This document shows, in pieces, positions 1-29,543 of a stretch of 29,543 bases of DNA; within the stretch, counting starts at the first letter, position 1, and each line of letters begins with the position of its first letter. The notes beneath the pieces are model-generated. The model had not been told where the DNA came from and made no database searches. It saw only the letters and a list, made by a program, of their open reading frames with translations. A program made the translations under genes and the position numbers. Source of the stretch: a virus; IMG/VR virus record IMGVR_UViG_3300022602_000309, positions 1 to 29,543 of that record. One strand, given 5' to 3'.

Positions 1-519
1 ACCACCAACAGTGTTATTGTTAGTAATGCTTACTGGATATTGAGCAACAAGCGCTGTTCCAGCATTGGTACCGTTACTTCCATTAAAACCACCATAACCA
101 CCGCATCCGCCCATACCAATGATATAGCCGCAGTTGATAATTTTAACTACATCCCCAGAAGTCCAAGCATTGCTTACAGTCATTGCTTGAGATCCAGCAG
201 AAGATGAATATACATAAACTCCGCTATTGATTTTTAATGTAGCACAAGTTTTGCCTGCGCTATATCCGGGAACTTTACATTTGTTCCATGTATAGTTTGT
301 AGTACTTGAAGACAATGTAACGGTGACAGCAACCCTATTAGACTTGCCATAAAAATTAGTTGGCATTGCAATGGCGCCACTTGGGACACCCGCTAAATTT
401 CTTACAGCAGTGCAGTTAAGGCTAATTTGAGTTGTACCATTTCCGCCATTTTCAATTTCAATGGATACCCCAGCAGTTGTGCCTGCTAAACTAATTGGTC
501 CTGATGAGTTTAATGTCAT
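1..519 (-). CDS. Glycine-rich tail/fibre-tip-like protein, C-terminus cut by window edge
   Basis: Open from an ATG at 519 to the window edge without a stop (173 codons visible). It is clearly paralogous to the protein at 1091-2032. Both begin MTLNSSGPISL, and they share NLAGVP, NFYGK, NKCKVPGY, LKINSGVYVYS and KIINCGYIIGMGG in the same order. In the complete paralogue the part after this match is extremely glycine-rich; here the glycine-rich part is only just beginning at the window edge. Such Gly-rich distal proteins are typical of phage adhesins or fibre tips, so a receptor-binding role is inferred rather than shown. The gene follows the hydroxylase gene at 529-1089 by 9 nt and is presumably co-transcribed with it. 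Pairwise similarity is visible at both protein and DNA level, but the copies have clearly diverged. Confidence 0.8.
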   Translation of the reverse strand, partial: MTLNSSGPISLAGTTAGVSIEIENGGNGTTQISLNCTAVRNLAGVPSGAIAMPTNFYGKSNRVAVTVTLSSSTTNYTWNKCKVPGYSAGKTCATLKINSGVYVYSSSAGSQAMTVSNAWTSGDVVKIINCGYIIGMGGCGGYGGFNGSNGTNAGTALVAQYPVSITNNNTVGG

Positions 520-528
520 AATTCAATC

Positions 529-1089
529 CTACCTATATGCTGGTCCACTTACCCAAGTTACCGCAGAATATCTATCTCCTGATGTTACTGGAGCAACCCT
601 ATGTTCTAAAAATGAAGGAAAAACAATAATGCTTCCTTGTTTTAATACTGGTTGTGTTTTAAAGTTTTTAAATTCAAAAGCACCACCTTCAAAATTATTT
701 TCATCACTTAACAAAATACTAATTGATAGTTTACGAACTAAACCATCTTTATTTACTCTATAACCATCATCAGCGTGCCAATCATAAAAACCATTATCTT
801 GGCTGCTATATTTCCCAATTTGAATTTTTGATTCAAGATTAGTTACATTAAAATTCCAACCAGCCTGATCGTTCGCCATATTAAGATATATTTGCGCAAT
901 ACATCCAATTGGTGATGTTGTTTCTAACCAAACTATATCAGTAATTCTGGTTTCTTTATCAACAACAAAATTACCTTTATCGTTAACCTCGCCATTTGAT
1001 TTTTGGTTCCAATCTATGGCTGCTATTTGTTGTTCACAAAACCACTTTGGCAAAACATTTTCCCAAAGCCAATAATCAAAATTTTGCAT
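529..1089 (-). CDS. PKHD-type 2-oxoglutarate/Fe(II)-dependent dioxygenase
   Basis: This 186-residue protein has the layout of the PKHD/YbiX-PiuC prolyl-hydroxylase-like family. The iron-binding facial triad is H105-x-D107 (YDWHADDG) plus H163 (FPSFLEHRV). R173 (GDRYSAVTW), ten residues after H163, is placed to bind 2-oxoglutarate. The intervening LSISILL and FEGGAFEF strands match the family's double-stranded beta-helix. These enzymes couple 2-oxoglutarate decarboxylation to hydroxylation of a protein or small substrate; the substrate here is unknown. The reading frame stays open upstream to 1257, but that extension overlaps the glycine-rich gene. The ATG at 1089 follows that gene's TAA by one base, has a GGGA element upstream, and gives a family-sized protein, so it was chosen. 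Lying among tail genes, it may modify a virion protein or act in host metabolism; neither is shown. Confidence 0.88.
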   Translation of the reverse strand: MQNFDYWLWENVLPKWFCEQQIAAIDWNQKSNGEVNDKGNFVVDKETRITDIVWLETTSPIGCIAQIYLNMANDQAGWNFNVTNLESKIQIGKYSSQDNGFYDWHADDGYRVNKDGLVRKLSISILLSDENNFEGGAFEFKNFKTQPVLKQGSIIVFPSFLEHRVAPVTSGDRYSAVTWVSGPAYR

Positions 1090-1090
1090 T

Positions 1091-2032
1091 TTATCCCAAT
1101 GGACCGTATCGGTTTCCAATAACTGTCCAAGTAATATATGAATTTCCAGAAGTGGCTGGTCCAGCGGGGCCACCGGGGGTGCCGGGCGTATGGTTAGCAG
1201 GTCCACTACCTTGACATCCACCAGCGCCACCAGATCCCCAGCCTCCTCCATTACCACCTACTCCTCCAGAAGTTACTCCATCAGAACCTCCTCCTCCACC
1301 AGTTCCAGCAGAGCTTGATGTGCCAGAGGTTCCGGGTACTCCGCCATAAATTCCGGGGTTACCACAACAACCATTAGTTGCACCACCAGCACTAGGGGTT
1401 AGTCCTGATCTACCACCACCACCGCCACCACCGCCTGCGTAGTGAAAAGCTCCTTCATTATCGTATCCAACACCATATCCACCCCCACCGCCACCGCCTC
1501 CTCCGCCGCCAACGGTATTGTTATTGGTAATGCTTAATGGGAAGGCAGTAGATATTGCTGTGCCACCAGATTGAGCGGGACCATGACATCCATTAAAAGC
1601 CCAAGCCTCGTGTCCAGCCCCACCCATGCCGATAATATACCCGCAATTAATAATTTTGATTGAATCACCTGATGCCCAAGTGTTGGGTACAGTTAAAGCT
1701 GTTGATCCAGTTGATCCTGAGTAAACATAAACTCCACTGTTGATTTTTAATGTAACGCATGATTTTCCAGCAACATAGCCCGGAACCTTGCATTTATTAA
1801 ATACATAATTGGTGGTATTGGAGGATATGGTTACGGAAAAAGAACTTCTTCCTTGTTTACCATAAAAGTTGGTAGCCATTGTAATTGGACCAGTAGGAAC
1901 GCCAGCCAAATTTCTTACAATTGTGCAAGTTAAACCAAGCTGAGTTGTGCCAGAACCACCAAGCTCTTTTTCAATAGATTGTCCTGTAGTTGTTCCAATT
2001 AAACTAATTGGACCAGACGAATTTAAAGTCAT
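1091..2032 (-). CDS. Glycine-rich tail/fibre-tip-like protein, complete paralogue
   Basis: 313 residues. The N-terminal ~135 residues form a conserved head shared with the truncated protein at 1-519. The remainder is strongly glycine-rich, with runs such as GGGGGGGGGGG and repeated GGxGG, a composition known from polyglycine-sandwich adhesins of phage fibre tips and distal tail proteins. The start ATG overlaps the stop of the upstream gene by one base (TAATG), indicating translational coupling. A receptor-binding or adhesin role is an inference from composition and from position at the distal end of the fibre gene cluster. No enzymatic motif is visible. The C-terminus ends only one base before the hydroxylase start. 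Confidence 0.85.
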   Translation of the reverse strand: MTLNSSGPISLIGTTTGQSIEKELGGSGTTQLGLTCTIVRNLAGVPTGPITMATNFYGKQGRSSFSVTISSNTTNYVFNKCKVPGYVAGKSCVTLKINSGVYVYSGSTGSTALTVPNTWASGDSIKIINCGYIIGMGGAGHEAWAFNGCHGPAQSGGTAISTAFPLSITNNNTVGGGGGGGGGGGYGVGYDNEGAFHYAGGGGGGGGRSGLTPSAGGATNGCCGNPGIYGGVPGTSGTSSSAGTGGGGGSDGVTSGGVGGNGGGWGSGGAGGCQGSGPANHTPGTPGGPAGPATSGNSYITWTVIGNRYGPLG

Positions 2033-2826
2033 TATGGTGTTCCAGCAGCGGTTACGTTAGCCAATGAAATAATATTGCCAGATGAATCTATGCTGACAAC
2101 ATTTGTGCCATTATAGTTAAAATACAATTTATTGCCATTTGGAGTAATGTTCCATCCGCCTGAGTTAGCAATGCTTTGTGCTACGGCCGCTGTAAGGCTG
2201 GCTGCGGTTCCAGTAAGCCCGGTTCCAGCGCCAATAAATGATGATCCAATAACGGCTCCAGATGCAGAAACTACACCAGATACTGTTACAGATCCTGCGC
2301 TAATTGTAGTTGCTGTCAGAGTACTCATAATGGTTGAACCAGTATGGGTAGAAGTTCCAACTACCACCAGATTTCCGCCCACATTCCAGTTTCCTGCTGC
2401 GGCCGTTAAAGCAGAATAGAATCCAATACCATTACCACTTACATTTGATGCATCGCAATAACATTGGGCTGTAGACAAAGCTGGTATGGTTAACGATACT
2501 GAACCGCCAGTAGCTGACATTGTTAAAATTTGATTAGTATTATTAACAACTACATACAACTTATTTTGCGCAGGGGCAGTAATAGTAGGCGCGCCACTTG
2601 GAGTTCCAGTAAACACAAGCACTGCATTACGGGCATCATCTGATGTTCCATTGTAATTTGTTAGTGTGTACGAACTTATTCCTTGCAAAGAAATAGCAGT
2701 TACCCCAGTAATTGCTTGCTCGAGCAATGTTCCTAAATTGGTATTGGTTGTTTGTCCCCATGTACCAGATTGATCTCCGGTTCCAATAAGGGCTAATTTA
2801 AGCGATGGTGAATATGTCGTTGTCAT
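2032..2826 (-). CDS. Phage tail fibre protein, putative
   Basis: 264 residues starting MTTTYSPSLKLALIGTGDQ, an N-terminal signature (TYSP-LKL-IGTGDQSGTWG-TTNTNLG) that I recognise from many uncultured phage tail-fibre proteins. The middle is a beta-rich, Thr/Ser/Gly/Val-rich segment. The repeated strands (e.g. TLTATTISAGSVTVSGVVSA) resemble a trimeric fibre shaft, and the C-terminus contains YFNYNGTNVVSIDSSGNI, common just before fibre tips. An AAGGA element precedes the ATG at 2826 and partly overlaps the stop of the upstream repeat protein. It ends by TAATG overlap with the glycine-rich gene. The virion-fibre assignment is confident at class level; partners and receptor are unknown. Confidence 0.8.
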   Translation of the reverse strand: MTTTYSPSLKLALIGTGDQSGTWGQTTNTNLGTLLEQAITGVTAISLQGISSYTLTNYNGTSDDARNAVLVFTGTPSGAPTITAPAQNKLYVVVNNTNQILTMSATGGSVSLTIPALSTAQCYCDASNVSGNGIGFYSALTAAAGNWNVGGNLVVVGTSTHTGSTIMSTLTATTISAGSVTVSGVVSASGAVIGSSFIGAGTGLTGTAASLTAAVAQSIANSGGWNITPNGNKLYFNYNGTNVVSIDSSGNIISLANVTAAGTP

Positions 2827-2834
2827 GTTAATCC

Positions 2835-3512
2835 TTATTGTGAGTTGTTAATTACAACCCAGTTTGGAGTTTGTGAGTCAATAATTTTAATCCAATCTGA
2901 TACAGTAGTTGCGCCATCAGATGGTGCTATGTTTTCGCTAATTACAGATTTAAATGAAGCTATAACAGATGGTACATCTGCTGGGTTTATATTCTCCATT
3001 ACAGCCCCAACAAATGCTGCAATATTGGATTGTTTATCTGCTGCAGTAATATTTTCGCTAATTACTGAATATTGAGTTTTTAATCCAGTAGAAGCATCTG
3101 CAGCAGTAATTCCTTCTGAAATTACGCTATTAAAGCTAGCTATAACGGCATCAATATCAGCATCAGAACTAATATTTTCATTAACTGCCACAAGGAATAC
3201 AGATACACCAGCAGTAATATCGGTTTCAGCGTTTATTTGTTCATTTATTATTACTGCGTAAGTTTGAACTGGATTAGGTATTGAGTCTGCAAAATTACTA
3301 ATAGCCTCAGATATTTGAACCCCATATGTTTGTTGTACAGTTTCAGAATCTGAAAAGTTGGATATTGCTTCTGTAATAACGCTATTAAAATTAGCAATTA
3401 CTGCATCAATATCAGTATCTGATGAAATACCTTCGCTAACGCTTCCGCCATAAATATTGGATATAAAAGCATTAAATGGAGCGGTAGCAAAAGGGGTTAA
3501 GCCAAACATCAT
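2835..3512 (-). CDS. Protein of regular 20-22 residue repeats, tail-associated
   Basis: 225 residues built almost entirely of one repeating unit. Motifs of the form [VI]-x-E-x-I begin at residues 25, 46, 67, 89, 110, 131, 151, 171 and 191, followed by a degenerate copy at 211. That is nine complete units spaced 20-22 residues apart. Typical units start ISENITAAD or VNENISSDAD and end in AVIASFNSV. The units starting at 25 and 110 are nearly identical, suggesting duplication of a four-unit block. The regular period suggests a solenoid or an extended trimeric rod. The ATG at 3512 overlaps the stop of the S74 fibre gene by four bases (ATGA), so it is coupled to fibre synthesis. I do not recognise a named family; a fibre extension or adaptor role is inferred from position. 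Confidence 0.75.
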   Translation of the reverse strand: MMFGLTPFATAPFNAFISNIYGGSVSEGISSDTDIDAVIANFNSVITEAISNFSDSETVQQTYGVQISEAISNFADSIPNPVQTYAVIINEQINAETDITAGVSVFLVAVNENISSDADIDAVIASFNSVISEGITAADASTGLKTQYSVISENITAADKQSNIAAFVGAVMENINPADVPSVIASFKSVISENIAPSDGATTVSDWIKIIDSQTPNWVVINNSQ

Positions 3513-5095
3513 TTACCCTTTAATGCGTCTACTTCCGCCTTCAATTCCTTAATTGCTTCAATCAGCAATGGCACTAATTTTTCATAGCGGACAGTTAAAT
3601 ATTTTTCATCAATTGGTGCTGGAACAACAACTTCAGGCTGTACCTTTTGTACTGATTGAGCAGTAACACCAACCTCCATAATTGATGCGTCATATCCAAG
3701 AGCAACAGCAGTTTCATTTGCGTGATAAAGCATTGTTTCAATTTGGTTTACTTTATCTAAAGCATTTTCAATATTTCCTACTTTAGTTTTTAACCGCTCA
3801 TCAGAATAGTATGCTGTAACGTTGTTGGTTGCACGAATCTCGCCTGTGGTTCCTGATGCTGCTGTACCTACTCCAAAAGAACCAAACTGAACGCTTGATG
3901 AGGTAGTAATTGTTTGTGGAATACTAATAGTTACTGCGCCAGTAGCACCAGAAACGGTTATGCCCGTTCCAGCAACAGCTGAAGATACATAACCACCAAC
4001 TACGCTAGACGCAGCAGTGGCAGCACCAACAGTAACGTTTGATAATGAGGATTGACCTGTTCCTCCAGACGTGACAGCTAATGGACTTCCTAGAGTTAAG
4101 GATGTTGCAGTAACAGTGCTGGCAACCGTGGTTCCAGTTAAGGTTGGGCTAACAATTACAGAAGCATTCAAAGATGGACCAGATGTCCAAGTTGGAGATC
4201 CCGATCCTCCAGATACCAAAACTTGACCAGTAGTGCCAGCGGCAGATAATCCAATAGCAGTACCGCTTGAATAAGCCACTGCACCAGCAACCGCAGATAA
4301 GCTTGAGTTAGTTCCGCCAGAAGCCAATCCCAATGGATTTAGCAAGCTAGTAACACCAGACGAGCTTATAGTCATGGCATCTAAAGTTGTAGTTGCGCCA
4401 TTAACTACAAAGTGAATTGCATTAGCACCCCATGAGCCAATTGCTATATCCCCATTGGTGGATTCAATAAAGGTCGTATTTGGTAATGAAAGACTATTAA
4501 TTGGATAACCAGCGGCAGTAGCGTTATAGGTTGTACTGTTTACACCCATATCAATATATGCACCAGTAGTGCCGTAGGCATTGTTACCTACAGTATGTGA
4601 TGCATATGCGGTATTTCCAGAATTGGTATTTTGAGTAAACGTATAAGCGTAAGTACTAGCATTTCCTACAAAAGTAGCAATGTATCCAGTATCTGCGGTT
4701 CCCGTACTGCCACCCACGTTTAAAGAACCAATGGTAGAACTAGCGCCATTATATGGAATAGCAACAAGATTATTAGAATCTTTATATATAGCTTTTTCTG
4801 AAGGGTAATCAACCCATACTGCCGCAGTATTACCAGCAAGGTTAATTGCTGAACCGCTATTACTTGAAGACAGAATCGTATTACGAGTTAAAGTATTAGG
4901 TGATGTTGTGTATGTGCCAATACCTACTTCCCATGCAAAGGATGTATTGTCATAAATGGTGTAATAACAAGTATTACCATTGCCAACACCAGCAGTAAAT
5001 GATTGATAACCATTAACTGCCCCAGATAATAAAACCGAGGCAGTTCCTGTACTGGTTGTTGTTTCCTGTACTCTATCAGCTAATACTAAAGCCAT
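3509..5095 (-). CDS. Tail fibre/spike with C-terminal S74 intramolecular chaperone
   Basis: 528 residues. The N-terminus (ALVLADRVQETTT, later YYTIYDNTSFAWEVGIGTYT and LTRNTILSSS) is a common virion-attachment domain of phage fibres. Residues ~130-425 are a low-complexity, beta-rich shaft. From residue 431 there is a peptidase S74 domain: SDERLK carries the expected catalytic Ser431/Lys436 pair, followed by GVTAQSVQKVQPEVV, LTVRYEKLVPLLIEAIKEL and a terminal helix. In this family the chaperone guides fibre trimerisation and then cleaves itself off just before the serine, leaving a mature shaft of about 430 residues here. TAGGAG precedes the ATG at 5095. This is probably a main receptor-binding fibre or spike. 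Confidence 0.92.
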   Translation of the reverse strand: MALVLADRVQETTTSTGTASVLLSGAVNGYQSFTAGVGNGNTCYYTIYDNTSFAWEVGIGTYTTSPNTLTRNTILSSSNSGSAINLAGNTAAVWVDYPSEKAIYKDSNNLVAIPYNGASSTIGSLNVGGSTGTADTGYIATFVGNASTYAYTFTQNTNSGNTAYASHTVGNNAYGTTGAYIDMGVNSTTYNATAAGYPINSLSLPNTTFIESTNGDIAIGSWGANAIHFVVNGATTTLDAMTISSSGVTSLLNPLGLASGGTNSSLSAVAGAVAYSSGTAIGLSAAGTTGQVLVSGGSGSPTWTSGPSLNASVIVSPTLTGTTVASTVTATSLTLGSPLAVTSGGTGQSSLSNVTVGAATAASSVVGGYVSSAVAGTGITVSGATGAVTISIPQTITTSSSVQFGSFGVGTAASGTTGEIRATNNVTAYYSDERLKTKVGNIENALDKVNQIETMLYHANETAVALGYDASIMEVGVTAQSVQKVQPEVVVPAPIDEKYLTVRYEKLVPLLIEAIKELKAEVDALKGK

Positions 5096-5109
5096 AATTG
5101 GCTCCTAAA

Positions 5110-5733
5110 TTAAGACGTTGCGGTAGTGGTATAAGTAACTGCCAAAGAGTCGCCACTGGATACAATTTTGCTTCCTGCGGTAAATGAACCACCGCTGTAT
5201 AAAACACCAACAGTTGAATCTTTAGTAGCAGATGCGCTTGCACCAGAGTTAATAAAGCAACCGAACACAGTACCACCACTGGTAAATGTAAATGTCAATG
5301 CTGAAGCTGCTTTAGAAGAAATATTGCTACCAGCAGCAGAGCCGTTGTTAGTTGCAGCAATCCAGTTTGGTTGTTGACGGGTGCCTGTATATGCAGGAGC
5401 ATTGGTACCGCCAATTTCAATCCAACCAGCGTGGCTAGAAATAGTATCTGATGGGAAATAGTTAGCTGTTGCTGAAGCGCTGCCTACTAATCCAAGGTAG
5501 TTTGCACCAGAAGATGTACCGCCACCTGTACCAGTTGCGCCAAAATAATAGTCAAACAGGGCATTTTTTCCAGCAGCGGTAACCAAGTTAGGCGCTCTGT
5601 CTTCCCATTTAATATTACCTTGTGCATCGTAGCATACTACATCGTAGTATCCTTCAAATCCGACGGAGTTGTCAGACGCAGCATTACGAGTTACCGCAGC
5701 GGTACTGATGTCTCCAAATTTTGCTTTTTCCAT
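5110..5733 (-). CDS. Putative virion (tail) protein, unknown function
   Basis: 207 residues. The N-terminal part (GFEGYYDVVCYDAQGNIKWEDRAPNLV) resembles a short conserved segment found in many phage structural proteins. NLVTAAGKNALFDYYFG and a glycine/serine/threonine-rich beta-type C-terminal half (FTFTSGGTVFGCFI, TVGVLYSGGSFTAG) follow. There is no signal peptide, membrane segment or catalytic motif. AAGGAG lies upstream of the ATG at 5733. It sits directly before the S74 fibre gene and after a small beta-rich tail protein, so a minor tail or fibre-associated component is the most likely job. The exact role cannot be read from the sequence. Confidence 0.72.
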   Translation of the reverse strand: MEKAKFGDISTAAVTRNAASDNSVGFEGYYDVVCYDAQGNIKWEDRAPNLVTAAGKNALFDYYFGATGTGGGTSSGANYLGLVGSASATANYFPSDTISSHAGWIEIGGTNAPAYTGTRQQPNWIAATNNGSAAGSNISSKAASALTFTFTSGGTVFGCFINSGASASATKDSTVGVLYSGGSFTAGSKIVSSGDSLAVTYTTTATS

Positions 5734-5743
5734 GTAAAACTCC

Positions 5744-6172
5744 TTAACTAATTGTCAGTACTGCTGTTGTTGATGTTGCCGTTGGGAACGTAACGGTGAA
5801 CGTATTTGAGCTGGTAATGGTGCTACCAAAATTCAAAATAAAACACGCCGCCCCAGTGGTGCTATTATAAACTAAGGCTCCATTTGCGGAAAGGCTTCCA
5901 GACCAAGTAACGTTATTAAACGATATATAGGCCGTATTATTGGTGGTGTCTTGGGTAGGTGGGTTAGATATGGTCAGCGCTTGCCCACCAGCCGTATAGC
6001 CTATCGCTGTAACCTCATTGGTTGAGGTATAGGCTGTGGTCGTATTGTCTAGGTTAGCATTACCATTGTAGAGCGCGATTTTGTAGGTGTAAGGAGAAGT
6101 AAGGGTAAAGTTCTCCAAGCCGGACAAAATGTTGGCTTTAAATAAAGTGGTTTGACCTTGTACGATTGGCAT
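5744..6172 (-). CDS. Small conserved phage tail-associated protein
   Basis: 142 residues. The pattern QTTLFKANILSGLENFT, YKIALYNGNANLDNTTTAYT, NEVTAIGYTAGGQAL, ISFNNVTWSGSLSANGALVYN and FGSTITSSNTFTVTFPT is that of a small conserved phage structural family I recognise from many tailed-phage genomes, usually beside the adaptor and fibre genes. It is all-beta in character, with no membrane segment. The start at 6172 overlaps the stop of the adaptor gene by one base (TAATG). Function is not established; a neck or tail-tip component is likely from position. Confidence 0.75.
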   Translation of the reverse strand: MPIVQGQTTLFKANILSGLENFTLTSPYTYKIALYNGNANLDNTTTAYTSTNEVTAIGYTAGGQALTISNPPTQDTTNNTAYISFNNVTWSGSLSANGALVYNSTTGAACFILNFGSTITSSNTFTVTFPTATSTTAVLTIS

Positions 6173-7101
6173 TATGTATTAACTTTAAGTTTGGTTTGGC
6201 CATCGCGGTAAGCATCGCCACGCTCAAGACCATCACCAAGGCGTTTAATTTCAGAAAGAGCTTCTTGAAATTTATCTTCATAATATTTGATAATGTCCTG
6301 CTCTTGCTTTTGAAATAGCATAGCTTCCCGCATGGCACCATAAAATAGGACTGGATCGTAATTATCGCCAAGCCAGCTAGTTCCAGATGGATTATTAAGC
6401 TGTTGGATTCCTATAGAAAATCCAGATCCAGTTCCACCAACAGAAGAAGCAGAAACCCCTAAAGTATCGGCAGCTTGGTAAAAACTACCACCATTTTGCA
6501 AAGTGCAGCTAGCAACGTTACCCGATGAGTTAATTAAAATATCTGCAGTAGCGCCAGATCCTGACCCGCCAGTCAACGGTACATTTTGATACAAGCCCGG
6601 CGAATAAAGAGTTCCAGCCGTAAAAGTAACATTAAGAATACCAATAACGCCCTGAACAATAGATACTGGATAGTAAAAATAATGCAATTCTGCGTTATAA
6701 GATGAATCTGGAGTTGGACCTACAATTGCGGTTAATTCATTGACATTGTTAGTAGAGCTGCCAAAAATAGCGTAATACTTAGGTAAAGACCAACTTGTTG
6801 AGCCATTGTTGGGATAAGCTTCGCGGATAAAGTTAACATCTTTGTTAAGTAAATAAGTGTAATTACCACTGCTATCAATAACGGCAATAGAGTAAGTGGC
6901 TAACCAGTCAAACGGCAAAGTTAAATACTGGTTTCCAGCTGTTAAATTACCCGTGACGTTTTTACGCAGGGATGGGATTTGAACTGCGTTATATATGCGT
7001 GTTTCAGCCTGTTCCACAAAAAATGGAATGTTTGCCACAAACGTCGTTTCTGACGTCTGGGCATAGGTCTGAATATTGTTATATAACGTTTCGTAGTTCA
7101 T
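6172..7101 (-). CDS. Head-tail adaptor protein (phage SU10 adaptor-like), with inserted Gly-rich module
   Basis: 309 residues. The N-terminus is a helical pair (NYETLYNNIQTYAQTSE, IPFFVEQAETRIYNAVQIP). It then has LTLPFDWL, and a C-terminal part with GTSWLGDNYDPVLFYGAMREA and YYEDKFQEALSEIKRLGDGL. This order matches the SU10-type adaptor that docks beneath the portal in podoviruses. Between YPVSIV (~149) and GTSWLGDNYD (~240) lies an extra module of about 85 residues. It carries GGSGSGATADI and GGTGSGFSI motifs, a Gly-rich repeat type otherwise seen in phage tail and adhesin proteins, and looks like an insertion. The gene starts at 7101 after a short spacer and couples to the next gene by TAATG. 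Confidence 0.78.
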   Translation of the reverse strand: MNYETLYNNIQTYAQTSETTFVANIPFFVEQAETRIYNAVQIPSLRKNVTGNLTAGNQYLTLPFDWLATYSIAVIDSSGNYTYLLNKDVNFIREAYPNNGSTSWSLPKYYAIFGSSTNNVNELTAIVGPTPDSSYNAELHYFYYPVSIVQGVIGILNVTFTAGTLYSPGLYQNVPLTGGSGSGATADILINSSGNVASCTLQNGGSFYQAADTLGVSASSVGGTGSGFSIGIQQLNNPSGTSWLGDNYDPVLFYGAMREAMLFQKQEQDIIKYYEDKFQEALSEIKRLGDGLERGDAYRDGQTKLKVNT

Positions 7102-7104
7102 TTA

Positions 7105-7419
7105 TTAAGCCATTGGTCCACGAGCAATACGACCCTTAGTAGCTGCACCATTTCCACGGGTTTCTTGTCCGTCTTCTTTGGTTGTGCCTTTACCCCAGCT
7201 TACTGCGCTTGCTGGTAGTGGATCTTTGATATTAGCGGTCTTTGCTGATTTCTCAGTTGCATAGTCGCCCATTTCCATTACTTCATTACCATCAATGATT
7301 TTGCCAGCCATCGTGTGTGGACGTGCATAATCGCTTGCTGGATGGTCATAAGGAGCTTTACCAGTTTTAATAGCTGGGCTATCCTTTTTGGTTGGTTTTA
7401 CATTCTTTGCGGTTGCCAT
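7105..7419 (-). CDS. Small basic hypothetical phage protein
   Basis: 104 residues, lysine-rich at the N-terminus (MATAKNVKPTKKDSPAIKTGKAP), with a middle IIDGNEVMEMGDY and a Gly/Arg-rich tail ending GRIARGPMA. No membrane segment or known enzymatic motif. It belongs to a run of small, positively charged proteins between 7105 and 11405 that lie between neck genes and a large structural protein. The start ATG at 7419 follows the previous stop by one base. A nucleic-acid-binding or virion-internal role is conceivable from charge alone; I do not recognise the family. Confidence 0.7.
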   Translation of the reverse strand: MATAKNVKPTKKDSPAIKTGKAPYDHPASDYARPHTMAGKIIDGNEVMEMGDYATEKSAKTANIKDPLPASAVSWGKGTTKEDGQETRGNGAATKGRIARGPMA

Positions 7420-7420
7420 A

Positions 7421-7759
7421 TTAACGACCTCTTGAGCTAGACTTCTGGTTAGTAACGCGAGCCATGTTGCGGCCCATGCTGCGTAGGTTAGACTGGGTTA
7501 CACCACCCTTAGCCATTTTCTTAACATCCATGCCGCCCTTTTTGAGTTTGAGCTTGGTATGCTTTCCGGGATGCTCTTGAGCATCGTGTTCTTTCATGGC
7601 TTTCTTGATCTCTTTATCAGCGACCATTTTGTCCATTTTCATATCTGCTTTTTTGGGTTCTTTTTCCATAACTTTTCCACCTTTTTTCATATTGTCTTCT
7701 ACATTTTTTGGGTTAAAGGGTTCGTCAGTTTTAACACCACGTTGTCTTTGCATTGCCAT
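7421..7759 (-). CDS. Small Lys/Gly-rich hypothetical phage protein
   Basis: 112 residues, very rich in lysine, methionine and glycine. It contains the KKGG motif three times in variant form (NMKKGGKV, LKKGGMD and KKMAKGG), recurring in neighbouring proteins, and a C-terminus of RSMGRNMARVTNQ followed by SSSRGR. The protein is probably largely disordered and nucleic-acid- or membrane-interacting, but this is only suggested by composition. TAGGAG, overlapping the stop of the upstream gene, provides a ribosome binding site for the ATG at 7759; an in-frame ATG two codons later is less well spaced. Function unknown. Confidence 0.7.
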   Translation of the reverse strand: MAMQRQRGVKTDEPFNPKNVEDNMKKGGKVMEKEPKKADMKMDKMVADKEIKKAMKEHDAQEHPGKHTKLKLKKGGMDVKKMAKGGVTQSNLRSMGRNMARVTNQKSSSRGR

Positions 7760-7767
7760 TTTTACTC

Positions 7768-8196
7768 CTACGCTGTCGTAATTGTTACTGAATTAATGTT
7801 GCCTATTCCTACTAAATAATTGGGGGTAAGGTTTCTGTCTACGCCGCTAGAACCCCCTACAGGATACCAGCCCCACTGTATAACTCTACTACCGCCTTCA
7901 GGATAACCAGCTTGCGTAATGCTATTGCCGCCGCCTTGTTGCGTCTGCAATCCACTTGGACCAGATGCGTAATAACTAATATCAGGTCTTGGTTCCCGAA
8001 CTGCTTGGGGATCATTTACTGGATACAAGCCAAGTTGTAGCTGTGGCTGATCTGGATCCCAACACTCAGGACAAACCTTAATGCTGACTAATTTGGTCTT
8101 GATTGTTAGCTTTTTTAATTCTACTAACTTATATCGTTGACCACATCTGTCACATTCCGCAATACTGTGTTTGCCACTAGCATACTTAGTTGGCAT
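7768..8196 (-). CDS. Zinc-ribbon-containing hypothetical phage protein
   Basis: 142 residues. The N-terminal third has two CxxC pairs, C15/C18 (ECDRCG) and C42/C45 (VCPECW), spaced as in a treble-clef or zinc-ribbon fold. The remainder is Gly/Pro/Gln-rich (SGLQTQQGGGNS, IQWGWYPVGGSSG) and likely extended. I recognise the arrangement as a conserved companion of the neighbouring neck gene in related phages, without a known function. The start at 8196 lies two bases after the stop of the neck protein gene. A structural zinc site in a virion or assembly protein is the simplest reading. Confidence 0.72.
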   Translation of the reverse strand: MPTKYASGKHSIAECDRCGQRYKLVELKKLTIKTKLVSIKVCPECWDPDQPQLQLGLYPVNDPQAVREPRPDISYYASGPSGLQTQQGGGNSITQAGYPEGGSRVIQWGWYPVGGSSGVDRNLTPNYLVGIGNINSVTITTA

Positions 8197-8198
8197 AC

Positions 8199-9131
8199 TT
8201 ACCTCGCGTAAAACAAATTGCGCGGCACAAATCTAATTGATACATCTTCTCTATCTTCTTCAATAGCCTGTTGCAACTGTTCCATATACTCAGCTTTTAG
8301 ACCTGCTGCCCGCTGAATATCCATATTTGGAAGCTTCATTGCTAAGTAATATGCCAATCCAGCCACCAAGCAATTAATCCAGCGGAATGGTATATCTTGA
8401 ACATATACACCAGTTCCTGAATCCTGAACCCGTCTCATACGCCAATAAACGAGCGTATACGTCGTTCCATTATCGGGGGTAGGCCATACTGCCAAGCTGG
8501 GTAATTGCTGGTCGTAAATCGCTGCTCCAACGCTATGTGACGCCGCTGTAGTATTGTACTGTCCGCGGTAGCAGTTTAAAAGCTGGTTTCCTGAAATATT
8601 GACATAACCAATGATCTCGCTATCAATCTGGATAAATCCAGTAGACCGCATATTAAATGTAGAACTCAGGATAATTGTGGTAGCTGATGGGGTCAAAGAA
8701 GCCGCCAATGTTACGCCAGCATAAATATTGGAATTACCGGTTTGACGGTTGTACCAAACTTGAATTGGACGACCATAGGTCAACTTATTAGGGATCGTAG
8801 AATAAGTAGACTCAGAAATACGATTTAGGTTGATATCCTGCTGATTGGCGGCGCTAGAGTTATTAGTGCGAGTAACCAAATCTAGGATATCAATAGTATC
8901 TGCACCGACTGGGTATATAGCTTGGCCATATACTAACGGAATAGAGATTTCCTCTACTGTCCAAAAATTGATACCGCGGTTAGCCCATTCAATTGTTAAT
9001 AGGTTGATAGACCTTTTTGCGGTGCGAAGATCATATCCAGTGCGTAACTGCGAGCCACAACGCTCAAAGGCTTCTTCTACAAGCTCAGTGAGGTCAAGGT
9101 TAAATGTTGAATTACCACTGGTATATGCCAT
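8199..9131 (-). CDS. Neck/tail-tube-type structural protein, putative
   Basis: 310 residues. The N-terminus (LDLTELVEEAFERCGSQL, TGYDLRTAKRSINLLTIEWANRGINFWTVEE) is a strongly conserved phage module found in adaptor or tail-tubular proteins of short-tailed phages. A beta-rich middle contains ATTIILSSTFNMRSTGFIQI and ELIGY-like strands (SEIIGYVNISGNQLLNCYRG). The C-terminal helix includes YLAMKLPNMDIQRAAGLKAEYMEQ. It is probably the second connector-type protein, with the gene at 6172-7101 as the other; which one docks to the portal cannot be decided here. It couples to the 59-residue basic protein gene by TAATG. Confidence 0.72.
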   Translation of the reverse strand: MAYTSGNSTFNLDLTELVEEAFERCGSQLRTGYDLRTAKRSINLLTIEWANRGINFWTVEEISIPLVYGQAIYPVGADTIDILDLVTRTNNSSAANQQDINLNRISESTYSTIPNKLTYGRPIQVWYNRQTGNSNIYAGVTLAASLTPSATTIILSSTFNMRSTGFIQIDSEIIGYVNISGNQLLNCYRGQYNTTAASHSVGAAIYDQQLPSLAVWPTPDNGTTYTLVYWRMRRVQDSGTGVYVQDIPFRWINCLVAGLAYYLAMKLPNMDIQRAAGLKAEYMEQLQQAIEEDREDVSIRFVPRNLFYAR

Positions 9132-9310
9132 TATTTTTTCTTCATGCCTTTAAGGGTTTCAGCCAATCTAGCTCTCTGCCCTAACTTGCCGGGCTTTTTT
9201 GCAGCAGCAGCTAGTTTCTTAGCAGGAATAGTTTTGCCTTCCTTAACGCCTAATTCTTTTTTTAATGCGCCGGGCTTTTTAATAGCCTTTTGAATCCATT
9301 TTTCAGCCAT
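9131..9310 (-). CDS. 59-residue basic hypothetical protein
   Basis: Short gene: ATG at 9310, TAA at 9133-9131, with the stop overlapping the next start (TAATG). The protein begins MAEKWIQKAIKKPGALKKEL and continues with GVKEGKTIPAKKL, AAAAKKPGKLGQRA and ETLKGMKKK. It is strongly basic and probably helical. I recognise this as a small conserved phage protein of unknown function; the KKPGAL...KKLAAAAKK pattern is distinctive. Coupling on the downstream side and conserved composition argue that it is a real gene despite its size. Nucleic-acid binding is plausible from charge only. Confidence 0.78.
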   Translation of the reverse strand: MAEKWIQKAIKKPGALKKELGVKEGKTIPAKKLAAAAKKPGKLGQRARLAETLKGMKKK

Positions 9311-9312
9311 TT

Positions 9313-9573
9313 TTAGCTCGCTTGTGTAGTGACTTCTGGAGCAACTTCTACAGGGGCAACTGCGGGCGCAGGTGCTGTATCAACCACAGGATCAACAACA
9401 GGAGCAACAACTGGAGCGGGAGCAGCGTTGGAAATATGGGATTCCAAGCTTGCAATGATTGCTTCAGTTTTAGGATTGACTGCGCCAAAAGCGTTTTTTT
9501 CATTATTAAAAGCTTTCTTAACTATATCTAAAAGGTGTTCTGCTTCTTGTTCTAAATGCTGTAATAAACTCAT
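9313..9573 (-). CDS. Small helical protein with Pro/Ala/Val-rich tail
   Basis: 86 residues. Residues 1-50 are an amphipathic helical segment (SLLQHLEQEAEHLLDIVKKAF). Residues 51-80 are a Pro/Ala/Val-rich low-complexity stretch (APAPVVAPVVDPVVDTAPAP), likely extended and flexible, as in linker or periplasm-spanning proteins. No signal peptide or membrane segment. The ATG overlaps the stop of the upstream gene by four bases (ATGA). Function is not recognisable. Confidence 0.65.
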   Translation of the reverse strand: MSLLQHLEQEAEHLLDIVKKAFNNEKNAFGAVNPKTEAIIASLESHISNAAPAPVVAPVVDPVVDTAPAPAVAPVEVAPEVTTQAS

Positions 9574-9830
9574 TTTTTCCTCGCTGCTCTCATGTTATCA
9601 ACTAAATTAGGGTATGGTCTGCCAGCTGCTTTAGCCATAGCTTTTGCACTAGCTTTTTTGGCTGGTGATAGCTTCTTAGATTTGCCTAATCCTTTTGGAC
9701 GTGGCTTATCCCAAACTTCACCGCCTTTAGCAAAAAGGTCAACATCATTCGGATTATCTGTACGATGAATAACCTTTTTCTTGGGCATTTTGGAAGGGCT
9801 TACTGCACCCATTCCGCGACTCGCCATCAT
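9570..9830 (-). CDS. Small basic conserved phage protein
   Basis: 86 residues, Lys/Arg/Ala-rich: MASRGMGAVSPSKMPKKK near the start, then an FAKGG motif, KGLGKSKKLSPAKKASAKAM and a C-terminal GRPYPNLVDNMRAARKK. I recognise this small family from other phage genomes, where it sits among similar short genes; no function is known. Two consecutive ATGs occur; the first (9830) overlaps the upstream stop as TAATG. The high positive charge suggests binding to DNA, RNA or the capsid interior, which is inference only. Confidence 0.73.
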   Translation of the reverse strand: MMASRGMGAVSPSKMPKKKVIHRTDNPNDVDLFAKGGEVWDKPRPKGLGKSKKLSPAKKASAKAMAKAAGRPYPNLVDNMRAARKK

Positions 9831-10033
9831 TACTTCTTGCCCTTAGCATAGCCACCGCCACACATTGCCTTAACGTGTTCGTGGTGCAATTTGTGACCAG
9901 CAGCGTGTTTCTTGAAATGCTCATGATGTTGAGCGTGTCCATCGCCGCCATAATGCTTTTCCATATGGTCTGGGTGAATCATATGCTCTTCAGCTTGCAT
10001 ATCTTTAGAGAGTGGTGGGTGATCCATTTTCAT
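9830..10033 (-). CDS. Histidine-rich 67-residue protein
   Basis: 67 residues, 14 of them histidine (HAQHHEHFKKHAAGHKLHHEHV), with a single cysteine at position 58 before a GGGYAKGKK tail. The frame is open much further upstream (to 10210), but that part overlaps another gene. The ATG at 10033 has a good AAAGGA ribosome binding site starting in the preceding stop codon, so it is the true start. Dense histidines suggest metal binding (Zn, Ni or Cu) or pH-sensitive behaviour. The family occurs in other phages without an assigned function. Confidence 0.72.
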   Translation of the reverse strand: MKMDHPPLSKDMQAEEHMIHPDHMEKHYGGDGHAQHHEHFKKHAAGHKLHHEHVKAMCGGGYAKGKK

Positions 10034-10046
10034 AATATTTCCTTTA

Positions 10047-10685
10047 TTAGCAATATTTACCGCGGGTTTTTCCCTTTTGTGCAATACCATCAGCACGGGA
10101 TGATGCAGTACCGCCAGAAGCCATCTTCTTAACCATACCACCTTTTTTCTTGGTATTAACAGGAGCGCCATTGCCAATATCGTTACCAGCCATTTTGACA
10201 TTAGTGCCACGAGTCATACCGCGCTCTTGATCTGGATGTTGACCAAATGGTTTGATACCTTTTTTAGAGGGAGCCATTTCGCCTTTTTCTACTGGGAACT
10301 TAGTCATTCCACCAGCAGCCATCTTTTTAACTTTTCCGCCTTTTTTCATTGAAGATTCAAAAGACTTCATGTTGCCTTCAGATTCAAGTGGCTCAGTCTT
10401 ACCAGTATCACCCAAGTTCATGCCACGGGTTAAACCGCGTTTTTGAACATCAGATTGACCAAATTTACGATGCTTGTTTGAACCAGCTTCTACATCTTTC
10501 GACATATTGCGTGGACCCATTGTTTCTTTCATTTTCATATCGCCACCCTTTTTAAAAGATTTGCCCTTATCGGCCTTTACAAAATCCTCACCGACAGAGC
10601 GAGGGATACCTACTTTTTTAGCAAATTTCGCATTATGCGCAACTGCTTCCATTAAATTATGTTGTTTTTTAGAGACACTTGGCAT
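10047..10685 (-). CDS. Lys/Gly-rich repetitive phage protein
   Basis: 212 residues. The N-terminal module (MPSVSKKQHNLMEAVAHN, FAKKVGIPRSVGEDFVKADK) is a conserved phage family start. The rest has internal duplication: FGQxxxQxRGxTRGxN appears twice (around KFGQSDVQKRGLTRGMN and PFGQHPDQERGMTRGTN). KKGG-x-V-KKMA-x-GG also appears twice. The C-terminus, KKMASGGTASSRADGIAQ followed by KGKTRGKYC, is shared with the adjacent 77-residue protein. An upstream in-frame TTG at 10691 is less likely than the ATG at 10685, which overlaps the preceding stop (TAATG). Function unknown; the disordered basic character fits an assembly- or DNA-associated protein. Confidence 0.75.
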   Translation of the reverse strand: MPSVSKKQHNLMEAVAHNAKFAKKVGIPRSVGEDFVKADKGKSFKKGGDMKMKETMGPRNMSKDVEAGSNKHRKFGQSDVQKRGLTRGMNLGDTGKTEPLESEGNMKSFESSMKKGGKVKKMAAGGMTKFPVEKGEMAPSKKGIKPFGQHPDQERGMTRGTNVKMAGNDIGNGAPVNTKKKGGMVKKMASGGTASSRADGIAQKGKTRGKYC

Positions 10686-10918
10686 TAGCAAAAACGTCCT
10701 TTAGTTTTGCCGCGTTGAGCAATACCATCCGCACGCGCAGAAGCAGTACCACCTTTAGCCATCTTTTTAGGTGGCTGTGGTGCTGGCTGTGGATTGCCAC
10801 CTAATGCTTTAGCCAAACCAGAACCTTGACTAGCTTGTTTGTCCAAATTAGCCTGCGCTTCCTTGTTCTGTTTTTCAGTACCAAGGATGTTGTCTTTAAG
10901 ATCCTGTAATGCGCCCAT
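10685..10918 (-). CDS. 77-residue protein with shared RADGIAQ C-terminal tail
   Basis: The N-terminal half is helical and polar (MGALQDLKDNILGTEKQNKE). A Pro-rich linker (NPQPAPQPP) follows. The last ~27 residues, KKMAKGGTASARADGIAQ then RGKTKGRFC, nearly duplicate the C-terminus of the next gene's product (10047-10685). A conserved C-terminal tag ending in cysteine on two otherwise different proteins suggests a common docking or sorting signal. Both ends of the gene overlap neighbours by TAATG, so it belongs to one translational chain. Function unknown. Confidence 0.74.
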   Translation of the reverse strand: MGALQDLKDNILGTEKQNKEAQANLDKQASQGSGLAKALGGNPQPAPQPPKKMAKGGTASARADGIAQRGKTKGRFC

Positions 10919-11160
10919 TATTTATGTCCTTCTATGAAGCGGTCTAACTTAGCTTCTAGTTTATCAAATCGGTCAATAATTTGTTGCATATCGCCACGAA
11001 CCTCTACTTTGGTAATATAATCGCGAGCCATTTCTTCGCGGGTCTTGTTAACCAAAATAGTAACGCGGTCTAATTCATTAAACTTTTCTTTAACAAAGTA
11101 TCCAATTGCTCCAACAACGATTGTCAGTAACGCATTCCAAAATTGCATAATCGCTTCCAT
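10918..11160 (-). CDS. Small membrane protein with C-terminal coiled coil; holin candidate
   Basis: 80 residues. Residues ~5-23 (MQFWNALLTIVVGAIGYFV) form one hydrophobic transmembrane segment, followed by a charged coiled coil (KEKFNELDRVTILVNKTREE, DRFDKLEAKLDRF). A GTG four codons upstream keeps the frame open, but the ATG at 11160 overlaps the preceding TAA (TAATG) and is preferred. One membrane span plus a cytoplasmic coiled coil is compatible with a small holin or a membrane anchor. No endolysin gene is nearby to confirm lysis function, so holin is only a candidate. Confidence 0.68.
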   Translation of the reverse strand: MEAIMQFWNALLTIVVGAIGYFVKEKFNELDRVTILVNKTREEMARDYITKVEVRGDMQQIIDRFDKLEAKLDRFIEGHK

Positions 11161-11405
11161 TAGCACTTCCACTTCTTTAAAGATTTGTTAATACGGCTAT
11201 CTGGATCATTTGCTGTCTTAGCAGAAGTTAGTTTCTTTTTCATCCCACTCATGCGGGCGCAAAAGGATTTCTTCCGCGATCCGCCTTTAGGTTGGGGTGC
11301 CTTTAGATTCATGCCTTCTTTTTTAGCTGATGCTCTACCTTTAGCATTTAAGCCGCCGGAGGGGGATTTCCCCTCCTTGCGTTGCCAAGCTGGAGTCTTA
11401 GCCAT
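11160..11405 (-). CDS. DUF6321-like small basic protein
   Basis: 81 residues. The signature MAKTPAWQRKEGKSPSGGLN, AKGRASAKKEGMNLKAPQP, KKSFCARMSGMKKKLT and DPDSRINKSLKKWKC matches the family I know as DUF6321, common in tailed phages. It is basic, with two conserved cysteines (in SFCARMSG and the terminal WKC). Function is not established; a nucleic-acid- or capsid-binding role is guessed from charge. It follows the large structural gene at 11407 by a one-base gap and is coupled to the membrane-protein gene downstream. Confidence 0.82.
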   Translation of the reverse strand: MAKTPAWQRKEGKSPSGGLNAKGRASAKKEGMNLKAPQPKGGSRKKSFCARMSGMKKKLTSAKTANDPDSRINKSLKKWKC

Positions 11406-11406
11406 A

Positions 11407-13935
11407 TTAAGCCATCGCTTCCTGACAAACTACGTTAACTTGAACTACTGTACCGGTTGTAGTTGTAATCGCTACAGTCAAGATATCAGCTACGTTACCT
11501 TTAATGTTGGTTAATACAGGGAAGAAGTTTGTCAAATCCAATTGTTGCAGTGCATTATTGGGAGTTGAGAATGCGTAAACTACTTCACCACCACTTAAGC
11601 CAGTTGCATTTAAATCTACCTCAGCAAATGAGTTAAATGAACCAAGTGTATTTAAAGGTTTAAAGTTAGCGCCTTGTAATGACAACTGATTAGTTGGCGT
11701 ACTAGCAATTAACTCAATCAAAGCAGTTTGGCTGGTATTAGTCAACAATGTTTGTGGCAATAACTGTCCACGATCAATCAAGCCAATCTGATATGAACAG
11801 CCAGCAGTTGGTACATTAGGCAATGGATTACCAGTAACTATGTCGCCAAATGTGATTGCAGAGGTTGTGTTACTTGTAATACGACCTGTATATGGCGATG
11901 TAATAGTCTGACCAGCTAACGTAATTGCGCCCGGACTAGATGGTAAATAGATCTGTGCCTGAGTAGCATTTAGCGCTGTTACGTTAAAAATACCATTGTA
12001 CTGGGTAGGTGCTGCGCCAGAGATGGTAATAACGTTATTGGTTGCCAAGCTAGTGATTGATGCAAAACTTAAAGTTACAGGGAATTGAGTTACGCCACCA
12101 ATGACAGTGGCTGCTCCGATTGCTGCGCCAGTAAGACTTGGCAATGCTGCTTGATAGTAAACCGACTTACCAACCCATTGATTTGCACCCCAATATGTTG
12201 CTGTTGGAGTGGAGGTCAATGTTGCACCATTTGCCAAAATAATTGGCAGAATCATTGTGCTTGTTGTTGGAACAGACTGAATCAACCAAGTTTGTGCTGA
12301 ATAGGTTGTTATAGCAGTTAAAGTGCCAGATACACCAGTTTGCGAGGAACTTAACTGATATGTACCAACACCGCCTACTGCATATGATGTAACTGTACCA
12401 GCAACTTGTGTTGTAAATGTTTTGTTTACAGTAATGGTTGCACCGTTAACAGCGGTAATGTATGTACCTGCTTGAATACCTGTACCAGCAATTAATTGAC
12501 CAACTGCAAATCCAGTGCCAGCCGCCAATACAACAACGCTAGAGCCGATTGCGCCACCGCTAGAGTATGCTTGTGAACCAACGGCACCGCTAGTTGCGGT
12601 TAACTGAGAAGTAATTGTGGTTCCAGAAGCAATTCCAGTACCAGTCAACGACATACCAGATTGAATAGCACCAGCAGTAATTGTAGTTACTGTTAATGTT
12701 GCGCTGGCAATTGTATATCCAGTAATGGATGCAGTTTCAGTAAATGAGCTTAAAGTAATGTACTGAGCTGGGTTATTAGCTTGTGCTGGATTGGTTACTG
12801 CATATCCATGAGGAGATGCAAAGGTAACCAAAGCTTGACCGCCACTAGCTTGACCTACAACAGAAGAAATTGCTGGAGTAGCTGCGCTGATAGTTAAAGT
12901 TTGTGGAGTTCCACCAGTAGCAGCAGCGTTAGTTTGGTCAAAAATATCTGAACCAACTGCTCTCATGCGGAATGACATGGCTGGATAACGAGTTACAGCA
13001 CCAGTCAAGCTACGCTGTTGAGAAGCCGCATAGTTACCATAAGAATAGGTAAATCCACGCTGTTTATCAATTCCGCCTTCAACCAATACTGACACACCAT
13101 AGTGGGTCATTAAAGATTGACCAGAAGAACCATTATCACGTTGCTCATAGCGAACTGGCAAGTTACCAGTACGGCTCCAAGGTTTAACCTGAGCTACACC
13201 ATTTACTGTACCGTTACCTGTACCAACTTGATGAACAACCCAAGGCTCACCGTTGATGACTACGCCCCAACGCAAAGCACCAGCACCATACCAAGCATAC
13301 TCTTGCCAAATCATCTGAACTTTAGTCCAGTCAATTGAGTTAATAATATTCTTGTTACCGTTCCAAGCTTCCATTGGGAATACTTGATCCACTGGCAAAC
13401 CACCTGAGTCAGAGCGAATTACGCAATACATTGCATATGGATTACCGGGATAAGGTGCGCCACTTTGCAAAAAGAAAATACCGTTGGAATCATCAAAAAT
13501 ACCAACACGTTGTGTCTGACCGCTAACTGATGAACCAAAGTTTACGTTAGAAGCCATGTACATTGTCTTACCGGGCTGATAACGATGGTAAGGACGTGAT
13601 TGACGAATAGTAATATCACCGGGAGTGTTACCACCACCAATGTTCATTGATACACCACCTAAACCGGGGTTTTGAACAATGTAAGCTTGACCTGATACGT
13701 TTTGAACAAACTGTTCCCAACGCAAAGGCTGAATGCCATACTCAAAGTCAGCGTCATAAATGTTTTGAGATTGTGAAACTTTAAGCTTACCTACAACGTC
13801 ACGCAAACGCTGAGGGGCAACAAATTGAGCAGCGCCATCAATACCCGTTAATGGGGTAGAAGCGGTCTGTGTACCCATAGCACCCGTTTGAGTGTTGGGT
13901 GAAAAGAAATTCAATAAACTCCATCCTGCTGACAT
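11407..13935 (-). CDS. Large virion structural protein, putative fibre/tail component
   Basis: 842 residues. Residues ~1-345 form a conserved N-terminal region (GAAQFVAPQRLRDVVGKLKV, IYDADFEYGIQPLRWEQFVQ, LRWGVVINGEPWVVHQVGTG) that probably contains a virion-binding or carbohydrate-binding beta fold. Residues ~345-700 are a chain of Thr/Gly/Ala-rich beta repeats with recurrent GTGI-x-x-GT-x-IT motifs (SGMSLTGTGIASGTTIT, GQLIAGTGIQAGTYIT), typical of modular phage surface proteins. The C-terminus includes QTALIELIASTPTNQLSLQG. The gene has a strong AAGGAG site and is the first after a terminator. No named family recognised; structural assignment rests on composition, size and position. Confidence 0.7.
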   Translation of the reverse strand: MSAGWSLLNFFSPNTQTGAMGTQTASTPLTGIDGAAQFVAPQRLRDVVGKLKVSQSQNIYDADFEYGIQPLRWEQFVQNVSGQAYIVQNPGLGGVSMNIGGGNTPGDITIRQSRPYHRYQPGKTMYMASNVNFGSSVSGQTQRVGIFDDSNGIFFLQSGAPYPGNPYAMYCVIRSDSGGLPVDQVFPMEAWNGNKNIINSIDWTKVQMIWQEYAWYGAGALRWGVVINGEPWVVHQVGTGNGTVNGVAQVKPWSRTGNLPVRYEQRDNGSSGQSLMTHYGVSVLVEGGIDKQRGFTYSYGNYAASQQRSLTGAVTRYPAMSFRMRAVGSDIFDQTNAAATGGTPQTLTISAATPAISSVVGQASGGQALVTFASPHGYAVTNPAQANNPAQYITLSSFTETASITGYTIASATLTVTTITAGAIQSGMSLTGTGIASGTTITSQLTATSGAVGSQAYSSGGAIGSSVVVLAAGTGFAVGQLIAGTGIQAGTYITAVNGATITVNKTFTTQVAGTVTSYAVGGVGTYQLSSSQTGVSGTLTAITTYSAQTWLIQSVPTTSTMILPIILANGATLTSTPTATYWGANQWVGKSVYYQAALPSLTGAAIGAATVIGGVTQFPVTLSFASITSLATNNVITISGAAPTQYNGIFNVTALNATQAQIYLPSSPGAITLAGQTITSPYTGRITSNTTSAITFGDIVTGNPLPNVPTAGCSYQIGLIDRGQLLPQTLLTNTSQTALIELIASTPTNQLSLQGANFKPLNTLGSFNSFAEVDLNATGLSGGEVVYAFSTPNNALQQLDLTNFFPVLTNIKGNVADILTVAITTTTGTVVQVNVVCQEAMA

Positions 13936-13950
13936 AATATCTCCTTAAAT

Positions 13951-13976
13951 TTTAAAAAGGGGTACCGAAGTACCCC
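13951..13976 (-). terminator. Intrinsic terminator with UUCG loop
   Basis: On the minus strand the sequence reads GGGGTAC-TTCG-GTACCCC followed by TTTTT. That is a perfect 7-bp stem capped by the very stable UUCG tetraloop plus a U tract. It lies between the gene ending at 13986 and the start of the 842-residue protein gene at 13935, so it ends or reduces transcription from the promoter at 14790-14818. The downstream genes therefore need read-through or a promoter not identified. Confidence 0.88.
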
Positions 13977-13985
13977 ATCGGATTA

Positions 13986-14702
13986 TTAGTCAAAGTTACC
14001 GTATGGATAGGTTGAACTTGTTCCAATATTGGTATCAGACTGAGCATATTGTAATGTGATGCCCATCTTACCGCTAACTGGAGCGCCCAAGCTTGATCCA
14101 AGCATTTGGATTGTTACAACCACTTGGCTAAACCATGTTGGCTGATTGCCGGGCTGAACGTTTTGTACATCTTGCAATGTAGATTGAACGTTAGCATATT
14201 GGCTTGCGGTATAGGTTGCAATAGTACGGCCAATTGCGGTAGTAGTGTTTGCTGCAACGCTACCATATACTGCGCCAGTAGAAGAGGTAACAAACTGGTT
14301 AGAAATGAATACGTTAACTACAGTAGCTACGTTTGATGAGCCATCAGTTGGCTGTGATAGGTAGTCAAAGTAAATATTTTGAATATTTGAAGCTTGTGGC
14401 AATAAGAATACAGCGCCACGATAAATAGTACCAGAAGCATCAGCTGTAGGAACTGTAGCAACAGTAGGACCGCTAGCGCTATAAGAACCAGCTTGTGGAG
14501 TCCAGATAGTGCCTACGTTGTTAGGAATATTGTTTGGAGATACAAACACTGTTGATGCGCCGCTGTAACCAGCAGTACCAGCAGTAGTATTAGCAAAGTT
14601 TAAAAATGCTGTTTGTGTCAATAAAGCTGCGCCAACGTCACGTTGCGCGCCAAAGCGTTGGTCACCAGATAGAATTGGGCCTTCAAATGTACTACGTCCC
14701 AT
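13986..14702 (-). CDS. Virion structural protein, putative
   Basis: 238 residues starting MGRSTFEGPILSGDQRFG, an N-terminus I recognise from phage structural proteins encoded near capsid genes. The body is Thr/Ser/Ala/Gly-rich and beta-like, with YRGAVFLLPQASNIQNIYFD and a C-terminal ISGKMG-like strand (VSGKMGITLQYAQSD). The frame extends upstream to 14798, but a strong AAGGAG site lies just before the ATG at 14702 and the extension would overlap the promoter. It forms its own transcription unit, with a promoter at 14790-14818 and a terminator at 13951-13976. That arrangement fits a protein made in high copy, such as a head or tail decoration protein; this is inference. Confidence 0.75.
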   Translation of the reverse strand: MGRSTFEGPILSGDQRFGAQRDVGAALLTQTAFLNFANTTAGTAGYSGASTVFVSPNNIPNNVGTIWTPQAGSYSASGPTVATVPTADASGTIYRGAVFLLPQASNIQNIYFDYLSQPTDGSSNVATVVNVFISNQFVTSSTGAVYGSVAANTTTAIGRTIATYTASQYANVQSTLQDVQNVQPGNQPTWFSQVVVTIQMLGSSLGAPVSGKMGITLQYAQSDTNIGTSSTYPYGNFD

Positions 14703-14789
14703 AATGGACTCCTTATGCAAAAGGCTCATTCCAATCGTTGCATCGTCTGCTGGGGCAGTGGCGGAATAAGCAATCACCCAGATGTTGTA

Positions 14790-14818
14790 TTTATACACTA
14801 CTTAAACTTTTATATCAA
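14790..14818 (-). promoter_or_regulatory. Sigma70-like promoter for the structural gene at 14702
   Basis: Reading the minus strand, a -35 element TTGATA (14818-14813) and a -10 element TATAAA (14795-14790) are separated by exactly 17 bases. Transcription would start near 14783, giving a leader of about 80 bases before the ATG. The promoter overlaps an imperfect inverted repeat at 14795-14828 that could serve as an operator. Confidence 0.65.
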
Positions 14819-14828
14819 GTTTTAGTGT
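14795..14828. repeat. Imperfect inverted repeat in divergent promoter region
   Basis: Arms ACACTA(ctt)AAACTT and AAGTTTTAGTGT are reverse complements over 12 bp apart from a 3-base insertion in the left arm, with a 7-base spacer. The element sits between the divergent starts at 14702 (minus) and 14840 (plus) and covers the -35 to -10 interval of the minus promoter. A TAAACTTTT direct repeat at 14803-14811 and 14828-14836 adds to the symmetry. It may be an operator or a transcript hairpin. Confidence 0.5.
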
Positions 14829-14839
14829 AAACTTTTGGG

Positions 14840-16477
14840 ATGAAAAAGAAGAAAAAAGTAGCAAAAATACCGCCAAAAACAACGGTAAAAGTTCAGCCTA
14901 TTTCACCCCAGTTGGTGGCAAAACTTCAAAATGCCATGAATGCTCACGCTGCGGGTCATAATGAATTAGCCATAATGACTGCTGAAGAGATCATAAAAGC
15001 AGCCCCAAATCACCCAGATGCCTATCATCTTATAGGATGTATTTTAGGTTCAGTCAAAAATTATTTGGCTGCTTTGCAGTATTTTAACCTTTCAATTGAA
15101 CGATTTGCCAATAATCCGGTGGCATTAAATAATCGGGCAAATGTATTTCAAGCCCTAAAACAGCCAGAGTTGGCTATGCATGATTTTGATGCTGCTATTA
15201 AATTGCAACCAAATTATGCCGAAGCACACTATAACAAAGGCATTGTTTTGGGAACTATGCATAGAATAGAAGAGGAAATTGAGTGCTATAACTTGGCTTT
15301 AAAATATAGGCCTAACTTTCCAGAAGCCTACAATAATAAAGGTATTGCACTGCAAAAACTCCATAGAATGGAAGAAACTTTAGCTTGCTATCAGGCTGGA
15401 ATAGCTCAAAACCCTAAAGGAGTTGAGGCTTTTTACAATAATCGTGGTCTTGTTTATCAAAACCTTGGTCGCCCTGATGAGGCTTTAGAAGACTATAACA
15501 AAGCTATTGCTATTGATCCAAATCTAGCAGACGCGCGATTTAATAGGTCTTTATGCCTACTTTTGCGTGGGGAATATGATACTGCGTGGGAAGAACACGA
15601 ATGGCGCTGGATGCGTCCAGTCTACCCAAGACGAAATCTGCCCGGAATTCTGTATGACGGAACACAAGATTTAAGCAATAAAATACTATTTATTCATGGA
15701 GAACAAGGGCTTGGCGATATGCTGCAGTTTTGCCGATACGCCAAGTTAGCAAAAGATGCTGGGGCTAAAGTATTGTTGGGTACTGAAAAACCTCTAGTTA
15801 AGTTATTAAGCACTTTAGAGGGCATAGATCAGGTCGTCACAACCGGTGGTGCCATACCCCCATTTGACTACCATATTGCCCTTATGAGCCTTCCTTACGC
15901 GTTTAAAACCCGTATGGACAATATCCCTCATGGAATTTACATTAAACCAGATCATGAATTGGTAGACCAATTTAAGGGGCAATTTTTTTCTTTTGGTAGA
16001 AAAAAGAATGTAGGTTTGGTTTGGAGTGGTGGTTTTAGGCCTGACCAGCCAGAAGTATGGGCGGTTAATGAACGCAGAAATATTGCTTTGGAAAAGCTTT
16101 TACCATTAAAAGAAGCTGATGTTAATTTCTATTCTTTGCAAAAAGGCGAAGGTCCAGAAAAAGAGTTAGAAGACTGCTTGGGCTGGAAGAATATGATTAA
16201 TGATACTGCCCACTTTAAAGACTTTGCGGATACCGCGGCTTATATTGCTAATCTAGATTTGGTTATTTGCGTAGATACTTCTACTTGCCACGTTGCCGCC
16301 GCAATGGGCAAAGAGGTGTGGATGATGAACCGATTTGATACCTGCTGGCGTTGGTTTATGGATAGAACCGATAGCCCTTGGTATCCCACTATTAAACTTT
16401 ACCGCCAGCCCAAGTTGGGCGACTGGGAATCTGTAGTTCAAAACATTAAAGAGGATTTGATTAAATGGGCAACATAA
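14840..16477 (+). CDS. TPR-domain glycosyltransferase (GT9/GT41-like)
   Basis: 545 residues. A Lys-rich N-terminus is followed by about six tetratricopeptide repeats (residues ~30-245; e.g. AEAHYNKGIVLGTMHRIEEE, PEAYNNKGIALQKLHRMEET, RPDEALEDYNKAIAIDPNLA). The C-terminal half is a GT-B-like transferase domain with HGEQGLGDMLQF (287-297), GLVWSGG (392-398) and the donor-site-like CVDTSTCHVAAAMG (477-490). TPR-linked transferases of this type add sugars to proteins or surface glycans, the TPR array binding the acceptor. It is the first gene of a plus-strand cassette that opposes the surrounding structural genes. No good Shine-Dalgarno precedes the ATG; a start at Met33 is possible. The acceptor is unknown. 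Confidence 0.88.
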   Translation: MKKKKKVAKIPPKTTVKVQPISPQLVAKLQNAMNAHAAGHNELAIMTAEEIIKAAPNHPDAYHLIGCILGSVKNYLAALQYFNLSIERFANNPVALNNRANVFQALKQPELAMHDFDAAIKLQPNYAEAHYNKGIVLGTMHRIEEEIECYNLALKYRPNFPEAYNNKGIALQKLHRMEETLACYQAGIAQNPKGVEAFYNNRGLVYQNLGRPDEALEDYNKAIAIDPNLADARFNRSLCLLLRGEYDTAWEEHEWRWMRPVYPRRNLPGILYDGTQDLSNKILFIHGEQGLGDMLQFCRYAKLAKDAGAKVLLGTEKPLVKLLSTLEGIDQVVTTGGAIPPFDYHIALMSLPYAFKTRMDNIPHGIYIKPDHELVDQFKGQFFSFGRKKNVGLVWSGGFRPDQPEVWAVNERRNIALEKLLPLKEADVNFYSLQKGEGPEKELEDCLGWKNMINDTAHFKDFADTAAYIANLDLVICVDTSTCHVAAAMGKEVWMMNRFDTCWRWFMDRTDSPWYPTIKLYRQPKLGDWESVVQNIKEDLIKWAT

Positions 16478-17232
16478 TTTTATTGCAAGGTGGAATGGGT
16501 GATTTTTTGCAGTTTCTACCATTTGTTGATGCTAATAGAAAAAACAATTTACGATATTGTTGTATATCGCATTTAAAGGGTGCTAAAGAGTTTTGGAATA
16601 CTGTTGGAATAGAACCTGAAGAAGTTTTTATATTTAATACTTTAGAAGAGCAAAATTTAATATTAAATGCCCTTCCAAAAACTGAAAAATATATGCACTG
16701 CCCGCGCGGACAATATTTTGATATTTACCCATTTGACCACCAAAAACCATTGTTTACTAACAATAAACCCACAATCGGGGTTCATGTTAATGGAAGTCAT
16801 TTTTCTATTGATACGCAAAAGAAATTTGGGATGATCTTAAAGTCTATTCCTGCGCGCGTCATTAAAGTATTAAAGTCTAAAGATTACAATTTAATGGTAT
16901 TTGGATTAGAAGAAGAGTTAAAAGGAATGGGTATACGCCAGTCCGAAACATTAAAGTTTGTATGCGATCCTAATCCTGCAAAAAGTTTAGCTTATGTTGG
17001 TCAATGCTATGCGGTAGTTGGCAGCGATAGCGGAATAAAAACCATGAGTTCAATGAATGGAATGCCTACTTTTGTATGGCTTGGAGATTATGTAGATCCA
17101 CCAAGAGATCAAAATTTTATAGATCCATATGTTAAAGATGGCGTAATGAAGGTATTTCGTTATAAAGATGTCGAGGCACAATTTGATCGCGGTATGGCGA
17201 TGACAAAACAATTTATTGCGGAACTTTTTTAA
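16465..17232 (+). CDS. Glycosyltransferase family 9-like protein
   Basis: 255 residues. The N-terminus MGNIILLQGGMGDFLQFLPF matches the GGxGD loop of heptosyltransferase-type GT-B enzymes. The C-terminal region has FVCDPNPAKSLAYVGQCYAV then VGSDSGIKTMSSMNGMPTFV, the usual nucleotide-sugar-site layout with its (S/T)D(S/T)G motif. It is shorter than classical GT9 enzymes (about 320-350 residues), so it may be a reduced or atypical transferase. The gene overlaps the TPR-transferase gene by 13 bp and the SGNH gene by TAATG, so the three are translated together. A joint role in building or modifying a glycan is inferred. Confidence 0.75.
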   Translation: MGNIILLQGGMGDFLQFLPFVDANRKNNLRYCCISHLKGAKEFWNTVGIEPEEVFIFNTLEEQNLILNALPKTEKYMHCPRGQYFDIYPFDHQKPLFTNNKPTIGVHVNGSHFSIDTQKKFGMILKSIPARVIKVLKSKDYNLMVFGLEEELKGMGIRQSETLKFVCDPNPAKSLAYVGQCYAVVGSDSGIKTMSSMNGMPTFVWLGDYVDPPRDQNFIDPYVKDGVMKVFRYKDVEAQFDRGMAMTKQFIAELF

Positions 17233-17870
17233 TGTTTCATGTTGTTGGAGATTCTCATAGCATTATTTGGTCTGGAAACACATTTCAAGGTTGGAGCGGA
17301 GATCATAAATTTCCTAATATTAAAGTCCACCATTTAGGACCCTTGCTTGCCTATCATTTGTGGGGAGAAAATAATATTGGTAAATGGGGTACAAAAGTTT
17401 TTGACACCATAGAAAACCAAGATGTATCTGCTTTAGCTATTTCTTTTGGGGAAATAGATACTAGAACTAAATCCGTAAAGATGGCACAAAATATGCAATT
17501 ACGTCAATCTTGCGAAATTATTGCTAGCAGAATACTAAACTTTTGCTCCGTAGCACGAATGTTTTATGATTTTCCTATCTTTATCATGGCTCCAATTGCT
17601 TCAGGGCCAGAAGGCGAAGATGCGTTTGGTACGCCATTCGAGCGCAACTTGGCAACTTTATATTTTAATAATTATTTGAAAACAGAACGATTTTCTGTAA
17701 AAGATTTATATGTTGTTTCAATCGCTGAAAAGTTAATGACTAATAAATTAGAAACAAAAACACAATACTATTCAGATAAAGTACATTTAAACTTAGAGGG
17801 ATTTAAATTGCTTGCTGAAGAATTTAACAAAGTTGTAGAAGAAAACCAATTAAAAAACCCCGCTTTATGA
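17232..17870 (+). CDS. SGNH/GDSL-like hydrolase
   Basis: 212 residues. Block I is at the very N-terminus: FHVVGDSHS places the putative nucleophile at Ser8. SFGEIDTR (71-78) stands where the GxND block would be. SDKVHLN (181-187) supplies the catalytic Asp182 and His185. Enzymes of this fold deacylate, or transfer acyl groups between, carbohydrates. No signal peptide is present, so it should act in the cytoplasm, for example on a nucleotide-sugar-built glycan. The GEID variant of the third block is known from SGNH-like proteins found with glycan genes. It is last in the glycosyltransferase cassette, and its stop lies inside a minus-strand terminator hairpin. Confidence 0.8.
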   Translation: MFHVVGDSHSIIWSGNTFQGWSGDHKFPNIKVHHLGPLLAYHLWGENNIGKWGTKVFDTIENQDVSALAISFGEIDTRTKSVKMAQNMQLRQSCEIIASRILNFCSVARMFYDFPIFIMAPIASGPEGEDAFGTPFERNLATLYFNNYLKTERFSVKDLYVVSIAEKLMTNKLETKTQYYSDKVHLNLEGFKLLAEEFNKVVEENQLKNPAL

Positions 17871-17876
17871 GCGGGG
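17852..17876 (-). terminator. Intrinsic terminator for the gene at 17884-18081
   Basis: Minus strand: CCCCGCT-CATAA-AGCGGGG followed by TTTTTT, a 7-bp GC-rich stem plus a U tract. It ends the short minus-strand unit starting near 18120 and prevents antisense transcription into the plus-strand glycan cassette. The plus-strand reading has the same hairpin but no U tract downstream, so termination there would be weaker. The stop codon of the SGNH gene lies in the stem-loop. Confidence 0.85.
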
Positions 17877-17883
17877 TCATAGC

Positions 17884-18081
17884 TTACTTGCTTTCGCTAA
17901 TAAACTTATTCATTTCCGCAGCCCTATCAAGAATGTTTTGAAAGGTAGGAAACTTAGGATATGGATTATCATCTGTAAACTTTTCCAGTAATTCCCACGC
18001 CTGTACTTCCGCATGATACTGATTAGTCAACATATCTCTTGCCATGTTTAATAGGCTAAGTCTTAATTCATATGGATTCAT
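17884..18081 (-). CDS. Small conserved phage protein, unknown function
   Basis: 65 residues: MNPYELRLSLLNMARDMLTN, then YHAEVQAWELLEKF, NPYPKFPTFQNILDRAAEMN and FISESK. The frame is open upstream to 18114, but CAGGAG lies at a good distance before the ATG at 18081, and the upstream part shows no conserved features. I recognise the NPYELR-LLNMARDML start from small proteins encoded by T4-like and other phages, usually with no assigned function. It is mostly helical and soluble. It forms a separate mini-unit between two terminators, with a candidate extended -10 promoter at 18129-18137. Confidence 0.75.
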   Translation of the reverse strand: MNPYELRLSLLNMARDMLTNQYHAEVQAWELLEKFTDDNPYPKFPTFQNILDRAAEMNKFISESK

Positions 18082-18128
18082 AATAAAACTCCTGTGTGTT
18101 GTGTGTATGAGCAAAAGCGCTCAGAAGT

Positions 18129-18137
18129 AGTATACCA
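18129..18137 (-). promoter_or_regulatory. Candidate extended -10 promoter
   Basis: The minus strand reads TGGTATACT, an extended -10 element (TGn followed by TATACT). It sits between the capsid-operon terminator (18143-18165) and the small gene starting at 18081. No convincing -35 is seen, as is usual for extended -10 promoters. It would give the small gene independent expression. Confidence 0.45.
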
Positions 18138-18142
18138 CAAAC

Positions 18143-18165
18143 AAAAAACCCCGCTTTTGGCGGGG
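18143..18165 (-). terminator. Intrinsic terminator after the major capsid gene
   Basis: Minus strand: CCCCGC-CAAAA-GCGGGG followed by TTTTTT, a 6-bp GC stem extendable by two A-T pairs, with a U tract. It lies 22 bases after the stop of the capsid gene and closes the long packaging/capsid transcription unit. Confidence 0.88.
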
Positions 18166-18186
18166 TTCTTCGTGGGGCTTACAAGA

Positions 18187-19089
18187 TTAGTAAGAACCGT
18201 ATACACCCAATGGATCAGAATAACCAAAGGAATAACGCTCACGAGACTTGTAACGGACGTTACCAGTATCAAAGTCGCCATCCATAGAATTCTGGAGTGG
18301 GGTACGAACAAAGTGTTTCAAACCATTTGGAACATCAGTGGTCAAGAACCATGCGTTGGTAGCGGTCAAAAAGTGGTTAATTGTGTAACCTTCTGGAACG
18401 GAACCGTTGTTCTTGATTGCATTGATGTCGTTGTTGTTTGTGCCAACGCGCAATTCAGTTTCGAGCAAACGAGTTGCAACGAACTGGAGTGCAGGAGGAA
18501 CAACCAACTTGCGTGGTTTAGCAGCGATCAACAGACCACGCTCATCGGTCCAAGCAGCAATTTGAATAACAGCATTTTCCAATGCGGTTTCGTTCAAGTC
18601 AGCAGGAGTAGATGGGGTGTTGCCGTTGGTGCCACCGTTAACCAATGGGTGTGAGGTGCTGAACAATGAAACGCCATCACCACCGGTATAAGCGGAGTTG
18701 AAACCGTTATTCAAAATTGCAGCAGCTTTAACCTGTTTGGTGTAAGCCATAGCACGAGCTAGACCTTTGGTGTAGCGAGCTGATAAAGAATCGTAGAGGT
18801 TATCTTCGATTGCTTCTTCGGTCAAGCTAAAGCCAAGGGCGATAGTTTCGTGGTTGTAGCGAGCTGTCCATGCTTCTTGCGCATTATCATACGCAATTGC
18901 ATTGCCTTCAGGCTTAACTGGTGCAGCGCTAAAGCCGGACAATTTTGTTTCTTCTTCGAAGGAACGCTCAGAGGTCTCTGTTTCGTAGATCTCTTTGTGT
19001 TCTTCACCATAGCGAGCATACTCTAATCCGAACAGTGCATTCAATCCGGGGAGCAACTCTTTCAGTAGTTGTGCGCGTGAAATAGCCAT
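18187..19089 (-). CDS. Major capsid protein (HK97 fold, Mu gpT-like)
   Basis: 300 residues. The N-terminus (MAISRAQLLKELLPGLNALFG) begins without a long scaffold-like delta domain. An E-loop-like region follows (ETKLSGFSAAPVKPEGNAIA). The body has LGFSLTEEAIEDNLYDSLSA, TSHPLVNGGTNGN, RKLVVPPALQFVATRLLETE and a C-terminus with YSFGYSDPLGVYGSY. This is the pattern of the Mu gpT-like major head protein group. A strong AAGGAG site precedes the ATG, in keeping with high expression. It lies at the end of the portal-chaperonin-scaffold gene order and is followed by a terminator. Confidence 0.9.
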   Translation of the reverse strand: MAISRAQLLKELLPGLNALFGLEYARYGEEHKEIYETETSERSFEEETKLSGFSAAPVKPEGNAIAYDNAQEAWTARYNHETIALGFSLTEEAIEDNLYDSLSARYTKGLARAMAYTKQVKAAAILNNGFNSAYTGGDGVSLFSTSHPLVNGGTNGNTPSTPADLNETALENAVIQIAAWTDERGLLIAAKPRKLVVPPALQFVATRLLETELRVGTNNNDINAIKNNGSVPEGYTINHFLTATNAWFLTTDVPNGLKHFVRTPLQNSMDGDFDTGNVRYKSRERYSFGYSDPLGVYGSY

Positions 19090-19105
19090 TTATAAGCTCC
19101 TTAAA

Positions 19106-19996
19106 TTAAAGTGTAACTGCTGGAGCAGTATTGTTATAGTACTCATGGATACCGAAGTTAAACTTAACGTAAACTTCAGGATACTGAGTAAATACCAATG
19201 TGCTTGATGCAGGGATTGTCATTGCAGTAGATGCAGTTCCAGTTGGGCTGTTTACTGTTACTTGTGCGCTGTTAAGAATTACGGTAGTAGTACCTGCAGC
19301 AGCAAAAGTAGAAACCCATGAACCTGTACCAACATACTGACCGTTAGAAGCGATATAACCTACTTCAGTACCAACTAACAAGTTAGAAGGCAATGCTGAA
19401 ACAGTCAAAGTGCCAGTGCCGCTAGTATAAGTGGCAGTTGTTTGAACAGCTGTATCGCGCTTCAAATCAACAATACGGAAAGGCAATGTTGAAGTTGTAG
19501 CAGCAGAAGAAGCTAATACACCGTTGTAAGAATCACCAGTGTTCAAGCTACCAGCAAGGTCAGAACCAGCGATATTTAAACCGATCATTGCAGTAGCAGC
19601 AGAACCGATGGCTTGAGCGCCTTGGGTTGAAGCAACAGCAACTTGGAATAAAGTATCAGGATCATCGGTAACAACAGCAAATGCATCACCAGCTAAAGTG
19701 CCAGCTGGCCAATATTGGCTGTAGCGCTTTTGCTTAGTAACTGGATCTGTATAGTTACAACCCAAGAAAACACCAACTTGACCAGCGCCAGCAGCGCCAG
19801 TAGTTGAAGAACCACCAGTAGTAACAGTCTCACGAGTGATAAAACCACGCGCGATACCTACTACGTCACCGTAAAAAATATTAGTGTTAAAGCCGTACTG
19901 GATTGGCAACTGACGTGTCGAACCAGAGAAAACTTGACCACCAATAAGATTTACAGGGCGGAAACCGTATGTACTAGGTACGATTGGATATGCCAT
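19106..19996 (-). CDS. Virion structural protein beside capsid; possible head decoration protein
   Basis: 296 residues. It starts MAYPIVPSTYGFRPVNLIGG, then QVFSGSTRQLPIQYG and NIFYGDVVGI. It continues with VGVFLGCNYTDPVTKQKRYS, QYWPAGTL and AVVTDDPDTLFQVA, then a Thr/Ser/Gly-rich beta region. I recognise this as a conserved companion of the Mu gpT-like capsid proteins in environmental phages. A role as capsid cement or decoration protein is likely from its position and beta-rich composition but is not demonstrated. AAGGAG precedes its ATG at 19996, and it is 16 bases upstream of the capsid gene. Confidence 0.75.
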   Translation of the reverse strand: MAYPIVPSTYGFRPVNLIGGQVFSGSTRQLPIQYGFNTNIFYGDVVGIARGFITRETVTTGGSSTTGAAGAGQVGVFLGCNYTDPVTKQKRYSQYWPAGTLAGDAFAVVTDDPDTLFQVAVASTQGAQAIGSAATAMIGLNIAGSDLAGSLNTGDSYNGVLASSAATTSTLPFRIVDLKRDTAVQTTATYTSGTGTLTVSALPSNLLVGTEVGYIASNGQYVGTGSWVSTFAAAGTTTVILNSAQVTVNSPTGTASTAMTIPASSTLVFTQYPEVYVKFNFGIHEYYNNTAPAVTL

Positions 19997-20012
19997 TTAA
20001 ATCTCCTTAAAA

Positions 20013-20456
20013 TTAATTTTTAGTACCTTTGCTAGTCGTAGACTTACCTTCTTTAAAGATAGGCATACGAGCATCGCTCTGGCGCATTAAATTATTATCT
20101 ACAGCTTCCGCTTGTTGTCTGGTCATCTCAGCGTAATATGCAGCTTGCTGTTCACCAAACTCCTCAGGGCGTTTGCAGAGTAATAATCCACCAATCTCGA
20201 TATTGTCTTTAAACTGACCTTCACGAGCGGCTAACAACTTGTACTTCGGCTGCTCTTCCGACATCACTGGTTCCCAGCCTTCTCGCATCTTGGATGAAAG
20301 ATTGCGTGGGTCAGCTTGGTTGAGCATTGAAACTCGAATCCATCTGTATTCGAATCCAGCCTGTTTGTCAGGTTCTGGTAGTAATTCTGGTGGCGCCCAT
20401 GATTTTGGACGTTCATCAAATTCACGATTGGTTACTTCTCTAGTTGCTTTAGTCAT
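20013..20456 (-). CDS. Conserved hypothetical protein of the capsid module
   Basis: 147 residues, polar, mixed charge. Segments include SWAPPELLPEPDKQAGFEYR, MLNQADPRNLSSKMREGWEP, EIGGLLLCKRPEEF and a helical YYAEMTRQQAEAVDNNLMRQ. The middle resembles short proteins encoded between scaffold and capsid genes in related phages. No enzymatic motif or membrane segment is visible. It starts 1 base after the scaffold gene's stop. Head assembly is the probable context; the precise role is unknown. Confidence 0.72.
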   Translation of the reverse strand: MTKATREVTNREFDERPKSWAPPELLPEPDKQAGFEYRWIRVSMLNQADPRNLSSKMREGWEPVMSEEQPKYKLLAAREGQFKDNIEIGGLLLCKRPEEFGEQQAAYYAEMTRQQAEAVDNNLMRQSDARMPIFKEGKSTTSKGTKN

Positions 20457-20457
20457 C

Positions 20458-21411
20458 TTAATTCTCCAGTTTTAAAAGTTCACGGACATATTGCTCTGGG
20501 GTTAATCCCAATTTTTTAGCTAAGGCTACCTGTGTAGTAGTTAGCTTGACCTTTTTAGGGGCCGTCGACCTAGTGGCCGGAGCAACAATAGTTTTGGGCT
20601 TTGCTTTAGGCTCGTCCTTTGGCTCTGCTTCTTCTTCCGCTTCTTTCTCAAAAGCTTCTGGAAAACGTTTACGCATTGTTTTGTCCAATTGCGCGTAATA
20701 CTCTTCAGATCCAATCTTTACTCCTTGACGCTTGAGCTTTTCGTGTAGCCCTAATGCTGATGCGGTCATTTCTTCGTCTTGACCAAACCAAGGATTTTCA
20801 GCCTGCCATTCCATAACTCTGTCGTCTGGGCGTGGCGCTACTGGATCATTTTGTTGTATTTTTACATCAAAGTTATCTTCTTGTAAAGTAGGTAGCTTAA
20901 AATTCTTTGCTTTGTCCAATTCAAGGCTGGCTTGTACCATCTTTTGTTGGGCTTCTGCTAACTTATCAGAATCTCCTAAGTCATATGCTTCTTTATAGGC
21001 TTTTTTAGCCATTTCCAGTTGCATTTCTGAGGTGTTCTTAACAGCGGTAACATACTCCTGCTCACCTGTTGTAAGCATATGTTTGATACGTTTGTTTTCT
21101 TCTAAAAGCTTTTTGGTAGCCTGAATCGCTGCCTCACGTTCCCGTTCTGCGGCTTCAGCACGACGACGCTCGTCGTGATAAATGCGCTTCATGGTAATGA
21201 TCTTCTTCTTCGCATCAGCGCTATATTGGTCTAACTCATCGGTTTCGACTTCTATCTTTTTTATGGTTTCAGGGCTAGCAGGGAATCTGCCGCGATCTTC
21301 TTCAGGGGTATCATCTTCCACTTCAATATCAATGGCGTCTTCTGCCATTTCTACTGGTGGCATTTCCTGTTCATCAGGAAACGTATACTTCTCTTGCTGT
21401 AATTCTGCCAT
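20458..21411 (-). CDS. Capsid scaffolding protein, putative
   Basis: 317 residues. The N-terminus is acidic (DAIDIEVEDDTPEEDRGRFP). A long charged coiled coil follows at ~60-175 (IYHDERRRAEAAEREREAAI, KLLEENKRIKHML). After an Asn/Pro linker comes a second helical part. The C-terminus is Lys/Ala/Pro-rich (EPKDEPKAKPKTIVAPATRS), ending in a short basic helix (KLGLTPEQYVRELLKLEN). Elongated, helical, highly charged proteins with a basic helix-turn-helix-like C-terminus in this slot (portal, chaperonin, then capsid) are typical internal scaffolds. No protease domain is visible. The ATG at 21411 has an AAGGAG site. Confidence 0.82.
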   Translation of the reverse strand: MAELQQEKYTFPDEQEMPPVEMAEDAIDIEVEDDTPEEDRGRFPASPETIKKIEVETDELDQYSADAKKKIITMKRIYHDERRRAEAAEREREAAIQATKKLLEENKRIKHMLTTGEQEYVTAVKNTSEMQLEMAKKAYKEAYDLGDSDKLAEAQQKMVQASLELDKAKNFKLPTLQEDNFDVKIQQNDPVAPRPDDRVMEWQAENPWFGQDEEMTASALGLHEKLKRQGVKIGSEEYYAQLDKTMRKRFPEAFEKEAEEEAEPKDEPKAKPKTIVAPATRSTAPKKVKLTTTQVALAKKLGLTPEQYVRELLKLEN

Positions 21412-21422
21412 CGTTTGGCTCC

Positions 21423-21830
21423 TTAAATAAATTTGCGGGTAATTCCGCGTGGATCGTCCACAATTGCCTCTACGGAATCATCGTTAATAATGCGGAATTC
21501 TCTGCCGTGGATTACTAGGCGTGTTCCAGCGTTGGGGCGCACAAGGATAAAATCACCCTGTTTGCACCAAGGTCCGGTGGGGAAACGCTCTTTATCTGCG
21601 TAACAATCGGGTCCTAGGGATACTACAAATAGGACTGTTGTTAGAATTTCGTCATTTTTAATGGTGACGTCTGCTTTGGCTAGACCGCTGTCAAATTCTT
21701 TTTCAGCCTCAGGAATGGCGCAAAGAATGCGATATCCTTGGGGTTTTGGAAGTTGACTGGCTTTTTCCTCTTGGCTCTTGTCGAGTACTGCTGATAAATC
21801 TACTGCTTGTGCTAAATTTAAATCATTCAT
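21423..21830 (-). CDS. GroES-like co-chaperonin (Cpn10 family)
   Basis: 135 residues. After a ~28-residue extension, the Cpn10 core runs from KPQGYRILCAIPEAEKEF through a mobile-loop region (FDSGLAKADVTI). It continues VVSLGPDCYADKERFPTGPW, CKQGDFILVRPNAGTRL and EFRIINDDSVEAIVDDP. The order and the GPxCY...GPWCK...GD...V.R pattern match phage GroES-like proteins (functional analogues of T4 gp31). It would cap host GroEL and help fold the capsid protein, whose gene lies downstream. It overlaps the small gene at 21823-22017 by 8 bp. The mobile loop differs from E. coli GroES, so GroEL pairing is inferred. Confidence 0.85.
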   Translation of the reverse strand: MNDLNLAQAVDLSAVLDKSQEEKASQLPKPQGYRILCAIPEAEKEFDSGLAKADVTIKNDEILTTVLFVVSLGPDCYADKERFPTGPWCKQGDFILVRPNAGTRLVIHGREFRIINDDSVEAIVDDPRGITRKFI

Positions 21831-22017
21831 CGTCGGAATGTTCCATTCTGTGTTTAAGGTCTAATGCGTACTGCTTTGCAAAGAGAAGACCTTGTATCTC
21901 CCCGCAAATCTTTTGGTAGCTTTCAAACGACTGTGCGTTTCCGGCTGACATCCATTCTTTAAGTTGTACTGCCTTGTTGTCTAGTTCTGTGACTAAAACT
22001 TCAAAAGCGTCCATCAT
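21823..22017 (-). CDS. Small helical protein between portal and co-chaperonin
   Basis: 64 residues: MMDAFEVLVTELDNKAVQLK, EWMSAGNAQSFESYQKICGE, then IQGLLFAKQYALDLKHRMEH and SDDE. It is a predicted all-helical, acidic-tailed protein. I recognise it as a small conserved phage protein encoded just after the portal. The first ATG (22017) overlaps the portal stop by four bases (ATGA); a second ATG follows directly. Function unknown; position suggests a head-assembly accessory. Confidence 0.78.
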   Translation of the reverse strand: MMDAFEVLVTELDNKAVQLKEWMSAGNAQSFESYQKICGEIQGLLFAKQYALDLKHRMEHSDDE

Positions 22018-24554
22018 TCACCTTTCTGTTTTGGCTCCATTTGTTTCATTTGTGATTCATGTTGCTCTCTGCTTTTTTGCAATGCAACATTAGTTATCAG
22101 CTGTTTGTTCTGTAACTGATGTGCCTTATCTTTTTCAGAGATGTGCTTCACAAGATCTACACCCATCTTCATCTTCTCAACTGTTTCGGAAGTTTCCATT
22201 TGTGCTTGAGATTTTGCTGCGTCCATAGCCACTTGTGAGGCAATACGGGCGCGTTCTACTTTGATACGCTCTTGTTCGATCATTAAATCGTTTTGATCTT
22301 TTTGAGTTTTTCGTTTTTGCTCTGCCATCTTGATCTGCATATCTTGTTGTTGTAACTGGACAAGCGGATCTTGAGCCTGCTGCTGTGCTTGCTGCGCTGC
22401 AACCTGCTGTTGGTTTTGCTGTAACAAACGCTGTGAAGCCTGCGCCAACAATGGTGCAAGGCGGGCTTCGACTTCTGGATCCATGTGAACATCTTCGCCA
22501 GACTCGTCCTGCTGAGGTGGCAAGGACATACCGAGCTGCTTTTCAATCTCAACGCGATACTGGAATCCAAGGTGTTCGTTAATATGCGCCATCATCGCGG
22601 CTTGTAACTGCTGTGCCATTGGGTTGCCCTGCAACAACTGCATAATCTTAGGATCTTTCATCGCAGACATATGCACTGTGATGTGAGCCGTATGATCTTG
22701 GTATTGGAATGCCTTGGCTGGCTTCATCATCAAGATATCTTGATTTTCTGTGACAGGATCTTTAGGCATCATGTCTTCTGGCAGCGGAATCAACTTATGC
22801 GCATTCTTAATGCTCAATACATCTAGCATTTGACGATAGAGTAATGGCATATTGAAAAGTGTTGGCGACTGCTGTGCTAACTGCATAACTGCCTGATATT
22901 GAACAATCTTCTGCGCCATCGTGGATGCGTTAGGATCGCTGACAGGAATGACATCTACGTTATGGTAATCAGACTGCTTGGCTTTACGGCTTCCTTCTTC
23001 TGGCTCATAGTCATAATCTACCGGTGCATTGTTTCCGATAATTTTCTTTAATAGCTTTAACTCTTGCTTTAAGCTGTAATGAATACGGGCTTGCACTGCA
23101 GACATGACTTTGAGAGTGCGCTCAAGGATGGCAAGCGTTGTGCCGACGGGCGCGGCAGCTGACATATCAGAAATCTGTAAATCGGCTGTATTTGCAAAGC
23201 GACGGCCTTCTTCTACGATCTGATTGAGCAGCGCCATCAATACTTGGCTTGGCTCTTTGTATGGTAAAGGCATGATGTTGTCGCGCATCACGCCAGATGG
23301 GACGTCTACATCACGGAACTCGCCCGGTGCTATTGGTGTGTCGTCACCTTTGACGCGCAAGCCACGGGTCTTAAAGCCACCCGGCAGATTTGCGAGGGAG
23401 CCTGCATCGACCAGCTGACGAATAATGGAAGTGCCACTTTTAGCATAAGCGCCAATAAGGTGGATGAGACCAAAACAATAAAAACCAAAACCGGGAATAT
23501 ACCCATAATGGACGAAGTGCTGGAGTTTCTTGTGTTTCTCATCATCTGGCTCCCAGTTTCTACGGATAGACAACACCGTATTTGTGCCTTTTTCAATGGT
23601 TACGATATATGGCAAACCAATTCCAGTAGGATTGCCATCTTCATCGGTATGCTCGTAACCTTCTAAGTCTAGGTTAACGTGCATCTCTAAAATCTTGTAG
23701 CGGTCATCAGAAGTAGCTCGGAATCCTAACTTTTCTGCAATTTTTTTCTCTACTTCGTCTAGCGAATTGACTGGATCGCCAATATCTACATCGCGATAGA
23801 ACCCAGCCACCTGCAAAGCGCGCAATTCATTCTCAGTTTTGCGCATAACGTGGGTTACGCGGTCAGCAGATTCTAGGCTTGAAGCGCCGTAAGGCACAAC
23901 CATATCTTCGGCTGGCACATACATCGCTACTTGACGGCCTAATTGCTCATCTTCGTAGACTTTTTTGAACGCATTACCCGCTAAACCCAAGCCCCACAGC
24001 ATTCTTTCGGTTTCTGGGCGGTATTCCTGCATGACTTCGGTCAATTCGTAGTTCATATCCTCTTGAACACGCTCTGCCGCAGCCTTTTTATCTGGTGTTT
24101 CCTTACCAATAACGTGGGTTTTTACTGGACCCGACGCTGGAAAGATGGACATCATGGTTTCTGCTTGGAATTTAACCAAAGCTTCGCTCAAAAGTGGGTG
24201 GTAAACGCCACAAGCGCCCTCCCAAGGCTCACTTCTTTCCTCAATTTTTAGGCCTAAAAGCTCTAATCCGTCCACATAAGTTTGAATCCAGTCTTTTCGC
24301 GCGCCAATATCGCCTTCGAAGTCTTCTATAAGACTGCTTGCAATCGAAACTAGGACGCGATCATCAATTTCTTCAGCTAAGTTAGCGTAGAAATCATCGC
24401 TTTTCTCGCTGTCAGGCGTTAAAGTAATCTCTAGCCCGTCCATTCCAATGGTAACTTCCTTTGGATCTACCACCTCAATCTCTAGTGGCTGTTCTTTTTC
24501 AGCCAAAGCGTCAATCCCTTCGGGGGCTTGGTAGAGAGCTTTATCAATTGCCAT
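22014..24554 (-). CDS. Portal protein (P22-like family)
   Basis: 846 residues. Conserved blocks include DWIQTYVDGLELLGLKIEER, SEPWEGACGVYHPLLSEALV, FQAETMMSIFPASGPVKTHV and YVPAEDMVVPYGASSLESAD. HLIGAYAKSGTSIIRQLVDA and AAAPVGTTLAILERTLKVMS follow, making up the clip and stem. The C-terminal ~170 residues are Gln-rich and helical (LLQQNQQQVAAQQAQQQAQD), like the barrel of P22-type portals. The dodecameric portal is the vertex through which terminase packages DNA and to which the adaptor attaches. It follows the large terminase gene by 13 bases with an AGGAA site. Confidence 0.9.
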   Translation of the reverse strand: MAIDKALYQAPEGIDALAEKEQPLEIEVVDPKEVTIGMDGLEITLTPDSEKSDDFYANLAEEIDDRVLVSIASSLIEDFEGDIGARKDWIQTYVDGLELLGLKIEERSEPWEGACGVYHPLLSEALVKFQAETMMSIFPASGPVKTHVIGKETPDKKAAAERVQEDMNYELTEVMQEYRPETERMLWGLGLAGNAFKKVYEDEQLGRQVAMYVPAEDMVVPYGASSLESADRVTHVMRKTENELRALQVAGFYRDVDIGDPVNSLDEVEKKIAEKLGFRATSDDRYKILEMHVNLDLEGYEHTDEDGNPTGIGLPYIVTIEKGTNTVLSIRRNWEPDDEKHKKLQHFVHYGYIPGFGFYCFGLIHLIGAYAKSGTSIIRQLVDAGSLANLPGGFKTRGLRVKGDDTPIAPGEFRDVDVPSGVMRDNIMPLPYKEPSQVLMALLNQIVEEGRRFANTADLQISDMSAAAPVGTTLAILERTLKVMSAVQARIHYSLKQELKLLKKIIGNNAPVDYDYEPEEGSRKAKQSDYHNVDVIPVSDPNASTMAQKIVQYQAVMQLAQQSPTLFNMPLLYRQMLDVLSIKNAHKLIPLPEDMMPKDPVTENQDILMMKPAKAFQYQDHTAHITVHMSAMKDPKIMQLLQGNPMAQQLQAAMMAHINEHLGFQYRVEIEKQLGMSLPPQQDESGEDVHMDPEVEARLAPLLAQASQRLLQQNQQQVAAQQAQQQAQDPLVQLQQQDMQIKMAEQKRKTQKDQNDLMIEQERIKVERARIASQVAMDAAKSQAQMETSETVEKMKMGVDLVKHISEKDKAHQLQNKQLITNVALQKSREQHESQMKQMEPKQKGE

Positions 24555-24567
24555 ATGTTTTTCCTAG

Positions 24568-26061
24568 TTAATAGTACCCAGCATTACGTCGGGATTTAAA
24601 ATACTGCGGTTCGTCGGGTTCATCGGATGGAAGTCTAATGAATCCGCCCTGTCTAAAGCGAATAAGCGCTTGCGTGGATGAGTCCACCAAGTCGTCGTGA
24701 TCTGAATTAGGGAAAGACGCCATCTCTTCGATAACTTCTTCCGCCCATCTTTTCTCAGGCGCCCAAACCTTGCCAGACGCAAACAAATCTGTTACTGAAT
24801 TCAATCGGGCTATCTTATCATTTCCGCGGGTTGGGGTAAACTCGGATACGGGAATACCCATGCGTCGTAATTCGCCAATTAACGGCAGTCCTGATGCCTT
24901 ACCTTCCACGATAAACGCATCTGGCTGGAACTCTTTGTACATTTCAAAGGCTTTATCCTTCAATTCAGGAAACTCCAAGCGCGCTTTATAGGCATCTAAC
25001 AGAATAACGTGGGGATCATTTTCGTTCTCATTCATATAAAAAACACCCCAAGTCGTGCAGGCTGAGTAGTCTGAACGCTCATTTTTGGTAAAGGCGGTAT
25101 CCCAAGACTGGATCACAAACTCGCAACGAGGAGGGTAATCTTGCTCCCATACCTTCCACCATTCGCGCTTAACTAATGCGCCTTCTTCGGAGGTGGGCTG
25201 TTGTTGATACTGCGCCTGCCACTTGGATATCGGCAATTCTTCCCGCAATACCTCTAATTCTTTGAGATCCCAGAACTCTGGCCATAGGGCGCGCCCCGAC
25301 GGGAGAATCGCTGGAAAGTCAATCGTCTCCCATGTGTCTCCATCTTTCTCGATTGACGATTTAACAATCCTGCCAGTTAAGTCTTTCTTAGCCCAGCGTG
25401 TCATAACTACTATAATCGCTCCTCCCGGCTGGAGTCGCTGACGTGGACCTGAGGAATACCATTCGTATACTTTATCGTAAACTTCGGGATTCGTGGCCGC
25501 AATCGCAGCTTCCTGTTCAGAATGCGGGTCGTCGATGATGAGCAAATCCGCGCCCTTACCAGTAACGGTACCGCCAACACCGATAGCAAAATACTCGCCA
25601 TTACCGCTAGTACTCCAGCGACCAGCAGCTTTACTATCTGACCTAAGAGAGACATTTGGGAACACTTTCGCATATTGTTCGCTTCCTACTAAGTTACGGA
25701 CTTTTCGTCCAAAGCCTACTGCCAGTTCAGCAGTGTTACTACACTGAATAATCTTCTTATTAGGGAAACGCCCCAAGAACCAAGCAGGAAGCATATAAGA
25801 AGCAAACTCAGACTTGGTATGTCGTGGAGGCATATTAATAATAAGTCTTTTAATTTTCCCACTGGCTATCTCCTCAAACTTCTTGGCCATCACCTTATGG
25901 TGGGCGCCATTAATAAATCCGGGCCACATCTCATGGACAAAAGCCATAAAGTCAGTGGTTGCTTTTTCGCGCTTTTTAGAATTTAAATACACCTCCGCCG
26001 CCTCCATAAAGGCAGCTTGCTGGGCAGGGTCTAGCTTTTTAACTAGCTCGGTCAGATTCAT
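24568..26061 (-). CDS. terL: Terminase large subunit (packaging ATPase-nuclease)
   Basis: 497 residues. ATPase domain: a variant Walker A, INMPPRHTKSEFAS (75-88), with Lys83; Walker B LLIIDDPHS (173-181); coupling motif MTRW (220-223). Nuclease domain: IQSWDTAF with Asp321, FIVEGKASG with Glu386, and SDHDDLVDSS with Asp454/Asp457/Asp460, forming the RNase H-like metal site. It drives DNA into the procapsid through the portal and cuts the concatemer. The ATG at 26061 lies 23 bases inside the stop end of the LexA-type protein gene. The C-terminus ends FKSRRNAGYY, likely a portal-docking tail. Confidence 0.96.
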   Translation of the reverse strand: MNLTELVKKLDPAQQAAFMEAAEVYLNSKKREKATTDFMAFVHEMWPGFINGAHHKVMAKKFEEIASGKIKRLIINMPPRHTKSEFASYMLPAWFLGRFPNKKIIQCSNTAELAVGFGRKVRNLVGSEQYAKVFPNVSLRSDSKAAGRWSTSGNGEYFAIGVGGTVTGKGADLLIIDDPHSEQEAAIAATNPEVYDKVYEWYSSGPRQRLQPGGAIIVVMTRWAKKDLTGRIVKSSIEKDGDTWETIDFPAILPSGRALWPEFWDLKELEVLREELPISKWQAQYQQQPTSEEGALVKREWWKVWEQDYPPRCEFVIQSWDTAFTKNERSDYSACTTWGVFYMNENENDPHVILLDAYKARLEFPELKDKAFEMYKEFQPDAFIVEGKASGLPLIGELRRMGIPVSEFTPTRGNDKIARLNSVTDLFASGKVWAPEKRWAEEVIEEMASFPNSDHDDLVDSSTQALIRFRQGGFIRLPSDEPDEPQYFKSRRNAGYY

Positions 26062-26281
26062 TAGGGCGCTTTAATTTAATGTATGCGGGGCGGACGGACC
26101 GGGCGGTACGGGGGATTCTTTTACAGTGTCCCAGTTCGCACAGCCTAACGATGATTCTCTGGATATTCGCCTTAGACTTATCTCCGGTAATATCCATAAT
26201 ATTTTGAATCGAGGGCGCGTATCCCCGCTTGAGCCAATAGGTCTCAATCACCTCATAGACGTATTGTTGCTTTTCTGTCAT
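26039..26281 (-). CDS. Stand-alone LexA-type winged-helix DNA-binding protein
   Basis: 80 residues with the layout of the LexA N-terminal DNA-binding domain. Helix 1 is MTEKQQYVYEVIETYWLKRG, helix 2 PSIQNIMDITG (23-33), recognition helix KSKANIQRIIVRLCELG (35-51), wing HCKRIPRTARSVRPAYIKL. There is no Ala-Gly cleavage site or Ser/Lys peptidase domain, so it cannot be self-cleaved like LexA. Against E. coli LexA, Ser39 is kept, but positions of Asn41, Ala42, Glu44 and Glu45 become Ala38, Asn39, Gln41 and Arg42, so it probably reads a different operator. A GTG at 26374 would lengthen it. The ATG at 26281 overlaps the micro-ORF stop (ATGA) and is preferred. Confidence 0.78.
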   Translation of the reverse strand: MTEKQQYVYEVIETYWLKRGYAPSIQNIMDITGDKSKANIQRIIVRLCELGHCKRIPRTARSVRPAYIKLKRPNESDRAS

Positions 26282-26349
26282 AAAAGGATATTTAAGGCTA
26301 ACCAGATAATCGCCATTCCAAGGAGGGCTAACACAAAATCGCGGTTCAT
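26278..26349 (-). CDS. 23-residue hydrophobic micropeptide, likely transmembrane
   Basis: ATG at 26349, TGA at 26280-26278. The peptide starts MNRDF and is then almost wholly hydrophobic (VLALLGMAIIWLALNILL), the length of one membrane span. Its start codon overlaps the stop of the gene at 26346-26567 (ATGA). Its stop overlaps the start of the LexA-like gene (ATGA). Without it, the two annotated neighbours would be separated by 64 untranslated bases without a good ribosome binding site for the second. The double coupling is the main evidence that it is translated. Function unknown; regulation of a membrane process or translational relay are possibilities. Confidence 0.6.
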   Translation of the reverse strand: MNRDFVLALLGMAIIWLALNILL

Positions 26350-26567
26350 AGATGGCTTTCCCAGTTGCGGTCACTCCCCGCCTCTTCGCCCGCTACCCAA
26401 TGCGCAGACGCAACTCGGTCTTGGTGCTGTACCACTCCATAGATACGGGAACACACTTCTAACACATACCGGATATCGGATACGGATAGCTGTCCCATTA
26501 ACTGTAGGATCTTAATAACCGCCACATCATTATCTAGGGGTTGGGGTTTTACAATAGATTCAATCAT
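26346..26567 (-). CDS. Small hypothetical protein upstream of terminase
   Basis: 73 residues. The N-terminal helical region contains AVIKILQLMGQLSVSDIRYV and LEVCSRIYGVVQHQDRV; the C-terminus is polar (AGEEAGSDRNWESHL). No motif that I recognise. The start at 26567 overlaps the preceding gene's stop by ATGA, and the stop overlaps the micropeptide start by ATGA, so it belongs to a four-gene coupled chain leading into terL. Confidence 0.65.
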   Translation of the reverse strand: MIESIVKPQPLDNDVAVIKILQLMGQLSVSDIRYVLEVCSRIYGVVQHQDRVASAHWVAGEEAGSDRNWESHL

Positions 26568-26743
26568 TTCATCATCCTCTCAATTATGTTCTTAGCTTCA
26601 ATTTCAGCTAGTTTCTCTTGGTCCTTCTGCTCCTTAATCAAACAACTATGCTCGTGGCTTAAGAACTCTACTAGCCTAGCGTACTGCTCTAGTCTTCCTA
26701 TAGCCCAGTCCAACTCATACTTCACATCCTTAATATTTCTCAT
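26564..26743 (-). CDS. Small coiled-coil protein
   Basis: 59 residues, helical and highly charged: MRNIKDVKYELDWAIGRLEQ, YARLVEFLSHEHSCLIKEQK, then DQEKLAEIEAKNIIERMMK. A TTG at 26779 would extend it but lies inside a hairpin loop. The ATG at 26743 has a GGGGGG ribosome binding site, part of the 3' arm of the hairpin at 26752-26790. It is the first of the coupled small genes upstream of terL. Function unknown; a coiled-coil oligomer is predicted by eye. Confidence 0.68.
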   Translation of the reverse strand: MRNIKDVKYELDWAIGRLEQYARLVEFLSHEHSCLIKEQKDQEKLAEIEAKNIIERMMK

Positions 26744-26751
26744 AAAAATAT

Positions 26752-26790
26752 ACCCCCCACCCCTGTTGTAAAAAAACAACGAAGGGGGGT
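26752..26790 (-). promoter_or_regulatory. Hairpin sequestering the ribosome binding site of the 26743 gene
   Basis: On the minus strand, ACCCCCC (26790-26784) pairs perfectly with GGGGGGT (26758-26752), and an inner stem GTTGT/ACAAC encloses a U-rich loop. The GGGGGG arm is the only plausible Shine-Dalgarno for the ATG at 26743. Because ATATTTTT follows the stem, the element could also act as a weak intrinsic terminator after the small terminase gene. Either way it would lower expression of the genes leading to terL. Confidence 0.6.
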
Positions 26791-26824
26791 GTTTCCTATA
26801 GAAAAACCATGCTCAATTTGTAAC

Positions 26825-27547
26825 TTATTGATTTTGCTCATCTTCTTTATTTTTGGAGATAGGGGGGCTACTTTCAAGTGGTGATTGGATGTCTGGAATA
26901 GTATGCAAGGTCTCTAAGGGACTCCTACTCTCCAAAAGGGGGGTATGGGGGTCGCTGATATGCCCGCTAGAATCGCCAAGTCCCTGTCCTTCTATTTCTC
27001 GCATAAGGTTTTGAATGTCCAAGTCTTCGTCAATAGTGCGAGTGCTATCGTTTAGGGCTTGTTTAAGCATGGCTAATAGATCATCTTTGGCCTTATCGCT
27101 ATCCTTCACGACTTTAGTCTCTGATCTATGTATAAAGGAATCAACACCGGCAATAGTTCCCAATGCTTTCAAAGCATTAACCCTTACGCTAGGGTTAGAA
27201 TCCTCGGCTATGGCCTCGACTGTAAGCCTATGAGCTACTAATGCCCTTATTTGTCCGGCTGTATGCGATTTCTCCCATTCAATCGCTAGCTTAATCGCTT
27301 CTGTTGTAGCCTGAATATCCCCTCGCTTGCTCATCTCATGCCCTCGCTTTGCTATTGTCCGACTATTGCCCTTACTGTTATATGCTTTCCGATACGCACC
27401 GGCTTTAGTCTCTCCCCGTGCTAATCCCTCACAATATTTGAACTGCTTACTTGTGAGTGCTGATTTATTAACATTCAATAGCTCATACATGGGGGCTTGA
27501 TCTAAGGCCTCATTGATTTGCTTTTTACTTAATCGAGGGATTCTCAT
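26825..27547 (-). CDS. terS: Terminase small subunit
   Basis: 240 residues. The DNA-binding helical region ALTSKQFKYCEGLARGETKA, GAYRKAYNSKGNSRTIAKRG, then HEMSKRGDIQATTEAI is typical of small-terminase HTH domains. A helical oligomerisation part follows (IRALVAHRLTVEAIAEDSNP, VRVNALKALGTIAGV). The C-terminal ~55 residues are Ser/Pro/Asp-rich and probably disordered, a possible TerL contact. It recognises the packaging site and loads the large subunit. It starts at the divergent control region and is followed by the hairpin at 26752-26790, then the small coupled genes and terL. Confidence 0.88.
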   Translation of the reverse strand: MRIPRLSKKQINEALDQAPMYELLNVNKSALTSKQFKYCEGLARGETKAGAYRKAYNSKGNSRTIAKRGHEMSKRGDIQATTEAIKLAIEWEKSHTAGQIRALVAHRLTVEAIAEDSNPSVRVNALKALGTIAGVDSFIHRSETKVVKDSDKAKDDLLAMLKQALNDSTRTIDEDLDIQNLMREIEGQGLGDSSGHISDPHTPLLESRSPLETLHTIPDIQSPLESSPPISKNKEDEQNQ

Positions 27548-27583
27548 ATATACATAATAGAAACATCATCAGAACACCGGCAC

Positions 27584-27592
27584 AGTATATCA
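27584..27592 (-). promoter_or_regulatory. Candidate extended -10 promoter for the terminase operon
   Basis: The minus strand reads TGATATACT, i.e. TGn plus TATACT, about 40 bases before the small-terminase start codon. The two SOS boxes lie directly upstream, where the -35 region would be, so LexA bound there should block this promoter. No good -35 sequence is seen. Confidence 0.5.
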
Positions 27593-27598
27593 GCACTA

Positions 27599-27614
27599 CT
27601 GTATAAATGCACAG
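27599..27614. promoter_or_regulatory. LexA (SOS) box 1
   Basis: CTGT-ATAAATGC-ACAG: both half-sites are perfect with the canonical 8-base spacing (20-base context TACTGTATAAATGCACAGGA). This is the gamma/betaproteobacterial LexA operator form. It sits in the divergent region between terS and the plus-strand operon, two bases from box 2. Confidence 0.8.
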
Positions 27615-27616
27615 GA

Positions 27617-27632
27617 CTGTATAAATCCACAG
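27617..27632. promoter_or_regulatory. LexA (SOS) box 2
   Basis: CTGT-ATAAATCC-ACAG, again both half-sites perfect with 8-base spacing. Centre-to-centre distance to box 1 is 18 bp, close to two helical turns, allowing two LexA dimers on adjacent faces. Paired SOS boxes usually give tight repression, as upstream of colicin genes. A TATAAA element at 27633-27638 directly adjoins it and could be a plus-strand -10 under LexA control. Confidence 0.8.
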
Positions 27633-27659
27633 TATAAAAACCTAAACTTTCTCATATTG

Positions 27660-27676
27660 TGAAAAACTATTTTTCA
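27660..27676. promoter_or_regulatory. 17-bp perfect palindrome, candidate operator
   Basis: TGAAAAACTATTTTTCA: 7-bp perfect arms (TGAAAAA/TTTTTCA) around a 3-base centre. It differs from the SOS boxes and from the FNR-like dyad beside it. It could be the operator of a phage-encoded regulator, for instance the LexA-type protein at 26039-26281, which has an altered recognition helix; this link is speculative. Confidence 0.5.
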
Positions 27677-27678
27677 TT

Positions 27679-27698
27679 TTCTTGATCTAGGTCAAGAA
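27679..27698. promoter_or_regulatory. FNR/CRP-family-like dyad
   Basis: TTCTTGA-TCTAGG-TCAAGAA has 7-bp perfect arms. Its core TTGAT-CTAG-GTCAA (27682-27695) matches the FNR/ANR consensus TTGAT-N4-ATCAA with one mismatch. Its centre is 41.5 bp upstream of a start site near 27730, if AATACT at 27718-27723 is used as -10, the position used at activated class II promoters. Binding by host FNR is inference. Confidence 0.45.
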
Positions 27699-27716
27699 TT
27701 TATAGATAAACCCGTG

Positions 27717-27749
27717 AAATACTACAAGGGCAGTAAGTAGTATTTTTTT
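27717..27749 (+). terminator. Intrinsic terminator/attenuator in leader of plus-strand operon
   Basis: On the plus strand, AAATACTAC (27717-27725) pairs with GTAGTATTT (27737-27745), giving a 9-bp stem with an 11-base loop followed by further T residues to 27749. It lies about 30 bases before the first plus-strand gene. It would stop transcripts starting upstream, such as any from the SOS-box region, unless bypassed. The stem is AT-rich, so it may be leaky or conditional. Confidence 0.55.
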
Positions 27750-27753
27750 AATT

Positions 27754-27776
27754 AGTCAAACCATGAAAGGGCTAGA
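27754..27776 (+). repeat. Repeated leader motif, copy 1, including ribosome binding site
   Basis: AGTCAAACCAT followed directly by GAAAGGGCTAGA, placed two bases before an ATG (27779). The same two blocks occur at 28097-28125 before another gene, there separated by six bases. AAAGGG serves as Shine-Dalgarno. Reuse of the same leader suggests duplication or common translational control. Confidence 0.6.
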
Positions 27777-27778
27777 CA

Positions 27779-28057
27779 ATGTTAGTAATAGATGACGATA
27801 CAGTAGATGAAGTATGGATTGAATTACAGAAGGATACAGACAATATTGAAGTAAACCACCGGAGAGCCGAAAAACTCTCTCAAGTGCTGAAGTCTATATG
27901 GGGAATTGATTATAACCCTATATGGTATTCAGAGAGGGAAGGAAAATATTGTTATCAGACTTCTAGTGCCGGAACATACTTAATACTCACAGATAAAGGG
28001 CATTGGTTTAATTTAGACTTTTTGCAAGAAAAACTAGCGGGCTTTCAGACTGCCTGA
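27779..28057 (+). CDS. Hypothetical early protein
   Basis: 92 residues, acidic N-terminus (MLVIDDDTVDEVWIELQKDT). A central region (EKLSQVLKSIWGIDYNPIWY, SEREGKYCYQTSSAGTYLIL) looks like a small alpha/beta domain; the end is helical (FNLDFLQEKLAGFQTA). No family recognised, no membrane segment. It is the first gene of the plus-strand operon, preceded by the AAAGGG site in a repeated leader. Its expression would be controlled by the SOS boxes, palindrome, FNR-like dyad and attenuator upstream. Early host take-over or regulation is a possible context only. Confidence 0.75.
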   Translation: MLVIDDDTVDEVWIELQKDTDNIEVNHRRAEKLSQVLKSIWGIDYNPIWYSEREGKYCYQTSSAGTYLILTDKGHWFNLDFLQEKLAGFQTA

Positions 28058-28077
28058 TGATGGCTTTATGAGCCGAA

Positions 28078-28093
28078 ATATCCGTGAGGATAT
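28078..28093 (+). promoter_or_regulatory. Intercistronic GNRA hairpin
   Basis: ATATCC-GTGA-GGATAT: a perfect 6-bp stem with a GNRA-type tetraloop, in the gap between the genes at 27779-28057 and 28128-28298. There is no U tract, so it is not a terminator. It may protect or separate the two messages. Confidence 0.5.
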
Positions 28094-28096
28094 CGC

Positions 28097-28125
28097 AGTC
28101 AAACCATTTAACCGAAAGGGCTAGA
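28097..28125 (+). repeat. Repeated leader motif, copy 2, including ribosome binding site
   Basis: AGTCAAACCAT, six bases, then GAAAGGGCTAGA two bases before the ATG at 28128. It repeats both blocks of the leader at 27754-27776. The AAAGGG provides the ribosome binding site for the 56-residue protein gene. Confidence 0.6.
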
Positions 28126-28127
28126 TT

Positions 28128-28298
28128 ATGAAACAGACAGTTAGCTTTACAGTGCAATTTACAGTAGATCAGTCATGGATAGATGACGGCTTTACATTAG
28201 ACAATGAGAAGGCTTTAGATATGTTATCTAATGCCCTTCCTTTTGCTTATCCCCATGAATTACAGGCAACAGTAGTATCCATGAAAGTAAAGGCCTAA
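28128..28298 (+). CDS. 56-residue hypothetical protein
   Basis: ATG at 28128 with AAAGGG upstream; TAA at 28296-28298. The protein starts MKQTVSFTVQFTVDQSWIDD and continues with GFTLDNEKALDMLSNALPFA, then YPHELQATVVSMKVKA. An alternating beta-strand start and a central helix suggest a small alpha/beta fold. The MKQTV start recurs in the protein at 28958. I recognise this type from small phage and plasmid proteins without function. It sits two bases before the ArdC-domain gene. Confidence 0.72.
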   Translation: MKQTVSFTVQFTVDQSWIDDGFTLDNEKALDMLSNALPFAYPHELQATVVSMKVKA

Positions 28299-28300
28299 TC

Positions 28301-28597
28301 ATGACCAATCTATATGCTCAAGAGGCCTTATCCCGTGCTAGAGGCAATACAAGCGGGCTTAACTATCAGACGATATTTGCGGGCTTTATGGCTAGAGGTA
28401 TTCCTTCCAGCGAGATCATTCCCCGTGAGAATGTTTTAACCTATAAAGCATGGCAAGCAATAGGCCGGCAAGTAAAAAAAGGTGAAAAAGGGGTCAAGGT
28501 TATTACATGGATCAGATATACCGACAAAACCGGCCAAGAAGTCGTTAAACCGCAATCCGCTTATGTATTTCATATTTCACAGACTGAAAGGGTATAA
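28301..28597 (+). CDS. Stand-alone ArdC N-terminal-domain protein
   Basis: 98 residues. The core ENVLTYKAWQAIGRQVKKGE, KGVKVITWI and YVFHISQTE matches the end of the ArdC N-terminal (DUF1738-type) domain: N-x-L-T/Y-x-x-W...VKKGEKG. In full-length ArdC antirestriction proteins (about 300 residues) this domain binds single-stranded DNA and a zinc metalloprotease-like domain follows. Here the protein ends at the DNA-binding part. It may protect incoming DNA or act in replication; a direct antirestriction effect is uncertain without the second domain. It lies in the early operon, where anti-defence genes are often placed. Confidence 0.75.
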   Translation: MTNLYAQEALSRARGNTSGLNYQTIFAGFMARGIPSSEIIPRENVLTYKAWQAIGRQVKKGEKGVKVITWIRYTDKTGQEVVKPQSAYVFHISQTERV

Positions 28598-28599
28598 AA

Positions 28600-28803
28600 A
28601 TGAGATTTAGCAAAGAAAACTTAAAAGATCATCTAATCAACACATTGTTAAATCTTGAAAAAGATTGGAATTTTGACCCTCAAAATGGTTTTGACCAAGT
28701 GAAAACAAGTGATTTTCATAGAATTATGGCTTATGGATACTATCAGGCTTTGAATGATTTGTATGATGATGTTGAATACAACAATATAAGAGAAAACCAA
28801 TGA
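28600..28803 (+). CDS. Hypothetical early protein
   Basis: 67 residues: MRFSKENLKDHLINTLLNLE, KDWNFDPQNGFDQVKTSDFH, then RIMAYGYYQALNDLYDDVEY and NNIRENQ. Helical and acidic at the C-terminus; no recognised family. It starts two bases after the ArdC-domain gene with GGG of that gene's end as a weak ribosome site, and its stop overlaps the next start (ATGA). Confidence 0.7.
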   Translation: MRFSKENLKDHLINTLLNLEKDWNFDPQNGFDQVKTSDFHRIMAYGYYQALNDLYDDVEYNNIRENQ

Positions 28804-28955
28804 TTCTTACCACTTGCGAAAAATGCGGGTTTAAATCCCCGCAATATTGCTTTAAAAAATCCACGGCCTATCGCTATCAATACGCAATAGGTTATAGGTA
28901 TTTCTCAACCGGCCACGGCTTCGGCTTGTGCCATAAATGTAAAAAAGGGGCTTAA
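28800..28955 (+). CDS. 51-residue zinc-ribbon protein
   Basis: ATG at 28800 overlapping the previous TGA; TAA at 28953-28955. Two metal-binding pairs, C6/C9 (TCEKCGF) and C44/C47 (LCHKC), are separated by a Tyr-rich stretch (YRYQYAIGYRYFSTGHGFG); C17 and H39/H45 are additional candidates. A small zinc ribbon of this kind commonly binds nucleic acid or modulates polymerase or repair enzymes. Specific function unknown. The ATGA overlap and the following gene's start two bases later support it as real. Confidence 0.75.
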   Translation: MILTTCEKCGFKSPQYCFKKSTAYRYQYAIGYRYFSTGHGFGLCHKCKKGA

Positions 28956-28957
28956 TC

Positions 28958-29308
28958 ATGAAACAGACTGTATATCTTGACGATTTTAGACGGGCTTTCC
29001 ACGATTGCGGGAGAGGTAATCAATTTAGCTATGAGGGTTTGGGAGTGCTTTTTGATTGGTTTGAAGAAATGGACAATTCAACCGGAATCGAATCCGAGCT
29101 TGATGTAATCGCTATATGTTGCGAGTTTTCGGAAGAATATTACAAAGACACCGCAAATAGCTACGGCATTGATATCGAGGGAATGGAAGAATCAGAGGCC
29201 TTGCAAACTGTTATTGATTACCTACAAGAAAACACACTATATGTAGGCATGACCTCAATACAAGAGGGTGCGGAGCATCTTGATTGTGTTATTTATCAAG
29301 ATTTTTAG
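28958..29308 (+). CDS. Conserved phage/plasmid hypothetical protein
   Basis: 116 residues, acidic. It begins MKQTVYLDDFRRAFHDCGRG, then NQFSYEGLGVLFDWFEEMDN, and ESELDVIAICCEFSEEYY in the middle. I recognise the DFRxAFxDxGRxxxFSxEGLxxLFD start and ELDVIAxCCE block as a family conserved in phages and plasmids, of unknown function. It sits in a run of small early genes together with the ArdC-domain protein, so an anti-defence or host-interaction role is possible but unproven. Confidence 0.8.
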   Translation: MKQTVYLDDFRRAFHDCGRGNQFSYEGLGVLFDWFEEMDNSTGIESELDVIAICCEFSEEYYKDTANSYGIDIEGMEESEALQTVIDYLQENTLYVGMTSIQEGAEHLDCVIYQDF

Positions 29309-29314
29309 GGAAAA

Positions 29315-29476
29315 ATGATGGAATTTCACTACATAGACCGGAACGGGATAGCCCTTGATGATTACGGGCATGAATTTAGGGATGAAAACGGCCAAATTGT
29401 AATAGTGCCACCGGAAGAACGGGGATTTTATGATTTAGCTTATAGACCTGATGAACAACCAAGAAAGGATGATTAA
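29315..29476 (+). CDS. 53-residue acidic hypothetical protein
   Basis: ATG at 29315 (a second ATG directly follows) with AGGGA upstream; TAA at 29474-29476. The sequence includes MMEFHYIDRNGIALDDYGHE, FRDENGQIVIVPPEERGF and YDLAYRPDEQPRKDD. Strongly acidic, probably partly extended; small acidic proteins are frequent among phage early genes, where some mimic DNA or block host enzymes. No family recognised. Confidence 0.65.
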   Translation: MMEFHYIDRNGIALDDYGHEFRDENGQIVIVPPEERGFYDLAYRPDEQPRKDD

Positions 29477-29478
29477 AA

Positions 29479-29543
29479 ATGAACCAATCAGATATAGATA
29501 CATTGTGGAAAGTGCTTACTACTGTATGGAGTGAGCTTTTATC
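29479..29543 (+). CDS. Start of an early gene cut by window end
   Basis: An ATG at 29479, two bases after the previous stop, opens a frame to the window edge: MNQSDIDTLWKVLTTVWSEL. Only 21 codons are visible, so nothing can be said about function beyond a helical, amphipathic start. Close packing with the preceding gene supports it. Confidence 0.55.
   Translation, partial: MNQSDIDTLWKVLTTVWSELL

Follow-up and report, generated by a model that had tools for sequence, protein, structure and literature searches.

The window analyzed here, a 29,543-base stretch of a virus record, contains two perfect, adjacent CTGT-N8-ACAG boxes at the promoter of a packaging and head operon, a gene for a LexA-like DNA-binding domain within this operon, and an 11-bp direct repeat just past the -10 region of the same promoter. 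According to the reading we prefer, to which we give an even chance of being right, two LexA-family proteins would act on this one late promoter, a host LexA of the beta/gammaproteobacterial type at the tandem boxes and the phage LexA fragment at the direct repeat. An initial annotation of the region had recognized the boxes and attributed them to host LexA, and it overlooked both the phage-encoded LexA DNA-binding domain in the operon and the second, alpha-type site. The features and their positions are listed in Table 1.

Table 1. Features of the terS promoter region and of the operon that follows it, with positions in the window.
Feature	Position	Strand	Remarks
Distal tandem box	27617..27632	-	plus-strand letters CTGTATAAATCCACAG; 20.3 bits; 18-bp spacing kept among relatives
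Proximal tandem box	27599..27614	-	plus-strand letters CTGTATAAATGCACAG; 22.0 bits; perfect in about 30 distinct relatives
Extended -10 of the terS promoter	27584..27592	-	TGATATACT; recurs with the same spacing in most box-bearing relatives
11-bp direct repeat, candidate fragment site	27560..27575	-	GTTCTGATGATGTTTC; GTTC-N7-GTTC layout, one mismatch
Terminase small subunit (terS), first operon gene	26825..27547	-	PHROG terminase small subunit, E 1e-4
Small ORF in operon, function unassigned	26564..26779	-	ORF
Small ORF in operon, function unassigned	26346..26567	-	ORF
LexA DNA-binding domain gene, 80 aa	26039..26281	-	PF01726; start taken as Met32 of ORF 26039-26374
Terminase large subunit (terL)	24568..26061	-	PF17289 and PHROG 38
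Portal protein, operon continues	22014..24554	-	tblastn to annotated portal / head-to-tail connecting proteins
Capsid protein, further downstream	18187..19089	-	PF25209

Tandem boxes at the promoter of the packaging operon

The letters of the two boxes were confirmed, including their 8-base spacing and the gap of 2 bp between CTGTATAAATGCACAG and CTGTATAAATCCACAG (18 bp from centre to centre); the start at 27597 given in the initial annotation takes in the TA flank ahead of the proximal box. The pair accounts for both matches to CTGT-N8-ACAG in the entire window. Shuffles of the whole window gave 0.34 matches on average and at least two anywhere in 6 of 100 cases, and the mere occurrence of two boxes carries only modest weight against chance; their adjacency, the SOS-like flanks and their conservation are better evidence. 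Scored with a matrix of 14 known E. coli SOS boxes, both boxes fell within the range of the native E. coli boxes (15-27 bits on their own matrix, with a single exception at 5), and the next best site of the window reached 14.4 bits.

The boxes are kept in about 30 distinct relatives although the flanking DNA has drifted, so that the search of close relatives proposed in the initial annotation found them present rather than absent. In an alignment of 29 distinct relatives on the proximal box, the information content was 0.3-0.4 bits per base in the flanks, compared with 0.9-1.1 for the distal half-sites, 1.2 for the extended -10 and 2.0 for the proximal half-sites. Relatives had been chosen for this set by a perfect proximal box, and the distal box played no part in the choice. 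The right half of the distal box is often degenerate among relatives. A perfect box was present in 48 of 91 deduplicated loci having a LexA fragment and a terS promoter, and a scan for the tandem pattern alone yielded 120 loci, 14 of which combined boxes, terS and LexA fragment, four of these from a deep sister clade. Among the pairs of boxes listed for viral contigs, a 2-bp gap was the commonest, an approximate result as the sample contains a few loci from an earlier scan for this gap. The motif, the promoter position, the E. coli-like scores and the conservation agree with the beta/gammaproteobacterial SOS operator named in the initial annotation. The tandem boxes are very probably functional and, judged by their letters, constitute a strong operator pair of the canonical beta/gammaproteobacterial LexA type, to which LexA is predicted to bind.

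The extended -10 that had been noted just downstream on the minus strand is indeed present and conserved. It is separated from the proximal box by 6 nt, and a TGnTAnnnT element at the same distance recurs in most box-bearing relatives. Counted from this -10, the proximal box would extend from about -37 to -22, over the -35/spacer region, and the distal box from about -55 to -40. The proposed repression is supported by this position, at which RNA polymerase on the packaging operon would be blocked, and we assign the boxes by their geometry to the minus-strand terS-terL-portal-capsid promoter. The initial annotation had proposed that host LexA represses the packaging genes, the early genes or both. 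Position and conservation favor the packaging-operon promoter, but no link to the early operon was found: a plus-strand TATAAA does adjoin the distal box, but relatives keep no promoter-like element there, and no conserved early-operon promoter element was seen at the boxes in their alignment. Control of the early operon was rejected because only the terS side has a conserved -10.

To the left of the boxes, the minus strand encodes terS, two small genes, the LexA-like gene, terL (its first bases shared with the last ones of the LexA fragment gene), the portal, a GroES-like protein and the capsid. The terS product had no match above the cut-off in curated Pfam. Tandem host-type LexA boxes thus stand at the promoter of virion genes, which by their content would be expressed late. 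The GroES-like protein within the head operon (21423-21830) is a weak match. To the right of the boxes, the plus strand carries short genes, one of which (28301-28597) encodes a short protein with an ArdC N-terminal (anti-restriction) domain (PF08401). On the same, early-operon side lies a near-palindrome, CTTGATCTAGGTCAAG (27681-27696), with an FNR/DNR-like layout, possibly the operator of a divergent early promoter. Elsewhere, the window encodes a TPR protein, weakly matching glycosyltransferase 9, together with two neighbors of unassigned function (14840-17870, plus strand) and a 2OG-Fe(II) oxygenase (529-1257).

Tandem boxes also occurred at loci without a LexA fragment in the DNA examined, and 67 of 69 distinct loci of this kind had them outside any long ORF. 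Neighboring genes included Sf6-type terS, terS-looking genes, assigned by reading the sequence with no family match, and T4-type gp32 genes. One such locus precedes a recN-like gene and serves as positive control, recN being a known SOS gene. Upstream of other small-terminase or terminase-looking genes (L015, L016, L017, L031, L034, L071, L105, L112, L119), two to five CTGT-N8-ACAG boxes stand in arrays, usually joined by TA linkers, and no LexA-like gene was found in the DNA examined around them. At L007, L008, L012 and L035, the tandem motif lies upstream of genes for T4-type gp32 single-strand DNA-binding proteins. In two relatives (records G002 and G005), a single box precedes a ParB-like gene at matching places (L378, 2394-2409; L379, 1963-1978), followed in one of them by a helicase-like gene. 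These genes, named from reading their translations rather than by family search, apparently belong to an early replication operon.

A LexA DNA-binding domain encoded by the phage

The LexA-like gene probably starts at the methionine given in Table 1. Its product scored 32.9 bits against PF01726, above the curated cut-off of 23.7, and TIGR00498 matched residues 1-64 only, at 33 bits and far under its cut-off of 111. The structure model (pLDDT 90) has the winged helix-turn-helix fold of LexA, and the best solved structures for it were those of E. coli LexA, LexA-DNA complexes first, with 3jso as top PDB match (rmsd 1.5 over 65 columns). A profile search with the fragment also retrieved LexA proteins. 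PF01726 was present in one copy in the window and in each of nine related records, and the S24 peptidase domain (PF00717) was not found in these ten, possibly incomplete, records. The phage protein is therefore of LexA type in fold and family and comes without the self-cleavage and dimerization part, for which reason we propose that it cannot respond to RecA. Among 80 TerL relatives (65-99% identity), the fragment gene lies directly before terL in most of those with enough upstream sequence.

The recognition helix of the fragment appears from its sequence to be of the alphaproteobacterial type, not of the beta/gamma type, and the alignment score of the window fragment averaged 87 against alphaproteobacterial LexA and 46 against Burkholderiales LexA. 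From alphaproteobacterial genomes we collected 28 LexA proteins with [KR]SKS[GN][IV]H helices, one of them with the N variant that is also found in many phage fragments; these proteins were picked by the helix pattern, so that their helix likeness is not an independent finding. Upstream of their lexA genes, GTTC-N7-GTTC was present in 23 of 28 cases and CTGT-N8-ACAG in none of the 28. The Burkholderiales LexA helix, FRSPNAAEEHL and close variants, differs from that of the phage fragment, and CTGT-N8-ACAG was found within 400 nt upstream of 8 of 15 Burkholderiales lexA genes. Host LexA would be the most economical reader of the tandem boxes, because several Burkholderiales lexA genes have the motif upstream and because unrelated, fragment-less phage loci share tandem boxes near terS.

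The window covers part of a tailed phage genome; the portal protein is 42-44% identical to those of Pelagibacter phage HTVC027P and phage DSL-LC04. These two and others are also the nearest isolates by TerL (48-60%), and they have neither the boxes nor the LexA fragment in the regions examined. At the DNA level, nothing matching was found among phage records. Host assignment by a TerL scan of genome contigs was discarded, as it returned seven MAG contigs filed under unrelated phyla. The initial annotation had suggested either a temperate or pseudolysogenic lifestyle or damage-timed expression. The former was not borne out: nine related virus records (28-62 kb, possibly incomplete) yielded no tyrosine integrase, and the ten records that include the window no S24 repressor. 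Lysogeny is not indicated.

A direct repeat past the -10 region

The repeat GTTCTGATGATGTTTC follows the -10 on the minus strand, directly past the presumed transcription start. The LexA box of Alphaproteobacteria is a GTTC-N7-GTTC direct repeat (PMC3323433, PMC8565304). Boxes of this alpha type were found in terS promoters, perfect in several relatives and with one mismatch in the window, the latter being a point against the reading with two inputs. Most relatives have the direct repeat near terS, whether CTGT boxes are present or not. When the promoters were compared with themselves, matches at lag 11 were overrepresented in HR as well as non-HR lineages. The strict pattern RTWCY-N6-RTWCC, with a period of 11, occurred in 38 of 65 deduplicated promoters outside the deep clade, on the forward strand only, compared to about 0.4 expected from shuffles and 0-2 for other periods in any class. 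Since the pattern was found incidentally and fitted to sites already seen, this enrichment is descriptive, and the period and the strand specificity of the repeat are the stronger points.

Two groups lack the repeat. It is absent from fragment-less relatives, save one truncated member of the group, and from the deep sister clade, which carries the LexA fragment and a related terS; the latter is the second point against the reading with two inputs. Among [HQ]R fragments, Ser in the helix went with GTTC half-sites (17:2) and Gly with RTACC (12:0), but the Ser/Gly change is one event on the tree and hence not independent evidence. From the layout of the site and the type of the helix, the phage LexA fragment most likely binds the repeat at 27560-27575. 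The near-palindrome at 27681-27696 was considered as a fragment site and rejected, as it occurs in none of the non-HR or deep-clade fragment-bearing loci; outside the deep clade, 29 of 41 boxed [HQ]R loci had it, as did 2 of 10 unboxed ones.

In the deep clade, the terS leaders (L422, L438, L449, L460 and others) keep GCGAACAGTG after the -10, followed by a hairpin-like stretch with compensating changes, judged by eye. A conserved stretch resembling GCGAAGCGGAACAGT just upstream of or within the terS start (L228, L250, L251 and many relatives) is a candidate packaging signal.

Readings of the promoter and known systems

In the preferred reading, host LexA would hold the packaging and head operon low through the tandem boxes, and DNA damage or the phage's own replication would lead to cleavage of LexA by RecA and thus to release of the operon. 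The operon would then make the 80-residue, RecA-blind LexA DNA-binding domain, and this fragment, on the repeat past the -10, would place the terS promoter under SOS-independent control, which from the position of the repeat would be repression.

The leading rival, which we regard as rather improbable, is that the tandem boxes are the target of the fragment, which would thereby repress the operon that encodes it; the likeness to SOS boxes would then be mimicry or convergence, and the repeat would be otherwise employed. Perfect boxes were found at 56 of 92 loci with an [HQ]R helix, but at none of the 33 loci with another helix and none of the 14 that have no fragment (two more loci with boxes lie on truncated contigs and stand outside these counts); in an earlier, smaller set, before 80 more loci were added, the figures were 47 of 57 versus 0 of 33. 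This confinement to [HQ]R-helix loci, unpredicted by host LexA alone, is a point against host LexA as the reader. The pattern-only scan also recovered boxes, terS and fragment together in the deep clade, at promoters without the direct repeat. The case that this covariation makes for the fragment as reader of the boxes was, however, weakened in the enlarged set: 36 of the 92 [HQ]R loci are without a perfect terS box, and phylogenetic pairs give no significance. The terS tree shows just about 5-8 changes of the box and helix traits, which leaves too few independent pairs for a test, and perfect boxes are missing from many phages of the deep clade that share the helix; the covariation was therefore kept as a rival explanation. 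Moreover, the closest helices, those of the 28 alphaproteobacterial LexA proteins, pair with GTTC-N7-GTTC and in no case with CTGT-N8-ACAG.

It is unlikely that host LexA alone controls the promoter through the boxes, the fragment acting elsewhere, e.g., as a RecA-blind competitor at host SOS genes, and the repeat being unrelated. The boxes do match the host-type motif, and tandem boxes near terS also occur in phages for which the DNA examined contains no fragment, but throughout the group the fragment is encoded inside the controlled operon, and the same promoter contains a matching alpha-type site. Still less credence is due to the view that the boxes are LexA sites and the repeat a packaging (pac) or terS-binding site. 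Pac sites are common just before terS, which is where the repeat lies; against this, it is absent from the deep clade despite the related terS and from the fragment-less relatives except the one truncated member, it has the layout of the alpha LexA box, and its half-sites follow the fragment helix. A functionless chance match of the boxes, to which the 6 of 100 shuffles with at least two matches anywhere in the window might point, is scarcely credible given their adjacency and promoter position and is effectively refuted by conservation over about 30 lineages with drifted flanks.

The reading with two inputs has a precedent in the late promoter P3 of GIL01, which is controlled by host LexA (with gp7) and by gp6, a truncated LexA homologue (PMC6182141). 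There, the two-input logic of tandem host-LexA boxes and a separate gp6 site has been demonstrated experimentally, and gp6 acts as an activator bound to a palindrome at -43.5 (PMC6182141). The terS promoter likewise has tandem host-type boxes at a late promoter and a separate, here candidate, site for a phage LexA DNA-binding domain. GIL01, however, is a Bacillus tectivirus with Gram-positive boxes, whereas the phage studied here is tailed and has CTGT-N8-ACAG boxes; in place of the activating palindrome at -43.5 there is an alpha-type repeat past the -10, the position of which suggests repression; and the fragment, known here from sequence, is made from the late operon itself. The two-LexA logic at a late promoter is thus already known from GIL01, and by this comparison the tailed-phage version would differ in site type, position and probably sign.

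Further parallels are partial. As with the paired adjacent LexA boxes by which costly genes are tightly repressed at colicin promoters (PMC6182141), the boxes here are adjacent and paired, but the colicin co-regulator is IscR or AsnC, whereas here phage packaging genes are concerned and the co-regulator would be a truncated LexA. Sites for the host regulator CtrA in phages of Alphaproteobacteria have been linked to 'lytic deferment' (PMC9437464). Both cases show host-regulator sites concentrated at a phage promoter with apparently no need for lysogeny; those phages use CtrA and the cell cycle, whereas here it would be LexA and DNA damage, plus a phage-encoded relative of the regulator. With alphaproteobacterial LexA, the fragment shares the type of recognition helix and its candidate site the direct-repeat layout with an 11-bp period (PMC8565304, PMC3323433), but the fragment is without the cleavage and dimerization domain and the half-site varies to RTACC in relatives.

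More broadly, it is conceivable, if doubtful, that tailed phages of a large, mostly uncultured group use two LexA-family inputs at one promoter to time packaging and thereby sense damage without lysogeny. If this is true, damage sensing would be wired into virion packaging of apparently non-integrating phages, and the logic of GIL01, known from one tectivirus, would have arisen separately in tailed phages. The fragment would be a natural example of the LexA DNA-binding domain released from the self-cleaving half of the protein, and the differences between Ser and Gly helices and between GTTC and TACC repeats would allow direct tests of how LexA specificity evolves.
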